NCBI GenBank assembly: GCA_023957575.1
Contig: JAMLGU010000001.1
Span: forward strand, 1-64,000
Direction: 5' to 3'
Length of the DNA: 64,000 nucleotides
Origin: Chitinophagaceae bacterium
GTDB lineage: Bacteria > Bacteroidota > Bacteroidia > Chitinophagales > Chitinophagaceae
Part shown: positions 1 to 64,000 of the stretch, in pieces
How positions within the stretch are numbered: the stretch's first letter is position 1
How the letters are laid out: each line of letters opens with the position of its first letter
The notes under the pieces: model-generated
Database searches by the model: none
Seen by the model: the letters and a program-made list of their open reading frames with translations, nothing else
Told to the model about the DNA's origin: nothing
Position numbers and translations under genes: made by a program

Positions 1-343
1 TTCTTTCAATCAGCTTCACCTTGTGAACATCTTTTACAAATGCGTATTTATCTTTTGAAACTTCTTCTGCCTGTGCCTTTATGGTAGCCCTGAAATCATC
101 TATCCGTAAAAAAGGAATGACTGACCCGACAAGGAACTGTTGAAAGTGCCTTGCCTTCCATAATCCGAAACAAAGCGTTTTATAAAAATCTAATTCATCA
201 GAATTTTTGCAAGAGATTACAAAACAATTCGGGCAAGACTTTTCAAGTGGTTTGCCACTATTTAAACCTTTGCAGAGAATGAATAAATCAAAATCCTTTG
301 TTTGATTTTTTGGATTGAAGCTGTGAACTTTTGGACAGTGCAT
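1..343 (-). CDS. DUF6943-like protein, 3' end cut by window edge
   Basis: A reading frame opens with ATG at 343 and runs leftward without a stop to the edge, giving at least 114 residues. The visible product starts MHCPKVHSFN and carries LNSGKPLEKSCPNCFVI followed by LCFGLWKARHFQQFLVGS and VIPFLRIDDF. I recall this pattern (SGKP..PCPNCF, then FLVGSVIPF.RI.D) from DUF6943 proteins of Bacteroidota conjugative elements; their function is unknown. The Cys pair in CPNC might bind metal, which is only a guess. The frame is supported by normal codon use and by the conserved motifs rather than by length. It supports the view that the left part of the window is element DNA. Confidence 0.6.
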   Translation of the reverse strand, partial: MHCPKVHSFNPKNQTKDFDLFILCKGLNSGKPLEKSCPNCFVISCKNSDELDFYKTLCFGLWKARHFQQFLVGSVIPFLRIDDFRATIKAQAEEVSKDKYAFVKDVHKVKLIER

Positions 344-587
344 AGTATGAGCATTTAAATTTTGCTCCGCTACGCTTCGCATACATTTTTAAAAGAAAAC
401 AGAAAAAAAACCGGAAAAAAAAAGAAAAAAGAAAGCCTCTTGAAAGGGCGGCAAATGCAAAAAACCAAAAGGAAACGGAATAAATGATAGCCTTGTGCGG
501 TGGGCTTGTGTTTATGCCGTAGTCTTTTGGTTTTTTATCAGCGTGGGCTTGTGTGTGCCGCCCTAACTTTGCTTTGTTTTTTATTTT

Positions 588-1148
588 TTAAAGGTATGCT
601 TCTTCAAATCGTTGTTCTATTGCATTCCTAAATCGTGTATTAATTTGGTGAGGTGTATTTCTAATGTATTGCAGTGCTGAACGCTTTTCTGCTTCAGGTA
701 GATTATCAATAAAAGTGATTACGTTTTGAAGTGTGAACTGTTGGTTGATTGCATCAGAAAATCTTGGCGAAAAGTCAGACCATATAATTGCATCAAAATT
801 CCTTTCTGTATTCCATTGACTTAGTATATCAATCATAAAAGCATTCGCCTGTCTGACTTGTTGGGTATTGGTTGTAAAATCAATGAAGCCAATGTTATTG
901 ACATTTTCCGTTCCTTCTCTGCTACGCAAGTTTTCCCTGGCTGCTGCAAGAGTATCATGTGCTGATATTGCATAGAGGGTGATTACATTATCAAAAGCTG
1001 GTTTTATTACAAGTGTTAACCGATTGCCGTTGGATATTCTGGCAAATTCAATTGGTAGAACAGGACCATCATAAAACCATTCATCTGTTGTTTCTAAATT
1101 CCGCTTATCCCAATACAAGGAACCCCATACTAAAATTGCTATTCTCAT
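588..1148 (-). CDS. Gamma-glutamylcyclotransferase-like hypothetical protein
   Basis: The product is about 186 residues starting MRIAILVWGSLYWDKR. The open frame extends upstream to 1268, but that extension is low-complexity sequence, and a hydrophobic beta strand followed by the WGSL turn is the natural N-terminus, so the ATG at 1148 is preferred. The WGSL motif and the following DGPVLPIEFARIS resemble a widespread family of uncharacterised proteins with a GGCT-type (AIG2-like) fold. I see no clear catalytic Glu equivalent, so enzymatic activity is not claimed. The gene stands alone, between non-coding stretches, in the accessory element. Family assignment is from memory of the N-terminal pattern and is tentative. 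Confidence 0.55.
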   Translation of the reverse strand: MRIAILVWGSLYWDKRNLETTDEWFYDGPVLPIEFARISNGNRLTLVIKPAFDNVITLYAISAHDTLAAARENLRSREGTENVNNIGFIDFTTNTQQVRQANAFMIDILSQWNTERNFDAIIWSDFSPRFSDAINQQFTLQNVITFIDNLPEAEKRSALQYIRNTPHQINTRFRNAIEQRFEEAYL

Positions 1149-1703
1149 ATCACAAAGGTAGTTTTTCGGGTTGGCTGGGGTAAACACTTCGCAGAAAAAA
1201 TAAAGCATACCGCTCTCAATTGTGCGGTGGGTTAAGAGCAAATGCAATGACTGAACGGAATGGAGCAAACTGCAAAGGTGGCTTGTAGTGGCATGAGCAA
1301 TTTGCTTTGAAGCGTTGGCGGCTTTTGTAAATTATCTAAACACAAAAGCCATTGAAGCAGAGCTAAAGCAAATGCCATGACACGCAAAGCCTGTGTGATT
1401 GATTTGCGAAATATAGAGAGGGAATTGCTTTTGCTGTGCGGTGCTGAGGTGAGTGAAATGAACGTAGGCGAAATGTAGTGAAGGATAGTGTAGAGAATGA
1501 AGCGAAGCGGAATGAACGAAACGCCTGAACGGAATGGAGATGTAGTGAATGAACTGACCGCAAGCACATGGCAATAAAACTAAACATGCTTTATTTTTTA
1601 CTGCACCGCTGAAAGGGTGGCGGGGTGTGGTGGCTTTCCGGGTGGGGTGCGATGGCTAAAAGCACGGCTTCACTTTTGATAAAAAGTGCTATGGTGTTGG
1701 ATA

Positions 1704-1807
1704 CTTAACATAATGTTCTTATGTGACAGCCTGTGCGGTTGGATGCTTGCATAAGCAATAGCAAAAGGCTGTGCGAAGCGAACACATAAGGCAACATTAT
1801 GTTTAAG
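1704..1807. repeat. Nested inverted repeat, possible cruciform
   Basis: The outer arms are 1704-1725 (CTTAACATAATGTTCTTATG followed by TG) and 1783-1807, which is its near-perfect reverse complement with three extra bases. Inside, ACAGCCT at 1726-1732 pairs with AGGCTGT at 1766-1772, and TGCTTGCATAAGCA at the centre can form a third small hairpin. The three levels of symmetry share one axis region, so the whole block could extrude as a branched hairpin or be read as a structured RNA. The function is unknown; origin of transfer, operator or IS remnant are all possible. Confidence 0.6.
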
Positions 1808-2112
1808 TAGCTTCCGCCAATTTTTATACTGGCATAAGCGAAACGGTGGTGGTGGTTGGAGTGTAGCGTCTTTTTGTTTGGTGTGTAGGGTGGCACAGTT
1901 CTTTGCTACCGCAATGGAGCTTTAGCGGAATGAGGATAGCAATGTGCTGTATGCGTTGACACACACCACACAAAAAGTATGACTGTTAAAAATGGCGGCA
2001 ACACCATAGATGCAGTGGAAGCGTTTGCTGTGTGCAGTACTGCATAAGCCATGCTTGTGTGTAGGCTGGGTGGGACTATTAATTGTGAGGAACGAACACC
2101 GCTTTTCTTTGC

Positions 2113-2193
2113 ATTAGGGATTGAAGCGGAAATCCTTTTGCCATCAGCAAAAGATTGTAGCGGAAAGCCCGACCCGTAGGGGAATGCCCTAAT
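2113..2193. other. Foldable conserved-looking intergenic element
   Basis: Outer arms ATTAGGGATT (2113-2122) and AATGCCCTAAT (2183-2193) are complementary apart from one extra base. Between them lie two 17-bp direct repeats, GATTGAAGCGGAAATCC (2119-2135) and GATTGTAGCGGAAAGCC (2153-2169), identical at 15 positions, around a hairpin CTTTTGC/GCAAAAG (2135-2141 and 2147-2153). I recall very similar GATTGNAGCGGAAA blocks between genes in other Bacteroidota, often in mobile DNA, but did not verify this. It lies immediately downstream of the minus-strand EamA gene and could act as a 3'-end structure. Confidence 0.55.
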
Positions 2194-2198
2194 TATTT

Positions 2199-3119
2199 TT
2201 AATTCTCAATATTTATACCATCTACCTTAAATGCTGCCTTCTTTGTTACAATATAAACTCCTATTAACACCAAAGAAGCAGCGAATATTTTATCTAAAGT
2301 AAACTTATCCTGCCCTACTATAACCGCAGTAACAGATGCTACAATAGGTTGTAAATTCATAAAAATACTAACTACACTTGCTTTTAGTTTTCCCAGAGCA
2401 ACCGGCATAAGAAAGAATGCTATAACAGTAGAAAAAACCAATGAAAAACCCAATAGCAAGACACCCGACATAGTAACAAGTTGAGTGAATATTTTCTGCT
2501 CCGTAATTCCTTTTACTCCAAATGGAAAACTAAAAGCTACAGCAAACAAGAACATCCATTTTACAACTGTTAGGGGTTTATATTTTATTGAAACATTTCG
2601 AGTAAGGAGTAAATATATCCCATAACATACGGAACACAATATAGCTATTAGTATCCCCAATAAATTATTACTTCCTGATGAACTATTATGGCTCTTGAGG
2701 ATTATGATAAAAGCCCCGGAAACACTTAATGCTATTCCGAAGCTTTTTGTTGAATTTACTTTTTCTTTTAAAAAAATGAATGAAAGGAGTAGAACAACAA
2801 CTGGAGTAAGTGCCATCATCAATGCATAGTTTACAGGTGTTGTGTATTTTAATGACAATGCGAAAGTTAACTGAGTAGCTACAAACCCAAGCAAACCACC
2901 AAATGCTAAAATCAGTAAGTCTTTCTTAGCGGGAATTTCATTGTTATTTCTTAAATCAATAAGCCAAAAGAAAACACAACCAAATATCATACGGATAATT
3001 GTATATGCCTGTGGTGTAAGCCACCCAGAAATCAATGCTTTAGTAACTGGAATGTTTATACCAAAAATTATGTTAGCAGTAATTATTGCAAAATATCCTG
3101 TATACTGATTATTTTTCAA
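2199..3119 (-). CDS. EamA/DMT-family transporter
   Basis: This 306-residue protein has about ten hydrophobic segments and the two repeated EamA halves (roughly 10-145 and 160-295), with the usual end-of-helix motif FLKEKVNSTK near residue 120. DMT exporters of this size move small metabolites such as amino acids or cations across the inner membrane; the substrate cannot be read from sequence. The start is a TTG at 3119, seven bases after the stop of the tautomerase gene, with GGAG inside that gene's end as a ribosome site, so the two are probably translationally coupled. It is the distal gene of the minus-strand redox cluster. Family call is firm, role is not. Confidence 0.88.
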   Translation of the reverse strand: MKNNQYTGYFAIITANIIFGINIPVTKALISGWLTPQAYTIIRMIFGCVFFWLIDLRNNNEIPAKKDLLILAFGGLLGFVATQLTFALSLKYTTPVNYALMMALTPVVVLLLSFIFLKEKVNSTKSFGIALSVSGAFIIILKSHNSSSGSNNLLGILIAILCSVCYGIYLLLTRNVSIKYKPLTVVKWMFLFAVAFSFPFGVKGITEQKIFTQLVTMSGVLLLGFSLVFSTVIAFFLMPVALGKLKASVVSIFMNLQPIVASVTAVIVGQDKFTLDKIFAASLVLIGVYIVTKKAAFKVDGINIEN

Positions 3120-3126
3120 ACTGTTT

Positions 3127-3357
3127 TTACTCCATTTTATATCCCGGTGACTTGTATAACTTATTTTTCTGTTCTATAATATCCGGCTGATATACTTTTT
3201 CTTTCCAATCGTTTGGTTCAACATCTTCTATAGCTACAGAGAAGGAGCTTTTATCATAACCAATAACAGATATTGCTGCATTAGTTAATGCTTCGGCAAG
3301 TTTTTTTTTCTGTGTTTCTGATTTGCCTTTCCAAAGTTTTACAATTATATGTGGCAT
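3127..3357 (-). CDS. 4-oxalocrotonate tautomerase-family protein
   Basis: The 76-residue product begins MPHIIVKLWKGKSE, placing the catalytic Pro at position 2 (residue 1 after Met removal) as in 4-OT, PptA and related tautomerases. The middle and end, SVAIEDVEPNDWKEKVY and LYKSPGY, match the PptA-type branch. Such proteins form oligomers in which Pro-1 acts as a general base in keto-enol tautomerisation; the physiological substrate of this branch is usually unknown. It directly precedes the EamA transporter and follows a broken transporter region. Its presence with dehydrogenases and reductases suggests breakdown or detoxification of carbonyl compounds, which is an inference. Confidence 0.87.
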   Translation of the reverse strand: MPHIIVKLWKGKSETQKKKLAEALTNAAISVIGYDKSSFSVAIEDVEPNDWKEKVYQPDIIEQKNKLYKSPGYKME

Positions 3358-3421
3358 TATTTAGTGTTTAATAAGATTATTTGATACTTCTTTTTTACTG
3401 GTTAAATCATGTACTTTTTAA

Positions 3422-4049
3422 TTAAGCTCTTTTACTTTCGAAATTAAAATTTACAGCAAATGCTAATAAAAGCATTATTATCCCCACCATACACACACCT
3501 ATCCAGTTGTACAAATTCCAGGCAATTGAACCCAATGTAGAGCCTACCGCACCGCCTACGAAGTTTGACACAACAAATACAGTATTCAACCTGCTTCGCT
3601 CGCTGTCACTCAAACTATAAATAAGTGATTGTGTAGAATCCATTGTCCTCTGAATACCAAAATCCAAAACAATAATTCCAAGGATAATTCCGATAATGTA
3701 TGTGCCTGCAAACCCTAACACTGCATAAGCAATGAGGCATGAAATGATACATACTACGATGATGCTGCAACTATCTTTTTTTATCGTTCAGCCCTCCAAT
3801 TACCCGAGCACCTAATGCACCTACTGCACCCACAAGACCAAATAACCCGATTTGATTGGAGTTCATGTTATATGACGGGCTTTCAAGTAAAAATGTCAAC
3901 GAAGTCCAAAAGACACTAAATGAACCAAATATTATTGCTCCTGTAATTGCCCCTCGTCTCAATACTGCATACTTTTTAGTAATAGCCAGCAGCGATTGAA
4001 GTAATTGTTTATATGAAAGATTTGCATACGCAGTGACTGCCGGTATACT
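3422..4049 (-). pseudogene. MFS transporter remnant (C-terminal half, frameshifted)
   Basis: Two adjacent frames encode the C-terminal half of a major facilitator protein. Reading from about 4049, NLSYKQLLQSLLAI leads into RRGAITGAIIFGSFSVFW and GLFGLVGAVGALGARVIGG, then stops just after GGLNDKK near 3771. Removing one A from the run of seven A (minus strand) at that point restores the frame into IIVVCIISCLIAYAVLGFAG and on to the natural end at 3422. The N-terminal half is missing and is replaced by the start of an aldo-keto reductase. A homopolymer error could explain the shift but not the missing half, so this is a decayed gene. Confidence 0.75.
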
Positions 4050-4162
4050 TCTAATCCACTACTTCCCAACTTTCTTGTTTGCATAACTTCTTGTTGTACT
4101 TTATTTTGTATGCAGCCTGAAATGCTCAGAATTTGCAGAAGTATCAGAAAGAGGAATTTCAT
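4046..4162 (-). pseudogene. Aldo/keto reductase fragment with lipoprotein signal
   Basis: An ATG at 4162 starts MKFLFLILLQILSISGC, a lipoprotein-type signal with its Cys, followed by QTRKLGSSGLEV, the hallmark first strand of aldo/keto reductases of the YajO/Tas branch. After about 39 residues the similarity stops and the sequence continues as MFS transporter in another frame. This is therefore a deletion junction joining the first codons of an exported AKR to the second half of a transporter. It is not expected to give a working protein. The intact AKR at 4189-5037 belongs to a different branch, so this is not a simple duplication. Confidence 0.65.
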
Positions 4163-4188
4163 TGCATTTTGCTTTTGTCCTGTAATGT

Positions 4189-5037
4189 TTAAAGTCCAGA
4201 CCAAAGTTTAAACTGTTTTGCCATCTCTGGAGTAGCGTGACTGAAAAAAGCACTTTCAGGATTATCGAGTTTGGCAATTTCCTGCATATCATCAGCGGAA
4301 AGTTCAAAATCAAAAACTTCAAAATTCTCTTTAATTCTGGAAGGGGTCACTGACTTTGGAATCACAACCACATCACGCTGAATAAGCCATCTTAATGTTA
4401 CCTGTGCTGGAGTTTTACCGTATTTGTTTCCAATTTTCAGAAGTGTTTCATTACCAAAAAGATTATTTCTGCCTTCTGCAAACGGCGCCCAGGACTGGTG
4501 AACAACACCATATTCATCCATTGTTTTTCGGTCTACATTTCTTTGGAAAAACGGGTGCGTTTCAATCTGGTTGATGGCCGGAATGATTTCATTGAATTCA
4601 ATTAAATCAGCCAACCGGTCAGGATAAAAATTACTCACGCCAATCGCGCGGATTTTTCCGGATTTGTTCAGTTCTTCCAAAGCTCGCCATGAACCATAAA
4701 TATCATTGAAAGGTTGATGAAGCAAGTACAAATCCAAAGTCTCCAACTGCAGTTTTTCCATGGATCTCTCAAAGGCTGTTTTGGCTTTTTCATAACCGTA
4801 GTCAGAAATCCAAAGTTTGGTGGTAACAAAAATTTCGTTTCTTGGAATTCCACTTTCTTTTATGGCGTCGCCAACGGCTTTTTCGTTTCCATAAGCCTGT
4901 GCGGTGTCGATACTTCTGTAACCGGTTTCCAGAGCGGTTAACACGCTTTTTTTACATTCGTCATAATTCGGAATTTGATAGACTCCAAATCCTAAAATCG
5001 GCATTTCCACACCGTTATTAAATTTTACTGTTTTCAT
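4189..5037 (-). CDS. Aldo/keto reductase, AKR5-like
   Basis: The 282-residue protein is a cytosolic NADPH-dependent carbonyl reductase of the 2,5-diketo-D-gluconate reductase/AKR5 type. Visible motifs are [10 protein letters not shown] (strand 1), [15 protein letters not shown] with catalytic Asp and Tyr, TTKLW with catalytic Lys, and LLHQPF with catalytic His; GVSNF and [19 protein letters not shown] supply cofactor contacts. Length fits the family. It lies 24 bases downstream of the alcohol dehydrogenase gene on the same strand, as part of a five- to six-gene set facing away from an AraC regulator. The natural substrate is unknown; reduction of aldehydes and keto-sugars is usual for the family. 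Confidence 0.93.
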
Positions 5038-5061
5038 AATTTTTTTATTTCTTTTATTGTT

Positions 5062-6246
5062 TTAAATCGTTGAAGCATCGATTACATAGCGATACCGTGC
5101 TTCTTTGTTTACAATTTTTTCCCAGGCATCATTAATATCTTCTGCCTTTATTAACTGGATTTGCGGATAGATTTTCTTTTGAGCACAGTAATCCACTACT
5201 TCCTGTGTTTCGGGAATACCCCCAATTAACGAACCATTGAAATTGACACGGTTGAAAATCATGTTGAAGTTGTTAATAGTAAGCTCACCATTGACAGGTT
5301 GCCCTACTTGTGTAAAGTAACCGTAAGGCTTTACACAATCAATGTATGAAGACATTTCATAAGCATATGGGATAGTGGAAATCATGTAATCCAATTTCCC
5401 CTTCCATGGTTTAAAGCTATCTGCACCGCTCACTACAATTACTTCTTTCGCTCCAAACTTTTTAATGTCCTCCACTTTTGATGCCGTAGTAGTGAAGGCA
5501 TAAACTTCTGCACCTTTTGATACAGCCAATTGAATAGCCATGTGACCTAAACCTCCAATACCCGCTACGCCAACCTTATCACCCTTTTTGATTTTTGCGT
5601 GCATTAAAGGGGAATAAGTTGTAATACCCGCACAAAGCAGCGGTGCTGCATGTTGCAGATCTATATTGTCCGGGATTTTAATTGCGAAATGATCCCTTGC
5701 CACAAGATTATTGGAATAACCACCTTGTGAAATTCCAGTAGGTGATGATTTTTCCGGTGAACCATAAGTGCCAGTAAAACCAGTTGTTTCACAATGATGC
5801 TCTTCTCCTTTTTTACAGCTTTCACATTCCATGCAGCTATCAACCATACAGCCTACACCTGCTTTATCTCCCACTTTGAATTTGGTTACATTCTTTCCTA
5901 CTGCTGATACGATCCCTGCAATTTCATGCCCCGGAACCTGTGGGTATTGCTGCGGACCCCAATGTCCTTTCATCTGATGTATATCTGAATGGCATATACT
6001 TGCATATTTAATGTCAATGAGAATGTCATTATCACCCAATGGTCTGCGTTCAAACTCCCAAAGGCTTAATTTACCGGAACTGTCTTTTGCGGCATAGGCT
6101 CTTGATTTAATGTTGTTGCTCATATTTTTAAAATTATTTGTTTGTGAAAGAAGTTGTAAAGGGTTTGTAACTATTAAAGCTGCACCAGCCAATGCTGTTT
6201 GCTCTATAAATTTTCTTCTTGATAATTGATTGTTTTGATTTGCCAT
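5062..6246 (-). CDS. Zinc-dependent NAD(P) alcohol dehydrogenase with Tat-type leader
   Basis: The 394-residue product starts with a twin-arginine leader (SRRKFIEQTALAGAALIV), then a medium-chain dehydrogenase core. Catalytic zinc ligands sit in CHSDIH and GHEIAGIV; the structural zinc lobe is CMECESCKKGEEHHC. The nucleotide fold is GVAGIGGLGHMAIQLA. The core is of the cinnamyl-alcohol dehydrogenase/YahK type, which reduces aldehydes to alcohols. The leader implies possible export of the folded, cofactor-loaded enzyme to the periplasm, although many Bacteroidota cargo enzymes carry such leaders without proof of export. It sits between the DUF2255 and AKR genes on one strand. Confidence 0.93.
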   Translation of the reverse strand: MANQNNQLSRRKFIEQTALAGAALIVTNPLQLLSQTNNFKNMSNNIKSRAYAAKDSSGKLSLWEFERRPLGDNDILIDIKYASICHSDIHQMKGHWGPQQYPQVPGHEIAGIVSAVGKNVTKFKVGDKAGVGCMVDSCMECESCKKGEEHHCETTGFTGTYGSPEKSSPTGISQGGYSNNLVARDHFAIKIPDNIDLQHAAPLLCAGITTYSPLMHAKIKKGDKVGVAGIGGLGHMAIQLAVSKGAEVYAFTTTASKVEDIKKFGAKEVIVVSGADSFKPWKGKLDYMISTIPYAYEMSSYIDCVKPYGYFTQVGQPVNGELTINNFNMIFNRVNFNGSLIGGIPETQEVVDYCAQKKIYPQIQLIKAEDINDAWEKIVNKEARYRYVIDASTI

Positions 6247-6279
6247 AGCCTTATCAATTAGTTGTATTTATACATTCAT

Positions 6280-6666
6280 TTATTTAATCGGTATAACTTT
6301 TACAGTAGCTTCTTTGGCACGGGTACTAATCATTGAGGACAGGTATGGGTTTTTAGCATACTTTTTTTTGTAAGCTTCATCAATTTGTTCATTGATACTG
6401 CCGTTAACTTTTTCAAAATTCACATCCTTAACCATACCCGCTGCATGAACACGACCTGCCTTTTGTGCAATAGCTGATTGATACCAGCGGGATTTAATGC
6501 CATTATAAGCCCGTACATATAAATCATCATTCACTACTACTGCCCATATCCATGTAGGTGTGCCATAAGTAACACCATCGGAACGGAAAGGCGATATTTT
6601 TAAGTCATCTGCTTTGTTTATATTTTGTAATTCTTCCAATGAGAATTTTGTATTTACTGAATCCAT
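6280..6666 (-). CDS. DUF2255 family protein
   Basis: The 128-residue protein shows the DUF2255 pattern: FSLEELQNINKADDLKISPF, then TPTWIWAVVVNDDLYVRAYN and GIKSRWYQSAI. The family resembles small FMN-binding split-barrel (pyridoxamine-oxidase-like) proteins and is often annotated as unknown; I do not claim flavin binding here. It is soluble with no signal peptide. Spacing to its neighbours is 17 and 33 bases, consistent with one transcript with the CMD-like and dehydrogenase genes. Family call is from memory of the conserved W/Y/R positions. Confidence 0.8.
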   Translation of the reverse strand: MDSVNTKFSLEELQNINKADDLKISPFRSDGVTYGTPTWIWAVVVNDDLYVRAYNGIKSRWYQSAIAQKAGRVHAAGMVKDVNFEKVNGSINEQIDEAYKKKYAKNPYLSSMISTRAKEATVKVIPIK

Positions 6667-6683
6667 TTTTATTATTTGTTTTT

Positions 6684-7403
6684 TTAAAATTTTGACAAGA
6701 CGCTTCTTGCAGTATCTGCCTGAGTTTTATTAATACTTTCTTCAATCAGGCTAAATACTTCCATCAATTGCATTTTTGTAATACCTGTATTTATTCCCAT
6801 TGAAATGTGGGCTTGCAACTGCGGCTCAACACCGGGCATTGAAGCCAAAGCCGAAATTGTAACCAACTCCCTTTGCTGATAACTCAATACATCGCTATTA
6901 AAAATATCGGCAAACAAATGTTCCTTCAGAAAAGCATCAATACGAGGTGCAAACTCGCCAAAACCCTGAGCCGGTTTGGACTGCGAAACTTTGGTAAGAA
7001 CTTCTAAAACCTTTCTGCCTTGTTCATATTTGTCTGATGATGTGTCTTCAATAATAATTTGTTTTCCTATGCTGTCTGTTATTCCTTTTGCCTTTCTTTC
7101 ATCCAATACGACTTTAAAAGTATTAAGAGCATTGAGACTTCTTGGAAAACCACAATAGGCATAGAGCTGTACCAATGTTTCCTTAATCTCGTTAATAGTT
7201 AGACCAGAATCCAATCCTATATTTAGCTGCATTTTTAATTGCTGCATATTCCCTGTTGCCGTTAATGCAGAAATATTTACAAGGCTTTGCTGCATTGGAC
7301 TCAAGGTTGGGTTTGTAATTATATTTTGCTGTGCGTACATTTTTGTAATGCTTACTGTGAGAACAAAAAGAATTAGCCAACGAAGGGTTTTGTTTTTCCT
7401 CAT
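6684..7403 (-). CDS. Carboxymuconolactone decarboxylase-family protein with signal peptide
   Basis: The start chosen is the ATG at 7403 (MRKNKTLRWLILFVLTVSI), which gives a clean signal peptide ending near MYAQ; a TTG three codons upstream is less likely. The mature part has two CMD-type repeats: LVNISALTATGNMQQL with LNIGLDSGLTINEIKE and, in the second half, ELVTISALASMPGVEPQL with HISMGINTGITKMQL. These match the CMD/AhpD-like helical fold that often carries a Cys pair, but the CxxC of AhpD is absent here. Exported CMD proteins with cupins are common pairs in Bacteroidota. Periplasmic location is likely; substrate unknown. Confidence 0.87.
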   Translation of the reverse strand: MRKNKTLRWLILFVLTVSITKMYAQQNIITNPTLSPMQQSLVNISALTATGNMQQLKMQLNIGLDSGLTINEIKETLVQLYAYCGFPRSLNALNTFKVVLDERKAKGITDSIGKQIIIEDTSSDKYEQGRKVLEVLTKVSQSKPAQGFGEFAPRIDAFLKEHLFADIFNSDVLSYQQRELVTISALASMPGVEPQLQAHISMGINTGITKMQLMEVFSLIEESINKTQADTARSVLSKF

Positions 7404-7415
7404 CACTAACAAATT

Positions 7416-7907
7416 TTATTTTTTGTTTGCTGCTTTATATTCCTCGTCTGTAACAGGATTTAGCCATACAGCGTTTTCCTCTCCTTCGTAATTAGTAATA
7501 GCAATGTGAATCATTTTGCTTTGAGCTGTTGCTCCATGCCAATGTTCAATGTTCTCCGGAATATTCACTACATCACCTTTCTTAATGAACTGTGCCGGCT
7601 TTCCTCTCTCCTGATATATGCCTTCACCTTCGGTTACAATCAGTACCTGTCCTTTGGGGTGTGTATGCCAATTGGTTCTTGCGCCGGGTTCAAATGTTAC
7701 TGCACCAGCAGAGAAATTATTATTCTTATCCTTTGAAATCATTGGATACAAAAATGCAGTGCCTGTAAACCACTGTTTCGGCAACTGTTGCCCTTTAGGG
7801 AAAATTGAGGTATTGTTATCTGTTGTCATTTTGGAAGTGTTTTTAGTACTGTTGCAGGCTGTTAATGTAACAGCTATAATCAGCAATTGAATTAACTTGA
7901 ATTTCAT
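7416..7907 (-). CDS. Cupin-domain lipoprotein
   Basis: The ATG at 7907 is chosen because it begins a lipoprotein signal (MKFKLIQLLIIAVTLTACNS) with lipobox LTAC; the frame is open upstream to 8006 but adds no signal. The 163-residue product has a single cupin barrel with both metal-binding motifs: TNWHTHPKGQVLIVTEGEG and PENIEHWHGATAQSKMIHIAI. It is most like cupins that travel with carboxymuconolactone decarboxylase proteins and quinone-type oxidoreductases. It is the first gene of the minus-strand cluster, facing the AraC regulator at 8044, and is therefore the likely promoter-proximal target of that regulator. Confidence 0.88.
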   Translation of the reverse strand: MKFKLIQLLIIAVTLTACNSTKNTSKMTTDNNTSIFPKGQQLPKQWFTGTAFLYPMISKDKNNNFSAGAVTFEPGARTNWHTHPKGQVLIVTEGEGIYQERGKPAQFIKKGDVVNIPENIEHWHGATAQSKMIHIAITNYEGEENAVWLNPVTDEEYKAANKK

Positions 7908-8043
7908 ACTGCAAATATCGCAACTATCTAATGTACCCGGTTTATACAAAATACTGTTCTTTTTACCACTTTTACTGATTATTACTAAACTGAGCCCAAA
8001 CAGCATTTAGAATTACTAAATTTGCAGAGAGAAAATTTAAGAT
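7908..8043. promoter_or_regulatory. Divergent promoter region between the cupin and araC-type genes
   Basis: On the + strand a TAAATTTG box at 8017-8024 fits the Bacteroidota -7 consensus and would start transcription about 15 bases before the regulator's ATG; no TTG is found at the expected distance. On the minus strand GATATTTG, one base off consensus, lies just before the cupin ATG. The nine bases ATTACTAAA occur twice, at 7981-7989 and 8012-8020, 31 bp apart (about three helical turns), and could be half-sites for the AraC protein. This is a reading of sequence only. Confidence 0.45.
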
Positions 8044-8940
8044 ATGGAAGAGATAAGGAAAATTGGAAATGTAAAGGACTATAATAATTGCCTTGGCATA
8101 GACACCCTGCACCCGCTTGTAAGTATTGTGAATTTTGACGATTTACCTGAGGTACAGACTCATAGACTTAATATGAGTATTTACGCTGTATTACTCAAAA
8201 ATATCAAATGCGGTGATTTACGTTACGGCAACAGTCATTATGACTATGCAGATGGCACATTGATTTTTATTGCTCCAGGTCAGTTATATGGTGTGGATAG
8301 CAAAGGGACTACAGTAAGACCATCAGGATATGCTTTGGTTTTTCATCCGGATTTGATTGCCGGAACCTCATTAGGGAAAAATATTAAAGACTATACCTTT
8401 TTTTCCTATGAGGTTGAAGAAGCCCTGCACCTCTCCAAGAAAGAAAGGAGGACTATCATTGATTGCTTTAATAAGATTAATGATGAAATAGACCAAAATA
8501 TTGATAAGCATAGCAAGACACTTATAGTATCAACAATTGAACTTCTTTTAAACTACTGTCAGCGTTTTTATGACCGACAATTTATAACACGAAGCACTGC
8601 CAATAAGGATATACTGACCCGATTTGAAAACCTATTGAACGATTATTTCAAATCAGACAGGTCAAGTACTTTGGGATTACCAACTGTTGCCCATTGTGCA
8701 GATGCACTACATCTATCACCAAATTATTTTGGAGACCTAATAAAAAAGGAAACAGGCAGCACTGCTTTGGACTATATACAAACACGATTAATTGATGAGG
8801 CAAAAAATCGGATATTTGACAGAAGCAAAACAATAAATGATGTTGCTAATGAATTAGGCTTTAAATACCAACAACATTTTACAAGGTTGTTTAAACAAAA
8901 GGTTGGAGTTACACCTAATGAGTACAGACATTTGAATTAA
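8044..8940 (+). CDS. AraC-family transcriptional regulator
   Basis: The 298-residue protein has an N-terminal cupin-like sensor region (about 15-160, with YADGTLIFIAPGQLY) and a C-terminal pair of helix-turn-helix motifs (about 195-296). The second HTH shows the family signature INDVANELGFKYQQHFTRLF and ends KVGVTPNEYR. It is transcribed away from the reductase/dehydrogenase cluster and most likely controls it in response to a small molecule. This arrangement, one AraC protein facing a set of AKR, ADH, CMD and cupin genes, recurs in Bacteroidota accessory DNA. It is convergent with the Argonaute gene, with four bases between the stops. Confidence 0.93.
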   Translation: MEEIRKIGNVKDYNNCLGIDTLHPLVSIVNFDDLPEVQTHRLNMSIYAVLLKNIKCGDLRYGNSHYDYADGTLIFIAPGQLYGVDSKGTTVRPSGYALVFHPDLIAGTSLGKNIKDYTFFSYEVEEALHLSKKERRTIIDCFNKINDEIDQNIDKHSKTLIVSTIELLLNYCQRFYDRQFITRSTANKDILTRFENLLNDYFKSDRSSTLGLPTVAHCADALHLSPNYFGDLIKKETGSTALDYIQTRLIDEAKNRIFDRSKTINDVANELGFKYQQHFTRLFKQKVGVTPNEYRHLN

Positions 8941-8944
8941 CCTC

Positions 8945-11020
8945 TTACAGAAACCAAAGACTTTCCCTGCCAAAGTCCGGCAGCTTATCGTGTTGAAAAT
9001 GGGGGTAAATTTCTGCAACCATTTCAGGGTATTTGATTGTAACCGGCAAACTCTGCTGATTGGTGCTTTTCCAATACATACGGCTGAACTGATATACCTG
9101 GTCAATGAGTTGTTCAACTAAATTCATATCCTCTAACATCCCCTCAACTGTTGACGATAAAGCAATCTTCACCGGAAAATGATATTCCTTCTGTGCAGGT
9201 TTTGCCGTTGCATCGTACCGGGTATTATTGAACAACAAGTATTCTGATTTACCAACTTTTACAATTGTACCACTGTAAGGCATCAGGTTATTTCCATCTT
9301 TCAAATCAAAGCCCAATAGTTCTTTGCTTTCCGTTTTATTGATTGTAACAACTATCACGGGTATGTTTAAGCCCAATGTATGCAGCGTTCTCAGGATTGG
9401 TTCTAATTCCTTTTTACCAATGTCCTTGTAGAAATGAATAATGAGCCTTGAAGCTGTGTAATTAACTGCAATGAACTTTGCAACTGCTTCACGGATTGAA
9501 CCTGCAAGACTTACTGTATCGTTGCCTTTGAAGCAGTCAAAGCCTTTGAACATTCCTTCGTTATTAAAGCAAAATGCAGAACCTACAAATCTTGTTTTTC
9601 TTGTTACTGAATAAAATGCACCAACACCAACAATTAATTCATTATTGGTAGGTCTGTTTAATCTCCACGGCACACCGCCCAACTTTGCCAGCATTGCAAT
9701 TTCAATATGAGGCAGGAATGTATTGAAGTAAGAATTTGGCTTACCGTTTTTGTATAGGTGTTCACTTTTGATTACCTGTGAAAGCACACCTTCATACAAT
9801 AGAATTTCTTTGATTTTATAGTAAATGTTTTTCCTTGCTTCATCCTTCTCTAATTTGGGAACCGGATTAACAAACAAAGCCATGTATTGAGTATCGGGAA
9901 GCCATTCTGCGTTCTTCACAGCATTTTTAACTGCTGCAACTGCATTTTGTACAGTATCAAATTCAACATTCTTTGAAATTTCTAACTCAAAGGGAACTTT
10001 GATGTAGTCCTGCAACTTTGGAAATGAAAATTTACCGTCAGTCCATCCACTATTGAAATACTTGTATAGTTCTGTAACTGCACTTGCTTTATCCGACTGC
10101 TGATAAATGAAAAAGAATTTGAAGTTGCTTGGCTTTTGTGGCAACTGGTAAGGACCTTTTGACTTAAAATCTTTCTTGGGTTCTTTACCTGTTTTGCCAC
10201 CTGAATAAAGCAAGTCGTTTGATGTAGAACTAATGACCCGATACTGTTCTGCAACCGGCTTGTAAAAGCCGTTTGTTCCGATTGGAATTAAACTACGAAA
10301 AGTATCATTGTCAAAATACTTGGTGTAGAAGTCTTGCAATACATTCAAGTATCGTGGATAGCGGTTAGATAAGTTCGGTATATCATGGGCAATCTCTAAA
10401 TGTGGTTTGATGTCATTACTCAATACAGGAAAGCACTTGTCAGGCATATTGATTACTTCCTGTGGTCTGAATTTCCATTTGTATAAGATGCCATTGCAAA
10501 CTATCCAATTGTAAAGGTTGGTATTGAAGTTATAAATCTCTGAAACAGGTTTGGCAAAAATCTTTGTTGTGCCATCATAAGACAAAACTAATTCGGGCTT
10601 ATCTGTAACCCTTGCATATTGCACCTTTACAGTAAACTGGTTGTACACATTGTATTTTGCATTGCTTTTATCCTTGTCGTGAAACCATACTTCTGTTTCG
10701 CTTGTAAAATTCTGATGGATGATGTCAGCAATACCCATGAAGTAATCCCGAATGAGATAGCGGTAATAATGATTTGCGAACCTGTGAGAAACTGATAAAT
10801 CAATTTCCAGTTCAATTGCTCCGTCTTTGGCTGGCTGAAAATCGGTGTACAGTTTGTTTAACTCCAGCAGTTCTAATGCAGAAAGTTTATCATCAAGAAG
10901 CCCTTGCAAATCATCTTTGAATACCGGGTAAAAATCAGTCTGCTTCTGCTTGTAAAAAGCGAATGTCTGTTTCCCTGTCGGTGGTTCAAATGGAATGATA
11001 TTTAAGAGAAGCTCTTGCAA
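8945..11020 (-). CDS. Prokaryotic Argonaute, PIWI catalytic residues apparently missing
   Basis: The 691-residue protein reads as a long pAgo. N-terminal and L1 parts are seen as LSYDGTTKIFAKPVSEIY (about 147-164). The MID domain has the guide 5'-phosphate motif: Tyr400, Lys404, Gln415 and Lys446 in MLAKLGGVPWRL. PIWI begins at about 461 with ELIVGVGAFYS, where active enzymes have VGxD; the first catalytic Asp is Gly or Ala here. The third position, in RLIIHFYK (525-532), lacks the RDG, and the last, IKYPEMVA (662-669), lacks Asp/His. The C-terminus is WFL, fitting the carboxylate role in the MID pocket. Family knowledge: such proteins bind a guide but do not cut and rely on partner effectors. 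It is the last gene of the type I operon, 24 bp after the four-helix-bundle gene. Confidence 0.9.
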   Translation of the reverse strand: MQELLLNIIPFEPPTGKQTFAFYKQKQTDFYPVFKDDLQGLLDDKLSALELLELNKLYTDFQPAKDGAIELEIDLSVSHRFANHYYRYLIRDYFMGIADIIHQNFTSETEVWFHDKDKSNAKYNVYNQFTVKVQYARVTDKPELVLSYDGTTKIFAKPVSEIYNFNTNLYNWIVCNGILYKWKFRPQEVINMPDKCFPVLSNDIKPHLEIAHDIPNLSNRYPRYLNVLQDFYTKYFDNDTFRSLIPIGTNGFYKPVAEQYRVISSTSNDLLYSGGKTGKEPKKDFKSKGPYQLPQKPSNFKFFFIYQQSDKASAVTELYKYFNSGWTDGKFSFPKLQDYIKVPFELEISKNVEFDTVQNAVAAVKNAVKNAEWLPDTQYMALFVNPVPKLEKDEARKNIYYKIKEILLYEGVLSQVIKSEHLYKNGKPNSYFNTFLPHIEIAMLAKLGGVPWRLNRPTNNELIVGVGAFYSVTRKTRFVGSAFCFNNEGMFKGFDCFKGNDTVSLAGSIREAVAKFIAVNYTASRLIIHFYKDIGKKELEPILRTLHTLGLNIPVIVVTINKTESKELLGFDLKDGNNLMPYSGTIVKVGKSEYLLFNNTRYDATAKPAQKEYHFPVKIALSSTVEGMLEDMNLVEQLIDQVYQFSRMYWKSTNQQSLPVTIKYPEMVAEIYPHFQHDKLPDFGRESLWFL

Positions 11021-11044
11021 TGGTAAGTTATTAATTGTTAGTTG

Positions 11045-11407
11045 TTAATGTTTGATGTTTTGTTTGGCGGTTTTAATGATAGTGGTAATGAGTTTAATTA
11101 TTTCAATAGCATCGGTATTGATGCTATCAAATTCCGGTTCTGTCAAATAATCTGTTGCCTTCAGTAATTCCAGCCAATACAATGTTTCGTTTATTTCCTT
11201 TTGAGCTACTGAAAGCTTATGAATAAAATCTACTTTGCTTTCGCTGTGTTCCGCTTCTCTTACCATTGCACCTACCGATGTGCCGCTTCTTAAAAGCTGC
11301 TTTGACATAACATACTCCTGCTTGTCAGCGTTTAAATACTGGTAGAGTTTTACAATACGAATTGCAAAATCAAAACTCTTTTGCTTTATGACATTTTCTT
11401 TGCTCAA
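11045..11407 (-). CDS. Four-helix-bundle protein (S23/bAvd-like)
   Basis: The 120-residue product has the four-helix-bundle (23S rRNA intervening-sequence) family pattern: SFDFAIRIVKLYQYL, QLLRSGTSVGAMVREAE, KLSVAQKEINETLYWLELL and a last helix of about 30 residues. The LRSGTSVGANxxEA-type segment is its signature. Family members bind nucleic acid or form pentameric barrels with diversity-generating reverse transcriptases, and many stand alone with unknown function. They are often found inserted in restriction loci. Here it lies between the RhuM-like and Argonaute genes on the same strand, 24-37 bp from each. No reverse transcriptase is nearby. Confidence 0.88.
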   Translation of the reverse strand: MSKENVIKQKSFDFAIRIVKLYQYLNADKQEYVMSKQLLRSGTSVGAMVREAEHSESKVDFIHKLSVAQKEINETLYWLELLKATDYLTEPEFDSINTDAIEIIKLITTIIKTAKQNIKH

Positions 11408-11444
11408 CGTTTACAATTTATCATTAACAATTAATCATTAACTC

Positions 11445-12470
11445 TCATTTTTTATTTTTGGGCTTGTTGGTAATCTTCTTCACTTCCTTGTCAAAATCAC
11501 TTTCAAAATTGCGGTCTTGAATTACCCTGAATTTGCTGTACTCTTTCTCTGCCAGTTTCATTGCTACATCGTGGCTTACTTTTCCGGCATCTTTGAGTAT
11601 GTTGTATTCGTTGAATTGAAGGAAAGCATCTAACCGTGTAACCCAATCAGCCATTTTCATAGGGATTTGCCTTTCGGCTTGCAATTCGGCAAAATCAAGG
11701 TACATGGTAACAATGCGTTCCAGTTCTTTGATTTCCTTTTCCTGCAAGTAGTTCTTAGCTGTACCAATGTCCGTTTTCAAGACTTTGCCTTTGGGTGCAT
11801 TCTTCCAGGTGGTTAAGCCCATATTGGGCTGTGAGGCATCGGCACGGTCTGCTATCAATTCGGCTGCTGTTTTTCCTGTAATAGCCCAATGCAATTTGTT
11901 CTGAACTGTTTTAAAGAACTTCTGCGTTATTTCAGCATCCTTGCTGTAATCAATGCTGCACTGCTCGTATATGTCGGTAATTTTTAGGTAGAAGCGTCTT
12001 TCGCTTGCCCGTATCTCCCTGATACGTTCCAAGAGTTCATCAAAGTAGTCTTTGCCAAAGCGTTTGCCTTGTTTCAGGCGTTCATCGTCTAATACAAAGC
12101 CTTTGATAATATACTCCCGAAGTGTTTTGGTAGCCCAAATACGAAACTGGGTAGCATTAATGGAATTTACCCTGTAGCCTACGGCTATAATGGCATCGAG
12201 ATTATAAAAGTCCAAATCCCGGCTTACATCCCGGTTTCCTTCTTTTTGAACTACTCGAATTTTTCGAGCAGTTGCCGTTTCCTCCAATTCTCCTGTTTTG
12301 TATATCTCTTTCAGGTGGTAGGTGATGGTATGACTTTCCACACCGAATAACTCAGCCATCCTTTTTTGGGTAAGCCAAAAGGTTTCGTCATTAAAAATCA
12401 CTTCTATTCTCACATCACCGGTAGGGGTGTTGTAAAAAATGATGTCGCTATGTTGGGGGTTGTCTGCCAT
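11445..12470 (-). CDS. RhuM-family protein
   Basis: The 341-residue protein matches the RhuM family: IIFYNTPTGDVRIEVIF and ETFWLTQKRMAELFGVESH (a predicted N-terminal DNA-binding HTH), then YNLDAIIAVGYRVNSINATQ and FRIWATKTLREYIIKGFVLD. The C-terminal part has FYLKITDIYEQCSIDY and an ITGKTAAELIADRAD segment that resembles Fic/Doc-linked regions. RhuM was first named in a Salmonella pathogenicity island; a biochemical role is not established. It is frequent in type I restriction loci, usually beside hsdR or hsdS, as here. It lies 113 bp after hsdR. It might be a regulator or an effector; neither can be decided from sequence. Confidence 0.9.
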   Translation of the reverse strand: MADNPQHSDIIFYNTPTGDVRIEVIFNDETFWLTQKRMAELFGVESHTITYHLKEIYKTGELEETATARKIRVVQKEGNRDVSRDLDFYNLDAIIAVGYRVNSINATQFRIWATKTLREYIIKGFVLDDERLKQGKRFGKDYFDELLERIREIRASERRFYLKITDIYEQCSIDYSKDAEITQKFFKTVQNKLHWAITGKTAAELIADRADASQPNMGLTTWKNAPKGKVLKTDIGTAKNYLQEKEIKELERIVTMYLDFAELQAERQIPMKMADWVTRLDAFLQFNEYNILKDAGKVSHDVAMKLAEKEYSKFRVIQDRNFESDFDKEVKKITNKPKNKK

Positions 12471-12583
12471 GTTTAAAATGTAATTTTCGCTTTATCCAAT
12501 AGGTTTTTCAAATTCCAAATACTGTTGTCAATGGTAGTAATATCAATATCATTTAATTACTCAAAATCAATCTTCCTTTCTAT

Positions 12584-15500
12584 TTAAAGTTGACCTCCAA
12601 CACCCTTAAACTTCTCTACAAACGAAACCAGCTTTTGGAAAACACTCTGCTTCTTAGTCAAATACTGAGGATTTAAAGGGCTCATTTTCGGTAAAAGAGC
12701 ATTCAATTCTGTTCCATTCTCACTTGCAAATTCACGTTTTAAAGAAGCTGTTATATATCGTTTTGCTTCTTCTTCATTTAAATTTTCTTCTGCGATTAAT
12801 TCTGAAGCTTCCGTTTTTTGTTTGCTTTGAGCAAACGCAAAGAATGAATCTATAACATTGGCTTTGTCTTGAAGGGTATCAAGGTCAGTTTCATTAATAA
12901 AATCAACTACCAGGCTCTCCTTTGCCCTATTACCAACACTTGCACGAATAACCCTGCGTATTTCTTCAATTAAAGTAGCTTTGTCTTTTGTCTTTTTGTT
13001 GTGCTCAAAAATTAATTCGAGAATATAGTCAAGGTTAATCTCTTGCGATTTGAGTAAGTCAACTTCAAAAACTACATCATCCCAATCAATCGTTGATTCT
13101 TCAGATTCTTTCCCACTCTTCTCTCGTCTTAACCAGTCTCGTATATCATTGTAGGTAGAACGGTAATCCTGAACTGTCCTTTCTTTGAGCAATTCAATTT
13201 TTTGCATTGCAGCAATATCCTCGTCTGTTACAAAATGAGCTTTTTTAAATTCCTCAACTGCTTCTGGATTGTTGATGTCAATTGCTTGAAGTGCTTTAAG
13301 GTGGTTAAATTCATCGTAGTTCTGGAGTATGTTTTCAACTCTCAAATACTCTCCGAATAGTTTTGCAAATTCCTTTTTGTCTTTCTCTTTTACGATTTCA
13401 TCAGGGTTGGGGAACTTATCATTTAACTCTTTTACTACTTCAACATAACCCCTACGTGCTTCACCAGTAACAATGTCTGTAAAGCCTTCCAAATATTCTT
13501 TATAGCTCTTTTCAAGAACCACATTTTTAGTATTGCTATCTCCGAAAAGGGTAATTGCGTCAATAGTTGCTTTTTCTAAATCACGGAATGTTATAATGTT
13601 GCCAAATGTCTTTGTTGCATCGTAAATTCTATTTGTTCGTGAAAAGGCTTGAATCAAGCCATGATAACGCAAATTCTTGTCAACGAACAATGTGTTTAAG
13701 GTCGGAGCATCAAAACCAGTAAGGAACATCCCGACTACAATAATTAAGTCAATTTCTCTGTTCTTTACACGTTTGGCAAGGTCGCGGTAATAATTTTGAA
13801 ATTCTTTACTGTCAACGCTGTAACTGGTGCTGTATAGGACGTTATAATCATGGATGGCTTTGGTTAAAAATTCCTTGGCACTGCTATCTAATGCCGAAGG
13901 TTCAAAACTTTCATCCACTATTTCACCGATTGCACTTTGTTCCTCATTGGCTGCAAAGGAAAAAATTGTCGCAATCCTTAAAGGTTTATCGCTACCCTTT
14001 TGCAAGTTGTTTAGTTCCTCATAATAACATTTGGCTGCATCAACACTACTTACGGCAAACATTGCATTAAAACCCTTGTTACTTCCTTGGTTCCGGTGCG
14101 TTTTTATCCTGAAATTCTGTAAAACATATTGTGATATTTCTTTAATACGAGAAGGATGAAGCAAAGCCTTTTTATTTTCTGCTGCACTTAACTTTTTTTC
14201 GTCTTGTTCGGTTTCTATGTTCTTAAATTGCGGTCGAACATCATTGTAATCAACTTTGAATTTCAGAACTTTTTCATCTCTAATGGCATCAGTAATTACA
14301 TATGAGTGCAGTTCACGTCCAAAAACACTGGCTGTAGTATCCGCCCCTAAGGCATTTTGCGGAAAAATGGGTGTTCCGGTAAACCCGAATTGATAGAACT
14401 TCTTGAATTTCTTTTGCAGATTCTTTTGTGCCTCTCCAAATTGTGAACGGTGTGCTTCATCAAAAATGAAAACTACCTGCTTTTGATAAATGGCTAAATC
14501 GCCCTCACTTTTCATGAGGTTATTTAGTTTCTGTATGGTTGTTACAATAATCTTATTATCCTCTTTTTCAATATTTCTCTTTAAGCCTGCTGTGCTATCA
14601 GAGCCGTTTACGCTATCTGGAGAGAAACGCTGATATTCTTTCATCGTTTGAAAGTCCAAATCTTTACGGTCAACTACAAAGAATACTTTATCAATAAAGT
14701 CCAATTGAGTTGCTAATCGTGCTGCTTTGAAACTGGTAAGTGTTTTGCCTGAACCTGTGGTGTGCCAAACATAACCACCACCGTCTGTTGTTGACCATTT
14801 CTTTGCTTCATAGGAACTTTTTATTTTCCATAACATGCGTTCTGTTGCAGCAATCTGATAAGGTCGCATGACAAGCAGTGTATCACTCGTGTCAAAAACA
14901 GAATAGGTAAGCAATACATTTAATAAAGTATGTTTTTGGAAAAATGTTGCCGTAAAGTCTTTTAGGTCTTTGATTAATGTATTATCAGCCTTTGCCCAGT
15001 TCATGGTAAAGTCAAAGCTGTTTTTATCTCGTTTTACCGTGTTGGCAAAGTACCGGCTGTCCGTACCATTTGATATGACAAATAGCTGTATGTATTTAAA
15101 AAGTGAATTACTGCTATTAAAACTTTCTTTGGAGTAACGATGCACCTGATTAAAAGCCTCTCGTATTGCAACTCCTCGTTTTTTAAGTTCTACTTGCACC
15201 AGAGGTAAGCCATTCACTAATATGGTAACATCATAACGATTGGCATGTGTGCCTTTTTGTTCAAATTGTTTGATGACCTGCACTTTATTACGTGCAATAT
15301 TTTTTTTATCTACTAAGTAGATGTTTTGGATATGCCCATCATCGAAAACGAAATCGTGAATATGGTTGTCGTGAATTTTTCTGGTTTTTTCAACGAGGTT
15401 GTCGCTTGGCTTATCTAAATATTCTTCTACAAAACGAATCCATTCAGCATTTGTAAATGTTACATTGTTTAGCGATTGCAATTGCACTCGTACATTCGCC

Positions 15501-15691
15501 AACATAGCTTCCTGAGTGTTTAGGCTTATCGGGTTTTCATAACCTTGATTTTCGAGGTCTTCGATAAATTCACGTTCAAGGGCATACTCCGTTTGATACA
15601 CGGCTGGCGGCTCATTCACAACTGAATCCTTGATGTAGTTATCCAGTACAATGAAATTGTTTGATTCCGCTATTGTTTTGTAAGTGCTCAT
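12584..15691 (-). CDS. hsdR: Type I restriction enzyme, R subunit
   Basis: The 1035-residue protein is the ATP-dependent translocase/nuclease subunit of a type I enzyme. The nuclease is of PD-(D/E)XK type with Asp154, Glu168 and Lys170 (YDVTILV then QVELKK). The SF2 motor follows with Walker [11 protein letters not shown] (311-320), DEAH at 411-414, FGFTGTP and, in the second RecA fold, [16 protein letters not shown] and QAFSRTNRI. The C-terminus is helical and ends in GGQL. Length and motif order are normal and all key residues are present, so activity is expected. It is separated from hsdMS by the GxxExxY gene and followed by the RhuM-like gene, all on one strand. Confidence 0.97.
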
Positions 15692-15744
15692 TTGTCTGAA
15701 TTAATTGTCTGAATTAGGATTTTTAGGATTGATTGATTGTAGGA

Positions 15745-16164
15745 TTATTTCCTGTAGTCTTTATTTTCAGGGTGATTGACGTTATATACTCGTTTAAATT
15801 CCAAACTTTTTGAACCGAAATTTATTAGTAAGCCAATGGGTAAATTATACGCCTGGCAATAATTCATTGCCTGCGCTAAATGCACCTCTTCCAACTTTAT
15901 TAAGGCTTTCAATTCTACCATTACCAAATCTTCAACAAAAAAATCTACACGCCTTGTTCCAATATCAATGCCGTCATAAAAAATACTCATTTCCATTTCC
16001 CGCTTAAAACCCAACCCCTGCTTCTCCATTTCAATAGCCAATGCCCGCTGATAGATAACTTCCTGAAATCCGTTACCCAGTGTGCTATGCACTTTCATGG
16101 CACAGCCAATTATCTTATGCGTTAAATCTTCATGTTTCATTTGAACCCTGTTATTAATTTTCAT
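15745..16164 (-). CDS. GxxExxY protein (PD-(D/E)XK nuclease-like)
   Basis: The 139-residue protein carries the family signature GNGFQEVIYQRAL (GxxExxY) and a nuclease-like core: RRVDFFVEDLVMVELKAL, with an Asp and an E-x-K spaced as in PD-(D/E)XK folds, matching the PDDEXK_3 family. The preceding SFQE-type Glu and the D-ELK triad are all present. Members are very common in Bacteroidota, often dropped between genes of unrelated operons, and their substrate is unknown. Two starts are possible: ATG at 16164, behind an AGGA, and ATG at 16140 (MKHEDLTHKIIG), where most relatives begin. It lies 32 bp after hsdS and 53 bp before hsdR. Confidence 0.88.
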   Translation of the reverse strand: MKINNRVQMKHEDLTHKIIGCAMKVHSTLGNGFQEVIYQRALAIEMEKQGLGFKREMEMSIFYDGIDIGTRRVDFFVEDLVMVELKALIKLEEVHLAQAMNYCQAYNLPIGLLINFGSKSLEFKRVYNVNHPENKDYRK

Positions 16165-16196
16165 TTCTAAATCCTGTCATCCTAAAATCTTAAAAA

Positions 16197-17360
16197 TCAT
16201 AATTCAGACAATGGAAAGGTTAGTAATAAATCCCTATAATACGCATACTGCTTTTTCCTTAACTCAATCTCTTTTGGCAAACCTTCGCTAATGGATGTTG
16301 TAAGCGTATCGAATTTATCAAGGATAGTAACAATACGGTTTTGTTCTCTGATTGATGGAATTGGGATTTTAAAATTCTTTATCATACTTGAATTTAAATC
16401 TCCTCTTGCACCTTGGCCAAGATTTTTAAGATTTTCATGGTTAAAACTGACCCAATGAAACACATATCTATACAGTGCTTTTTGTGGATTAATTTCTAAA
16501 CATAAACAGTGTTGATTAGTAGTTAGTGGAATCTTATTTATGGCTGACCGCCCTGCTGTTGCTCCTGAAATGGCTATAATTACACAATTAACAGGAATCC
16601 ATTTTGTAGCAGTATTTTTTAATGCAAAATCACTAATAAACATTTCTGTACTATTAATATCAGAAAATTTAACCTCTTGAGTTCTTAACCAAGGGATAGT
16701 ACCATTTTCGTAAAATTTTGGATTACCAGCTTGTGGTGTACTTCCTGAATAAGACTTTATAGTTACTTCTCCCAACGTCTTCCACTCAACTTCCTCACCT
16801 TCAAAACTTAACAATTGCTCTCGATAATAACTATACTGTTTTTTACGAGCTGTAAGCTCTGCTGTAAGCTCTGCTGTAAGCTCTGCTGTAAGCTCTGTGA
16901 ACTTATCGAGAATACGAATAATTTCTTTTTGAACTTCTAATGGCGGGATGGGGATTTGAAGTTTCTCAACAACGAAATTATCTAACGTTGGTATGCCTGC
17001 AACTCTAACTCTTGATTTTAAGAAGGGCTGCTCACCAATCAGAAAATAATAGAGAAATTTATTATTTAAAGCTTCTGAATGTTCAAGACAAAAACAACCA
17101 TCTGACGACCAAAATTCAACAGCACTAAAACCAACAGTGCCAGCAGAAGCCCCCACGTTAATTATCATTACTGTATCTTTTGGACGATTAGATTTTGAAT
17201 AAAATCCCAATGGTTCTAAACCACCATGAAATACAGGAAACTTCTCATCATTTGAGAGTTCACTTCTTGTCAATCTTTTTCCACGAAGTACTTTGGATAC
17301 TTCCCCCAAAGTTTTCCACTCCACTTCCTTGCCTTGTAATAATTTATCTTTAAAACTCAT
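16197..17360 (-). CDS. hsdS: Type I restriction-modification specificity subunit
   Basis: The 387-residue protein has two target-recognition domains (about 12-135 and 191-320), each opening with the same block [10 protein letters not shown], and two conserved helical spacers, [18 protein letters not shown] and [18 protein letters not shown]. The central spacer contains TEL followed by three TAEL repeats and TA (155-171), directly after the first LDKF helix. In EcoR124-type enzymes the number of TAEL units sets the distance between the two half-sites of the recognition sequence. Start ATG overlaps the hsdM stop by four bases (ATGA), so the two are translationally coupled. The DNA target itself cannot be predicted by eye. 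Confidence 0.96.
16849..16896 (-). repeat. Four exact 12-bp tandem repeats in hsdS
   Basis: GCTGTAAGCTCT on the + strand is repeated four times without a mismatch, encoding ELTA units of the central helical spacer of HsdS. Each unit is twelve bases, so gain or loss by slippage keeps the frame and adds or removes four residues. The identity of all four copies, including wobble positions, indicates recent expansion or continuing turnover. Confidence 0.97.
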
Positions 17361-18904
17361 GCTTCTATTTCTTTTATAATTTTATTAATATCGGCACGGA
17401 GTGCATTTATCTTTTCTACCGTTGCTGAAATCTCTGTATTCAGCTTTGTAATGTCAACCTGCTCCCGGTTGTCTTTTGCTTCTATATATGAACTCACCGA
17501 AAGGTTATAATCGTTTTCGGCAATTTTATTGTTGTCTATGGAAACCGCTATGTGTGCCACATCATCTTTGGTATCGAAGATTTCCATTACCTTATCAATG
17601 TGTTTATCTTCAAGCACATTGTTGTTAGTTGCTTTCCTGAAAAAATCTTCTCCACTTGCATCTATAAACTGAGTCTTGTTATCAGTCTTATGTTTTGAAA
17701 GCACGAGGATATTTACGGCTATGGTAGTGCCATAAAATAAGTTAGGGGCTAAAGAAATTACGGTTTCTACAAAGTTATTATCCACTAAATATTTTCTGAT
17801 TTTCTGCTCTGCACCGCCACGGTAAAAGATGCCAGGGAAACAAACAATAGCTGCCCTTCCTTTGCTTGAAAGATAACTTAGGGCATGAAGCACAAAGGCA
17901 AAATCTGCTTTTGATTTAGGAGCCAATACACCGGCAGGTGCAAAGCGGTCATCATTAATGAGTGTTGGGTCATCATCACCAATCCATTTTATCGAATAAG
18001 GAGGATTAGAAACGATTGCATCAAATGGTTTTTCATCACCATAGTGAGGGTCAATGAGTGTATTGCCAAGGGCAATGTTAAACTTGTCGTAGTTGATGTT
18101 GTGCAAAAACATGTTCATACGAGCAAGGTTGTACGTGGTGTGGTTTACTTCCTGTCCATAAAAACCTTCTTCAATAATATGATTGTCGAAATGCTTTTTG
18201 GCTTGCAAAAGCAAAGAGCCAGAACCTGCGGCAGGGTCATATATCTTGTTTACTTTGTCTTGCTTGTGCATTGCCAATTGTGCGATGAGTTTTGAAACGT
18301 GCTGCGGTGTAAAAAACTCACCTCCTGATTTTCCTGCATTGGCTGCATAATTGGAAATCAAAAACTCATAGGCATCGCCAAAAAGGTCAATATGGTTATC
18401 CTCAAAATTTCCAAAATTCAATTCCTCAACACCTTTCAGAACAGATGCTAAACGGCTGTTTTTTGCTTCAACGGTATTACCAAGTCTTGTGCTTGTTGTG
18501 TCAAAATCGGCAAACAATCCTTTTATATCCGGTTCGGAAGGATAGCCATTTGCAGAACTTTCAATAGCGTCAAAAATGGCTTTTAGTTCTGTATTAAGAT
18601 TTGGGTTTGTATTGGCTGTCTTGGCAACATTTACAAAAAGCTGGCTGGGATAAATAAAATACCCTTTTGTTTTAATGGCATCATCTTTTATTTCAGGAGT
18701 GATTTTATCATCAGGATAGTTTGCATAGTTAACGCTATCATCACCACCTTCAATGTAATTGGTGAAGTTTTCACTAATGAAGCGATAGAACAACGTACCT
18801 AAGACAAACTGTTTAAAGTCCCATCCATCAACAGAGCCACGTACATCGTTGGCTATTCTCCATATTTTTGCTTGCAATTCCTGCCTTTGTGCTATGCTTG
18901 TCAT
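17357..18904 (-). CDS. hsdM: Type I restriction-modification methyltransferase subunit
   Basis: The 515-residue protein is the N6-adenine methyltransferase of the system. An N-terminal helical domain (about 5-150) precedes the Rossmann-like MTase. Motifs seen: GEFFTPQHV (195-203, motif X region), [10 protein letters not shown] (223-232, SAM-binding motif I) and NPPYSIKW (300-307, catalytic motif IV). The C-terminal helices lead into the hsdS interface. Together with HsdS it modifies host DNA; with HsdR it restricts. It follows the XRE regulator gene by 60 bp and overlaps hsdS by four bases. All catalytic residues are intact. Confidence 0.97.
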
Positions 18905-18964
18905 TGTTTATCTTTTAGTAATTCGTTTGTTTTAATTCAACAATCATTTATCAATTAGAAGCCT

Positions 18965-19258
18965 CTACTTCGTTTTCTTAATTTTCTTTGATACTGATTT
19001 TAATGCTTCATCTGCCGTTGGTTCATCCTTTACCAACTGCATTAATTGGTCGGCAAGCCAAAGGGTTTCCAACTCCACTTTATCAGCTTGCAGTATCTCA
19101 GCCAATAAAGGGATTTGCTCCTTTTTTAGCTGACGGTCGCCACGTTCAACTTTACTAATGATAGAAGTGTCCACATCTAACTTTGAAGCAAGCTGCCTAA
19201 GCAGTAACCCATGCTTTGTTCGTAGCTCCCTTATTCGTTCACCAAATTGCGTTGCCAT
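18965..19258 (-). CDS. XRE-family regulator of the restriction operon
   Basis: The 97-residue protein starts MATQFGERIRELRTKHG at 19258; the frame is open to 19402 but that part is repetitive and unlike a regulator. An XRE helix-turn-helix fills residues 6-60: LLRQLASKLDVDTSIISKVE. The C-terminal tail is acidic and then very Lys-rich (SVSKKIKKTK). Small XRE proteins ahead of hsdM commonly act as controllers that time methylase and nuclease expression. It is the first gene of the operon, and a palindrome lies between its promoter box and its start codon, which fits autoregulation. Confidence 0.88.
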   Translation of the reverse strand: MATQFGERIRELRTKHGLLLRQLASKLDVDTSIISKVERGDRQLKKEQIPLLAEILQADKVELETLWLADQLMQLVKDEPTADEALKSVSKKIKKTK

Positions 19259-19268
19259 TATAAAATAA

Positions 19269-19295
19269 TTGTCTTGACAAATATTGGCAAATATA
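19269..19295 (-). promoter_or_regulatory. Promoter box and palindromic operator of the restriction operon
   Basis: On the minus strand TATATTTG (19288-19295) matches the Bacteroidota TAnnTTTG box. Immediately downstream is the perfect inverted repeat TTGTC-TT-GACAA (19269-19280), about ten bases before the XRE start codon. A dimeric XRE protein bound there would cover the transcription start. No clear TTG at -33 was found. Confidence 0.55.
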
Positions 19296-19426
19296 GGAAA
19301 AGAAAGCAATAGAATGATAAGAAACTTAGCAAACCCGCCTGACGGAACGGGCAGGGCTGCAAACCTTGCAAAGTCTGCAAAGTGTGCAAGGCACACCTGC
19401 ACCCCTACACCTGAAAGGTGAGGGGG

Positions 19427-21685
19427 TTAGGATTTGCGGTACAGACCCGCCTTTAATTTAGTGAGGGAAACTCCGGTAGCCGTTTTCAGGATTTCATCAA
19501 CTGAACGGGCTGAAAGTTTGAATTGTGAGCCTAACTCGGTTGCCTGTTTCCGGGTGAACTCTTCCGGCAGGGCTTCAAAGAATTTACGTTTGCTGTCGCC
19601 AGATTGGAAACTCATTACTTCATTCTGCTTTGGCAGATTGTTAAACATGAGCAGGCTGTGTTGCAGGTAAGTTTGTGCAATGGCAAGGGCTGTATTAAAA
19701 TCTTCATCGGTGCAAAATATGGTGTCGGTAACTTCTCCATTCTCAAACTTGCGAAGTGCTGAAAATATCATGCAAAGCCTGAACATGATTAAGCCTAAAC
19801 GGTACACAATGCCTGAAGCCTCCTCACTGGTGAAAATGGTTACTTCTGAAAGGATGCCCGAAAAGGTTGTGTTCAATACCTGCCATTGCTCGGGCTGCAA
19901 TTGCACTGCTGTTGGCGATTGTTCCAAAAAACCAATCATGTCTAACATTGATTGAGAAAGTGCATCAAAATGGTCATTGTAAACAATGGTGTGGCTTTGT
20001 GGTGAAGGGTCTTGCCAAACAATTTCATTTTTGAAAGCATAGAATAAGAAGCGGCTGAATAAGCCGTCTTCTGCTGATGCAATCAGCTTGGGGGCTTGTG
20101 CCGGAGTGCCTGACAAGGCAACGGCTAAACGTGGTTCATTGATTTCAATGTACTCGTTATTGGTTTTACGGGTAAGGGTAATTTTCTCATGATGGAAGGC
20201 AGCCCGCAGGGCTGGCGAATAGTCGCCCCAATCCTGCTTTTTTGCTCCGCTCATGGTGTCTGCTTCGGTTTCGCAAATGATGCCTTGCCCATCGTTGTTT
20301 TGCAGGTGTTCTATCATCCTTGAATGTGAGCTGTCGGCAGGAATGAAAACGATTTTAAAAGGTGGCTCATTTGGTTTTTCGGGTGCAGGTTCTCCTTTCT
20401 TTCTATTGCGTTGGAGTTCCTTATAATCTACCATTTCAGCATCATGCCTTTTTTGTGCTTCTCTGCTTGCACCTAATACCTGTTGATGGTATTTGTCAGC
20501 CAATCGTTTTGCGTTCTTTAAAACGCCTTTGCCGCTTGCGGCAGGGGCAATGATGAAAGTGTATAGGTGCGGATGCACTCTTTCCTGAAAATAGATGCCT
20601 GTTACTTTGGGAAGGCAACCGCTAATGATTGCAATTGCACCAGTAAAGAATACATCTCTTTTCCGCTTGTCGGAAAACGCTATTGAGCCTTCTTTGAGAA
20701 TATGTGGCAAAGCCTCATAGACTTCATCAGGAATGGTTGGAGTGGTCTTTAAAAAGTCTTCTAATGGGTCTTCATCTTCTGGCTGTGTATTGGGCTTTGC
20801 AGGTTGCAACTTTGCAGACTTTGCAAACTTTGCAAATTCTCCTGCATGGTGGGTGTAGGCACTTTTTACCGCTTCAAGAATTTCTCTTTCAGGTAGGTCA
20901 AAATATTGTGAACATAAAAGTTCAGTATCGGGTTGCGATATACCAACTCTGTTGCAATTAGAAGCAAGCAGATAAATATAATTGTTCCTGTTTCCATCGG
21001 TGTATGATGCTTTTTGATTAGTGAATTGAATTTGTTGATTGAATAAAAAAGTAACATCAAGGTTTTCGGGTTCTGCCTGTTCAACTTGCTTTAAAGCAGG
21101 CATAGCCAAAGTTTGTTGCTCCTGAATGATTTGCGGCAAAGTCACAATGAATTTTTCATTTTGAATTGTCCGGTAAGCTTCGGGGTGGTAACTCATAAAG
21201 CAAAGCCTTGTAACATCTTTGCAGCTCGGATCTGCCTTTAATTCTGTGGCATCTTCGTAATGCTTCTGCACCTGCAAATAAGCTGTATCGTGGTGTTCTA
21301 AGCATGTATTGACTTCAATAAACACTTTCAAACCGTTGCCACTTGGACTAATAAAGCATAAGAAGGTATAAGGGATTTCGGAAATGACTTTGAAAGCTGT
21401 ACTGAGTTGTTCAGGTGTTAGCTTATCAAAATCTAAATGCACAAAGCCGCTGTACATTTCAAGAAACGGCATTTGCCTTTTCTCTGTAAATACTGCCGAT
21501 GGAGTGAATGCCAACAGTTGCTTTTTCTTATTAGCAGCTTCTTCCGTTTTACCTTGCTCCAGTAAAGTCCTGATTTCTTCAACCTCTGCTTTGTATTTGC
21601 CGGAAGCAATATCATTACCGATAAGCAGCAATGATTTCTTTTCCACCGGCACGGTGAAGTTTTTAAATATCGTACATGATGCCAT
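19427..21685 (-). CDS. BT4734-like/DUF3987 protein of integrative elements
   Basis: The 752-residue protein combines an N-terminal BT4734-like (VirE-type) domain (about 1-190, with YSGFVHLDFDKL and FLCFISPSGNGLKVFIEV) and a large DUF3987 domain (about 320-700). The latter has the P-loop-like segment FIIAPAASGKGVLKNAK and ICETEADTMSGAKKQDWGDY. Such proteins are standard in Bacteroidota integrative and mobilisable elements beside the integrase and are thought to work in element replication as primase/helicase-like factors. The N-terminal fold resembles archaeo-eukaryotic primases, which is family knowledge. It lies 30 bp downstream of an HTH gene on the same strand. Confidence 0.9.
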   Translation of the reverse strand: MASCTIFKNFTVPVEKKSLLLIGNDIASGKYKAEVEEIRTLLEQGKTEEAANKKKQLLAFTPSAVFTEKRQMPFLEMYSGFVHLDFDKLTPEQLSTAFKVISEIPYTFLCFISPSGNGLKVFIEVNTCLEHHDTAYLQVQKHYEDATELKADPSCKDVTRLCFMSYHPEAYRTIQNEKFIVTLPQIIQEQQTLAMPALKQVEQAEPENLDVTFLFNQQIQFTNQKASYTDGNRNNYIYLLASNCNRVGISQPDTELLCSQYFDLPEREILEAVKSAYTHHAGEFAKFAKSAKLQPAKPNTQPEDEDPLEDFLKTTPTIPDEVYEALPHILKEGSIAFSDKRKRDVFFTGAIAIISGCLPKVTGIYFQERVHPHLYTFIIAPAASGKGVLKNAKRLADKYHQQVLGASREAQKRHDAEMVDYKELQRNRKKGEPAPEKPNEPPFKIVFIPADSSHSRMIEHLQNNDGQGIICETEADTMSGAKKQDWGDYSPALRAAFHHEKITLTRKTNNEYIEINEPRLAVALSGTPAQAPKLIASAEDGLFSRFLFYAFKNEIVWQDPSPQSHTIVYNDHFDALSQSMLDMIGFLEQSPTAVQLQPEQWQVLNTTFSGILSEVTIFTSEEASGIVYRLGLIMFRLCMIFSALRKFENGEVTDTIFCTDEDFNTALAIAQTYLQHSLLMFNNLPKQNEVMSFQSGDSKRKFFEALPEEFTRKQATELGSQFKLSARSVDEILKTATGVSLTKLKAGLYRKS

Positions 21686-21715
21686 TGTTCTGTTCTTTCA
21701 GTTAATTAAAAAATT

Positions 21716-22021
21716 CTACTTGCTGCGTTTGTTGCGGATTACATAGTCAGTTGCCAACTGGTCAATTTCATTGGCTGCTGATTGGCGGTTACGTTGTAAC
21801 CAGTTATCCAACTCCTCCCGTTTGAAGTAGAGTTTTTTACCCTGCGGACAGAAATGGGGAATGTGCTTTGTACTTGTGAGCTTGTACAAATGCGAAGGGC
21901 TTACATCTAAATATTTGCAAGCCTCATTAAAGTTCAGGACTGTTTTTTGTAACAGGTTTTGCTCATTCAGCTTGTTAGCAATCTCGGTGAGCTTGTCTAA
22001 GATTAATTCTTCGTGTGCCAT
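21716..22021 (-). CDS. Excisionase-like helix-turn-helix protein
   Basis: Starting at ATG 22021 (MAHEELILDKLTEI), the 101-residue protein has a short coiled N-terminus and a MerR/HTH_17-type winged helix: LNFNEACKYLDVSPSHLYKL followed by KKLYFKREELDNWLQRN. Proteins of this type bind bent DNA as recombination directionality factors or as element regulators. The frame extends to 22075 but without a start matching the family. It precedes the DUF3987 gene and probably shares its transcript. Confidence 0.88.
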   Translation of the reverse strand: MAHEELILDKLTEIANKLNEQNLLQKTVLNFNEACKYLDVSPSHLYKLTSTKHIPHFCPQGKKLYFKREELDNWLQRNRQSAANEIDQLATDYVIRNKRSK

Positions 22022-22126
22022 CTTTTTTAAATTTTTAGAATGATGACACAAACCTCCTAATTGCTTGAGGGGCAAAGGTTAAGGGGTTAACCCCTTACTC
22101 AGATTACTGAATAATCTTAATGTTTT

Positions 22127-23194
22127 TTATTGCAGTTGTTTAAAAATCTTGTCAATGTTTGCACTCTCCTTTGGCTCAATTTTATTCTTTGAACTACTTG
22201 CCGAAAGGTTGTTTGCTTTTATCAATGTGTCCTTCTTTGAATAGAAGATTTTTGATTTCTCAATGTTTGCCAATGTGAGGCTATTGAAGTAAGGTATAAA
22301 CTTATCAATGCAGTAACGGAAGTGTTTTGTTTCGCAGCCTAATTGAATTTTAACTGCACCCGGCAAAATACTTTTTGCTGTGAAGGCTTTTATAAGTTCA
22401 TCTGCACTGGTAACATCTTCATTGAGTAGGTCTATCTGATAGCACAATTGATTTACTACTGTGGTCAGCTTTGCAACATCATCTTTGAAACCAAAGCAAA
22501 CAGTATCTTGATTACCGTTGTACGCTGTATTGCCTTCTGCATCTGCATCAGGCTTACCGATATACTCTATTTGTTGAACTGCGGAAATTGGTAATTCCAA
22601 ATCCAACAGGTAAAAATCATCCAGTGAAATGGTTTGCTGAAGTTGGGCTTCAAATGCTTTCTGAATGCTGAAATAAAGAAGTATCAATGAATGTTTGAGG
22701 TAATGCAAAGTAAAGTGAATATGATTGCTGCTTTCATCGGGTGTTGTAGTAAAGCCTTGTTCCTGTAATTCTGCTGCTGTTTGTTTCGCTAATACCTTTA
22801 TATCGTTCAGCACTTTGCCAACCTGATATTGTATGTCAACTAAATCGGTAAGGGTTGTTGCTTGCAGCAACACAGTATTGTAAACACGAAGTGTTTCTGC
22901 TGTTATTACGAAGTAATAAAAATTCGTTACCGGGTCTTTGTAGCTCGGTAAATCTGTTTTGTATTGTAAGGGCTGCAACGGGTCTTTAGTATTGGAAGCA
23001 ACAGGCAGAAGTTTTTGAAGAGTGGGAAAGTCAGTAAGTAATGCTGTGATTTGCTTATGCAAATCGGCATTTGTTACTGGTGAAGCTGCCTTTGCAGCTT
23101 TTACCAATTCAACAAACCGCCTTGTGTTGGTAGTGTCAAGTTTCCACGGCTTTAAAGCACCGTGCATTATACTATCTAATATTTTTACTTCCAT
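22127..23194 (-). CDS. Element protein of unknown function
   Basis: The 355-residue product is not one I recognise. It is soluble, rich in helices, with no signal peptide or membrane segment, and begins MEVKILDSIMHGALKPWKL. A region around 155-170 (SNHIHFTLHYLKHSLILLYF) is the most hydrophobic. The tail is Ser/Lys-rich. It lies directly behind the integrase gene, with two bases between the integrase stop and its ATG, so the two must be co-expressed. In other Bacteroidota elements a gene of this size commonly sits between integrase and the excisionase-like gene, so an accessory recombination role is possible but unproven. Confidence 0.75.
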   Translation of the reverse strand: MEVKILDSIMHGALKPWKLDTTNTRRFVELVKAAKAASPVTNADLHKQITALLTDFPTLQKLLPVASNTKDPLQPLQYKTDLPSYKDPVTNFYYFVITAETLRVYNTVLLQATTLTDLVDIQYQVGKVLNDIKVLAKQTAAELQEQGFTTTPDESSNHIHFTLHYLKHSLILLYFSIQKAFEAQLQQTISLDDFYLLDLELPISAVQQIEYIGKPDADAEGNTAYNGNQDTVCFGFKDDVAKLTTVVNQLCYQIDLLNEDVTSADELIKAFTAKSILPGAVKIQLGCETKHFRYCIDKFIPYFNSLTLANIEKSKIFYSKKDTLIKANNLSASSSKNKIEPKESANIDKIFKQLQ

Positions 23195-23196
23195 TT

Positions 23197-24303
23197 CTAT
23201 AATTCAATTTTGATGCGGTTTGCAGCTTCTTTCTTTTTATGGTCAATCACCTTTGCATAAATCTCTGTTGTCTTCAAATGCTTATGCCCTAACATTTTTG
23301 ATACTGTGTAAATATCACTACCTAAAGTTAGTTGTAATGTTGCGTAGGTGTGCCTTGCACAGTGAAAGGTGATTGTTTTACTAATACCTGCCCTCATAGC
23401 CCATTGCTGCAACCGCAGGTTGTGCCAGGCTGAATATTTCAATCCAATAAAAACTCTTTCTTTTGGTTCGCCTCTTTCACCTAACAAACCGAAAGCCTGT
23501 TCAGAAATTGGCAATGTTTCAGAACCTTTAGTTTTCTTTTGGGTGTAGCGGATGTAATGCCCGATTTCATCAGAGTATTGCAACTCCATCCATGTGAGTT
23601 TTTGAATATCACTCCAACGTAATCCAGTTAAGGCACTGAACAAGAAAGCTGTTTTCATTTGCGGTATATCGCATTCAGCTTTAGCCATTGCCTGTAATTC
23701 TTCTTGTGTCAAAAATTCTCTTTCCGGTTCACCTGCTTTTATTCCTTCAATTGTATCGCATGGGTTACGCTGTATGATTTCATCTTTCAAAGCCTGTTTT
23801 AATGCTGCCCTTACTTTATTAAAATATGAGCTTTGCGAATTTTGAGAAAGTGGCTGATTGGCTGGTGTACGAGCTTGCTTCATCAGGTATTCTTTGAAAC
23901 CTTCTAACCATGCCTTATCTACTTGGGTAAATGTTATATCATGCTTGCAATACTTCTTCATGTGTTTAAGCACACTATCCCAATTGCCATAATTACCCTG
24001 ACTGTCTTTCCTTTCTTCCATGAGGTATTCAAAGTAGCGAAGGAAACTGCCTTTCATTTTGCCCTGGTTTTGGAAACCATAAATGCCATTCTGCAACTCC
24101 AAATGTCTTTTGCTTCTGATGGCTTCTGCAAGTGCTAAGTTCTTACGGTTTTCTTCCTTCTGTTCCTTTGTCAGTTTACCTTTCTCCGGGTCGGGATAAA
24201 GCGTAAGCTGCAAGTGTTCATAGTTGCGTTTGCCTTGATGGTAGTAGTCAAGGTATAAAGTGATTTTATCACCTTTGAGCCGTTGGCGAAGTGTTACTTT
24301 CAT
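23197..24303 (-). CDS. Tyrosine recombinase (integrase) of the element
   Basis: The 368-residue protein has an N-terminal arm-binding region (1-75), a SAM-like core-binding domain (about 85-185) and a catalytic domain. The catalytic set is complete: Arg229 (TGLRWSDIQ), Lys near 256, His314 and Arg317 (HCARHTY), His340 (LGHKHL) and nucleophile Tyr349 (TTEIYAKV). It belongs to the Bacteroidota integrases of conjugative and mobilisable elements. Its position next to the mnmE 3' end suggests that this end is the attachment site. It follows the HTH/zinc protein gene by eight bases. Confidence 0.95.
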   Translation of the reverse strand: MKVTLRQRLKGDKITLYLDYYHQGKRNYEHLQLTLYPDPEKGKLTKEQKEENRKNLALAEAIRSKRHLELQNGIYGFQNQGKMKGSFLRYFEYLMEERKDSQGNYGNWDSVLKHMKKYCKHDITFTQVDKAWLEGFKEYLMKQARTPANQPLSQNSQSSYFNKVRAALKQALKDEIIQRNPCDTIEGIKAGEPEREFLTQEELQAMAKAECDIPQMKTAFLFSALTGLRWSDIQKLTWMELQYSDEIGHYIRYTQKKTKGSETLPISEQAFGLLGERGEPKERVFIGLKYSAWHNLRLQQWAMRAGISKTITFHCARHTYATLQLTLGSDIYTVSKMLGHKHLKTTEIYAKVIDHKKKEAANRIKIEL

Positions 24304-24311
24304 TCTTTCAG

Positions 24312-24659
24312 TTATTTAAAAAGATTATTGATTTCTGTTCTTGGAATGATAGTACGACTGCCCAACTTGGAAGCCTTCAAACTCCCTGCATCAATCAGCC
24401 TGTAAATGGTCCATCTGCTGGCTCCGATTAACTGGCAAGTTTCCTGTACACTCAGGAACTCCTTTTGGGTTACAATGGGGTTGAATGGCTTTAGCTCATT
24501 CTCTTTTTGAATGACAGCTTCAACCTTTGCATTTCTTGCCCTCTGTTTGTAGGCTGCACTTGCACAGCGATGGGAACAACATTTAGTTGTTGTCTTCTGT
24601 GCAATGAATTTTTTGCCGCAGTGCTGGCAGGTTTTTTCTACTTTAATCGTACTACTCAT
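24312..24659 (-). CDS. Small protein with zinc-finger-like and HTH_17 parts
   Basis: The 115-residue protein starts with a putative zinc finger, CQHCGKKF then KCCSHRCASAAYKQRAR (about 11-44), like the MerR/DUF2116-type fingers, and continues with an HTH_17 domain: LSVQETCQLIGASRWTIYRL and KASKLGSRTIIPRTEI. This combination is common at the integrase end of Bacteroidota elements. It is likely an excisionase or a regulator of integrase. It is the outermost gene of the element on this side and is transcribed inward. Confidence 0.88.
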   Translation of the reverse strand: MSSTIKVEKTCQHCGKKFIAQKTTTKCCSHRCASAAYKQRARNAKVEAVIQKENELKPFNPIVTQKEFLSVQETCQLIGASRWTIYRLIDAGSLKASKLGSRTIIPRTEINNLFK

Positions 24660-24731
24660 TTTGTTGCTCTTTGTCGCTAACTGTTGCAGGGTGTAGCTGT
24701 GTGTAGCACCATTTCACCACTTACTGAATTT

Positions 24732-24812
24732 TTGTTGCCGGGAAACACGGGCAACAAATCAGGGCAACAATTAGGCAACGAATATAAGTAAAAAAGTAGA
24801 GATTGGCAACAA
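24732..24812. repeat. Cluster of GGCAACAA motifs at the element end
   Basis: GGCAACAA occurs at 24750-24757, 24763-24770 and 24805-24812, with a one-base variant GGCAACGA at 24774-24781 and one inverted copy (TTGTTGCC) at 24732-24739. All lie between the outermost element gene and the mnmE end. Spaced, oriented short repeats here suit arm-type sites for the integrase or sites for an excisionase. Confidence 0.7.
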
Positions 24813-24878
24813 ATAAAAGAAGGAAAAAACCTTTAAAACCTATGAAAAACAAGCACTTAGAAAACAAAGGAAAGATAA

Positions 24879-26273
24879 TTACTTTCCGATACAAAACTTC
24901 CCAAATATCGTTCCCAGTATATCTCTGTCCACTTCCACCTGCCCCGTTATCTCACCGAGGTAGTGCAGCGCACGGCGAATGTCAATGGTGAGCAGGTCAC
25001 CGCTCAAATTGCGACCAAGACCGGTCTTTACAGCTAACAGGCTTTCTTTTATTTTTTGCAGAGCAGCATGATGGCGAGCATTGGTAACGATGGTGGCTTC
25101 GGTTTGTACAGTACCGCCAATTGCTTTGTCATATAAAAACTGTTTAAGTTCTTCTATTCCGTAACCGGTTTTGGCATCAATTGCCGGCACTGGCGGAGTG
25201 GCAAGAATTTCCAGCTCCTCTCTTTTTTTGTACCAAGGATGATATTTGTTATAAACGGTGATGGTTTTCTCGTCAAACTCATTTAGCCATTTGAATTTTT
25301 CTTCTCCTTCGTCATTAAGCAGGTCCACCACATGCAGAATAATGTCTGCCTTAGCTGCATTGGCTTTGCTACGCTCAATTCCTTTATTTTCAATCACATC
25401 TGTACTGTGCTCCCTGATGCCGGCAGTATCAATCAGCCTGAACAGAACTCCATTGATATTCAGTGTCTCCTCAATGGTGTCGCGTGTGGTGCCGGCAATA
25501 TCGCTCACAATCGCTCTCTCTTCGTTTAGCAGCGCATTCAGCAGGGTTGACTTTCCGGCATTGGGTTTCCCGATGATGGCTACACTCACACCGTTTTTTA
25601 TCACATTTCCCAACTTGAAGGATGCAATCAGTTCCTCTGTCTTTTTGTAAATCCGGCTTACAAGTTCCCTTAGTTGGGTTCGGTCGGCAAACTCCACATC
25701 CTCATCGCTGAAGTCCAGTTCTAATTCTATCAGTGCCGCAAAATTCACCAACTCTTCCCTCAGCACTTTCAGGTCAGCTGAAAAACCACCCCGCAACTGG
25801 TTTAGTGCGGTTTGTTGTGCTGCTTTGGTGTTAGCGGCTATTAAGTCGGCCACTGCTTCTGCCTGTGTCAGGTCAAGTTTCCCATTCAGAAAAGCGCGTT
25901 GGGTAAATTCGCCCGGTTTTGCCAATCTTGCGCCTGCCTCGATGCACACCTCAATGATTCTGCCCAAAATATAGGGCGACCCATGTCCGCTTATTTCTAC
26001 TACGTCCTCGCCTGTAAAACTTCTTGGCCCCCTGAAAATGGCGGCTACCACTTCGTCAACAGCTTCTTGTTCGCCTCCTTTTGAGTTACGCGAGATTATA
26101 ACTCCAAAATGGCAGGTGTGCCCGGGTTGGTCAGAAAGTTTTTTGCCTTTGAAAATGGTATCGGCAATTTTCAGCGCTTTTTCGCCACTCAACCTGATTA
26201 CGCCAATAGCGCCCACTCCGGGAGGAGTAGCCAAAGCCACAATGGTATCCTGCCAGTCTGATAAATGATTCAT
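24879..26273 (-). CDS. mnmE: tRNA modification GTPase MnmE
   Basis: With the ATG at 26273 (MNHLSDWQDTIVALATPPG) the protein has 464 residues; a TTG two codons upstream is less likely. It forms 5-carboxymethylaminomethyluridine-type modifications at the wobble base with MnmG. The N-terminal folate-binding domain (1-120), helical domain and inserted G domain are in order: GKPNAGKSTLLN (G1), DTAG (G3) and the C-terminal FCIGK with its catalytic-region Cys. The last codons coincide with the element boundary, so the 3' end may have been rebuilt by integration, yet the protein end is intact. It is transcribed toward the element. Confidence 0.97.
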   Translation of the reverse strand: MNHLSDWQDTIVALATPPGVGAIGVIRLSGEKALKIADTIFKGKKLSDQPGHTCHFGVIISRNSKGGEQEAVDEVVAAIFRGPRSFTGEDVVEISGHGSPYILGRIIEVCIEAGARLAKPGEFTQRAFLNGKLDLTQAEAVADLIAANTKAAQQTALNQLRGGFSADLKVLREELVNFAALIELELDFSDEDVEFADRTQLRELVSRIYKKTEELIASFKLGNVIKNGVSVAIIGKPNAGKSTLLNALLNEERAIVSDIAGTTRDTIEETLNINGVLFRLIDTAGIREHSTDVIENKGIERSKANAAKADIILHVVDLLNDEGEEKFKWLNEFDEKTITVYNKYHPWYKKREELEILATPPVPAIDAKTGYGIEELKQFLYDKAIGGTVQTEATIVTNARHHAALQKIKESLLAVKTGLGRNLSGDLLTIDIRRALHYLGEITGQVEVDRDILGTIFGKFCIGK

Positions 26274-26463
26274 AATCAAAGTTACAACCGAAACAGGAGT
26301 TTAGAGCTATAAAATTCCTGTTAAAGCCAATGGTAGGACGACCGAAACTCGACAAAGAAATTAACAAAAAATTAAATTTTCTTACCTTTGAGTAAAACTG
26401 ACAAAAGACTGATTACAAGATTAATGATCTCAATAAAAAAAATAAATCTCGATATTATTATTG

Positions 26464-27698
26464 CAGGGCAGACGCATTAAAAATATGTAGTAATCCACAG
26501 GTGTGGAAATAAAGTTGCTTGTAAATCAAATTGAATACCCGGACTTGCAGTTCCAAAAAGCTATGACAGCCATTTTGGAACATTTTGGTCAGTTACCAGA
26601 TCCGCGAACTAAAGAGCATAAAATCATTCATAAGCTCTATGACATTGTATTTATTACTATAGCGGCGGTTATATGTGGGGCAGAAGACTGGTATGATATT
26701 GAGGACTATGGGGAAGCTAACCAACAATGGCTTAGCCGTTTTCTGGAACTACCCGGTGGTCTGCCGTCACACGATACATACAACCGTGTGTTTTCGCTAT
26801 TTGATCCGCAGGCTTTGCAGCAGTGTTTTGTGGGTTGGGTACAAAGCATTGCCCATATAAGTGAAGGGCAAGTAGTGAGTATTGATGGCAAACAGCTACG
26901 CCACAGCGGCGAGCAGGGAGGTAAAAGCATTATTCACATGGTAAGCGCCTGGAGCAATGCCAATAATATGGTGTTGGGGCGACTAAAAGTAAACGATAAG
27001 AGTAATGAGATTACGGCTATTCCTGCTTTATTGGAAGTATTGATGCTAAAAGGATGCTGGATTACTATTGATGCCATGGGTTGTCAAATCGAAATAGCCA
27101 AAAAGATCAGGGAAGTGGGGGCTGAATATATCCTCGCAGTAAAAGATAATCAAAAGCACCTGAATGATGACATTAAGGAAGCTTTTGCACAGACGCCGCA
27201 AACGGCAAGTCATACGCAATTAAATGTAGATCATGGTCGCATAGAAAAACGTATCTGCCGTATTATAACAGATATGGACTGGATTTGCAGTAAAGATCAA
27301 TGGGAAGGGCTTCAAACCATTATAGAAATAATAAGTGAGCGAACCCATAAAGCGACCGGAGAAAAAGAAAAGCAGGTTCGCCATTATATAAGCAGTATAA
27401 AGGCGCCGGCTGAAGCCTTCAATACTGCTATAAGGGAACATTGGGGCATAGAGAACAAACTGCATTGGGTTTTAGATGTTTGTTTTGGAGAAGATATGAG
27501 TACTAAAAGGGCAGGAACTGCTGCCGAGAATTTTTCTTTTGTTAGCAAGGTAGCCCTTAACCTGCTCAATCAATCAGAAGAGAGAAAGGGTGGCAAAAAG
27601 CTTAGCATCAAACGAAAAAGAAAAAAGGCAGACAGAGATAAGGATTATTTGTTATCGCTTTTGGCTAAAGCCGGATAACTTTTAATGCGTCTGCCCTG
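26464..27698 (+). mobile_element. Complete ISAs1-family insertion sequence
   Basis: The 1235-bp element is bounded by perfect 19-bp inverted repeats, CAGGGCAGACGCATTAAAA at 26464-26482 and TTTTAATGCGTCTGCCCTG at 27680-27698. It is flanked by the 10-bp target duplication ATTATTATTG at 26454-26463 and 27699-27708. The single transposase gene fills it. A short hairpin TCCACA-GG-TGTGGA (26494-26507) covers the GTG start codon of the transposase and may limit translation from outside transcripts. Perfect ends and duplication indicate recent insertion and probable mobility. Confidence 0.97.
26503..27678 (+). CDS. ISAs1-family DDE transposase
   Basis: The 391-residue protein begins at GTG 26503. 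The N-terminal DDE_Tnp_1-associated part has GQLPDPRTKEHKIIHKLYDI, typical of the ISAs1/H-repeat group. Catalytic residues are visible in VSIDGKQLRHS (first Asp), WITIDAMGCQ (second Asp) and REHWGIENKLHWVLDV (Glu). The basic C-terminus (KLSIKRKRKKADRDKDYLL) ends just before the right inverted repeat. Nothing is broken, so the protein should be functional. Confidence 0.96.
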   Translation: MEIKLLVNQIEYPDLQFQKAMTAILEHFGQLPDPRTKEHKIIHKLYDIVFITIAAVICGAEDWYDIEDYGEANQQWLSRFLELPGGLPSHDTYNRVFSLFDPQALQQCFVGWVQSIAHISEGQVVSIDGKQLRHSGEQGGKSIIHMVSAWSNANNMVLGRLKVNDKSNEITAIPALLEVLMLKGCWITIDAMGCQIEIAKKIREVGAEYILAVKDNQKHLNDDIKEAFAQTPQTASHTQLNVDHGRIEKRICRIITDMDWICSKDQWEGLQTIIEIISERTHKATGEKEKQVRHYISSIKAPAEAFNTAIREHWGIENKLHWVLDVCFGEDMSTKRAGTAAENFSFVSKVALNLLNQSEERKGGKKLSIKRKRKKADRDKDYLLSLLAKAG

Positions 27699-27705
27699 AT
27701 TATTA

Positions 27706-27735
27706 TTGCAGTTGCAAAAATATTCCATACTTTTG
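27706..27735 (+). promoter_or_regulatory. Bacteroidota promoter abutting the IS
   Basis: TTG at 27706-27708, a 19-base spacer and TACTTTTG at 27728-27735 match the Bacteroidota -33/-7 consensus exactly. The TTG is the last three bases of the IS target duplication. Transcription would start near 27742 and lead into the abi gene with a leader of about 85 bases containing a CCAGCC/GGCTGG stem (27748-27753, 27781-27786). Confidence 0.65.
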
Positions 27736-27826
27736 CACTTAATAATACCAGCCACGCTTCCCACTTGAACAGCGCACCCGGGCTGGTTTTCGATTTTTAT
27801 AGGGGTAACTTAATTTCAACAACGCT

Positions 27827-28720
27827 ATGAAGTATAATAAGTTACCTATTACCATACCTGAACAGGTAGAAAAATTAAAAGAACGAGGGCTGAAATTTGA
27901 CAATGAGGCAAAAGCTCAAAACTACCTCTCCAATATTAGTTATTACCGATTAAGTGCTTACACACACCCTTTTCAAGACAATTCTCATGACAACCACCCT
28001 TTTAATATTGATGTTACTTTTGAGCAAATTATAGAACTTTACGTTTTTGACAGAAAACTACGTCTATTGATTTTCGATGAAATTGAAAAAATTGAAATCG
28101 CATTGAGAACGCAAATCATTTACCATTTTGCTTTAAATAACGGAAGTCATTGGCAACTTAAGCCTGAACTCTATAGAGACCCAATGAGATTTGCTAACCA
28201 TTTAGACAGCTTACAAAAGGAAATAGATAGAAGCAACGAAACATTTATTGACCATTACAAAAATAAATACACCAATCCGACAGAACCACCAAGTTGGATG
28301 AGTTTAGAAGTAAGTAGTATGGGTTTGCTATCAAAGATTTTTCAAAACTTAAAAAAGAGCCCAGAAAAATTAGCGGTAACATCTCATTTTGGACTTAAAG
28401 ATGTTTCAGTTATTGAAAATTGGATACTTTGCTTTAGCACATTAAGAAACATTTGTGCTCATCACGGACGAGTTTGGAATAGACGACTTACTCAGATAAA
28501 ACTCCCTACTCATCCGAACCACACTTTTTTGAAAAATAAATCAATTTATACAAACAAACTTTATGCGACATTATCTTGCATTGAGTATATTTTAAAACAA
28601 ATAAGTATAGGCTCAACATTTAGTGGACGACTTAAGGAATTAATGACAACCTGCCCGTTAGCGCAGACAAAAGAAATGGGCTTCCCAAAAAACTGGTTAG
28701 GTGAAGAACTATGGAAATGA
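27827..28720 (+). CDS. Abi_2 (AbiD/AbiF-like) abortive infection protein
   Basis: The 297-residue protein has the Abi_2 pattern: ITIPEQVEKLKERGLKF, YLSNISYYRLSAYTHPFQ, then DRKLRLLIFDEIEKIEIALR. Near residue 210 is RNICAHHGRVWNRRL, whose R-x4-H is the HEPN ribonuclease motif. Family knowledge: AbiD/F proteins stop phage growth at the cost of the cell, probably through RNA cleavage. The DNA is visibly richer in A and T than its neighbours, suggesting transfer. It stands alone between the IS and a tetracycline-type exporter, and is the second defence function in this window outside the element. Confidence 0.92.
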   Translation: MKYNKLPITIPEQVEKLKERGLKFDNEAKAQNYLSNISYYRLSAYTHPFQDNSHDNHPFNIDVTFEQIIELYVFDRKLRLLIFDEIEKIEIALRTQIIYHFALNNGSHWQLKPELYRDPMRFANHLDSLQKEIDRSNETFIDHYKNKYTNPTEPPSWMSLEVSSMGLLSKIFQNLKKSPEKLAVTSHFGLKDVSVIENWILCFSTLRNICAHHGRVWNRRLTQIKLPTHPNHTFLKNKSIYTNKLYATLSCIEYILKQISIGSTFSGRLKELMTTCPLAQTKEMGFPKNWLGEELWK

Positions 28721-28786
28721 CCACCGGCTATAACAACTAAGGCTTCATTGGGCATTTGTGCAAAGTTCAACATTCGTTCTTCCCTG

Positions 28787-28810
28787 CCCGACTGAAGTCA
28801 TTCAGGCGGG
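28787..28810. repeat. Hairpin downstream of abi
   Basis: CCCGACTGAA (28787-28796) pairs with TTCAGGCGGG (28801-28810) around GTCA with one mismatch. Outside it GTTCAA (28775-28780) and TTGAAC (28813-28818) are also complementary, and the similar stretches CATTTGTGCAAAG and CATTTGTGCTAAG flank the block. There is no T run, so it is not a usual terminator; a dispersed palindromic repeat is more likely. Confidence 0.55.
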
Positions 28811-29011
28811 GATTGAACATTTGTGCTAAGAACTCCCGCCTTCGGCAATACCCAAAACGATAAGAGATAATAGAAGATGTCGTAAATATAAAATGTCTTT
28901 CAGGGATTCAGAAATATTTTCAAAGTAGTGATAAAATTTTTATAACAAGCATTTATCATAATTCTCAATACAGAAAGGCTATTTTTCCTCATCTTTGCTG
29001 CTTCTTTTTGG

Positions 29012-30232
29012 ATGAAAACATCAAAAAACGCAGCAATAGGATTTATTTTCGTTACCATGACCATCGATGTCATTGGTCTGGGGCTTATCATACCCGTCAT
29101 TCCTACCCTGATAGCTCAACTAAAGCATGTGTCCATAGAAGCGGCCAGTGAGTGGGGCGGATTTCTGATGTTTGCTTATGCTGCCATGCAATTTTTGTTT
29201 GCACCAATGGTGGGCAATCTCAGCGATAAGTACGGCAGAAGAAGGGTTATATTGATTTCTCTGGCAGGTTTTGCTGTTGATTATGTTATTCTTGCGCTGG
29301 CTCACAACTACACGCTGCTGCTGGTTGGTCGTATTTTATCGGGAATTACAGGAGCCAGTTTTACTGCTGCCACTGCTTATATTGCAGATATTAGTACAAA
29401 GGAAACCCGTGCCAAAAATTTTGGATTGATAGGCGCTGCCTTCGGTTTGGGTTTCGTTATTGGTCCTGCATTGGGTGGTTTACTATCGGTTTGGGGACTT
29501 CGGGCGCCTTTTTGGGCTGCAGCCGGTTTGTGCTTAGTTAATTTCGTTTATGGATATTATATACTGCCGGAGTCTTTAAAACCCGAAAACCGCCGTCCTT
29601 TTGATTGGAAAAAAGCCAATCCGGTGGGGGCATTGCTGCATTTTAAGAAAAACAAAGCCATTGCCGGTCTTATCATTTCTTTTTTCTTTATCTATCTTGC
29701 TTCTCAGTCGGTAAACTCGGTTTGGAACTACTTTACAATGTACGAATTTAGCTGGACCGAAAAACAGGTGGGTTTTTCTTTGGCAGTGGTTGGGTTGTTG
29801 GTAGGTATTGTTCAGGGAGGCTTAACAAGGGTGGTCAATAATAAAATAGGCAATGAAAAAAGCGTTTATGCCGGGCTGTTGCTTTACACACTGGGTTTGA
29901 GTTTGTTTGCCTTTGCTACTCAGGGTTGGATGATGTATGTGTTTCTGATACCTTATTGCCTGGGCGGAATTGCCGGCCCTGCCTTACAGTCCATCATTAC
30001 CGAACACGTGCCGCCCAATGAGCAGGGCCAACTGCAGGGAGGCCTTACCAGCCTGATGAGTTTGTCCGCAATCATCGGACCATTGGTGATGACGAAATTA
30101 TTTTCTCTTTCTACCCACAAAGAGGCTTTTATTCATTTTCCGGGTTCGCCATTTCTTTTGGGAGCTGTTTTAATGCTTGCCAGCGCCATTGTAGCCTATC
30201 GGTTTTTGTCTGCTCAGGGAAGAATTGTGTAG
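29012..30232 (+). CDS. TetA-type MFS multidrug/tetracycline exporter
   Basis: The 406-residue protein has twelve predicted membrane helices. The loop between helices 2 and 3 reads GNLSDKYGRRRVIL (MFS motif A) and helix 5 has FGLGFVIGPALGGLLS (motif C of drug:proton antiporters). Helix 1 reads IDVIGLGLIIPVIPTL, the TCR/Tet signature. Proteins of this kind in Bacteroidota chromosomes are usually annotated as TCR/Tet MFS transporters without proven tetracycline resistance. It is monocistronic between abi and nfu. Confidence 0.92.
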   Translation: MKTSKNAAIGFIFVTMTIDVIGLGLIIPVIPTLIAQLKHVSIEAASEWGGFLMFAYAAMQFLFAPMVGNLSDKYGRRRVILISLAGFAVDYVILALAHNYTLLLVGRILSGITGASFTAATAYIADISTKETRAKNFGLIGAAFGLGFVIGPALGGLLSVWGLRAPFWAAAGLCLVNFVYGYYILPESLKPENRRPFDWKKANPVGALLHFKKNKAIAGLIISFFFIYLASQSVNSVWNYFTMYEFSWTEKQVGFSLAVVGLLVGIVQGGLTRVVNNKIGNEKSVYAGLLLYTLGLSLFAFATQGWMMYVFLIPYCLGGIAGPALQSIITEHVPPNEQGQLQGGLTSLMSLSAIIGPLVMTKLFSLSTHKEAFIHFPGSPFLLGAVLMLASAIVAYRFLSAQGRIV

Positions 30233-30300
30233 AACGGCTATTTTGTTTTCCCAACATTTAAGGATAAATTTTGTTACTTTTGTACTATAATTTTCTAATC

Positions 30301-30897
30301 ATGATCAAAACAGGAAATCCTATTGTTAGTATTTATACAGAAATGACTCCCAATCCGGAAACAATAAAATTTGTAGCCAATAAATTATTGTATCCCGGCA
30401 AGAGTATTGACTTTTCGGATATAGAAAGCGCCAAACCCTCTCCATTAGCTACCGAATTATTTGGATTTCCATTTATAAAAGCGGTGTTTATTGCGAGCAA
30501 TTTTGTTACGCTTACCAAAACGCCCGAAGCAGAATGGATGGATATAACCCCTTCTATCAGACAGTTTTTGAAAGATTATTTAGAAGAAGGTAAGGTGGTG
30601 ATTAACGAGGATGAAGTAATCCCCTTAAAAAATGAGGGAAGCAACATTGTGCTGGATGATGACGATGATGTGGTAAAAAGAATTAAGGAATTGCTGGAAA
30701 ATTATGTAAAACCTGCCGTGGAAATGGATGGAGGCGCTATTCAGTTTAAAAGTTATGAAGATGGTGTGGTTGCTCTGGCGATGCAGGGAAGCTGCAGTGG
30801 TTGCCCATCATCCATGATTACACTGAAAGCAGGTATTGAAGGAATGATGAAAAGAATGATTCCTGAGGTAAGAGAAGTGATGGCTGTGGCCGAATAA
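30301..30897 (+). CDS. NifU-family Fe-S scaffold (Nfu type)
   Basis: The ATG at 30301 (MIKTGNPIVSIYTEMTPNPE) gives 198 residues; the frame is open to 30271 but this start fits the family. The N-terminal Nfu domain (about 8-95, PNPETIKFVANK) is followed by the NifU C-terminal domain (about 120-195) with VEMDGGAIQFKSYEDG and the cluster ligands CSGCPSS. Two subunits hold one 4Fe-4S cluster for delivery to target proteins. A TACTTTTG box lies at 30275-30282. It is followed by a strong terminator. Confidence 0.94.
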   Translation: MIKTGNPIVSIYTEMTPNPETIKFVANKLLYPGKSIDFSDIESAKPSPLATELFGFPFIKAVFIASNFVTLTKTPEAEWMDITPSIRQFLKDYLEEGKVVINEDEVIPLKNEGSNIVLDDDDDVVKRIKELLENYVKPAVEMDGGAIQFKSYEDGVVALAMQGSCSGCPSSMITLKAGIEGMMKRMIPEVREVMAVAE

Positions 30898-30928
30898 ATT
30901 ATTTTGTAAATATAAAAGAGTTATTCTC

Positions 30929-30965
30929 AAAGCGTCAACTTTTCGGGTGACGCTTTTGTTTTTTT
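30929..30965 (+). terminator. Rho-independent terminator after nfu
   Basis: AAAGCGTCA (30929-30937) and TGACGCTTT (30948-30956) form a perfect nine-pair stem with a ten-base loop, followed by TGTTTTTTT. The T run ends exactly at the start codon of the M23 peptidase gene, leaving no independent leader for that gene. Confidence 0.85.
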
Positions 30966-31586
30966 ATGAAATATCTACTACTCTCTTTGCTATTTACCTC
31001 CGTTATATCCATCATTGGAATAAGCAGTTGTACCTATATGAAGATTCCTCAAAGAAAGGAAACAAAACTGCTGGTGAAAGGAAAAATAGTGGATACTACT
31101 TCTTACGTATATGACTTTCCCTATCCGAAGGGGAAGAGCTACTGGTTAGTGCAAGACTATTTTACGCATTTAACTCATAAAAGACGGGCAGCGCTGGATT
31201 TCAGGATGCCAATAGGTTCTACTGTTTGTGCTGCCAGAGAAGGAGTGGTATATAAAACCAGGCAGGATGGCACAAAGGGAGGTTTTCAAAGGTCTGACAG
31301 ACCCTTCGCCAATTATGTAATTATAGAACATGTTGACGGCTCTCGTGCCGGCTACTGGCATCTGAGGCGAAACAGTATTTTTGTAAATGCAGGCGACAGC
31401 GTACTGAAGGGTGAGCCGATTGCCCTAAGCGGCAATACAGGTTTTACATTTTTTCCTCATTTGCATTTTATTGTCTGGAGTTTTGACAAAGACAAAAATT
31501 TTTTACAACAACCTACCCGTTTTCGTACACAAAAGGGAAATAGATACATAAAAGCCGTACATAAATATAAAAACCCGGCGATTTGA
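30966..31586 (+). CDS. M23-family peptidase, probable lipoprotein
   Basis: The 206-residue protein starts with a lipoprotein signal (ISIIGISSC). The LytM-type peptidase core shows HKRRAALDFRMPIGSTV (first His and Asp zinc ligands of the yALDF subfamily), GYWHL and the final HLHFIVWSF with the His-x-His pair. Such enzymes cut peptide cross-links of peptidoglycan in the periplasm, or act as non-catalytic activators when ligands are lost; here ligands seem present. The start codon is fused to the T run of the preceding terminator, so expression must depend on read-through or a promoter inside nfu. Confidence 0.88.
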   Translation: MKYLLLSLLFTSVISIIGISSCTYMKIPQRKETKLLVKGKIVDTTSYVYDFPYPKGKSYWLVQDYFTHLTHKRRAALDFRMPIGSTVCAAREGVVYKTRQDGTKGGFQRSDRPFANYVIIEHVDGSRAGYWHLRRNSIFVNAGDSVLKGEPIALSGNTGFTFFPHLHFIVWSFDKDKNFLQQPTRFRTQKGNRYIKAVHKYKNPAI

Positions 31587-31706
31587 TATTTTACGGTTAA
31601 AAAATGCTTATTTTGAGGCTTTTTTTACGGTTTTTGCCAGATAATTGATAAAAAACTGCCGAATCTTTGATTGTTTTATCAAAGGGAAACATTAAAAACA
31701 GATTTT

Positions 31707-32534
31707 ATGACGATAGGAGTTGACTTGGGCGCCACCAATATTAGGGCCGGGCTTGTACACAATGGCGCTATTCAAATGATTAATCAGGTTGCATTAAGCG
31801 ATAAGGATTCTTTGGAAAAAACGTTGGATCAGTTGAAAACAATGATTGCTCCATTAGTGCAGCCGGGGGTAAAAGGTATTGGAATTGGTGTGCCATCGGT
31901 GGTAGATATAGAAAAAGGAATTGTTTATAATGTAGTGCATATACCTTCATGGGAAAAAGTAGAATTAAAGTCAATTCTGGAGGCTGCATTTAAAATTCCC
32001 GTGCAGGTAAATAATGATGTAAACTGTTTTGCATTAGGCGAACAAAAATATGGAGCCGGCAAAGGATATTCCTCATTGGTAGCTATTGCTATGGGAACAG
32101 GTACAGGCTCCGGAATTATTGTAAATAACGAATTGTATGCCGGTGTAAACTGCGGCGCAGGCGAAATAGGTTGTATGCCCTACCTTGACAGCGATTACGA
32201 ACATTATACCAGTTCTTTGTTTTTCTCAAAAAAACATAATACCACTTCATTGGCACAATATGAGCTGGCGCAAAAAGGAGATGCAGAAGCCCTGAAGTTA
32301 TGGGAAGAATTTGGCGGTCATTTTGGCACTCTCATAAAAACAGTTTTATATGCTTATGATCCTCAGATGATTGTGCTGGGTGGCTCGCTCACAAAGGCGT
32401 ATTCTTTTTTTGAACCGGCTATGAGGAGCAAGCTGGAAGATTTCTATTTTCCCGAATCATTGAAAAAGCTAAAGATTGTACCCGGAACGGTTAATAATAT
32501 TGCAATATTGGGCGCATCGGCGCTGATTTCTTAA
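31707..32534 (+). CDS. ROK-family sugar kinase
   Basis: The ATG at 31707 (MTIGVDLGATNIRAGLV) is preferred over the open extension to 31671 because the phosphate-1 loop begins immediately. The 275-residue protein has IGIGVPSVVDIEKG, VNNDVNCFALGEQKYG (catalytic Asp in NDVN) and AMGTGTGSGIIVNN. The usual ROK zinc cluster CxCGxxGC is absent; CGAGEIGCMPYL is in its place. Likely a cytosolic glucokinase or N-acetyl-sugar kinase; there is no HTH, so it is not a regulator. Confidence 0.9.
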   Translation: MTIGVDLGATNIRAGLVHNGAIQMINQVALSDKDSLEKTLDQLKTMIAPLVQPGVKGIGIGVPSVVDIEKGIVYNVVHIPSWEKVELKSILEAAFKIPVQVNNDVNCFALGEQKYGAGKGYSSLVAIAMGTGTGSGIIVNNELYAGVNCGAGEIGCMPYLDSDYEHYTSSLFFSKKHNTTSLAQYELAQKGDAEALKLWEEFGGHFGTLIKTVLYAYDPQMIVLGGSLTKAYSFFEPAMRSKLEDFYFPESLKKLKIVPGTVNNIAILGASALIS

Positions 32535-32614
32535 ATTGAAAAATCAGGGTTTTAGAAAAACAAATCCATTGGATTGGGAGTAGGTGTCAAAACGAAGAGC
32601 TTTTAGAATATTGA

Positions 32615-33052
32615 CTATCTTTTTCTTTTAAAAAAAGCTTTCATCAATGCAGCACATTCTTCCTTTAAAATACCTGTAACGATTTCTGTTTTCGGGTGAA
32701 ATGGAGATATCACGGGTTTTATACGGCTAAAACCGTTTTTTTCATCGGCAGCGCCCCACACCACTTTACTGAGTTTGCTCCAATATAAAGCGCCGGCACA
32801 CATTACGCAAGGCTCCACAGTAACATACAAGGTTGCCTCGGGCAGGTATTTGGCGCCCATATTTCCGAAAGCGCTTGTAAGCGCTATCATTTCGGCATGG
32901 GCAGTTGGGTCATTCAGCCGCTCCGTCATATTATAACCCCTTGCGATTATTTTATTGTTGGCCACCACTACTGCGCCAATGGGTATTTCATCCTCATCGA
33001 ATGCACGCTGCGCTTCCCTCAACGCTAACCTCATAAAATATTCGTCATCCAT
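32615..33052 (-). CDS. tadA: tRNA-specific adenosine deaminase TadA
   Basis: The ATG at 33052 (MDDEYFMRLALREAQRAF) gives 145 residues, the normal length; the frame is open to 33088. Zinc ligands and catalytic Glu lie in TAHAEMIAL and EPCVMCAGAL. It converts adenosine 34 to inosine in tRNA-Arg(ACG). A TACATTTG box (minus strand, 33073-33080) lies about 20 bases upstream; the MITE at 33101 is inserted just behind it and may have replaced the original upstream region. Confidence 0.95.
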   Translation of the reverse strand: MDDEYFMRLALREAQRAFDEDEIPIGAVVVANNKIIARGYNMTERLNDPTAHAEMIALTSAFGNMGAKYLPEATLYVTVEPCVMCAGALYWSKLSKVVWGAADEKNGFSRIKPVISPFHPKTEIVTGILKEECAALMKAFFKRKR

Positions 33053-33100
33053 GCTGTGTCTTTTATTAATGGCAAATGTAAAACACACAAATCAATTCTT

Positions 33101-33727
33101 GGCTAATTCTCTTTTTGATGTGCTAAGCAGATTTTGTTCAAATAATACTTATTCCGGTTTTGCTTCGTACGATAAAGGTTTCCCGATTTTTTAACAGTGG
33201 CTGCATGAGGTGCCTATTTTGGTTCGGTACCGCGTAAGCGGTATCTCGCTGAAAGCGAAAAGAAGCAAAATCAGCACCGGTGCAGCCACGCAGCCCGCCG
33301 GCTGCGGAGGCAAAAACTAGGAATGAAAGAATGTATGCTTGTTTTCAAACATTTTCTTGATAAAAAGTTTGACAAAAATCAAGGCTGTGATGCCCTCGCT
33401 AAAAATGAATTTCGTTACGCTAAAATGCCTGAACTCGCTTCGTGCCTGCGTTTGATAAAGTTAGCGTTTCTGCGCTCAAACAGCAGGCATTTTTTAACGC
33501 TTCACTACATTCATTTTTTTAACGCTCAGGCATCAAGGCCGTTTGGCTTCGCACGATGACGCTTCGCAATATCGCGGCTTGCCGATTATTGCCGCTGTGG
33601 AGGCGAAAAGGAGGAATTAAATGCTTATTGAATAAAAATTTACACTTTTCAAATAATGGTAACTGACCGGACGAGCAGAGGATGCTAACGGATTTTTTAT
33701 AATAGCAACACTAAAAAAGAATTAGCC
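33101..33727. mobile_element. MITE-like non-autonomous element, copy 1
   Basis: The 627-bp element has terminal inverted repeats of 24 bp (33101-33124, GGCTAATTCTCTTTTTG..., and 33704-33727) and an 8-bp target duplication CAATTCTT at 33093-33100 and 33728-33735. It encodes no transposase. A frame of 78 codons (33323-33559) is open in both copies, but most differences between copies there change the amino acid, so it is probably not a gene. Internally it has two long imperfect inverted repeats (see the second copy at 49488). It sits between tadA and the sugE-like gene. Confidence 0.88.
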
Positions 33728-33812
33728 CAATTCTTTGGAAAACCAAAAACTTATTCTGAAAGCTCTAATTTTGATCCGTATATTTTATAAATAATAACAG
33801 ATATTCGATATC

Positions 33813-34142
33813 ATGCACTGGATTATACTTTTTGTAGCAGGCTTTTTTGAAGCAGCTTTTGCCCTTTGTCTTGGAATGGCACATGAAACAAAAGGCAAGA
33901 CTTCTGTTTATTGGTTGATTGCTTTTCTGATTACGCTTGCTATCAGTATGATATTATTATATATTGCCACTCAAAAAATTCCTATCGGCACCGCTTACGC
34001 AGTGTGGACGGGCATCGGAGCAGTTACCACAGCTATTGTAGGAATTATTTTGTTTAAGGAACCCGCAGGTTTCTGGCGACTGTTTTTTATTTTTACTTTA
34101 ATTGCCAGTATTGTAGGGCTGAAAGCCGTTTCGCAAGGTTAA
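33813..34142 (+). CDS. SMR-family transporter, SugE/Gdx type
   Basis: The 109-residue protein has four membrane helices and the essential Glu in helix 1 (LFVAGFFEAAFALCLG), then GTAYAVWTGIGAVTTAIVGI in helix 3, the SMR signature. Ending GLKAVSQG fits the SugE/Gdx branch, whose members export guanidinium or quaternary ammonium as antiparallel dimers. I see no guanidine riboswitch upstream; the MITE ends 85 bp before the gene, so the original control region may be displaced. Confidence 0.9.
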   Translation: MHWIILFVAGFFEAAFALCLGMAHETKGKTSVYWLIAFLITLAISMILLYIATQKIPIGTAYAVWTGIGAVTTAIVGIILFKEPAGFWRLFFIFTLIASIVGLKAVSQG

Positions 34143-34149
34143 GTTTGAT

Positions 34150-35940
34150 TTACGATTTGCCGTCAGAATCAATCACACCCATTTTCTTCATCAGGTAAGA
34201 AGCGCTCAATGTGTTGCACACGCCTTCTTTCAGCTTGTAATCAAACAGTAATTCGTCATTAATGATTTGCGATTCAAATGCTTTATTAGCAATATAATCA
34301 GAATACTCCTTTATCAGATCTGCCACTACCACATCATGAGTGGCAATGATACCGAAGGTGTTTTCTTTAGCCATTTTTCTTATCAGGCCGATGGTGCCGT
34401 TTCGCTTATCGTTACTGTTGGTTCCTCTCAATATTTCATCCAAAATAACAAAAGTGATATTTCCTGCCTGCAAATGCTGAATGATGGACTGAAGTCGTTT
34501 AAGTTCGGCATAAAACAATGATTCGCTCTCCTGCAATGAATCGGTTATTCTCATACTGACAAATATGTCGAAAGGATAAAACTGCATTTGTGCCGCACAT
34601 ACTACAGAACCGGCTTTGGCCAATACTAAATTGGTGCCCACCGTTCTTAAAAATGTGCTTTTTCCGCTCATATTGGAACCGGTAAGAATCACAAATTTTT
34701 GTTGGTTAAATGAAACATCATTCGTTATTCTTTTGCCGGGCTTAATTAAAATATGTCCCAGTTCTTTTGCCTCAAATGCAGGCCTGTCGTTTACTTCAGG
34801 AAAACAAAAAGAAGAATTATTGTAAGAAAAATTAGCGAAACTGTTCAGCGCTTCTACTTCACCTATCAAAAGAAGCCAGTCATTAATTTTGTTTGCATGT
34901 TTCTTCTTCCAGTTGCCCAAGCGATACAAAATATGAATATGAAAAAGAAAAAGACCGTTGAGCAAAATACTCACTAAAAGGTTGATAATGGTTTCGAGGT
35001 AATCAAAAAGCGATGCCAACTGTTTTAATAACTGAGAGGCAGATTGGTTTCCGTCTTTCAGTTTTTGCTGGTATTGCTTTAGCAGATCCGACTGAAAATT
35101 TTCTTCCTCAATAAGTAACAACTGCGCTTTATAGCTCTGCAAAATTTTTGTAACAGAAGAAGAAACTGAGAGCTGCTTTGTAATTCTTTTTGCAAAAGAA
35201 AAAGCAATAATCAAATTAATTACAAACAGACTGTAAAAAATACGGAAAGCGGCATCACTGTCTTTTATCAAATAATAAACTAAGCTTCCGATTGTAACCA
35301 CAGGAAACACCATCAGCAGCAGGTATAATGTTTTATGTATGAGCGTTTCCTTTGAGTCAATCCATTCTTTCAATTTTTCCAAATCAGCTTTTTTCCCTTC
35401 ATGAATACTGCCGTGCGCAAATAGCTTCTGCCTGAATTCAACTTTATCGGATAATTCTTTTACCGCCTCTTGCCTGGGCTTAATTGCAGAAATATCAGGT
35501 TGCAAAAGACTGCTCTTTAATGCTTCTTTGCCAAATTCGGTGCTGCAGCGGTTGAGGTAAGAAAACAATCCGCCCGTACTAAAAATATCTAAGTCGTAAG
35601 AATAAGGATGTTGTACATTTTCATATTCCCTACCTTCATCATATTGAGAACGATTCGTTTCCACAAACCGGGCTTCGTCTTCATTCACCTTGGAAAGTGT
35701 TTTGTAAAAAATCAATTCCTGTTCCAATCGGTCATACCATTTGACCACTACAAAAAACAAAGCCAGAAAGACAACGGTGAACGAGATAGTGATTCCACTG
35801 CCCGTTTGTGTGGAGCGATACGCCAGAAACAAAAACAATACAAACAAAGCCAGTCTGGAGAAACTAAGCCAGTTGATCGTTTTCTTCAACCGCCCGGCTT
35901 TTGAAGTATATCTCTGATAATATTCTTTATAAATAAGCAT
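34150..35940 (-). CDS. Membrane-anchored MutS-like ATPase
   Basis: The 596-residue protein has two pairs of membrane helices (about 25-70 and 205-250), then a lever-like helical part and a MutS domain V ATPase: LTGSNMSGKSTFLRTVG near residue 420 (Walker A), ITFVILDEILRGTNSNDKR (Walker B and signature) and GIIATHD. It lacks the mismatch-recognition domain, so classic mismatch repair is unlikely. Membrane-bound MutS homologues of this type are common in Bacteroidota with unknown function. A TACCTTTG box at 35948-35955 (minus strand) is only seven bases before the ATG, implying a nearly leaderless message. Confidence 0.88.
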   Translation of the reverse strand: MLIYKEYYQRYTSKAGRLKKTINWLSFSRLALFVLFLFLAYRSTQTGSGITISFTVVFLALFFVVVKWYDRLEQELIFYKTLSKVNEDEARFVETNRSQYDEGREYENVQHPYSYDLDIFSTGGLFSYLNRCSTEFGKEALKSSLLQPDISAIKPRQEAVKELSDKVEFRQKLFAHGSIHEGKKADLEKLKEWIDSKETLIHKTLYLLLMVFPVVTIGSLVYYLIKDSDAAFRIFYSLFVINLIIAFSFAKRITKQLSVSSSVTKILQSYKAQLLLIEEENFQSDLLKQYQQKLKDGNQSASQLLKQLASLFDYLETIINLLVSILLNGLFLFHIHILYRLGNWKKKHANKINDWLLLIGEVEALNSFANFSYNNSSFCFPEVNDRPAFEAKELGHILIKPGKRITNDVSFNQQKFVILTGSNMSGKSTFLRTVGTNLVLAKAGSVVCAAQMQFYPFDIFVSMRITDSLQESESLFYAELKRLQSIIQHLQAGNITFVILDEILRGTNSNDKRNGTIGLIRKMAKENTFGIIATHDVVVADLIKEYSDYIANKAFESQIINDELLFDYKLKEGVCNTLSASYLMKKMGVIDSDGKS

Positions 35941-36003
35941 GAGCCCGCAAAGGTAGTGGCTATTATATTTCTGTTTTGAAATATTGGTGTTAAAATGTCA
36001 AAA

Positions 36004-37044
36004 TCACTGTAACGAACATTTCTGATGGTAATCAATCAGTTCGATAGGAGTGGCTGCAATTTGATAACCGGAATATTTTTCTATTACTTCGTCCAATACC
36101 AAATTGATTTCTTCTTCGGTATTTATCGTTACCAACCGGGCACGAAAATCTTTAATATGCGGTAGTCCTTTCAGATAATTGGCATAGTGTCTGCGCATTT
36201 CGTTGATGCCCACCACCGGGCCTTTCCATTGTACGCTCTTTTGCAGATGCTTACGCACTACAGCCACTCTTTCTTCCACAGTAGGTGGCGCCGGTAGTTC
36301 GCCGGATTGCACATAATGCTTGATTTCTCTGAAAATCCAGGGATAACCGATGGCTGCACGTCCAATCATAATACCGTCAACGCCGTAACGATTTTTATAT
36401 GCCAGCGCTTTTTGCGGACTGTCAATATCTCCATTGCCAAAAATAGGAATATTGATGCGCGGATTGTCTTTTATCTTTCCAATCAATGTCCAGTCGGCTT
36501 CGCCTTTGTACATCTGCATACGGGTGCGCCCGTGAATGGCTAAGGCAGCTATACCCACATCCTGCAGGCGTTCTGCCACTTCTTCAATATTGAGGCTGTT
36601 GTGGTCCCAGCCCAATCTGGTTTTTACGGTTACGGGCAGCGATGTCGCTTTTACAACTGCCTCAGTCAGCCGCACCATCAGGTCCACATCCTTCAGCACC
36701 CCTGCGCCTGCTCCTTTGAGGGCCACCTTCTTTACCGGGCAGCCAAAGTTGATGTCTAACAAATCGGGCTGTGTAACCTCCACAATTTTGGCCGCCAGCG
36801 CCAGACTGTCTTCATCGCCGCCAAAAATTTGTATGCCGATAGGTCTTTCGTAGTCAAAAATATCTAACTTTCTCCGGCTTTTAATGGCATCCCTTATCAG
36901 GCCTTCGCTGCTGATAAATTCGGTGTACATCAGATCGGCTCCCGCATCTTTACACACCGCCCGAAATGGCGGATCGCTCACGTCTTCCATGGGCGCCAGT
37001 AATAACGGAAATTCCGGTAGCTGTATGTTGCCTATTTTTATCAT
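36004..37044 (-). CDS. dusB: tRNA-dihydrouridine synthase, DusB type
   Basis: The 346-residue protein is a flavin-dependent TIM-barrel enzyme that reduces uridine in the tRNA D-loop. Motifs: PLLLAPMEDVSDPPFRAVCK (FMN site), DINFGCPVKKVALKGAGAGV with the catalytic Cys, LAIHGRTRMQMYKGEADW and IFGNGDIDSPQKAL, and GVDGIMIGRAAIGYPWIF. The C-terminal helical tRNA-binding domain is complete. It stands between the MutS-like gene and a divergent protease gene. Confidence 0.94.
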   Translation of the reverse strand: MIKIGNIQLPEFPLLLAPMEDVSDPPFRAVCKDAGADLMYTEFISSEGLIRDAIKSRRKLDIFDYERPIGIQIFGGDEDSLALAAKIVEVTQPDLLDINFGCPVKKVALKGAGAGVLKDVDLMVRLTEAVVKATSLPVTVKTRLGWDHNSLNIEEVAERLQDVGIAALAIHGRTRMQMYKGEADWTLIGKIKDNPRINIPIFGNGDIDSPQKALAYKNRYGVDGIMIGRAAIGYPWIFREIKHYVQSGELPAPPTVEERVAVVRKHLQKSVQWKGPVVGINEMRRHYANYLKGLPHIKDFRARLVTINTEEEINLVLDEVIEKYSGYQIAATPIELIDYHQKCSLQ

Positions 37045-37279
37045 TTGTTTTTATTAGTCATGAATAACAAAACTTCTAAAACGCTTGTTCAGATTCTTTT
37101 TTCTTGCCACTAAGGAGCGAAGTCGTTTTATTGGATAGAAGATTGGTTTTCTCATCAGACCAATATCCCTCTAAAAACCTTTTTGTTCTGCGATTCAAAT
37201 AACGCGATGTTATTCTTTTCCCTCTGTCAATATTTATTTGCCTATTTTTGAGCCTGCAAATTTACACACTTATTTTTTA

Positions 37280-38194
37280 ATGGATATAATTGACCAAAAT
37301 AGCCGGGGAATTTCCTATAAAGCAGGCTTTTTTATGCTGGTGGTTTTTGCTGTGGGTGGCATGTTTTTGGCATCATTAATCAGTATGGCCATCATCATGC
37401 TGATGACCGGCCAATCGTTTTCGGCTGCCGATCTGTTGACAAATCCGCAGCACTACCGGTTGATGCAGGTGGTGCAATCGGTTTCGGCCATTGTCATTAT
37501 GTTTCTTCCAACGCTTTTTACCGCCGGCCGCTTGAACAAAAGACCCATTGAACTCACCGGTTTCAAGGGCAGTATCACGCTGAGGCAACTTGGGTTAGTA
37601 ATATTAATAACAGCTTGTGGACTGGCGCTCAGTAGCGCATTGGGATACATGAGTTATCAAATTCCCTTCCCGAAGGACTGGAAAATTTATTTTGATAAAT
37701 GGGAAAACGATTACATGAAACAAGCCGCCAGTCTGATAAAATTAGACAATGGTCTGGAGTTGTTTATTTCGATAATTGTGCTGGCATTAGTTCCGGCTAT
37801 CTGTGAGGAAACCTTCTTCAGGGGCGGTTTGCAAAACTATCTGTACCGGAGTAATGGCAAAAAATGGATGTCCGTCATTTTGGTAAGCCTTATTTTCAGC
37901 ATTATCCATTTTTCGGCTTATGGGTTTTTATCCCGATTTATTTTGGGTATGGTTTTAGGATTGGTATTTCATTACACCCGAAGATTGTGGCTGAGTATTC
38001 TGGTGCATTTTATCAATAATGCCATGGCTGTAATCGTATTGTATGTTCAACACTCTAAGGGGAAACCACTTGCCGAACTGATGAGCGACAAAGACGGCAC
38101 CTACTGGGGGTTCATTGTTTTGCCGCTTATTTTTTTATTATTTATCAAACTGAAAAAAGAATCAGAAACTAATTTTATCACCCATGGCGTTTAA
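37280..38194 (+). CDS. CPBP-family intramembrane metalloprotease
   Basis: Starting at ATG 37280 (MDIIDQNSRGISYKAG), the protein has 304 residues and about eight membrane helices. The three conserved motifs of Rce1/CPBP proteases are present: CEETFFRGGLQ near residue 175, SIIHFSAYGFLSRF and HFINNAMAV. The substrate is unknown; Bacteroidota relatives process or protect lipoproteins or peptides. Its end overlaps the start of cdsA by eleven bases, so the two are coupled. A TATTTTTG box at 37243-37250 may be its promoter. Confidence 0.92.
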   Translation: MDIIDQNSRGISYKAGFFMLVVFAVGGMFLASLISMAIIMLMTGQSFSAADLLTNPQHYRLMQVVQSVSAIVIMFLPTLFTAGRLNKRPIELTGFKGSITLRQLGLVILITACGLALSSALGYMSYQIPFPKDWKIYFDKWENDYMKQAASLIKLDNGLELFISIIVLALVPAICEETFFRGGLQNYLYRSNGKKWMSVILVSLIFSIIHFSAYGFLSRFILGMVLGLVFHYTRRLWLSILVHFINNAMAVIVLYVQHSKGKPLAELMSDKDGTYWGFIVLPLIFLLFIKLKKESETNFITHGV

Positions 38195-39059
38195 TTGGAC
38201 TACTTTTTGGACCCGCACCTGGACAGCGCTTGCTTTTGTAGCTGTGATAGCTGCAGGTCTGTTGTACAACGAATGGAGCTTTTTCACGTTGGTTGCCTTG
38301 ATACATATTGGCTGCTGGATGGAATATCGAAAACTGATGGAGAAAATTCACCGCACTTATTTTCATCCCTACATTTTATATGGATTTCTGTTAATAGGGT
38401 TTCATATCATTTTATTATTGAGCGATGGGCTATTCCTGTATTACTACCCTGTCAAAGAAAACTTCTCTTTATCATTTTTATTAGCCGGTTGTGTGTTGTT
38501 GGTAATGGGTTGGTTTCAAAAGTATAAAGTAACGATGCAATCAATGGGAGCACTGGCTTTAGGATTGGTATATATTTCGCTCACATTGGGCCTTTTTCTG
38601 CATCTGCGTCTGTCAGAAGACATCAGAGTACTGAATGATGGGGAAGAATGGTTAGGCAGGTCAAATGGTTTTTATATCCCCATCCTCATTATTCTTGCGC
38701 TATGGGTAAATGATACAATGGCTTACTTAGTAGGTTCTGCCATCGGCAAAACGCCTTTTTCAAAAATTTCACCCAAAAAGACTATCGAAGGAACTGTGGG
38801 AGGGGCATTACTTTGCATACTGGCATTGACCCTTATTTTAAAGCCCTGGTTTCGCTGGCCTGTGCTATTAGGCATCTCGGTGATAGTGGCAATCTTTGGT
38901 ACTATGGGTGATCTGCTTGAATCTAAACTAAAAAGGATGGCAAATGTGAAAGACAGTGGAAAAATCATGCCCGGGCACGGTGGTTTTTTAGACCGGTTCG
39001 ACTCACTTTTGGGTAGTATTATTTTTATCTGGCTGTTTCTGAACTTAGTGAAATTCTAA
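38184..39059 (+). CDS. cdsA: Phosphatidate cytidylyltransferase
   Basis: The 291-residue membrane protein makes CDP-diacylglycerol, the branch point of phospholipid synthesis. It has about eight hydrophobic segments and the CDS signature near the end: KDSGKIMPGHGGFLDRFDSL. LVGSAIGKTPFSKISPKKT is the other conserved loop. It overlaps the upstream CPBP gene and converges with the MBL gene, overlapping it by four bases at the stop codons. Confidence 0.95.
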   Translation: MAFNWTTFWTRTWTALAFVAVIAAGLLYNEWSFFTLVALIHIGCWMEYRKLMEKIHRTYFHPYILYGFLLIGFHIILLLSDGLFLYYYPVKENFSLSFLLAGCVLLVMGWFQKYKVTMQSMGALALGLVYISLTLGLFLHLRLSEDIRVLNDGEEWLGRSNGFYIPILIILALWVNDTMAYLVGSAIGKTPFSKISPKKTIEGTVGGALLCILALTLILKPWFRWPVLLGISVIVAIFGTMGDLLESKLKRMANVKDSGKIMPGHGGFLDRFDSLLGSIIFIWLFLNLVKF

Positions 39060-39835
39060 ATTTCAATCCGCAATCCATCAAAAGCAAGTTGTCGGCTCCG
39101 GGGCAGTTGTCGGTTTGTATCTTCGTGCAAACCCATCTGATGCGAAACATGGGTAAAATACACCTGCGGAATCTCCAACTCATCTGCCAGATCAATGGCT
39201 TCTTGTAGCGTAAAGTGGGAAATATGTTTTTCTTTTCGAAGTGCATTTAAAACCAGCACACTGCTTCCTTTTATTTTTTCTTTTGACGGCTCGTCTATTT
39301 TATTGGCATCGGTAATGTAGGTAAAATCGCCAAAACGGAAGCCGAGTACCAGCATATTGAGATGCCAGACCGGAATTGGAGAAATTTTAATGTCGCCGAT
39401 TGTAAAATCATCTTCTTCGTTAAGAGTATGCAATTGAATACTTGGCACGCCGGGATACCTGAAATCATGAAAGGCGTAATCGTACTCGGTAATAACTCTG
39501 TCGAGCGTGGGTTGTGTTCCATACACATTCATTGGCTCTTGCTGAAAATAATTGTAGGCCCGCACATCATCCAACCCCGCAATATGGTCCTTGTGAGAAT
39601 GGGTAAAAACAATCGCATTCAGTCTGTTTACCTCATGCCTCAGCATCTGATGCCTGAAATCGGGGCCCGAATCTATCACTATGGAAGTGGTTTCACTCTG
39701 CACCCAAATGCTGGATCGCAACCGGTTATCTTTAGCATTCTTGGACGCACATACTTTGCAGCTACAGCCGATCATGGGAACGCCACTACTGGTGCCGGTG
39801 CCAAGAAAAGTAATATGTAGTGATGGATAGGACAA
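39056..39835 (-). CDS. MBL-fold metallohydrolase, PhnP-like
   Basis: The 259-residue protein starts ITFLGTGTSSGVPMIGCSCK and has the metal motif FTHSHKDHIAGLDDVRAYNY, with further ligands in DSGPDF, IPVWHLNMLVLGFRFGDF and YFTHVSHQMG. This matches PhnP/ElaC-like phosphodiesterases; the early Cys pair (CSCKVC) is as in PhnP. In Bacteroidota these are core genes of unknown substrate, possibly cyclic phosphates. It is cytosolic. Convergent with cdsA. Confidence 0.9.
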   Translation of the reverse strand: MSYPSLHITFLGTGTSSGVPMIGCSCKVCASKNAKDNRLRSSIWVQSETTSIVIDSGPDFRHQMLRHEVNRLNAIVFTHSHKDHIAGLDDVRAYNYFQQEPMNVYGTQPTLDRVITEYDYAFHDFRYPGVPSIQLHTLNEEDDFTIGDIKISPIPVWHLNMLVLGFRFGDFTYITDANKIDEPSKEKIKGSSVLVLNALRKEKHISHFTLQEAIDLADELEIPQVYFTHVSHQMGLHEDTNRQLPRSRQLAFDGLRIEI

Positions 39836-39898
39836 AAAAATAAAAAGTAAAAACGAAAATGTTGTTTTGAAATAATGGATAAGAAACGAATGAAATTA

Positions 39899-40180
39899 TC
39901 AGCCTTCATCTTCCGGCACACTGTTCCTTATCGCCTCGACATACAGTTTTTGCAGCCCTTCTTCTAATTGTTCGGGGTTAATTTCGAGTTGCGGAATCAG
40001 TTCAAGCAGCGTATTGATGCGGCCTTCTGTTTGTAAGAATTTATTTAAAACCACTACTTTTTTATCCTCCAAAATACAATATCCGCTCTGAAAAGTACCT
40101 CGCTCATATCTTAAAATATATCCTCCCTGCTCAGATATTGCTTCCAACTTGTCTAATGTGCCTTGATTGTATTTGATCAT
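39899..40180 (-). CDS. Conserved Bacteroidota hypothetical protein
   Basis: The 93-residue product shows GGYILRYERGTFQSGYCILED and KVVVLNKFLQTEGRINTLLE, a pattern I recall as a conserved small protein across Bacteroidota, without known function. It is acidic, soluble and probably alpha/beta. A TATCTTTG box (minus strand, 40185-40192) ends only four bases before the ATG, so the message would be leaderless or nearly so. It is divergent from the HD hydrolase. Confidence 0.8.
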   Translation of the reverse strand: MIKYNQGTLDKLEAISEQGGYILRYERGTFQSGYCILEDKKVVVLNKFLQTEGRINTLLELIPQLEINPEQLEEGLQKLYVEAIRNSVPEDEG

Positions 40181-40239
40181 GGAACAAAGATAATTAATTC
40201 AACATGCTTTTGGAAGAGTTGTGGATAGATTGAAAGATA

Positions 40240-40271
40240 TTGTAGATTAATTGGGTAAGATGCTAAATTTG
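40240..40271 (+). promoter_or_regulatory. Promoter of the HD hydrolase gene
   Basis: TTG at 40240-40242, a 21-base spacer and TAAATTTG at 40264-40271 fit the Bacteroidota consensus. The expected start near 40279 leaves a leader of under ten bases before the ATG at 40287. Confidence 0.6.
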
Positions 40272-40286
40272 TCTTAATAAGTTATA

Positions 40287-41498
40287 ATGCAAACTACCCG
40301 AAAGATTATCAACGACCCGGTTTATGGTTTCATTACTATTGACCATCCTTTACTTTTGCAAATTATTTCGCATCCTTATTACCAACGATTGCGCAATATT
40401 CATCAAATGGCGTTTGCACATTTGGTGTATCCGGGTGCTGTTCATAGTAGGCTGCATCATTCGCTTGGCGCTTATCACCTGATGTGCAATGCTCTGAACG
40501 AACTGAAAAACAAGGGTGTTGAAATTTCGGCTGAGGAGTCTTTGGCGGCTAAAGTAGCTATTCTATTGCACGATGTGGGACACGGTCCGTTTTCGCACGC
40601 ACTAGAAAGCGAGTTAATAAAAGGGGTGCATCATGAAGAGATGTCGCTGCTTATCATGCAGCGGCTCAACCAAGAATTGAACGGGCAACTGCACACTGCC
40701 ATCGAAATCTTCACCAACCAATACCCCAAGCATTTCCTGCATCAGTTGGTATCCGGCCAGCTGGATGTGGATAGGATGGATTACCTCACTCGCGACAGTT
40801 TTTTTACCGGCGTGGCTGAAGGTGTTATTGGTTACGACCGTATCATCAAAATGCTGGTAGTAAAAGACGGCGACCTTGCAGTGGAGGAAAAAGCAATTTA
40901 CTCCATCGAAAAATTTCTTCTTAGCCGCAGGCTGATGTACTGGCAGGTGTATCTGCACAAAACAGTAGTGGCTGCCGAAAAAATGCTGGTCATGATTATT
41001 CGCAGGGCCAAAGAATTGATTTCCAAAAATATAGAAGTTACTGCTGTTATGCCTGCGCTTAACACGTTTCTGCATTTACAGAAAATAGAGATTGAAACGA
41101 TGTTGGATGAGTTTTGCAGCATGGACGACCATGACCTGATGGCCACCATTAAAAACTGGAGCAGTCATTCGGACAAAATTCTTTCCACACTCTGCTGCTC
41201 GATCGTAGCGAGAAGGCTGATGCACATCAGGCTACAATCAGAACCCTTTGAAGAGGACTATCTGCATCAAAAAAGAAAAGAAATTGCCGAGCGAATGCAG
41301 GTTTCGGAGGAAGAAGCCGCTTATTACGTTTTCTGGGGCGAAGCCAGTAATACCCTCTACAATCTGAAAGACGAAAACATTACCATTCTGTACAAAGACG
41401 GCAGCCTGAAAGATATTTCACAAGTGGACAATGCCTTAATTGCTCCGCAGATGAATATGCAGGTGAAAAAATATTATATGTGTACCATTAGGACATAA
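40287..41498 (+). CDS. HD-domain phosphohydrolase (dGTPase/SAMHD-like)
   Basis: The 403-residue protein starts RKIINDPVYGFITIDHPLL and has QRLRNIHQMAFAHLVYPGA, HSRLHHSLGAYHL and LLHDVGHGPFSHALE, giving the H...HD...D set of an HD phosphohydrolase. DRMDYLTRDSFFTGVAEG is the downstream conserved segment. It belongs to the YdhJ/SAMHD1-like branch, members of which hydrolyse dNTPs or nucleotides. Cytosolic. It is monocistronic with its own promoter; about 540 bp without a protein gene follow. Confidence 0.92.
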   Translation: MQTTRKIINDPVYGFITIDHPLLLQIISHPYYQRLRNIHQMAFAHLVYPGAVHSRLHHSLGAYHLMCNALNELKNKGVEISAEESLAAKVAILLHDVGHGPFSHALESELIKGVHHEEMSLLIMQRLNQELNGQLHTAIEIFTNQYPKHFLHQLVSGQLDVDRMDYLTRDSFFTGVAEGVIGYDRIIKMLVVKDGDLAVEEKAIYSIEKFLLSRRLMYWQVYLHKTVVAAEKMLVMIIRRAKELISKNIEVTAVMPALNTFLHLQKIEIETMLDEFCSMDDHDLMATIKNWSSHSDKILSTLCCSIVARRLMHIRLQSEPFEEDYLHQKRKEIAERMQVSEEEAAYYVFWGEASNTLYNLKDENITILYKDGSLKDISQVDNALIAPQMNMQVKKYYMCTIRT

Positions 41499-41686
41499 AA
41501 TAACCGAGTTGTAAACGTTATACCGCCCAAAAAACCGTTTCTATGAGGTTTTCTTTAAGCTATGGCCCTTTTTGTTGCGTTACTTTTTTGTCTTCAATGA
41601 TACAAAAAAGCAGCAAAAAAAATCAAAGCTGTGAAAAAAATTGGTAAAAATATTTTTTCTCATCTAAACCTGCCTAACTCCTCCAC

Positions 41687-41767
41687 CGTCATTTCGGAGC
41701 GAAGCGAAGAAATCTTATCGTTCTAAAAACGACGAAATTTCTCACTCCGCGATGCTTCGTGAGATGG
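41687..41767. repeat. Imperfect palindrome, probable dispersed intergenic repeat
   Basis: GTCATTTCGGAGCGAAGCGA near 41688 and the segment TCACTCCGCGATGCTTCGTG near 41742 are roughly complementary, around a loop with GAAATCT and GAAATTTC. I recall this GAGCGAAGCGAAGAAATCT type of palindrome as a frequent intergenic repeat in many Bacteroidota. The rest of 41499-41826 shows only A/T-rich low-complexity sequence. Confidence 0.55.
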
Positions 41768-41826
41768 CAGGAAAAAAGAATTTCGTTTAAGTGGCAAGAT
41801 GAAAAATTTATGATGCAGATTGTTTT

Positions 41827-41858
41827 TTGTTTTAATTAATAGTTTTTATTTATATTTG
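41827..41858 (+). promoter_or_regulatory. Promoter of a candidate small RNA
   Basis: TTG at 41827-41829 (within TTTTTTG), a 21-base spacer and TATATTTG at 41851-41858 match the Bacteroidota consensus. No protein gene begins before the terminator at 41921. Confidence 0.55.
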
Positions 41859-41864
41859 ATTGAA

Positions 41865-41957
41865 ATTAAGACATTCGGTTTTTTGCATATCAGGTAAGCA
41901 AAAAATAAGCTATAATTTTAAGGGGTCTGAATCTGTTTCAGGCCTCTTTTATTTTTT
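41865..41957 (+). ncRNA. Candidate small RNA of about 90 nt
   Basis: The predicted transcript starts near 41865, forms a hairpin TTTTTTGC/GCAAAAAA (41879-41886 and 41898-41905, loop ATATCAGGTAA) and ends at a terminator whose stem is AGGGGTCTGAA (41921-41931) and TTCAGGCCTCT (41937-41947, with G-U pairs), followed by a T-rich run. It has promoter, structure and terminator but no frame of note. It might instead be a leader of the cupin gene at 42037, in which case the hairpin would act as an attenuator. No known RNA family was recognised. Confidence 0.45.
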
Positions 41958-42036
41958 AAACAGACAGAACAATTTCTCTGTAAAAACGTTTTCCATATAG
42001 TATTGCATTAGATTAAAAATGAATTTTTTATAAAAA

Positions 42037-42435
42037 ATGGAAAACAAATCAAACGAAGCCACGGCTCTACGTCCGCAAGGAGAGAGGATACTCAATGCAC
42101 CCTTAGTAGAAATGGACTTAAACAAATTTATTCAGCAAATAAAAAATGAAACAACGTGGAAAAGTAGCAGCCATAACTCCATCACGATTTTTAAATCTGA
42201 AGAATTACGGATTGTACTGATCGGCCTGCATGAAAACGCAACTTTGAAACCACATAGCGCTCATGCCAATATCAGTGTGCAGGTTCTGGAAGGAGATATT
42301 AGATTTATTACAGATAGTGAAGCCGTTTTGCTTTCCAAAGGACAAATGATTGCGCTACAGTCTTCTATCACACACAGTGTGGAAGCCCAAGCTGAGAGTT
42401 TTATACTGCTGACAGTAGCTTCATTGAAAACCTGA
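42037..42435 (+). CDS. Small cupin-domain protein
   Basis: The 132-residue protein has a single cupin barrel (about 45-125). The first motif is degraded to LKPHSAHANISVQVLEGDI (His residues kept) and the second is GQMIALQSSITHSVEAQAES. Relatives in Bacteroidota are small stand-alone cupins of unknown role, sometimes linked to stress. No signal peptide. It lies 80 bp behind the small-RNA terminator and could be attenuated by it. Confidence 0.8.
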   Translation: MENKSNEATALRPQGERILNAPLVEMDLNKFIQQIKNETTWKSSSHNSITIFKSEELRIVLIGLHENATLKPHSAHANISVQVLEGDIRFITDSEAVLLSKGQMIALQSSITHSVEAQAESFILLTVASLKT

Positions 42436-42767
42436 TGAAACGCTGTGAATATGATGTGAGTTATTCATTTACAATGAGCTAAGAGGCGCCTTAATTTATA
42501 TCGAGCAATAAAATATTAGCCGGACTCTTTTTCATATAGCCTTGAGGTTCTTTTGTCTTAGCATTGGATATAACGGTCTGCAGCTACCCTAAGGACAGGA
42601 TTATTACCAATAGGCTTCATTCTGAGAACTGAACTTTCGGCTGCCTCAAAACTGTCTGCGGAGCAAGAAACCAGCCTTTTGAGTAGCTGGCGTAAATGTC
42701 CTTTTCTCTGAATTCAATGTGTTTGAGTTTGTTGTCCGACCGTTTGGGTTAGTATTTTTCTAAACAT
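42436..42767. other. Intergenic stretch without recognisable content
   Basis: No frame, repeat or promoter stands out here. Composition is mixed, and short pieces read like decayed coding sequence, but none could be assigned. Confidence 0.5.
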
Positions 42768-43331
42768 TTATTTTATCTTAACCGATAAAGCAACTTCTTC
42801 CATAAAATTTAATACTTTAGGTAATTCGTTTTTACGTGCTGTTGCCTTTATTTCATAAAGTTCATTTGAATAATCGTCTTTCATAAAATAATACATTATT
42901 GTGTTTACATTGTCAAAATGCGCTGATATTTTATAACGTAATGTTTTTCCCTTAACCTTATATACTTTATAATCTATCAGATGAAAATTATTTGACAATG
43001 TATCAATATTAAAATTTGAGGCAGTATTTACTGATTGCATAAATGCTTCTTCAATAGACACTTTATTTTCTGAAACATATTTACTAACCATAAACATATT
43101 TCCGGAACCGTTAGTATCACATATTGCCAGATATAAAATGTTACTATTAAGTTGAAGCATTGCGTTTTTCAAATCTCCATCAATCTCTTTACTGTCTTTT
43201 GGGAGTTCAAATTCAAAATTATTGTTGTCAATCCGGACTAATTTTGAATGTTCCTCAACAGGATTGTTACTATAAGAAACTACAATAATCAATACCGAAA
43301 CTAATAAAAATAGTATATTTTTCATTTTCAT
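42768..43331 (-). CDS. Hypothetical secreted protein
   Basis: From the ATG at 43331 (MKMKNILFLLVSVLIIVVS) the protein has 187 residues with an N-terminal signal or anchor, without a lipobox Cys. The mature part is alpha/beta-like: NNFEFELPKDSKEIDGDLKN and a C-terminal LPKVLNFMEEVALSVKIK. The pattern resembles small exported proteins of the PsbP/MOG1-like kind (single amphipathic strand, long helix, final helix ending in SVKI), but I cannot assign a family. Low G+C and a position next to the fusion helicase suggest accessory DNA. Confidence 0.7.
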   Translation of the reverse strand: MKMKNILFLLVSVLIIVVSYSNNPVEEHSKLVRIDNNNFEFELPKDSKEIDGDLKNAMLQLNSNILYLAICDTNGSGNMFMVSKYVSENKVSIEEAFMQSVNTASNFNIDTLSNNFHLIDYKVYKVKGKTLRYKISAHFDNVNTIMYYFMKDDYSNELYEIKATARKNELPKVLNFMEEVALSVKIK

Positions 43332-43518
43332 TTTTTTACTGTCATTTGGTGTTCTTACCACATCTGTTAAATTGGCTTATAGCGCCTCTCTTGACGAAGG
43401 CGGCACTTATAAGCGCTTATTTTCGATCGAAGATAAAACTTTAAAGCAAAATAAAAACTTCGACTCCCTGCCCATCCCTGCCGTTTATGCCGGAATGACG
43501 TTGTAAGTTAGGGTATTT

Positions 43519-46500
43519 CTATTTTTCAGTGATTTTTTCAAAATATAGTTCAGGCAGTATCACTTTAATTTCTTGTTTTGCTTCCTCTTTTCTCCAATAA
43601 ACGATAAAGTTCACTTTTGCACTTTTCAACAGGTAGTTTTTTCCTTTGATATAAACTATTTGTTCAACAAACCGCTTTGAGAACTTCAAAACAGAATTAC
43701 CTTTCTCATCCAAACATTCACTATCCTTTACAATTAAACAGTCTCCGCTTTGGAGTTGAGAAACCAAAAACTCACGATTTATAAAATAGTCAAGCCAAAC
43801 GTCTTTTAGTGACAAGTGCATGGCTAATTCGTTAGGTAGTGAATATGTCCTTTTGTCTTCAATTCGGTGTAAATTAGCTACACTGATGTTATCAAAAATG
43901 TTTGAGTTAAGGTGAATGGTCAACCTAACCTTTGCCCTTGTCATTGCTACATACAAAAGTCTTTTTGCTTCGTCTGTAGCGGGATTGAAATTTTCAAGCA
44001 TCAGAAAAACATTGTCAAATTCTTTTCCTTTTGATTTATGAATGGTTGAAACGAAGATGGTTTCTCCGTTTTCATTGAGAAAATCTTCCGGTTTGGATTC
44101 AAGGATAAAAACCTCCAGATCGGATTTGTATTTACTTTTCGGATTGGATGCTTCAAAATCTTTGATGATATTTTCCAAAATTTCCAATTTCGTGCTATGC
44201 TGATATTTATTTACAGCTGCACGCCGAGCATTTAACCAAATCTCATCGCTGATTGTATAAACATCATCAGCCAAATTCAACTGATTTAGAAAATATCGAA
44301 CTTCATCAATATTGTACAAACTAAAACCGTCATTACTCTGAATTAGTTTTGCAGGAATCTTGTTTTTTAATAGCAAGCCTGTAATTTGTAATGCCTCTTC
44401 GTTGGTTTTTGTCAGTACACAAGTTGTTCCTGAAAGCCCTGTTGAGAGGATGTCTTCAACGAGCGGCTGAATAAGATTGCCGTTTTGATAATGAATAATT
44501 TTTATTTGCCCATTACTATTCTGTTTGGCAATAATGGGTGTCTGTTTAAGTCGGTGTGAAATTCGTTTGACAAACCGGTTTGAAAAATCAACAAGGTTAT
44601 TTTTGCTTCTGTAATTTTCAACTAATTCGTATTTTACGGCATTGTTTTCCCGAATAAATTGTTCAAGATATTTTGAGCTTGATCCTCTGAATTCAAAAAT
44701 GTTTTGGTCGTCATCACCTACTGCAATTACTCTCATTTCTTCATTCTGTTCCATTAAAGCAGTTATTAAATCAAACTCATCCTTGTCCATATCCTGAGCT
44801 TCGTCAATGACCAAAACTGTTTTGGTTATTCGACTTACTTCAACTTCCTTGTTCTTTATCTTCTGAATGGTCTTTTTAATGATTTCATCCGATTTTTCTA
44901 TGCTGCCCACTTTGCCCAATAGGTCAAAACAATAGGAATGGAAAGTTTTTATTTCAATAAAATTGGCTGCATTTCCAATCAGTTTTAGTAAACGCTTTTT
45001 AAATTCAGTTGCCGCTGCTCTTGAAAATGTAACCATCAATAGCTGTTCGTGTTTCACATCTTCCATTAAAAGCAAGGAAGCCAATTTGTGAACCAGCAAT
45101 CTTGTTTTACCGCTTCCTGGACCTGCCGCAACCACAATGTATTTCGTTTCGTTATTGTTGATGATTTTTAATTGTGTTGGTGAAAGTTCTCCAAAAAGCT
45201 GCTGAAATTTTGCCGGCGTAATGTTTCGTTTGATTTCATTTTGACGACTGCCCGGGAAATACCTTTGTAAAAAGGATGAATAATTTAAGTGAAAATAATC
45301 CTCTACAAACTGCAAAGCGCTTTTGTAGTCCTCAATCATTTTCTTGGCATATTCTCCGACGATGTGAATTTGCTGAACTTTGTTTTGGTAAAATTGATGC
45401 AGTTTCTGGTAGTCGTCTTTTGTGTATTGTTTCTTGTTGTTCAGCTCTGTTCGTTCAATAGTCAAACGATTATATACCACTAAAAAACCGCCTTCAATTT
45501 TTATCGCTTCGATTCTCGATAAGTAAAACAGGGTGTCTTCAATATCAACAAGGGTGATGTTCGCTTTAAACAAACTTAAACTTTTTTCGTATTCGGCTTT
45601 TAATTCGTGAACGGAAAATTCTACTAATACTTCTTCTTTTAGAGAATCTCCGTCAGATGCATTTACGTTACTTTTGGCATAGAGAAATTCAACGATAAAT
45701 TTTGCCAAAGCATGTCGCTTCTCTAATTTATCCTTCAACAATTCTTTGGAGTGTAATAAAAGTGCAGCAATGTGATTTTTTGATTCTAAACGCTGTCGTT
45801 TGATCCAATTTTTAATTGCCCAAAAATTGATAATAGTTTTAATTTTGTTGGTACTGATGTCGCCAAGCCCTCTTTCTTCTGCTTGCTCGTTCAGTTCTTT
45901 GATGTGAAATACTTTTTCCTGTTGTTCAAAAAGCGGTAGTAAAAAGTTTTCAATCTTGATGAAAGTGTCGAGGATATGGAGCGAACGATTTTTGTTTTCT
46001 CCTTTTTTTATGTAAGCGGTCAAGTCTTTAGTGTCAGCTAAAATCTTTTCTTCGCGCAAATGATTCACAATGGTTATCACCTCTTCATTTACAATTCCTA
46101 AGTGGTCGCTGATATAATCAATTCTCGATTCTGCGACCTCGTCGCTTGATTGCTTTCTGCTTTTACTGGAAAAAAGTTTCTTGATAATTCGTACACCTTT
46201 TTCTTTTTGGTTGCCTACAAATTTTTCGGAAGCATTGATTTTGTCAATGGCTTCCTGTGTATTTTTTGCAAGAATACTATTGGCAAAAATTCTTGGCATA
46301 TTTTGTCCTCTTTTCAAATACCCTGCTTCTTCCAATGCTGCAATGGCGGTGGTAACTCTTGTTTCAATTTCAACTACATTGTCGTCCCAGCCCGCTTTTC
46401 TCGCTATTTCCAATGCCGAGTTTGAAACTGATGAACGGAATCTTGTAATGTCTTTTATGGCCTTCCAAACTTGCTGAATTTCCTTAATGGAGAGTTTGGT

Positions 46501-48363
46501 TTGGTTTAAAAGGATAAAATGTTTGCTTAAATCTTCTTCATTAAACAATACAAAACAATCCGCAGTAATATTTTCATCTCGTCCGGCTCGCCCTGCTTCC
46601 TGAATATAGTTTTCTAATGAGTCGGAAATTTCATAGTGAATCACCATTCCTACATCTTTTTTATCCACACCCATCCCAAAGGCAGATGTGGCCACCATTA
46701 TCTGAGTTTCACCATTGATAAACGAATCTTGATTTTCTGACTTTTCCTGCTTATCCATTTTGCCGTGATAAGGTTTCGCGCTAAAACCGTCTTTCCTCAG
46801 GCGCTCGGCAAGGGTGTAGGCTTTTCGTGTGCGTGAAACATAGATGATGGTCGGACATTTTTTTTCTTCAATCAAATCACGAAGGGCTTGATATTTCTCT
46901 TCTTCATCATCTTTTTCAAAGACTTTATAATGCAGATTGGTTCGTGATGTTGTTGAAGTAAATAACTCGAGATGAAGCGAAAGTTTTTCTCTGAAATAAT
47001 CTCGTATATCTTCAATTACTTTTTGTTTGGCCGTTGCCGTGAAGCAGGAAACAGGAATGCTTTCTTCCAAATTTTTCTTTTCCTGAATGGATTTAATGAA
47101 GTCTCCGATATATAAATAATCTACTCTGAAATCCTGCCCCCAGGATGAGAAGCAGTGGGCTTCGTCAATTACAAAACGGGCAATTTTTCTGCCCAGAATT
47201 AAATGTTCAATAGTTTTGGATCGTAGCGATTCAGGCGAAATGTAAAGAATGGAAGCCGAACCATTTTCAACTCTTTCAAAAGAATCTGCTCTTTCAATGG
47301 GATCCAGTAAGCCGTTTATGGTAACTGCATCTGTAATGCCTATTTTTTCCAGATTGTCCACCTGATCTTTCATTAATGATTGCAATGGAGAAATCACAAT
47401 GGTTAAACTTCTTGAAGTTTCTCCACTCATCAATGCCGGAACCTGAAACGTGATGGACTTTCCGCCTCCTGTCGGAAAGACAGCAAGAATAGATTTATTG
47501 TTAATGGCTGCCTTAACTGCTTTTTCCTGTAGGGGTTCTCCTCCATAGCTTCGGTAAGTATCAAAACCAAAAAATCTTTTTAGCCCTTTATTGGCTTCTA
47601 ATACCTTATTACAGTATTCACAACCGCTTACGCAAGGTCTGTTTCTTAAACGAAACATTATTCTTTCCACTTCGGGGTATTTTTTTAAAACCCAGGGGGG
47701 CGTAATGGAATGTATTTTTTTGTGTAGGATGAAAGAATTGATTAAGGATAAACTATAAGCGAGTTCAATCGGTTTTTCTGTAATAATGTTTGCTAAATCA
47801 ACCTGTTCACAAATCTCATTTTTGAATTTTTCACGAATTAGTTTTTCAATATCTGTTCTTGGGCTATAGTGCCTGATGTATAGGAAAAATGCAGCGAACT
47901 CTTTTTTGTCTTTTAACAGTAAATAAAAGATTTGTTTGAGCGTATCATCTGTCGCTTTGAAAGCAGAAATCTCATCATAAAACAAATCCTTCGCTTTGAT
48001 AGAATCATTTAAGGGATTGTTGGTGTCTTCCGATTGCAGTTTGTCGTCTTTAAGTAATGAATGATAGGGCCTGGTCGGAAAAAGCAAAGGTGAAAGAAAC
48101 AGGGTATCAATAATATGTTCTGAATTTATCCCTGCATCATTGAGCGCTTTTCCGATGTATTTGATATCGTGATTGAGAATATTATGCCCGCAAATGAATG
48201 GTGTGCCATTAAGAAATTGTGTAAACGCTGCTATCGAAGTTTTGTGAAAAGTTGCTCCATTATCCTTGATACTTCCAATGTCAAGAATTTTTCTGCCCTT
48301 GGGTTCAATTTCGGTATCAACAAATGCAATAGGGTCGTAGATATGTTGTCTCTCTTCTGTCAA
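43519..48363 (-). CDS. DEDD exonuclease - RecQ helicase - UvrD-like helicase fusion
   Basis: This 1614-residue protein joins three nucleic-acid enzymes. Residues 10-170 are a DEDD 3'-5' exonuclease (FVDTEIEP with Asp16/Glu18; GHNILNHDIKYI with Asp66). A Cys cluster CVSGCEYC (244-251) precedes a RecQ-type SF2 motor: FPTGGGKSITFQVPAL (Walker A near 300), DEAHCFSSWGQDFR (400-413), and QEAGRAGRDENITADC. After a long helical middle comes a UvrD-type SF1 motor: AAGPGSGKTRLL near 1080, VIDEAQDMDKDEFDL near 1190, VGDDDQNIFEFRG, STIHKSKGKEFDNVF and YVAMTRAKVRL. All motifs are intact. I recall such RecQ proteins of about 1600 residues in Bacteroidota; role is unproven, repair or defence being possible. 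Confidence 0.92.
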   Translation of the reverse strand: MTEERQHIYDPIAFVDTEIEPKGRKILDIGSIKDNGATFHKTSIAAFTQFLNGTPFICGHNILNHDIKYIGKALNDAGINSEHIIDTLFLSPLLFPTRPYHSLLKDDKLQSEDTNNPLNDSIKAKDLFYDEISAFKATDDTLKQIFYLLLKDKKEFAAFFLYIRHYSPRTDIEKLIREKFKNEICEQVDLANIITEKPIELAYSLSLINSFILHKKIHSITPPWVLKKYPEVERIMFRLRNRPCVSGCEYCNKVLEANKGLKRFFGFDTYRSYGGEPLQEKAVKAAINNKSILAVFPTGGGKSITFQVPALMSGETSRSLTIVISPLQSLMKDQVDNLEKIGITDAVTINGLLDPIERADSFERVENGSASILYISPESLRSKTIEHLILGRKIARFVIDEAHCFSSWGQDFRVDYLYIGDFIKSIQEKKNLEESIPVSCFTATAKQKVIEDIRDYFREKLSLHLELFTSTTSRTNLHYKVFEKDDEEEKYQALRDLIEEKKCPTIIYVSRTRKAYTLAERLRKDGFSAKPYHGKMDKQEKSENQDSFINGETQIMVATSAFGMGVDKKDVGMVIHYEISDSLENYIQEAGRAGRDENITADCFVLFNEEDLSKHFILLNQTKLSIKEIQQVWKAIKDITRFRSSVSNSALEIARKAGWDDNVVEIETRVTTAIAALEEAGYLKRGQNMPRIFANSILAKNTQEAIDKINASEKFVGNQKEKGVRIIKKLFSSKSRKQSSDEVAESRIDYISDHLGIVNEEVITIVNHLREEKILADTKDLTAYIKKGENKNRSLHILDTFIKIENFLLPLFEQQEKVFHIKELNEQAEERGLGDISTNKIKTIINFWAIKNWIKRQRLESKNHIAALLLHSKELLKDKLEKRHALAKFIVEFLYAKSNVNASDGDSLKEEVLVEFSVHELKAEYEKSLSLFKANITLVDIEDTLFYLSRIEAIKIEGGFLVVYNRLTIERTELNNKKQYTKDDYQKLHQFYQNKVQQIHIVGEYAKKMIEDYKSALQFVEDYFHLNYSSFLQRYFPGSRQNEIKRNITPAKFQQLFGELSPTQLKIINNNETKYIVVAAGPGSGKTRLLVHKLASLLLMEDVKHEQLLMVTFSRAAATEFKKRLLKLIGNAANFIEIKTFHSYCFDLLGKVGSIEKSDEIIKKTIQKIKNKEVEVSRITKTVLVIDEAQDMDKDEFDLITALMEQNEEMRVIAVGDDDQNIFEFRGSSSKYLEQFIRENNAVKYELVENYRSKNNLVDFSNRFVKRISHRLKQTPIIAKQNSNGQIKIIHYQNGNLIQPLVEDILSTGLSGTTCVLTKTNEEALQITGLLLKNKIPAKLIQSNDGFSLYNIDEVRYFLNQLNLADDVYTISDEIWLNARRAAVNKYQHSTKLEILENIIKDFEASNPKSKYKSDLEVFILESKPEDFLNENGETIFVSTIHKSKGKEFDNVFLMLENFNPATDEAKRLLYVAMTRAKVRLTIHLNSNIFDNISVANLHRIEDKRTYSLPNELAMHLSLKDVWLDYFINREFLVSQLQSGDCLIVKDSECLDEKGNSVLKFSKRFVEQIVYIKGKNYLLKSAKVNFIVYWRKEEAKQEIKVILPELYFEKITEK

Positions 48364-48507
48364 TATTTACTTCAGGTTAATTAAATGGTTGTCTATTCGT
48401 TTTTGAGTGTCTCTTCAATCCCGGCTGCAAGCGCCTGACCGGCATGCGTTCAGGCGAAATTTTCAATCGAAAATACCGGGCGAGCGACAAAGCTTAAATT
48501 TACGAAA

Positions 48508-48568
48508 AGGTGTTGAACGGGGACGTTCAACCTGGCTATCGTAAAACCTGCTTGTTCAAGCAACACCT
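48508..48568. repeat. Multi-hairpin palindrome upstream of the fusion helicase
   Basis: AGGTGTTG (48508-48515) pairs perfectly with CAACACCT (48561-48568). Inside are GTTGAAC-GGGGAC-GTTCAAC and CTTGTTCAAG, so a branched fold is possible. Just before, CGCCTGA and TCAGGCG (near 48446-48475) form another stem. It lies outside any gene in the spacer behind the helicase start. Confidence 0.5.
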
Positions 48569-48625
48569 ACGGTGAGTCTGTTCATCGCCAGAGCTTCGCA
48601 CCTTTGCTTTTCACAAAAATAAATA

Positions 48626-48875
48626 TAAAAATGAAAGGTAATGAAATTTCGGGAAAAGAACTCAGGGCAGATTCGGTATCCAAAAGCGTAGAAAACTACA
48701 TAAGAGAGAATCGAATATACAACCATTTGCAGGTGTCGCTGAACAGGTTCCTGAGCCTGCCGAAGGAACCGATCCCGATAAATAGAGGGAAAGCCCCAAT
48801 CGTTTAAAATCGGGGCTTTCTTAGTTTATTTTAAAGCTCGATTATTTGGGGCTTTTTCAATCCGCTTAATGTTGG
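48626..48875 (+). repeat. 250-bp duplicated block, copy 1
   Basis: This block recurs at 50591-50843 in the same orientation with about nine of ten bases identical. It starts with ATGAAAGGTAATGAAATTTC, encoding MKGNEISGKELRADSVSKSV and about a dozen further shared residues; after that the copies go out of phase. It includes a REP-like hairpin GGTTCCTGAGCCTGCCGAAG(GAACC) and a terminator-like stem AAAGCCCCAAT/ATCGGGGCTTT (48790-48819). I do not recognise the peptide; it may be a remnant gene start carried with a terminator. Confidence 0.8.
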
Positions 48876-48884
48876 TGGCAGTTT

Positions 48885-49184
48885 TTATTCGTTTAATCTG
48901 TTTTTTAAATCTATTCGTTCGTGCAAAATCCTCGTTATTTCAACATCTTCGTCTGATATTTTTCGATAGAAGATTATATGGCGATTTGTTTTAAGCCCCA
49001 ATAATTCAGGTCTTATTCCGTCATAATTTTTCTCCAAACTCGGATTGTCAGCAATGTTTTGGCAACTTTCAAACAACAAGTTGTAGTAATTATCCGCTTG
49101 TTTTTCAGACCATTTGTATATTGTGTATTCCCAAATTTGGTTCAAGTCATCAACCGCTTTGTTGGTTAGTCTATACGCTGCCAT
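48885..49184 (-). CDS. ParE/RelE-type toxin
   Basis: The 99-residue protein matches the ParE branch: AAYRLTNKAVDDLNQIWEYT, SEKQADNYYNLLFESCQNI, GLKTNRHIIFYRKISDEDVE and ITRILHERIDLKNRL. ParE toxins poison gyrase; RelE relatives cut mRNA, and the HxxxFYR segment is more ParE-like. It overlaps the antitoxin gene by fourteen bases, the usual order being antitoxin first. The pair lies between the two copies of the 250-bp block and beside the MITE. Confidence 0.92.
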   Translation of the reverse strand: MAAYRLTNKAVDDLNQIWEYTIYKWSEKQADNYYNLLFESCQNIADNPSLEKNYDGIRPELLGLKTNRHIIFYRKISDEDVEITRILHERIDLKNRLNE

Positions 49185-49425
49185 TTGCGGTTCGTTTAGC
49201 TTTTAAATTTTCGAGATTTTTTTTCGGGTCAAAATCGTGGACAATTCCACTATCTATCCCTTCTTGAATAGCATTTCTTAAAGCAATGACTTTACTTTCT
49301 TCGTCTTCCAAAAGACGAAGACCAGCACGAATAACTTCGCTCACATTTTTGTAACGTCCAGCCGAAACTTGACTACTTACGAATTGGTCAAAATAATTAC
49401 CAAGTGATATTGATGTATTTTTCAT
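49171..49425 (-). CDS. ParD-type antitoxin
   Basis: The 84-residue protein has the ParD/CopG ribbon-helix-helix start (TSISLGNYFDQFVSSQVSAG), RYKNVSEVIRAGLRLLEDEE and a C-terminal toxin-wrapping tail rich in charged residues. It neutralises the downstream ParE and represses its own promoter; the A/T-rich stretch with CCAAAATTTGG at 49450-49460 upstream, a palindrome, is a plausible operator. Confidence 0.92.
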   Translation of the reverse strand: MKNTSISLGNYFDQFVSSQVSAGRYKNVSEVIRAGLRLLEDEESKVIALRNAIQEGIDSGIVHDFDPKKNLENLKAKRTANGSV

Positions 49426-49487
49426 TTTTATAAACTTTTTTCAAAGTTACCAAAATTTGGTAAGTATGTAAATTTTTCTGATTTTTT

Positions 49488-50113
49488 GGCTAATTCTTTT
49501 TTTGAGGTGCTAAGCAAATTTTGTTCAAACAATGCTTTTTTCGGTTTTGCTTCGTACGATAATGGTTTTCCGATTTTTTAACAGTGGCTGCATGAGGTGC
49601 CTATTTTGGTTCGGTACCGCGTAAGCGGTATCTCGCTGAAAGCGAGAAGAAGCAAAATCAGCACCGGTGCAGCCACGCAGCCCGCCGGCTGTGGAGGCAA
49701 AAAGTAGGAATGAAAGAATGTATGCTTGTTTTCAAACTTTTTCTTGATAAAAAGTTTGACAAAAATCAAGGCTGTGATGCCCTCGCTAAAAATGAATTTC
49801 GTTACGCTAAAATGCCTGAACTCGCTTCGCGCCTGCGTTTGATAAAGTTATCGTTTCTGCGCTCAAACAGCAGGCATTTTTTAACGCTTCACTACATTCA
49901 TTTTTTTAACGCTCAGGCATCAAGGCCGTTTGGCTTCGCACGATAACGCTGCGCATGATCGCGGCTTGCCAATTATTACCGCTGAGGTGGCGAAAAGTAG
50001 GAATGAAATGCTTATTGAATAAAAATTTACACTTTTCAAATAAGGTTAGCAAACCGGACGAGCAGAGGATGCTTATGGTTTTTTATAATAGCACCTCAAA
50101 AAAGGAATTAGCC
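49488..50113. mobile_element. MITE-like non-autonomous element, copy 2
   Basis: The 626-bp element is a close copy of 33101-33727 in the same orientation. Its 24-bp ends (49488-49511, GGCTAATTCTTTTTTTG..., and 50090-50113) are near-perfect inverted repeats, and GATTTTTT is duplicated at 49480-49487 and 50114-50121. Inside, GTGGCTGCATGAGGTGCC (about 49585) pairs with the segment ending GGTGCAGCCAC (about 49675), enclosing hairpins TACCGC-GTAA-GCGGTA and TCTCGCT-GAA-AGCGAGA. A second inverted repeat joins TGAATTTCGTTACGCTAAAA and the segment near 49878-49905. No transposase is encoded. Confidence 0.9.
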
Positions 50114-50155
50114 GATTTTTTAGCTAAATTTCCAAGTAGTGTATTGGTGGCTGTT

Positions 50156-50515
50156 TTATTTTTTAAATGTTATAAATTTTTGCATCAATTGATTAAAATT
50201 TTCATCAGATTTTAGGTTGTCTTTAAAACCCATATTTAATATCAAAGGTTGTCCGTCAACAGAACCAAACGCTAAGACCCTATATTTTAAGTTGCTGTCA
50301 CCTTTAAGCAAATATTTTTTACCACTAAATTGTCCACCATTTGAATTGAAGTTAATTTTTGTTGCTTTTGAATATTTTAACTGACCTTCAAACTGCCCAA
50401 ATATTTGTTTTTCAACCCCATTGTCAACCATTTCTTGTGTCAAGAAAAGCCATTGAGCCGAAAAAGTATTGTTTTCAATAGAATATTCATCTTTTGCAGA
50501 ATAATTTGTCGGCAC
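50156..50515 (-). pseudogene. 5'-truncated hypothetical gene
   Basis: The frame gives 119 residues from a GTG at 50515, or slightly more from upstream codons without a start, and then meets a stop close to the boundary of the duplicated block at 50591. The product contains TFSAQWLFLTQEMVDNGVE, GQFEGQLKYSKATKINFN and LLKGDSNLKYRVLAFGSVDG, unknown to me. The lack of a signal or initiator region and the abutting repeat suggest that its 5' end was lost when the block was inserted. Confidence 0.55.
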
Positions 50516-50590
50516 ATCAATTTCGGTCTTGGCATATTTTACTTTTTTAATTTCAGAGTTTATCCTCTTTACTTTTCATCAGATATATAA

Positions 50591-50843
50591 TAAAAATGAA
50601 AGGTAATGAAATTTCGGGAAAAGAACTCAGGGCAGATTCGGTATCCAAAAGCGTAGAAAACTACATAAGAGAGAGTCGAATATACAACCCATTTGCAGGT
50701 GTCGCTGAACAGGTTCTTGAGCCTGCCGAAGGAACCTCTCCCGATATATTTAGGGCAAGCCCCGATCGTTTAAAATCGGGGCTTTCTTAGTTTATTTTAA
50801 AGCTCGATTATTGGGGGCTTTTTTTCAATCCGCTTAATGTTGG
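50591..50843 (+). repeat. 250-bp duplicated block, copy 2
   Basis: Second copy of 48626-48875. The reading frame here continues as MKGNEISGKELRADSVSKSV...NPFAGVAEQVLEPAEGTSPD to 50790, 64 residues, diverging from copy 1 after residue 31 because of a one-base length difference. The REP-like hairpin and the terminator (perfect in this copy) are retained. The two copies bracket the ParDE pair, the MITE and the truncated gene. Confidence 0.8.
50757..50784 (+). terminator. Rho-independent-type hairpin in the duplicated block
   Basis: AAGCCCCGAT (50757-50766) and ATCGGGGCTT (50775-50784) form a perfect ten-pair stem with loop CGTTTAAA, followed by TCTTAGTTTATTTT. The symmetry allows function in both directions. 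No clear gene ends here today. Confidence 0.7.
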
Positions 50844-51035
50844 CGGATCGCCTTTTATCTCTTGCCTTTTCTGATGTTGGGTTGATGCCTCTTTTTTCTG
50901 GTGAAATCTTTTATGAGTCATATTTGATATATACGTTTATAGTTCGTCAAACCGTTTCGTCGGTACTGTACACCTTGTTTATGGAAATGCTATAATAGTT
51001 ATAATCTCAATATCATTTCTATTTTAAGAATTAAA

Positions 51036-51377
51036 CTATTTTTGAATTTTTAATGTTTCTTCATAAATGTGATCGGTTATCATTTTCAATAGTTTTATTC
51101 TAACCGAACGAAATTCGATACCCATATTCCAAATGCCGTCTTGACTTGCTGACCAATATTTATCAACGACTCCCTTTTCCATTATTGCCAAATCATTCAT
51201 ATATGAGTCGCTGTAATAAAATTCCTCAATCTCTTTTAAATTTGTTATAGCATTGGCATATTTGAAAAGAAAGCGTTCAAGAAAATCTATATCTTTCTTC
51301 ATTTGATGCATTTTTTCATCTATCATTTTAAACTTTTTCTCTATCTCTAAAATGTTATCTTGCATAATTATATTCAT
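51036..51377 (-). CDS. DUF4298-like protein
   Basis: The 113-residue protein starts MNIIMQDNILEIEKKFKMID; the second ATG at 51365 is equally possible. It is mostly helical (coiled-coil-like first half) and has KEIEEFYYSDSYMNDLAIME and KGVVDKYWSASQDGIWNMG, which resemble the DUF4298 pattern of a Tyr-rich segment followed by GVLSxD. Function unknown; soluble. It stands alone after the duplicated block and is A/T-rich. Confidence 0.65.
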   Translation of the reverse strand: MNIIMQDNILEIEKKFKMIDEKMHQMKKDIDFLERFLFKYANAITNLKEIEEFYYSDSYMNDLAIMEKGVVDKYWSASQDGIWNMGIEFRSVRIKLLKMITDHIYEETLKIQK

Positions 51378-51618
51378 TAAAAAAGTTTAAAACTTTAATT
51401 AAAAATTGCTAATTGATTCAGTTTCATATTCATTCTACTCTTGCAATTTATAAACTATTTGTGGATTGGTCTTTCTTTTTTTAGATATCGTTATTTTGGA
51501 ACTGCTCATTTTTATTTGGGTGTCCACCAATCGGGTCATACAGGGGTATTTCACCCCGGCATTCCCACAGAACCGTATCCCGCTTAACGGGACATGCTGT
51601 GAAAGAAGAAAACTAATT

Positions 51619-51996
51619 TTACTTTACCATTAACATAATTCCAATGAGGACAACCCCAGCCCCTAATAGCTGCATACCACTGAGTTTTTCATTCAGAAAA
51701 TAATAATTAGCCACTAAAACCGTAATGATTGAAAGTGTGGTAGCAAGCATGGTAATAGAGGTGGAAGCATTTGCAAGATGGGGAATTTTTAACAAAGAGT
51801 TGTTTATCATAATAAAGCTTATTCTGGAAAAAACAGCAAACAGCATTGCCACTATAAACTTCCAGTTGGTAACAAGCGAAAACATACTGCCAAAACTCAA
51901 CAGGTTTCCTGAAATAAGCTCCCTGTCGCCTACCAGAGTGATTGATATGGCGCTAACAATACAATATATTATAAGCCAAAATATAAATGCTACCAT
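51619..51996 (-). CDS. Small EamA-like membrane protein
   Basis: The 125-residue protein has four hydrophobic segments (FIFWLIIYCIVSAISITLV, FIVAMLFAVFSRISFIMI, STSITMLATTLSIITVLVA and MQLLGAGVVLIGIMLMV) and the DMT-type turn NYYFLNEKLSGMQLLGAGVV. It corresponds to one EamA half and may work as a dimer like SMR proteins. Substrate unknown. It lies between the DUF4298-like gene and the tpx terminator. Confidence 0.82.
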   Translation of the reverse strand: MVAFIFWLIIYCIVSAISITLVGDRELISGNLLSFGSMFSLVTNWKFIVAMLFAVFSRISFIMINNSLLKIPHLANASTSITMLATTLSIITVLVANYYFLNEKLSGMQLLGAGVVLIGIMLMVK

Positions 51997-52049
51997 TCTG
52001 ATCCTTAGTTTTGGTAAAGATAAATAAACAACTGCTTTCTGTTGAATTT

Positions 52050-52088
52050 AAAAAAGGTTGTAACTCAAATGGATTACAACCCTTTTTT
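52050..52088 (-). terminator. Terminator of tpx
   Basis: AAAAAAGGTTGTAA and the following TTACAACCCTTTTTTAA are complementary with one extra C, around a ten-base loop. On the minus strand the stem is followed by an A/T-rich run ending in Ts, just after the tpx stop codon at 52112. Confidence 0.8.
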
Positions 52089-52111
52089 AAGAAATCAATT
52101 CATTCATACAT

Positions 52112-52612
52112 TTATCCCTTCAATGCCGCTAATGCAGCTTCATAATTTGGCTCCTGGCCAATTTCGGGTACCTGTTCTGTATAAATCACTTTACTGTTTT
52201 CATCAAGCACTACCACTGCGCGACTCAACAGGCCTTTCAGTGGAGAGTCAACCATAGTTACTCCATAATCACCTCCAAATGTTCCTCTGAAATCCGATAA
52301 CACCACCACATCATTCAAACCTTCTGCTCCGCAAAAACGGCCCAATGCAAAAGGCAAATCTTTTGAAATGCATAATACTACTGCATCAGAAAGCGAAGAA
52401 GCTTCCTGGTTAAATCTTCTTGTTGAAGCAGCACAAACACCTGTATCAATACTTGGATAAATATTCAAAACCGCCTTTTTCCCTTTAAAATCATTTAATG
52501 TCTTTTCTGATAAATCGCCTCCTACCAGTAAAAAATCTTTTGCTTGCGAACCCACTTCGGGCAACTGACCAATAGTTGTAACCGGATTTCCTTTAAATGT
52601 AATGTTTGCCAT
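52112..52612 (-). CDS. tpx: Thiol peroxidase Tpx
   Basis: The 166-residue atypical 2-Cys peroxiredoxin removes peroxides using thioredoxin. The peroxidatic Cys lies in [15 protein letters not shown] (about 60) and the resolving Cys in [10 protein letters not shown] (about 94). The start [20 protein letters not shown] and length are standard. It is cytosolic or periplasmic depending on species; no signal is seen here. It has its own promoter at 52706-52736 and a terminator. Confidence 0.96.
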
Positions 52613-52705
52613 AATATTTATTTATTAAATTTTTAATATAACGTTTTTTTAATCAAATTGTTTTTATACAATCATTTAAGACCATCTGTTTCAAAATAGT
52701 GCATA

Positions 52706-52736
52706 CAAAGATAACGATTGTAAGCTCTTGTGGCAA
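52706..52736 (-). promoter_or_regulatory. Promoter of tpx
   Basis: On the minus strand TTG (complement of 52734-52736), a 20-base spacer and TATCTTTG (52706-52713) fit the consensus. Transcription would start near 52699, giving a leader of about 85 bases. Confidence 0.6.
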
Positions 52737-52880
52737 GAAACCGGCAGTTTGATTTGGCTTCCTCATCAGTTTTACCCGCTGCCGTCCCGGCAATTGCATT
52801 TTAATACCCTGTATTTGTGATAAAACAGCTAATTTCATCCTTGAAATCCTTCGGAAAAATGTACCTTCATTTTTTGAAAT

Positions 52881-53777
52881 ATGCATAAAAAAGAGTCCTG
52901 GTTTTTGGCCGGTTTATTATTTGCCATCTTATGGGCTTCTGCTTCTACTGCTACCAAAATTGCGCTTAAGGAAGCACAGCCATTAGTAGTGGCAGTCAGT
53001 CGTTTTGGCGTGGCTTCCGTCATTATGCTATTTACCTCTCATTTTATATTGAAAAACAGATTACCCAGAAATGAAGAATGGAAGCAGTTGGCAGTGTATG
53101 GGCTGCTCAACATCACTATCTATCTGGGGTTATATGTAGTAGCCATGAAAGAGGTTACGGCCGGTATAGGCGCACTCACGGTTGCGGCAAGCCCTGTTTT
53201 TATCAGTTTTCTTTCTTTTTTTGTTCTGAATAAACCATTAAGCGCTATAATATTGACGGCAATATTCATTTGTATTGCCGGCTTTGTGGTGGTGGCATGG
53301 CCCTTGTTCGATGGCGCTACAGTTACAGTCAGGGGTTTGGCGCTACTTATCCTCAGTATGTTTTCTTATTCGGTGGGTACTATTTATTTTGCCTCCAAAG
53401 AATGGAACGATATGCACTTGCTCACTCTAAATGGCTGGCAAACCCTGTTAGGCGGTATTTTTATGATGCCTTTTGTGTTTTTTACCTATAAAAGCAATGC
53501 CAATCATTTTGGCGGTGATTTCTGGATAGGCACCCTCTGGCTGGCAGTACTGGTTTCAATAGGTGCCGTAATGTTGTGGTTGCGGTTAATTAAAGAAGAT
53601 GCAGTAAAGGCAGGACTTTGGTTGTTTTTGTGTCCGATTTTTGGAATAATTATTGCAGCAATTCTTGTAGGAGACAAAATCAGTCTATACACCATATTGG
53701 GTGTGGCAATGGTTTTGGGAGGTTTGGGAATCAGTCATCTTGATAAGAAATTAAATGCTCCGGCAAAGACTGATTAA
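52881..53777 (+). CDS. EamA/DMT-family transporter
   Basis: The 298-residue protein has ten predicted membrane helices in two EamA repeats, beginning FLAGLLFAILWASASTATKI with the first-helix pattern of the family and the usual PLVVAVSRFGVASVIML. The second repeat starts near 150. Substrate not predictable. It differs clearly from the EamA proteins at 2199 and 51619. Monocistronic between tpx (divergent) and eno. Confidence 0.9.
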   Translation: MHKKESWFLAGLLFAILWASASTATKIALKEAQPLVVAVSRFGVASVIMLFTSHFILKNRLPRNEEWKQLAVYGLLNITIYLGLYVVAMKEVTAGIGALTVAASPVFISFLSFFVLNKPLSAIILTAIFICIAGFVVVAWPLFDGATVTVRGLALLILSMFSYSVGTIYFASKEWNDMHLLTLNGWQTLLGGIFMMPFVFFTYKSNANHFGGDFWIGTLWLAVLVSIGAVMLWLRLIKEDAVKAGLWLFLCPIFGIIIAAILVGDKISLYTILGVAMVLGGLGISHLDKKLNAPAKTD

Positions 53778-53901
53778 TCCCTTTTTTTCAATTAGCTACT
53801 CTCAAATCTGCTAAGATTTTCAAAAATATGTTTTTTGTCATATTTTATAGGATTTTAATGTTTTAGATATGATTATTTTAGCCTATACACAAATCTTTCA
53901 G

Positions 53902-55251
<1,350 letters not shown>

Positions 55252-55269
55252 GCTTATTCACATTACTGT

Positions 55270-55307
55270 AAAAACTCTCTGTACAAAATACAGAGAGTTT
55301 TTTTTAT
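55270..55307 (+). terminator. Terminator of eno
   Basis: AAAACTCTCTGTA and TACAGAGAGTTTT form a thirteen-pair stem around CAAAA, followed by further Ts. Confidence 0.9.
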
Positions 55308-55316
55308 CTTGCGGCT

Positions 55317-55697
55317 ATGGAAGAATTTGTTGATTTTATTTCCGAAAAAGAACCGGTATTAGAAAACAAAAAAGTTAAACGAGGAGGAACGTTGAGTAAG
55401 ATTTCACGTTTTCTAACCAATAAATTTCTGCTTACAGCGGTAGCATTTGCGGTGATTATGGTTTTTTTGGATAAAAATGATTTGCTTACTACAATAGAAA
55501 GAAAGAAAGAACTGAACGAACTGGAGCAAAGCAAGGCACACTTTTTAAAAGAACTTTCAGATTTGAAACAAATAAAAACCAATTTGGAAACCAACCCCGC
55601 CGTGATAGAAAAAGTAGCCAGAGAAAAATACCTGATGAAACGTGAGAATGAAGACCTTTTTTTAACGGAAGACCGTACAAAAAAGAGTTCCGAGTAA
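55317..55697 (+). CDS. FtsB/DivIC-family septum protein
   Basis: The 126-residue protein has a cytosolic N-terminus, one membrane helix (FLLTAVAFAVIMVFLDKNDL, about 41-60), a coiled coil (ERKKELNELEQSKAHFLKEL) and the conserved ending NPAVIEKVAREKYLMKRENE of septum formation initiators. It would link the divisome scaffold to peptidoglycan synthesis. The gene directly downstream of eno is a usual Bacteroidota arrangement. Confidence 0.92.
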   Translation: MEEFVDFISEKEPVLENKKVKRGGTLSKISRFLTNKFLLTAVAFAVIMVFLDKNDLLTTIERKKELNELEQSKAHFLKELSDLKQIKTNLETNPAVIEKVAREKYLMKRENEDLFLTEDRTKKSSE

Positions 55698-55795
55698 GAA
55701 ATTCCTTATTTTTATTTCCAGAGATAATGTGTGGCTAATGTCGGTTTTGGCTATAGCCACTTTATACAGTTTATTTTTTTACCAAAAGAACAAAA

Positions 55796-56797
55796 GTGAA
55801 CAAGAGGAGGCAAATTTTGAAGTGCTTACACCATCATTCAATAAGAATTGTATTGGTTATTGTAGTCTTTTCTTCCTGCGTCTCCTCTCAAAAAGGCCAA
55901 CTAAACATATTTTCCAATCAAAGTAATTGCAATCAACAAAATATTTACAATTATGAAGTGGAGGATTTACCAAAACCGATTCATGAAATAGCTCTTGATA
56001 CAATGTTGACCGCAAATTTCAGTAGCAACAGCCTGAATATTGCCAATGCAATTGGTACGCTGGATTTACTGAAAGTGTTTATGAGTAAAAAGAAAGAATA
56101 TCGGGCAAACAAGCTTCTCGAAAACCGAATAGAACTAATAGAGATACATCAAAAAATAAATCAGAAAATAGACTTGGCATCTCTTGAAATATCAGCCGTT
56201 TCATCTGAAATAGATTGTGAGGAAGAAAGAGCCGACCAAATAGCTTTCTATATGAAAAACAAAGAAGCAGATACCGAATCCAAATTAACCGTTGGAACTA
56301 TTATTGCAGGTGCAACGGGTTCTGTTGTAACCGGAGTTTTGGCTGCCAAAAATACTAAAGGTAATCTTGCCGATATTGTTGGCATCACATCAGGCGTAGT
56401 TGAAGCCGTCCTCGGCTTTTTGATTCTTAAACAAAGTCCGGGAATTGATTTTTTTCATGTCAGAAATGTTTTAAAAGATATTTGGGAAGGCAACCCGACT
56501 TCCGAGCTTTTTCCTCCTTCAATCTGGTACTACCTGAATTACTATAATCCCAATGAGCCGAATAAACCGCCTCTTAGAGAGCAAATGATTAATAGCTGGA
56601 TGGAATTTGGTCAAATTCAATCCAATAAAAAAGAAAAGAACAAAAAGCCAATTGATATATACTTTGGCGAAGGTGGCAAATACACAGCCGATCAGCTAAA
56701 GAACAGGGCAAAAATGTACGACCAACTTGAATCGGTAATTAAGTTGATGAAACAGGATTTGAAAGAATTGATGTACGAAATTGATAAGCAAACTTAA
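55796..56797 (+). CDS. Hypothetical lipoprotein
   Basis: From a GTG at 55796 the product has 333 residues: a signal (IRIVLVIVVFSSC) with a lipobox-like end, a helical middle (EYRANKLLENRIELIEIHQK and a long charged coiled coil), two short hydrophobic segments (TVGTIIAGATGSVVTGVLA and GVVEAVLGFLILKQ) and a C-terminal charged part. No family was recognised. The hydrophobic Gly-rich pair might insert in a membrane. It lies between ftsB-like and nth genes and may be lineage-specific. Confidence 0.72.
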   Translation: MNKRRQILKCLHHHSIRIVLVIVVFSSCVSSQKGQLNIFSNQSNCNQQNIYNYEVEDLPKPIHEIALDTMLTANFSSNSLNIANAIGTLDLLKVFMSKKKEYRANKLLENRIELIEIHQKINQKIDLASLEISAVSSEIDCEEERADQIAFYMKNKEADTESKLTVGTIIAGATGSVVTGVLAAKNTKGNLADIVGITSGVVEAVLGFLILKQSPGIDFFHVRNVLKDIWEGNPTSELFPPSIWYYLNYYNPNEPNKPPLREQMINSWMEFGQIQSNKKEKNKKPIDIYFGEGGKYTADQLKNRAKMYDQLESVIKLMKQDLKELMYEIDKQT

Positions 56798-56821
56798 TTA
56801 GAATACCATTTATTATAATAT

Positions 56822-57475
56822 ATGACCAAAAAACAACGATACCAGTTTGTTATTGATTACTTCTTAGAGCAGGGACCCGAACCGGAAACTGAGTTACTGT
56901 ATGACAGTGTCTATCAACTGCTGGTAGCAGTTATTCTCTCTGCCCAGTGTACGGATAAAAGAGTAAATATGACGACTCCGCTGATATTTGAAAAATACCC
57001 TGATTTGGAAAGCATGAGCCGTGCAAATACAGAAGATGTTTTTGGTTTGATTAAAAGTATTTCGTACCCAAACAATAAAACCAAACACCTGATTGGGATG
57101 GCACGAAAAGTGTTAAGTGATTTTGGCGGGAAAATACCTATGACTGTTGAGGAACTGATGAAACTGCCAGGGGTAGGACGAAAAACGGCCAATGTAATCA
57201 CATCAGTAGTTGAAAAACAACCCAATATGGCGGTGGATACCCATGTCTTTAGGGTGAGCAGGCGCATTGGGCTGGTGTCGCCAAAAGCGACCACACCATT
57301 AGCGGTGGAAAAAGAATTGGTTAAAAATATACCGGAAGAACTCATTCATAAAGCACATCACTGGCTCATTTTGCATGGTCGCTATATATGTACAGCCCGC
57401 AATCCAAAATGTCGTGAATGTGGATTGCAGGCTGCCTGTTTATATTTTCAAAGGGAAATTAAAAACCGGGATTAA
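56822..57475 (+). CDS. nth: Endonuclease III
   Basis: The 217-residue DNA glycosylase/AP lyase removes oxidised pyrimidines. The HhH motif is LPGVGRKTANVI with the catalytic Lys nearby, the catalytic Asp lies in MAVDTHVFRVSRRIG, and the 4Fe-4S ligands follow C-x6-C-x2-C-x5-C in CTARNPKCRECGLQAAC. Complete. Its stop overlaps the end of the convergent DUF6515-like gene by four bases. Confidence 0.96.
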   Translation: MTKKQRYQFVIDYFLEQGPEPETELLYDSVYQLLVAVILSAQCTDKRVNMTTPLIFEKYPDLESMSRANTEDVFGLIKSISYPNNKTKHLIGMARKVLSDFGGKIPMTVEELMKLPGVGRKTANVITSVVEKQPNMAVDTHVFRVSRRIGLVSPKATTPLAVEKELVKNIPEELIHKAHHWLILHGRYICTARNPKCRECGLQAACLYFQREIKNRD

Positions 57476-58305
57476 TCTTTAGCCACCTTTATTACTTCAT
57501 AGGTAGTCTTTCCATCTTCCGATACTTCTTTATAGTGTGTGCCTGCAGGTGATACATATTGTTTCACACCATCAATCACAGTTTCTCTACAATTTTTAGG
57601 AAGCACATCAAAACGATCGCCTAATTGAGGTCCTACTGCATAATTACCGGCTGTTGTAGTTTGTTCACTTTTGCTTTTTACTGCCGGATAGTCTCTAACA
57701 GGTGGTTGATTATATTCCTGATCATCATCATAACCGGAATCATTTCTGTCAAAATTGCGGTTACTAATATCATTGGTATTCAATTCACCATCAGTACCTA
57801 CAACACGATATATCCGCTTACCGGTTTTGTCTATATCCTCTATCAGGAAGGTTCCTCCTACTTCGTAATAAGTTTCGCCATCTATGATGCGTTCTCTGGC
57901 TTCTGCAGGTAGTTTCCTTACCGTAGCGCCTAATGGCGGAGACACCGACTGGTATCTGCCATCATCCATCCTGCGATAATACATATCGTTGTAATAATAA
58001 TAAGGATACCCTCCAAAATAAAACCTGCTATAGCCGTAAGGCATATTACCCATTGTAATACCTACACCAGGAAAACCAAGACCTATTGAAAAGCCTACTC
58101 TGGGTCTTGCATACACCCGTGGATAATAACCTCTGTAAATACCTCCAAATCCAAAAGAAACAGAAGGTCTGCTGCGATAGACCATGCCATAATTTCTGCC
58201 ATAAGGCCTTGCTCCCGACCGGATAACCCGTTGGGCATTGCCATCAACAACAATAAACAGAACTGCAATTGCAAGCAGCAAACTGAATTTGATTGACTTT
58301 TTCAT
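57472..58305 (-). CDS. DUF6515-like secreted protein
   Basis: The 277-residue protein has a signal peptide (SLLLAIAVLFIVVDGNA), a Gly/Tyr/Arg-rich part (RNYGMVYRSRPSVSFGFGG to YPYYYYNDMYYR) and two copies of a small domain: PLGATVRKLPAEARERIIDG with YYEVGGTFL, and DVLPKNCRETVIDGVKQYV with SPAGTHY. This matches DUF6515, exported Bacteroidota proteins of unknown role. An outer-membrane-associated or periplasmic position is likely. Confidence 0.82.
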   Translation of the reverse strand: MKKSIKFSLLLAIAVLFIVVDGNAQRVIRSGARPYGRNYGMVYRSRPSVSFGFGGIYRGYYPRVYARPRVGFSIGLGFPGVGITMGNMPYGYSRFYFGGYPYYYYNDMYYRRMDDGRYQSVSPPLGATVRKLPAEARERIIDGETYYEVGGTFLIEDIDKTGKRIYRVVGTDGELNTNDISNRNFDRNDSGYDDDQEYNQPPVRDYPAVKSKSEQTTTAGNYAVGPQLGDRFDVLPKNCRETVIDGVKQYVSPAGTHYKEVSEDGKTTYEVIKVAKD

Positions 58306-58389
58306 CCTTAAAATAGTTTTTCTTTATCCTTAGGACGAAAAATGCTGTTAAAGAGTTAATTCCGCAACGTTAAAAAAAGGTAAAATATT

Positions 58390-59676
58390 TTATGCTGTTA
58401 TTTTACATCCTTTCAGTGCATAATAAAGAATATAGGCAAATAAGGGTATAGGCACCAGAAAACCTATAGACATACCATACGCATCGGATACTGCTCCCAT
58501 AAGCGGCGGAAAAATAGCGCCTCCGGCCACCGACATCACTAAATAGGAAGCGCCTTCTTTGGTATGTGTGCCCAAGGATTTAATGGCTAATGCAAAAATG
58601 GTAGGAAACATAATGGACATAAAAAAGAAAACACCATAAAGAGCAATCAATGATGTCCAGCCAAACTCACCGGCTACCACAGGAAGCAACAGGCAAATGG
58701 CCAGCGCATAGAGCGCCAACATCCTGCTGGGAACAAAATATTTCATTAATCCACTTCCCGTAATCCTGCCTATCATAAATAACAAAAAGCCCAGCGACAG
58801 AAAATAAGGCGCATATTTTACATCAAACCGAGGGTGCATATCATGATCGGTAACAAAATTGATGAGATAACTGAAAACGCCGGTTTGAGCAGCTACATAA
58901 CTGGCCTGTGCAAAAAAACCCAATTTAAAATGACGGTTTTGCCAAAGTGGTTTTTTAGAAATATATCGCGGATCGTTTATATCTGTAATTGATTCGCTAT
59001 CCGATGAAATGACAACTCCGCCATGAGCAGCATGTTCATCTTCTTCGGTAATTTCGGGTAATTTTAAGCGCATGAAAACAAATGCCACAGCCAGCACTAC
59101 CAAACCAATAATGGCAAATGGCAGAATAATAGAAAGCATTTTTTCTCCTTCCACATGGCTTTGGTTTCCATAAACATACAAGGCAACCAATGGACCCACC
59201 ACCCATGCCAGGCCATTGAATGACTGCGAAAAATTGATTCTTCTTTCGGCAGTTTCGGGAGGACCTAACTTAGTAGTGTATGGATTAGCAGCGGTTTCCA
59301 ATGTGGCCAGGCCGGCGCCAATTATCAAAAGGCATATCAAAAACAAAATAAACGATTCAAAGGTGGCAGTGCCGGCTGCCAATAATGAACCGGAAGCAAA
59401 AATGATTAACCCAAAAATGATGCCCTTCTTGTAGCCGTATTTTTTCATAAATAACCCTGCGGGGATAGCCATGCCAAAATAGGCGCCATAAAGAGAAAAC
59501 TGAATAAAACTGGACTGCCATTTTTTAAGGTGCAACATGTCTTGAAAATTTTTGTCCAGCGTATCCAACATGCCATGTGCCACGCCCCATAGAAAAAACA
59601 ATGCACTGATAGCAACGAAAGGGCCTAAATAATTGATGCCGTCTTTTACAAAAAGTGAAGATTTTGACTTGTTCAT
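58390..59676 (-). CDS. FucP-type sugar:proton MFS symporter
   Basis: The 428-residue protein has twelve membrane helices and the FucP/GluP pattern: FLWGVAHGMLDTLDKNFQ near the start, QFSLYGAYFGMAIPAGLFMK and KYGYKKGIIFGLIIFASGSL, then LETAANPYTTKLGPPETAER with the family NPY segment. It likely takes up fucose, glucose/galactose or an acetylated hexosamine. A cytosolic loop with HAAHGG occurs between helices 6 and 7. Repeated ATTGCAA sites upstream suggest control by a sugar-responsive repressor. Confidence 0.92.
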   Translation of the reverse strand: MNKSKSSLFVKDGINYLGPFVAISALFFLWGVAHGMLDTLDKNFQDMLHLKKWQSSFIQFSLYGAYFGMAIPAGLFMKKYGYKKGIIFGLIIFASGSLLAAGTATFESFILFLICLLIIGAGLATLETAANPYTTKLGPPETAERRINFSQSFNGLAWVVGPLVALYVYGNQSHVEGEKMLSIILPFAIIGLVVLAVAFVFMRLKLPEITEEDEHAAHGGVVISSDSESITDINDPRYISKKPLWQNRHFKLGFFAQASYVAAQTGVFSYLINFVTDHDMHPRFDVKYAPYFLSLGFLLFMIGRITGSGLMKYFVPSRMLALYALAICLLLPVVAGEFGWTSLIALYGVFFFMSIMFPTIFALAIKSLGTHTKEGASYLVMSVAGGAIFPPLMGAVSDAYGMSIGFLVPIPLFAYILYYALKGCKITA

Positions 59677-59733
59677 TGTAGAAGTTTTTGTATCCTTTTA
59701 TGGCTTTATCGAAAATAATTCTGCCCACATCCT

Positions 59734-59793
59734 ATTGCAAAATAATTGCAAACAATAAGAAGATAAGCATTTGCAATATTATGTATTATTGCA
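59734..59793. promoter_or_regulatory. Cluster of ATTGCAA motifs upstream of the sugar symporter
   Basis: ATTGCAA occurs at 59734-59740 and 59745-59751, one helical turn apart, and TGCAATA-N8-TATTGCA forms a perfect inverted repeat at 59772-59793. The group lies 60-120 bp before the symporter start codon. It is a likely operator; the regulator is not in this window. Confidence 0.5.
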
Positions 59794-59927
59794 GGAATAA
59801 ACACAAGAATCAACAATATTCTCACTAAAAAAATCAACTGAGAATTAAGAAGTTATTTTGGATGAGCTCCTCAATTAGCGAAATTCTTTACATTTTCATA
59901 TTTTTACTGTCTATTATTTGATTTGAA

Positions 59928-60095
59928 ATGGGTGTGTTTAAACAATTAGCAGCGTATTTATATCTGCGAAAAAAAGATGCTGACAGGCCAAAAAGCAGTT
60001 TGGTAAAATATATGCATGGCATTAACAGAATCAGCCTGATACTGTTCATTGTTAGCATCATTATTATTGTTGTTAAACTTTTAAGAGGATGCTAA
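59928..60095 (+). CDS. Small membrane protein, DUF6728-like
   Basis: An ATG at 59928 opens a 55-residue frame, MGVFKQLAAYLYLRKKDADR followed by PKSSLVKYMHGINRISLILF and a hydrophobic tail IVSIIIIVVKLL. The pattern RKKD..RP....MHGINRIS plus one membrane helix is one I recall from DUF6728, a small conserved Bacteroidota protein. The gene overlaps the 3' end of lpxB on the other strand by fifteen bases. Confidence rests on the conserved pattern since the frame is short. Confidence 0.7.
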   Translation: MGVFKQLAAYLYLRKKDADRPKSSLVKYMHGINRISLILFIVSIIIIVVKLLRGC

Positions 60096-61175
60096 GGTGG
60101 TGATGATTTCTGCAGCCTTCTCTGATGCACGGCCACCTGCGCTTAATAATTCGTAGAGCCGGTGATATTCCTTCTTTAAATTTTCAGCTTTTTCAGGATT
60201 ATTCAATAAATGCCGAAGTTCTTGTGTAAGGTTATTAACGTTCATTTCTTCCTGAATCAGCTCCTTCACTATTTCTTTATCCATAATCAAATTAACTAAA
60301 GAAATATATTTTACCCTAATAACTCTTTTTGCTATTTGATAGCTGATGGGTGAGCCTTTGTAGCACACCACCTCGGGTACGCCGAATAAAGCTGTTTCCA
60401 AAGTAGCAGTACCGGAGGTAACTAATGCGGCACGGGATTGTAGCAGCAAATTATATGTTTGGTTTTTTACCATACTAACATTAGGATACTGTATGGTATA
60501 TTGCTGATAAAAAAAGTCATCGATAGCCGGCGCCTGAGCTACTACAAAATGATAATCGGCGAAATATTTACTTACTTCCAGCATTACCGGCAGCTTCTTT
60601 GCGATTTCCTGCTTGCGACTACCGGGCAGTAGGGCAATGACCGGCTTATTCACCTGACTGCCGCTTTTATCAATTATTGAAAATTCCTTCGATTCATCAG
60701 CCTTTTTTCTTTCAATTTCTTCAATTAAAGGATGGCCAACGTAGGTTACATCCCAGTTCCATTTGTTTTTAAAATAATCCTTTTCAAACGGCAGAATGAC
60801 CAGCATTTGATCAATAAACTGCTTCATTTTTTTTACACGATTCTCCTTCCATGCCCAAACCTGTGGCGCAATATAATATACCACTTTAATATTTTGAGCT
60901 TTTGTCCATTTAGCTATCCGTAGGTTAAACCCGGGATAATCAATCAGTACTAATACATCAGGCTTGAAAGCCAGAATATCTTTTTTGCAAAAATCGAGAT
61001 TACGAAAAATGGTGCGTAGGTTCATCAATACCTCTACAAAACCCATAAATGCCAGCTCGCTAATATGCTTGACCAATGTAGCTCCGGCTGCTTCCATCTT
61101 ATCGCCGCCCCAACAGCGAATTTCAGAAGAAGCATCTCTTTGTCTGATAGCTTTTATAAGATTACTTCCATGCAA
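60081..61175 (-). CDS. lpxB: Lipid-A-disaccharide synthase, start codon unclear
   Basis: LpxB condenses UDP-2,3-diacylglucosamine and lipid X in lipid A synthesis at the inner membrane. The frame contains VLIDYPGFNLRIAKW, YYIAPQVWAWKENRVKKMK, LPFEKDYF, VTYVGHPL, LLPGSRKQEIAKKLP and SGTATLETALFGVPEVV. The only usual start is the TTG at 61175, inside the conserved N-terminus; codons upstream to 61206 read YYIIAGEASGD in frame, which is the normal beginning, and the frame is open to 61229 with no ATG, GTG or TTG. Initiation at an ATT/ATC, or a sequence error, is therefore likely. Confidence 0.9.
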   Translation of the reverse strand: MHGSNLIKAIRQRDASSEIRCWGGDKMEAAGATLVKHISELAFMGFVEVLMNLRTIFRNLDFCKKDILAFKPDVLVLIDYPGFNLRIAKWTKAQNIKVVYYIAPQVWAWKENRVKKMKQFIDQMLVILPFEKDYFKNKWNWDVTYVGHPLIEEIERKKADESKEFSIIDKSGSQVNKPVIALLPGSRKQEIAKKLPVMLEVSKYFADYHFVVAQAPAIDDFFYQQYTIQYPNVSMVKNQTYNLLLQSRAALVTSGTATLETALFGVPEVVCYKGSPISYQIAKRVIRVKYISLVNLIMDKEIVKELIQEEMNVNNLTQELRHLLNNPEKAENLKKEYHRLYELLSAGGRASEKAAEIITTLASS

Positions 61176-61266
61176 ATCGCCCGAAGCCTCGCCTGCAATT
61201 ATGTAATATTTATGATTGATGGTTTTAATTTATAAGTTATTAAAATTCAAATTGCAAAGTCTGATT

Positions 61267-62058
61267 TTAAAATTTCCATTTCTTCTCCAGCTTCTTTTTC
61301 ACGTCATAGGCAGTAAAATCAAACTCTACCGGCACCACACTCACGTAATCATTAGCCAAAGCCCATACATCGGTATCTTCACTTTTATCGTAATTAATAA
61401 ATTCGCCAGTAAGCCAGTAATATTTTCGACCGTGAGGGTCTGTTCTTTCCAAAAATGTTTCTTTATACTTGGCATTTGCCTGTTTGCAAATTTTAAAGCC
61501 TTTTATGGCCGATACAGGGAGTTTGGGAATATTTACATTGAGCAAAATACTTTCTCCATTTTTATCATTCAACATTTTTTCTACCAGAATACGTGCAAAA
61601 TACTGAGAAGCAGAAAAATCGGCATCGATGCTGAAATCCATCAAAGAAAACCCGATGGCAGGAATCCTTTCGATAGCTGCTTCCATTGCTGCCGACATTG
61701 TTCCTGAGTATATTACATTAATACTATGGTTTGGACCATGATTAATTCCGCTCAGGCAAATATCCGGTTTGCGCCGCAAAACCTTGTCCACAGCCAATTT
61801 CACGCAATCAACCGGTGTTCCGGAGCAGGAATAAGCCAGCACCCCATTATAAATATCCGTTTTTACCAATCTTAAAGGATGGCCGATTGTAATGGCATGC
61901 CCCATGCCTGATTGTGGTTTATCAGGCGCCACTACCACTATTTTACCCAGCCCTTTCACTGCTTCAACCAAGCTTTTTATTCCCGGCGCTGCAATACCAT
62001 CATCGTTAGTAATCAGGATAACCGGTTTTTCTTCCTTCTTAACTTTTTTCACTGCCAT
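61267..62058 (-). CDS. surE: 5'/3'-nucleotidase SurE
   Basis: The 263-residue protein is a metal-dependent nucleotidase. The active-site motif ILITNDDGIAAPGIKSL has the paired Asp; VVAPDKPQSGMGHAITI, SGTPVDCVKLAV and SGINHGPNHSINVIYSGTMS supply the other metal and loop residues. The Lys-rich start MAVKKVKKEEKPV is a small extension. It precedes lpxB on the same strand with a gap of under 50 bases, a usual Bacteroidota pair. Confidence 0.95.
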   Translation of the reverse strand: MAVKKVKKEEKPVILITNDDGIAAPGIKSLVEAVKGLGKIVVVAPDKPQSGMGHAITIGHPLRLVKTDIYNGVLAYSCSGTPVDCVKLAVDKVLRRKPDICLSGINHGPNHSINVIYSGTMSAAMEAAIERIPAIGFSLMDFSIDADFSASQYFARILVEKMLNDKNGESILLNVNIPKLPVSAIKGFKICKQANAKYKETFLERTDPHGRKYYWLTGEFINYDKSEDTDVWALANDYVSVVPVEFDFTAYDVKKKLEKKWKF

Positions 62059-62113
62059 TTGGCAAAAGTAACTCTTCTCAATATTACCCGGTAAAAAATA
62101 TACCCAGATCAGC

Positions 62114-62890
62114 TTATGAAGTTTTTAATTCATTCAAAACCTGTTGCGAAGCATCTTTAAAAAATTTGGTATCATAACTATAGGTCATAAAACGCATCCC
62201 TTCCCGTATCCATTTTTTTGTCAGCTTCATATCTGCAAAATGTGCACCCGGAGCTACGCCATTTGCATTACATGATTGAATGATTTTTCTAAAAGCCGAC
62301 TCAAGTCGAGGGTGAGCAAATTGTCCCGAAATACCCATATCGTGCGACATATCTGCCGGGCCAATCATCACGGCATCAATTTCACCGACAGACAATATTT
62401 CGTCAATGTTTTCAGTTCCCTCTTCACTCTCTATTTGAACAATGGTCATCAATTCCTTGTTAGCCCACCCGGTATATTCCACCACATCATAGTTGCGATA
62501 TTGAGTGGAAGTAGCCGATATGCTAACTCCTCTTTGCCCAATGGGCGCATACTTTACGCTTCTGATTATTTCTCTTGCCTGTGCTGCTGTTTTTACATTG
62601 GGGATAACCAGGCCTTCAGCTCCAATATCTAATGTTTGCGCCATCAAATGGTAAATTTTATCGGGCACTCTCACATACAAGCCTATTTGTTCATATTTTG
62701 CAACCATCGAGCAATTGCCTATGCTTTCGGGATTGTAATCATTGTGTTCTGTATCCAATATAACATAATCCCAACCTTCCGATGCGCATAAGGCTATTGC
62801 CTGCGGCGATTTGAGAATACGCAACATGGTACCAAAACAAACCTCACCCGATTTCAGGCGTTTTTTGACTTCACTGATTTTCAATTTCAT
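62114..62890 (-). CDS. HpcH/HpaI aldolase-family protein
   Basis: Starting at ATG 62890 (MKLKISEVKKRLKSGEV), the 259-residue class II aldolase has the HpaI pattern: WDYVILDTEHNDYNPESI, GLYVRVPDK, DIGAEGLVIPNVKTAAQA, GQRGVS and TIVQIESEEGTENIDEIL with the metal-binding Glu, then GPADMSHDMGI with the metal-binding Asp. Such enzymes cleave 2-keto-3-deoxy acids to pyruvate and an aldehyde. The substrate is unknown. It lies downstream of the partial gene at 62957 and may share its transcript. Confidence 0.92.
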   Translation of the reverse strand: MKLKISEVKKRLKSGEVCFGTMLRILKSPQAIALCASEGWDYVILDTEHNDYNPESIGNCSMVAKYEQIGLYVRVPDKIYHLMAQTLDIGAEGLVIPNVKTAAQAREIIRSVKYAPIGQRGVSISATSTQYRNYDVVEYTGWANKELMTIVQIESEEGTENIDEILSVGEIDAVMIGPADMSHDMGISGQFAHPRLESAFRKIIQSCNANGVAPGAHFADMKLTKKWIREGMRFMTYSYDTKFFKDASQQVLNELKTS

Positions 62891-62956
62891 TGTCTTATAT
62901 TTTATTTGCAACTTGTCGGCTAATCAATATCAAAATGAGAAAAACTGTTCAACGAT

Positions 62957-64000
62957 TCAACGTTCTTTTATAATCCAAACTTCCGAGACCTGAGTTCCCC
63001 GTTCACCCGGTAAACAATTCCAGGTCAATTGTAAAGTGCCGTCAGCCGTGGCTTCTTCTGGTATTTCGAATTCATAAACCGGTTGTACGCCTGTTTTCAG
63101 ATAGTCGTGAATCACGAATTTATCATCGGCAACCAACCGCAGATGTGCATTGAACCTTCCCGTATATGCTACTCTGATTTTGTAACGGCTCTTAGCGTCC
63201 AGATTTTCATACCTCATTTTTAAAGGAGTGTCATATAAGGTAGTTATCTGGGTTACCCATGCCAGAGGAATGGCTCTGCCGTCAAATCCTTCGGCACGTA
63301 TTTCCACCCAATCATCCCCGAAAAGAGTTGCTCCGAAATCCATAAAGGGTGATTCAAGTCCGCCCGGATCTTCCGCCCATGTTTTTTGTCGCACCACATG
63401 TTTCCACGAACCTGAAGAACCCAGGTTGTCATAATAGCCGTCTGCACCGGGATTGGTCCGGTTCAATAATTGATGTATTGCTTTGAGCTTGTCGTTATGG
63501 CTATTCAACTTTTCTATTTGTTCCAACTGCGATATATACCACCTCAAATCATTTAACGGTAAATCAATATTATCCATAAAATTTCCCCTACCTTCTTTGG
63601 CATATTGCGGTGGTGCAGCAGTTGTCTGAGAACCGATATTCTGAAACAGAGCTTTTGAAAGTGCAAAACAATTCTTGCGCCACAGCGATTCCTGTTTGAA
63701 GGCAGTGTCTTTCAGAAAAATATTTTTTGCCTTTCTGACGGATTCATCAGCGTCATTAAGAGTAGCCGATTTCAAAACATCCAGCGCCTTTTCTTCTGTC
63801 TCTTTCTCATGCAGTAGCCTTCGCTGAATGTAGGCATCAAAATAAGCACGTAACAACCCCATCTGAAAACGATAATCGTTCAGTACGTCTTCGGGTGCCC
63901 GTTGTTCCACATCCAGCCACTGTTGCAAAGTTCTTTGAATCTGTCGGTTACCCAGTAGAGGCCCATTAAAATTTTCTTCAAGAGAAAGCAACCCTCTTGC
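62957..64000 (-). CDS. C-terminal part of a large exported-type protein, 5' end outside window
   Basis: The frame runs from the window edge (ARGLLSLEENFNGPLLG) to a stop at 62957, at least 347 residues. The first part is helical (DYRFQMGLLRAYFDAYIQRR), followed by GADGYYDNLGSSGSWKHVV and a beta-rich carbohydrate-binding-like end, FVIHDYLKTGVQPVYEFEIP to CLPGERGTQVSEVWIIKE. The closing RGTQVSEVWI pattern is one I associate with Bacteroidota polysaccharide-use proteins of unknown activity. Together with the aldolase it suggests sugar-acid or glycan breakdown, an inference. Confidence 0.7.
   Translation of the reverse strand, partial: ARGLLSLEENFNGPLLGNRQIQRTLQQWLDVEQRAPEDVLNDYRFQMGLLRAYFDAYIQRRLLHEKETEEKALDVLKSATLNDADESVRKAKNIFLKDTAFKQESLWRKNCFALSKALFQNIGSQTTAAPPQYAKEGRGNFMDNIDLPLNDLRWYISQLEQIEKLNSHNDKLKAIHQLLNRTNPGADGYYDNLGSSGSWKHVVRQKTWAEDPGGLESPFMDFGATLFGDDWVEIRAEGFDGRAIPLAWVTQITTLYDTPLKMRYENLDAKSRYKIRVAYTGRFNAHLRLVADDKFVIHDYLKTGVQPVYEFEIPEEATADGTLQLTWNCLPGERGTQVSEVWIIKER

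What the first reader, a model, noticed from the sequence alone, without database searches (positions are those of the whole stretch)
26454..27735. IS target duplication rebuilds the -33 box of a promoter
The right-hand copy of the 10-bp duplication ends in TTG, exactly 19 bases before TACTTTTG. The IS therefore landed on the -33 element, but duplication restored it, leaving an apparently complete promoter that now drives the abi gene from the IS edge.
Basis: seen in the sequence. Interest (0 to 1): 0.5.

Follow-up and report, generated by a model that had tools for sequence, protein, structure and literature searches.

The report
Insertion element beside antitoxin-RNA promoter
A jumping DNA element landed at the upstream edge of a bacterial promoter without breaking it, and that promoter most likely makes the RNA antidote of a phage-defence toxin as well as the toxin itself, a known kind of system caught in a tight spot.

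Summary
In detail: an ISAs1-family element (26464-27698) with 10-bp duplications, the right copy ending in TTG exactly 19 bases before TACTTTTG. Six near-identical copies in this genome all have 10-bp duplications. The promoter reading is partly supported. Of 68 distinct AbiF leader rows, 37 have TANNTTTG just before the conserved leader; 23 of the 37 have TTG at 19 or 20, about 1.9 expected. IS-free relatives L008 and L011 show the same TTG-N19-box. Genome-wide, however, TTG at 17-23 is no commoner than before control words, and 3 of the 6 closest relatives lack it. 'Duplication restored it' is automatic: everything right of the insertion is the old sequence. So it most likely drives an antitoxin RNA, with AbiF by read-through: a type III toxin-antitoxin whose promoter survived an IS at its -33 edge. 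Known kind; no transcription data were available.

The parts
26326..26463 (+). left part of the abi unit (homology to IS-free relatives L007-L010 begins about here), cut off from the rest by the IS; holds a second TANNTTTG box at 26383-26390
26454..26463 (+). left copy of the 10-bp target duplication ATTATTATTG; no TANNTTTG follows it inside the IS
26464..27698 (+). ISAs1-family insertion sequence, 1235 bp, 19-bp perfect inverted repeats at the ends
26503..27678 (+). transposase, 391 aa, same direction as abiF
   Evidence: NF033564 E 7.3e-116
27699..27708 (+). right copy of the target duplication, contiguous with the native promoter
27706..27708 (+). TTG, probable -33 element, 19 bases before the -7 box
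27728..27735 (+). TACTTTTG, -7 box of the Bacteroidota primary sigma factor; predicted start of transcription at about 27740
27741..27798 (+). AbiF leader RNA (probable antitoxin); outer helix 27747-27753 with 27781-27787, inner helix 27755-27758 with 27771-27774, then a U-rich tail
27827..28720 (+). abiF toxin gene (Abi_2, 297 aa), HEPN motif RNICAH at residues 207-212
28721..28734 (+). CCACCGGCTATAAC, probable right end of the mobile abi unit

Best explanation
The locus is a type III (RNA-antitoxin) AbiF module carried on a mobile unit. A native promoter (TTG 27706-27708, N19, TACTTTTG 27728-27735) starts transcription near 27740 and first makes a short structured leader RNA, which would bind and restrain the AbiF ribonuclease; read-through past the U-rich tail makes abiF mRNA. 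An ISAs1-family element inserted just upstream so that its 10-bp duplication ends on the TTG. Because duplication keeps the target on both sides, the promoter on the right is unchanged from its IS-free state; only the sequence upstream of the target was replaced by IS sequence. Shown: IS, duplication, spacing, leader conservation and covariation, intact abiF under purifying selection, same promoter layout in relatives. Inferred: transcription start, antitoxin action, and that the promoter still works with the IS in place.
For: IS and duplication. TANNTTTG enriched upstream of genes here: 87 seen, mean 30 in shuffles. First count: 28 of 54 distinct leader rows have the box, all 4-5 bases before the leader; 15 of 28 have TTG at 19 or 20. 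Recount with every place and nine more leaders: 37 of 68 distinct rows have the box and 23 of 37 have TTG at 17-23, each at 19 (11) or 20 (12), one of them also at 22; about 1.9 expected from the 2.5% per spacing; in the nine leaders not used before, 6 of 7 with the box. L008 and L011 carry TTG-N19-box without IS. Leader: on 43 distinct rows 93.9% of cells paired against 82.8% in shuffles, 46 double-change cells against 14.4, 0 of 500 shuffles reach either; one strong copy in the genome, 79.8 bits, next best 24.2. Rfam RF03085 is above cut-off in the genomes of L015 and L033, at the places where the leader lies (L015; L033: with a model built without L033). AbiF: Abi_2 E 1.9e-58, PADLOC AbiD, PDB 8vz6 E 9.9e-55, dN/dS 0.04-0.08 against L007-L010 and RNICAH present. 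No other + strand TANNTTTG between 26383 and 27728. AbiF with an upstream RNA antitoxin is established in C. difficile (PMC12373285: abstract, passages and first part of the discussion seen) and reviewed with PbAbiF 8VZ6 (PMC12737573: passages).
Against: No transcription data. TTG at 17-23 before TANNTTTG is not enriched genome-wide (28 of 156, 17.9%, against 8-22% at control words; 13 of 87 against 17% in shuffles). 3 of the 6 closest IS-free relatives lack the TTG, and 2 of 6 (L010, L018) have a decayed box. 31 of 68 distinct leader rows have no exact box at the expected place. The leader's folding energy is not better than shuffles (z 0.13) and RF03085 does not hit the window leader. Leader rows are related by descent, so they are not independent. 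No empty-site strain of the same species was seen.
Confidence: 0.78

Rival explanations
1. One reading: the IS hit the -33 box, the duplication rebuilt it, and the IS edge now carries a promoter for abi.
For: Geometry exact; TTG at 19-20 conserved in many AbiF leaders.
Against: Promoter is native and present in IS-free relatives; the first product is the leader RNA; nothing from the IS is needed.
Confidence: 0.12
2. The TTG is a chance match; the promoter depends on TACTTTTG alone, and the IS inserted into neutral AT-rich DNA upstream.
For: No TTG enrichment genome-wide; L007 and L009 keep the box without TTG, as do 12 other box-bearing rows; [quoted passage not shown] johnsoniae (PMC7366714, passages).
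Against: TTG at 19-20 in 23 of 37 box-bearing AbiF leaders, about 1.9 expected. The recount made me lower these odds from 0.25.
Confidence: 0.17
3. Read-through from the transposase gene or a non-consensus promoter in the IS now drives leader and abiF.
For: Same direction; transposase stop only 20 bases before the IS end; only a weak terminator-like match at 27660-27675.
Against: No TANNTTTG in the IS on that strand.
Confidence: 0.1
4. A conserved small protein overlaps promoter and leader and was split by the IS.
For: The joined empty site gives a 54-codon frame from an ATG to a stop that overlaps the abiF start; similar frames in L007 and L008, and open frames in L009-L011.
Against: Over the 75 bases before the leader, pairwise differences by codon position are 80/122/124, with no excess at third positions, and changed codons mostly alter the amino acid in all 15 pairs of six rows. 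The frames of L009 and L011 end elsewhere.
Confidence: 0.03

Closest known systems
AbiF-RCd22 of Clostridioides difficile (PMC12373285)
   Same: Abi_2 HEPN protein downstream of a small structured RNA with one shared promoter at the RNA start; R-x4-H catalytic motif (RNQCAH there, RNICAH here)
   Different: RCd22 has two abiF motifs and a mapped terminator; here one motif, a TANNTTTG promoter, no experiment, and an IS at the promoter edge
PbAbiF-AbiFr, PDB 8VZ6 (Prevotellaceae)
   Same: Homologous Abi protein (E 9.9e-55); one RNA per protein as described in PMC12737573 (passages)
Rfam RF03085 abiF RNA
   Same: Hits the leaders of L015 and L033, of which L015 is a row of the window leader's alignment and L033 is found by its model
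   Different: Does not reach E 1 on the window stretch; over its cut-off in 2 of 16 genomes searched, 14 of which carry an AbiF leader in my calls
ISAs1-family insertion sequences
   Same: NF033564 match, terminal inverted repeats; 10-bp duplications also in 11 of 14 related copies examined in three other genomes
   Different: Nothing unusual; six near-identical copies here, and only partial, diverged matches in 2 of 38 other relatives searched

Membership tests
ISAs1-family insertion sequence | ISAs1-type transposase | tested here: met
   NF033564 386.7 bits, cut-off 70
ISAs1-family insertion sequence | terminal inverted repeats and a short target duplication | tested here: met
   19-bp repeats, 10-bp duplication in 6 of 6 copies
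AbiF/AbiD (Abi_2) protein | Abi_2 domain over most of the protein | tested here: met
   PF07751 198.2 bits, cut-off 25.6, residues 32-218 of 297
AbiF/AbiD (Abi_2) protein | HEPN R-x4-H catalytic motif | tested here: met
   RNICAH at 207-212
Type III AbiF toxin-antitoxin | conserved structured RNA directly upstream of the toxin gene | tested here: met
Type III AbiF toxin-antitoxin | RNA belongs to the Rfam abiF family | tested here: inconclusive
   RF03085 fails on the window but hits homologous leaders in L015 and L033
Type III AbiF toxin-antitoxin | toxicity and neutralisation by the RNA | not testable with these tools
   needs experiment
Bacteroidota primary-sigma promoter | -7 box TANNTTTG | tested here: met
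   27728-27735; box at the matching distance in 37 of 68 distinct leader rows
Bacteroidota primary-sigma promoter | -33 TTTG or TTG at about 19-20 spacing | tested here: inconclusive
   TTG present at 19; frequent in AbiF leaders (23 of 37), not enriched genome-wide; the fuller TTTG of Bacteroides is absent here
Bacteroidota primary-sigma promoter | transcription start about 5 bases after the box | not testable with these tools
   predicted 27740 from F. psychrophilum numbering (PMC9723704, passages)

The most novel reading that the evidence does not exclude
The insertion point is a survivor's mark: because this promoter makes the antidote RNA for a toxin, insertions that weaken it would be lost, so the surviving IS copy stops at its upstream edge; and this particular IS may settle right behind active promoters in this genome (3 of 6 copies have their right end facing a TANNTTTG box 19, 21 or 31 bases beyond the duplication; P about 3e-4 for a window chosen after seeing the data). 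Against it: 0 of 14 examined copies of related elements show such a box within 60 bases, and since toxin and antitoxin share the promoter a broken promoter might silence both.
Probability: 0.13. Interest if true: 0.5.

Novelty: new member of a known kind. Interest (0 to 1): 0.3.

Why it matters
The IS event itself is ordinary. What is useful is that the finding leads to an AbiF leader RNA shared by many Bacteroidota, related to the RNA partners from which Cas13 guides are thought to derive (as told in PMC12373285 and PMC12737573), whose promoter layout is fixed (box 4-5 bases before the RNA, TTG at 19-20 in most) and which the present Rfam model missed in 12 of 14 leader-bearing genomes searched. 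A natural allele with an IS flush against that promoter is a ready test of how much upstream sequence the antitoxin promoter needs.

Tried and rejected
Overlapping small protein across promoter and leader: not supported by codon-position counts. IS-borne promoter: no TANNTTTG in the IS on the + strand. Rfam scan of 26200-29000: no match up to E 1. Targeting of promoters by ISAs1 elements in general: 0 of 14 related copies (two further copies, L168 and L169, were single in their set and their ends were not determined). Folding energy of the window leader alone: uninformative, z 0.13. My first statistic on the TTG suggested plain chance; the comparison of leaders changed that, and both are reported. 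Sigma-70 scan: 3 matches against 3.1 in shuffles, none near the leader. Terminal inverted repeat of the abi unit in the window: weak, 17 of 500 shuffles score as high. Empty acquisition site: tblastn found no mnmE within the 1.5-kb flanks of 20 MFS loci (the window's own included, whose flank does not reach mnmE either), nor in 16 abi loci. Regular expressions for leaders missed most (in one search they seeded 5 of 23), and the iterated nhmmer profile replaced them. Of its 64 places, 13 were left out of alignment A1: L066, L018, both L069, L032, L029, L038, L059, L017, L095, L096, L060 and the second L067 copy, mostly duplicates or near copies of rows kept. The count used 56 rows (2 duplicates) and left out L060, L073, L053, second copies and the leaders found only; one search recounted with all 64 places and nine (L053, seen by eye, is in neither).

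Full report
The observation. The sequence shows an insertion sequence at 26464-27698 with perfect 19-bp inverted repeats and a duplicated ATTATTATTG on both sides. The right copy ends in TTG at 27706-27708; nineteen bases later TACTTTTG occupies 27728-27735. The transposase belongs to the ISAs1 family. The genome has six full-length, nearly identical copies, each with a 10-bp duplication; two have one changed base in the left repeat. Of 38 other relatives searched, only two congeners have partial, diverged matches. So the insertion is real and, by the near identity of the copies, probably recent.

What lies downstream. The gene at 27827-28720 is an Abi_2 protein, called AbiD by PADLOC, homologous to the solved chain 8vz6, which a review names PbAbiF with its RNA (PMC12737573, passages). 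Its HEPN motif RNICAH is present and dN/dS against L007-L010 is 0.04-0.08. A scan of species genomes gave 42 loci with relatives, up to 92% identical in protein and from different orders of Bacteroidota, while 4 of 16 congeners have versions of 35-39% and the other 12 none: the unit probably moves horizontally.

The leader RNA. Between promoter and gene the close relatives share a block that begins AATAATACC and ends in a U-rich tail. A profile found it in 64 places of the held loci; 51 were aligned. The two helices covary: on 43 distinct rows 93.9% of cells pair against 82.8% in shuffles, 46 double-change cells against 14.4, 0 of 500 shuffles as high, and sliding the partners destroys the signal. 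The folding energy of the window copy alone is not remarkable. The genome has one strong copy; the next match scores 24.2 bits against 79.8. RF03085, the Rfam abiF RNA, does not reach E 1 in the window stretch, but it is above its cut-off in 2 of 16 genomes searched, at the leaders of L015 (a row of the alignment) and L033 (found at E 3e-4 by the model built without it). So the window leader is most likely a diverged abiF RNA. In C. difficile such an RNA is co-transcribed with abiF from one promoter, binds the protein and neutralises it (PMC12373285: abstract, passages and first part of the discussion seen). The same role here is inference.

The promoter. In 464 kb of this genome TANNTTTG occurs 87 times upstream of genes against a mean of 30 in shuffles, so the -7 box is a real signal here. 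In a first count 28 of 54 distinct leader rows have the box, always 4 or 5 bases before the leader, and 15 of these have TTG at 17-23, each at 19 or 20. A recount with all 64 places and nine leaders found later gives 37 of 68 with the box and 23 of 37 with TTG, 11 at 19 and 12 at 20 (one also at 22); among the nine later leaders, 6 of 7 with the box. From one expects about 2.5% per spacing, i.e. about 1.9 of 37 at these two spacings. The rows include the window and are related, so this is not 23 independent cases. Against this, TTG at 17-23 is not enriched over all 156 sites of the genome (28; control words 8-22%; 7 at 19 and 9 at 20 against 3.9 each), and of the six closest IS-free relatives only L008, L010 and L011 have it, L010 with a decayed box. 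[quoted passage not shown] johnsoniae, as told in PMC7366714 (passages). I conclude that the TTG is probably a working but dispensable -33 element.

What the IS did. In IS-free relatives the sequence runs unbroken through the target. The right side of the insertion is therefore the original promoter; a duplication always does this, so nothing had to be rebuilt. The target could have begun up to seven bases further right without losing the TTG, so the insertion is near but not at the last harmless position. What was moved away is the upstream block from about 26326, shared with L007-L010, while L011 and L018 align only from 26422 and 26438 on; it includes a second box at 26383-26390 that now points into the IS. 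No consensus box lies in the IS on that strand. Read-through from the transposase gene cannot be excluded.

Does the IS prefer such places? Three of six copies have the right end 19, 21 or 31 bases before a box, against 2.4% of intergenic positions for a box at 15-35 (P about 3e-4, window chosen after the fact), but none of 14 examined copies of related elements does. I treat this as unproven.

Verdict. Observation confirmed; interpretation partly supported. A type III AbiF module, an ordinary ISAs1 insertion, and a promoter that survived it: a new member of a known kind. After the recount I raised confidence in the explanation slightly (0.76 to 0.78) and lowered the chance-TTG rival (0.25 to 0.17). 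Whether this very case is in print was not settled; the paper searches made showed listings none of whose titles names it.

Noticed in passing
window 26326-26343 and 28721-28734; L200; L203; L007: The abi unit seems to be a cassette: its left end GCCAATGGTAGGACGACC occurs without mismatch in a congener (G008) before a different gene (in the same call the reversed control pattern also gave matches with up to 2 mismatches), and about 90 bases from the right-end motif of L007 to its contig end closely match that congener's unit by eye. The fold-back right flank looks integron-attC-like, but the core sites do not fit the consensus as I recall it.
   Followed up: partly
L205 and L207 (own genome, C1 about 335 kb): An AbiEi/AbiEii pair in the same genome is followed by the same 15-base right-end motif CCACTGGCTATAACA; no matching left end was found.
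   Followed up: partly
window 26383-26390: A second TANNTTTG on the + strand in the upstream block of the unit, intact in L008 and decayed in L007, L009 and L010; it now points into the IS.
   Followed up: partly
L019 4886-6013: About 1.1 kb is inserted inside the abi gene of this relative, whose leader and promoter box are present.
   Followed up: no
L063 1510-1576: A leader-like RNA with a TATCTTTG box in a genome of the same order (G058), where no abi relative was found.
   Followed up: partly
L068 826-883 and 1406-1463; L069 836-893 and 1406-1463: Two similar leaders about 570-580 bases apart upstream of the abi match.
   Followed up: no
window 19427-24659: A tyrosine recombinase with Arm and SAM-like domains, a helix-turn-helix gene and further genes lie on the other side of mnmE: probably a separate integrative element.
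   Followed up: no
own genome, 156 TANNTTTG sites: TTG 12 bases before the box is over-represented (13 seen, 3.9 expected, single-test P 1.7e-4 among 1472 tests); the window has TTG at 13.
   Followed up: no

What the first reader, a model, noticed from the sequence alone, without database searches (positions are those of the whole stretch)
33101..33727. New MITE-like element with 24-bp inverted ends and 8-bp target duplications (copy 1)
Comparison of 33101-33727 with 49488-50113 shows two near-identical elements. Each is bounded by the same inverted ends and by its own distinct 8-bp duplication (CAATTCTT here, GATTTTTT at the other), which proves transposition and not segmental duplication. 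No transposase is encoded, so an unlinked one must act in trans; families making 8-bp duplications (for example IS1595, ISL3, IS66, IS256) are candidates. Here it sits directly upstream of both tadA and the sugE-like gene.
Basis: seen in the sequence. Interest (0 to 1): 0.7.

Follow-up and report, generated by a model that had tools for sequence, protein, structure and literature searches.

The report
Transposase-less jumping element moved by ISL3
This 627-base stretch is one of about 18 copies of a small gene-free jumping element whose ends match a full-length transposon elsewhere in the same genome, and its core is a hairpin-forming repeat shared by many related bacteria.

Summary
33101-33727 is one of 14 near full-length and 4 shortened copies of a non-coding element in this 3.8-Mb genome. 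All copies examined lie between genes. Copies end at the same 25-bp inverted repeats, and 11 of 17 copies with two ends carry a target duplication matching at 7-8 of 8 positions (1 of 544 mismatched flank pairs does).

Six copies (plus one at a contig end) of a 1451-bp IS have perfect 25-bp ends matching the element's, and four carry 8-bp duplications. The IS encodes an ISAon1-like, ISL3-type DDE transposase in two overlapping frames. The element is therefore an ISL3-type MITE, a known kind (a Microcystis case is published).

Two points are less ordinary. The ends are nearly invariant across Bacteroidota elements whose transposases share only 34-69% identity, and other short elements carry them. 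The interior is not a deleted IS: it is a mosaic of intergenic hairpin repeats, one of which (about 155 nt) is conserved with compensatory changes in 19 of 102 genera of the family and is unusually invariant within the MITE. What that module does is unknown. No empty site was found, because relatives are too diverged.

The parts
33101..33727 (+). MITE copy 1 (627 bp, no transposase)
33101..33125 (+). left 25-bp terminal inverted repeat GGCTAATTCTCTTTTTGATGTGCTA
33703..33727 (-). right 25-bp terminal inverted repeat (20/25 complementary to the left, partly decayed)
33093..33100 (.). left target duplication CAATTCTT
33728..33735 (.). right target duplication CAATTCTT
33197..33289 (+). first interior hairpin GTGGCTGCATGAGGTGCC...GCACCGGTGCAGCCAC; diverged pieces recur in other genomes of the genus and family
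33346..33371 (+). small hairpin CAAACATTTTCTTGATAAAAAGTTTG at the 5' side of the module; a similar hairpin lies beside the module in other genomes
33383..33540 (+). about 155-nt structured module (covariance model R1 match, 168.5 bits), family-wide intergenic repeat
49488..50113 (+). MITE copy 2 (626 bp), 62 bp from a ParD/ParE pair
49480..49487 (.). left target duplication GATTTTTT of copy 2
50114..50121 (.). right target duplication GATTTTTT of copy 2
49688..49715 (+). 28-nt direct repeat (first copy) bracketing the structured module in MITE copy 2
49981..50008 (+). 28-nt direct repeat (second copy, 89%) bracketing the module in MITE copy 2
49770..49927 (+). structured module in MITE copy 2 (R1, 165.2 bits)

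Best explanation
The feature is a non-autonomous miniature element (MITE) of ISL3 type. It has no transposase of its own. Its two 25-bp ends, consensus GGCTAATTCNNTTTTTGAGGTGCTA, are the same as those of a 1451-bp ISAon1-like, ISL3-type insertion sequence present in six full copies in the same genome. The most likely mechanism is that the IS transposase, made from two overlapping frames, binds these ends in trans, moves the element, and inserts it into AT-rich intergenic DNA with an 8-bp duplication. Shown here: shared ends, copy number, edges, duplications, intergenic placement, the partner IS. Inferred: that this IS's transposase (or a close relative's) is the one that acts, that its orfA and orfB are joined by frameshifting or transcript slippage, and that the MITE ends descend from the IS's two ends. 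The interior is not IS sequence. It is a mosaic of intergenic hairpin repeats, of which one of about 155 nt is a family-wide, covarying structured repeat now carried as a passenger.
For: Eighteen copies share edges. Eleven of 17 two-ended copies have duplications matching at 7/8 or 8/8, against 1 of 544 mismatched controls. A scan of the whole genome with the end pattern found 45 sites, against 0 for the reversed control pattern; I assign them to MITE copies or to IS pairs 1451 bp apart. Four IS copies are identical and carry AAATACGT, CATTTTCT, TGTATAAA and CCAATTTT duplications. orfA matches NF049916 (E 3e-22, above cutoff). orfB matches Pfam DDE_Tnp_ISL3 (E 3e-50) and NF049917 ISAon1 (E 2e-57, below its cutoff). 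MITE copies L002 and L003 are 99.7% identical on different contigs, each with its own perfect duplication, so movement was recent. Other Bacteroidota genomes carry ISAon1-like elements and short elements with the same ends, some with 8/8 duplications. The interior shows no similarity to the IS interior; pieces of it recur in relatives.
Against: No transposition was observed, and no empty site could be shown because genus relatives are only about 75% identical and their neighbourhoods differ. Four MITE copies and two IS copies lack a recognisable duplication. MITE copies are on average about 5-6% diverged while IS copies are mostly identical, so most MITE copies predate the present IS burst and may have been moved by an earlier relative. 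At 627 bp it is longer than the usual MITE.
Confidence: 0.93

Rival explanations
1. The copies arose by segmental duplication or recombination between intergenic regions rather than by transposition.
For: Some copies lack duplications (L008, L015, L016) and three share an internal deletion, so recombination or slippage acted on some copies.
Against: Copies stop at the same two ends, flanks are unrelated, and 11 of 17 have individual 8-bp duplications.
Confidence: 0.02
2. The element is mobilised by another 8-bp-duplication family (IS1595, IS66, IS256), not by an ISL3-type transposase.
For: Duplication length alone does not choose a family.
Against: A 1451-bp ISL3-type IS with matching 25-bp ends and 8-bp duplications is present in six copies. 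The same ends flank further ISAon1-like transposases in other genomes.
Confidence: 0.03
3. The interior is a functional structured RNA or DNA element under selection, and the MITE is its vehicle rather than the module being an idle passenger.
For: Positions 236-440 have 25 variable sites in 205, against 150 in 423 elsewhere (0 of 10,000 GC-controlled permutations). The module covaries (10 of 34 pairs with changes on both sides, 0 of 500 shuffles) and occurs in 19 of 102 family genera.
Against: Three copies lack the module and persist. No Rfam family matches. Palindromic DNA kept symmetric by repair or gene conversion could also give covariation and low diversity. No expression data.
Confidence: 0.25
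4. The element is a long-dead relic that no longer moves.
For: Most copies are 5-6% diverged, and copy 1 has a decayed right end.
Against: L002 and L003 are 99.7% identical with intact ends and perfect separate duplications, and the partner IS has four identical copies.
Confidence: 0.1

Closest known systems
187-nt MITE of Microcystis aeruginosa PCC 7806 assigned to ISL3 (PMC11448079)
   Same: No transposase; ends match an ISL3-family IS in the same genome; 8-nt direct repeats; mostly intergenic, often near toxin-antitoxin genes; stem-loop interior.
   Different: Ends there are 9 nt (GGCTCTTCG), length 187 nt, cyanobacterium. Here ends are 25 bp, length 627 bp, Bacteroidota, and the interior carries a family-wide structured repeat.
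ISAon1-like insertion sequences (NCBIfam NF049916 / NF049917), ISL3-type DDE transposase PF01610
   Same: The partner IS matches both models and the Pfam ISL3 domain; its 25-bp ends are those of the MITE.
   Different: The MITE has none of the coding sequence. The partner's orfB is below the curated cutoff of NF049917, so it is ISAon1-like rather than a certified member.
MITECca01 of Cardinium, derived from ISCca4, IS982 family (PMC9769881)
   Same: MITE with the ends of a resident IS; mostly intergenic.
   Different: Different IS family, about 240 bp, keeps short IS-derived sequence; here subterminal similarity to the IS is only 4-5 nt and the interior is foreign.
MITE with an internal minisatellite of Porphyromonas gingivalis (PMC4596501)
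   Same: Bacteroidota MITE with a repeated interior (title and abstract only).
   Different: Interior there is a minisatellite; here it is hairpin repeats. End sequences were not compared.

Membership tests
MITE | No transposase gene of its own | tested here: met
   No transposase-like ORF in the element (longest ORFs under 90 aa); interior unrelated to IS coding sequence
MITE | Terminal inverted repeats shared with an autonomous element in the same genome | tested here: met
   25-bp ends match those of the 1451-bp IS
MITE | Target-site duplication of the partner's length | tested here: met
   8 bp in both MITE and IS
MITE | Multiple dispersed, mostly intergenic copies | tested here: met
   18 copies; none of 17 examined interrupts an ORF of 80 aa or more
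MITE | Short length (usually below about 500 bp; a convention, not strictly defining) | tested here: inconclusive
   627 bp; shortened copies about 387-538 bp
ISL3 family (partner IS) | ISL3-type DDE transposase domain | tested here: met
   PF01610 171.6 bits, gathering cutoff 23; NF033550 162.7 bits, below its cutoff of 180
ISL3 family (partner IS) | 8-bp target duplications | tested here: met
   Four of six IS copies 8/8
ISL3 family (partner IS) | Transposase in one frame (usual in the family by own knowledge; not treated as defining) | tested here: not met
   Two overlapping frames, orfB +1 (or -2) relative to orfA, at a T5-7 A4-5 run in five elements; this is the arrangement NCBIfam splits into two ISAon1 models, hence ISL3-type rather than classical ISL3
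ISAon1 group (partner IS) | Upstream protein model NF049916 | tested here: met
   79 bits, cutoff 55
ISAon1 group (partner IS) | Downstream transposase model NF049917 | tested here: inconclusive
   194.6 bits, cutoff 250, E 2e-57
REP/BIME repeats (considered for the interior module) | 20-40 bp palindromes | tested here: not met
   Module is about 155 nt with eight helices
REP/BIME repeats (considered for the interior module) | Associated RAYT transposase | not tested
   No search for RAYT genes was made

The most novel reading that the evidence does not exclude
The interior module is an undescribed, structured, function-bearing repeat (RNA or cruciform DNA) that is conserved across at least 19 genera of one Bacteroidota family and is being spread in this species by capture inside an ISL3-type MITE, with selection keeping the module more constant than the rest of the element.
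Probability: 0.2. Interest if true: 0.65.

Novelty: new member of a known kind. Interest (0 to 1): 0.38.

Why it matters
It joins a MITE to its probable transposase in the same genome and gives a 25-bp end signature that finds ISAon1-like elements and their MITEs across Bacteroidota; no paper naming ISAon1 was found in the library searched. It also exposes a widespread structured intergenic repeat that no Rfam family matches, whose function can now be tested by counting, expression and deletion.

Tried and rejected
Empty sites: searches with the flanks of copy 1 and of L009 in 16 genus relatives gave mostly single genes at about 65-83% identity with different neighbours, so no joint could be read. 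An Rfam search at a permissive threshold gave only a chance-level match. A sigma-70-type promoter scan was no better than shuffles, so a promoter role for the element at tadA or sugE is not claimed. An origin by simple internal deletion of the IS was rejected: beyond the 25-bp ends only 4-5 subterminal nucleotides agree (MITE right end with IS left end, MITE left end with IS right end), suggestive only. The idea that copies without the module (L016, L017, L018) are the ancestral state was judged less likely than deletion between the two ATCAAGG repeats, because similar repeats bracket the module in several genomes of other genera. Papers: none name ISAon1; one published ISL3 MITE was found.

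Full report
What is there. Ends are 25 bp, 20/25 complementary in copy 1 and 24/25 in copy 2. A search of the window's own genome (3.80 Mb, 15 contigs) gives 14 near full-length copies, about 88-94% identical to copy 1, four copies with internal deletions or rearrangement, and one fragment cut by a contig end. Alignment shows that the copies begin and end at the same bases while flanks are unrelated.

Target duplications. With edges placed by alignment, the 8 bases on each side match 8/8 in eight of 17 two-ended copies (L001 CAATTCTT, L002 AAAATATG, L003 AAATTATT, L005 GATTTTTT, L009 TTTTTACT, L011 AGATTAGG, L014 CTTTTTCT, L018 GACAAACA), 7/8 in three and 6/8 in two. Among 544 mismatched pairings of the same flanks, one reached 7/8 and none 8/8. 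Sites with duplications (MITE and IS together) are 81% A+T. None of the 17 copies interrupts an ORF of 80 aa or more.

The partner. A pattern search for the end sequence found 45 sites in the genome and none for the reversed control pattern. Besides the MITE copies, perfect pairs lie 1451 bp apart at C1:331593-333043, C1:926900-928350, C9:228015-229465, C10:142808-144258, C10:165667-167117 and C10:312522-313972, with a seventh cut by a contig end. Four copies are identical and have 8/8 duplications. L062 differs by one base and L060 by many small indels; neither has a clear duplication. The IS has orfA, matching NCBIfam NF049916 (ISAon1 N-terminal region protein, above cutoff), and orfB in the +1 (or -2) frame, matching Pfam DDE_Tnp_ISL3 (E 3e-50) and NF049917 ISAon1 (E 2e-57, below cutoff). 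At the orfA/orfB junction, this IS and four relatives whose orfB share 34-69% identity with it all have a run of five to seven T followed by four or five A, in the same frame relation. That fits a programmed slip; it is inferred, not shown.

Spread of the ends. An exact search of named genomes for the end sequence found 66 stretches, all Bacteroidota by their titles: Prevotellaceae, Bacteroidales, Dysgonamonadaceae, Tannerella, Cytophagales, Chitinophagales, Sphingobacteriaceae. Among them are IS-length pairs and many short pairs (about 226-340 bp), two of which have 8/8 duplications (L116, L142); two more short elements match 7/8 (L150, L152). In the window's own family 14 of 396 genomes carry the ends with up to two mismatches, one of them 68 times. 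The end is thus far better conserved than the transposase. The loci were chosen by their ends, so this comparison shows that such diverged transposases occur with these ends, not that all ISAon1-like elements have them.

Age. MITE copies differ by about 5-6% on average, but L002 and L003 are 99.7% identical, with intact ends and separate perfect duplications. The IS copies are mostly identical. Both recent and older movement are therefore recorded.

The interior. It has no similarity to the IS interior or to those of the relatives and folds far better than shuffles on either strand (z -7.4 and -7.8). The full-length interior occurs in no other genome of 396 searched in the family, but pieces do. 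The stretch at 242-440 of the element recurs as a stand-alone intergenic repeat in other genomes of the genus and in other genera at 72-91% identity. The window's genome has a second, more diverged family of the same design with about a dozen copies. An eight-sequence alignment gives a consensus of 34 pairs: 96.3% of cells are paired, and ten pairs have changes on both sides, against a mean of 4.2 in shuffles (0 of 500 reach ten). Slid controls pair 33-48%. A covariance model finds it in 23 of 149 family genomes and 19 of 102 genera, with at least 20 copies in one. In those genomes the unit also begins with a CTTGAT or CTTGAC hairpin and a TCAAGGC motif and mostly ends near AAGGCC or GAGGCC; no inverted ends or duplications were seen at its edges. 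No Rfam family matches.

Within the MITE, positions 236-440 have 25 variable sites of 205, against 150 of 423 elsewhere; none of 10,000 permutations within base classes gave a window so constant. Selection, gene conversion or structure-linked repair could each explain this. I leave it open. Copies L016, L017 and L018 lack the stretch between two ATCAAGG repeats (L018 also loses more), which I read as deletion across a palindrome.

Context. Copy 1 lies between divergent genes, 48 bp from the tadA start and 85 bp from a SugE-like SMR gene. Copy 2 lies 62 bp upstream of a ParD/ParE pair. Promoter-like matches in the region do not exceed shuffles, so regulation is possible but unsupported.

Comparison. 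A 187-nt MITE of Microcystis with ISL3-type ends GGCTCTTCG and 8-nt duplications is published (PMC11448079), so an ISL3-type MITE is not new as a kind. No paper in the library mentions ISAon1. MITECca01 of Cardinium shows a MITE tied to IS982 (PMC9769881). The present element is a new member of a known kind, longer than usual, with an unusual interior.

Limits. The family's size and one genus of 7-10 Mb genomes suggest Chitinophagaceae, but this is an inference only. No empty site was shown. Transposition itself is inferred from anatomy.

Noticed in passing
window 33383-33540 and 49770-49927; also L068-L073, L202-L204, L209-L258: About 155-nt covarying hairpin repeat found in 19 of 102 genera of the family, unmatched in Rfam, at least 20 copies in one genome (G112). 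Conserved apical motif near AACTCG...GCTCAAACAG and a CTTGAT hairpin on its 5' side. Function unknown.
   Followed up: partly
own genome C8:334226-335728, C12:250208, C10:219531, C1:149388 and others (L076-L087): Second dispersed repeat family of about 183 bp, roughly a dozen copies, same overall design as the MITE module but diverged; some copies lie near each other in the same orientation.
   Followed up: partly
L061 IS junction 400-420; L156, L164, L113, L109: ISAon1-like elements keep a T5-7 A4-5 run exactly at the orfA/orfB overlap, suggesting programmed frameshifting or transcript slippage for an ISL3-type transposase.
   Followed up: partly
window 48589-48857 and 50554-50823: Two direct repeats of about 270 bp (89-93%) bracket the ParD/ParE pair and MITE copy 2; partial copies occur at other places in the genome (C9, C1:179817, C8, C15).
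   Followed up: partly
L060 (own genome C1:331593-333043): One IS copy is riddled with small indels against four identical copies; either a decayed copy or an assembly or consensus error.
   Followed up: no
L088-L153 (JAIROF01 contigs, Prevotellaceae MAG Cd354_bin66), G106: Genomes with dozens of copies of the same 25-bp ends, many in short pairs of about 226-460 bp, suggesting independent bursts of ISAon1-type MITEs.
   Followed up: partly
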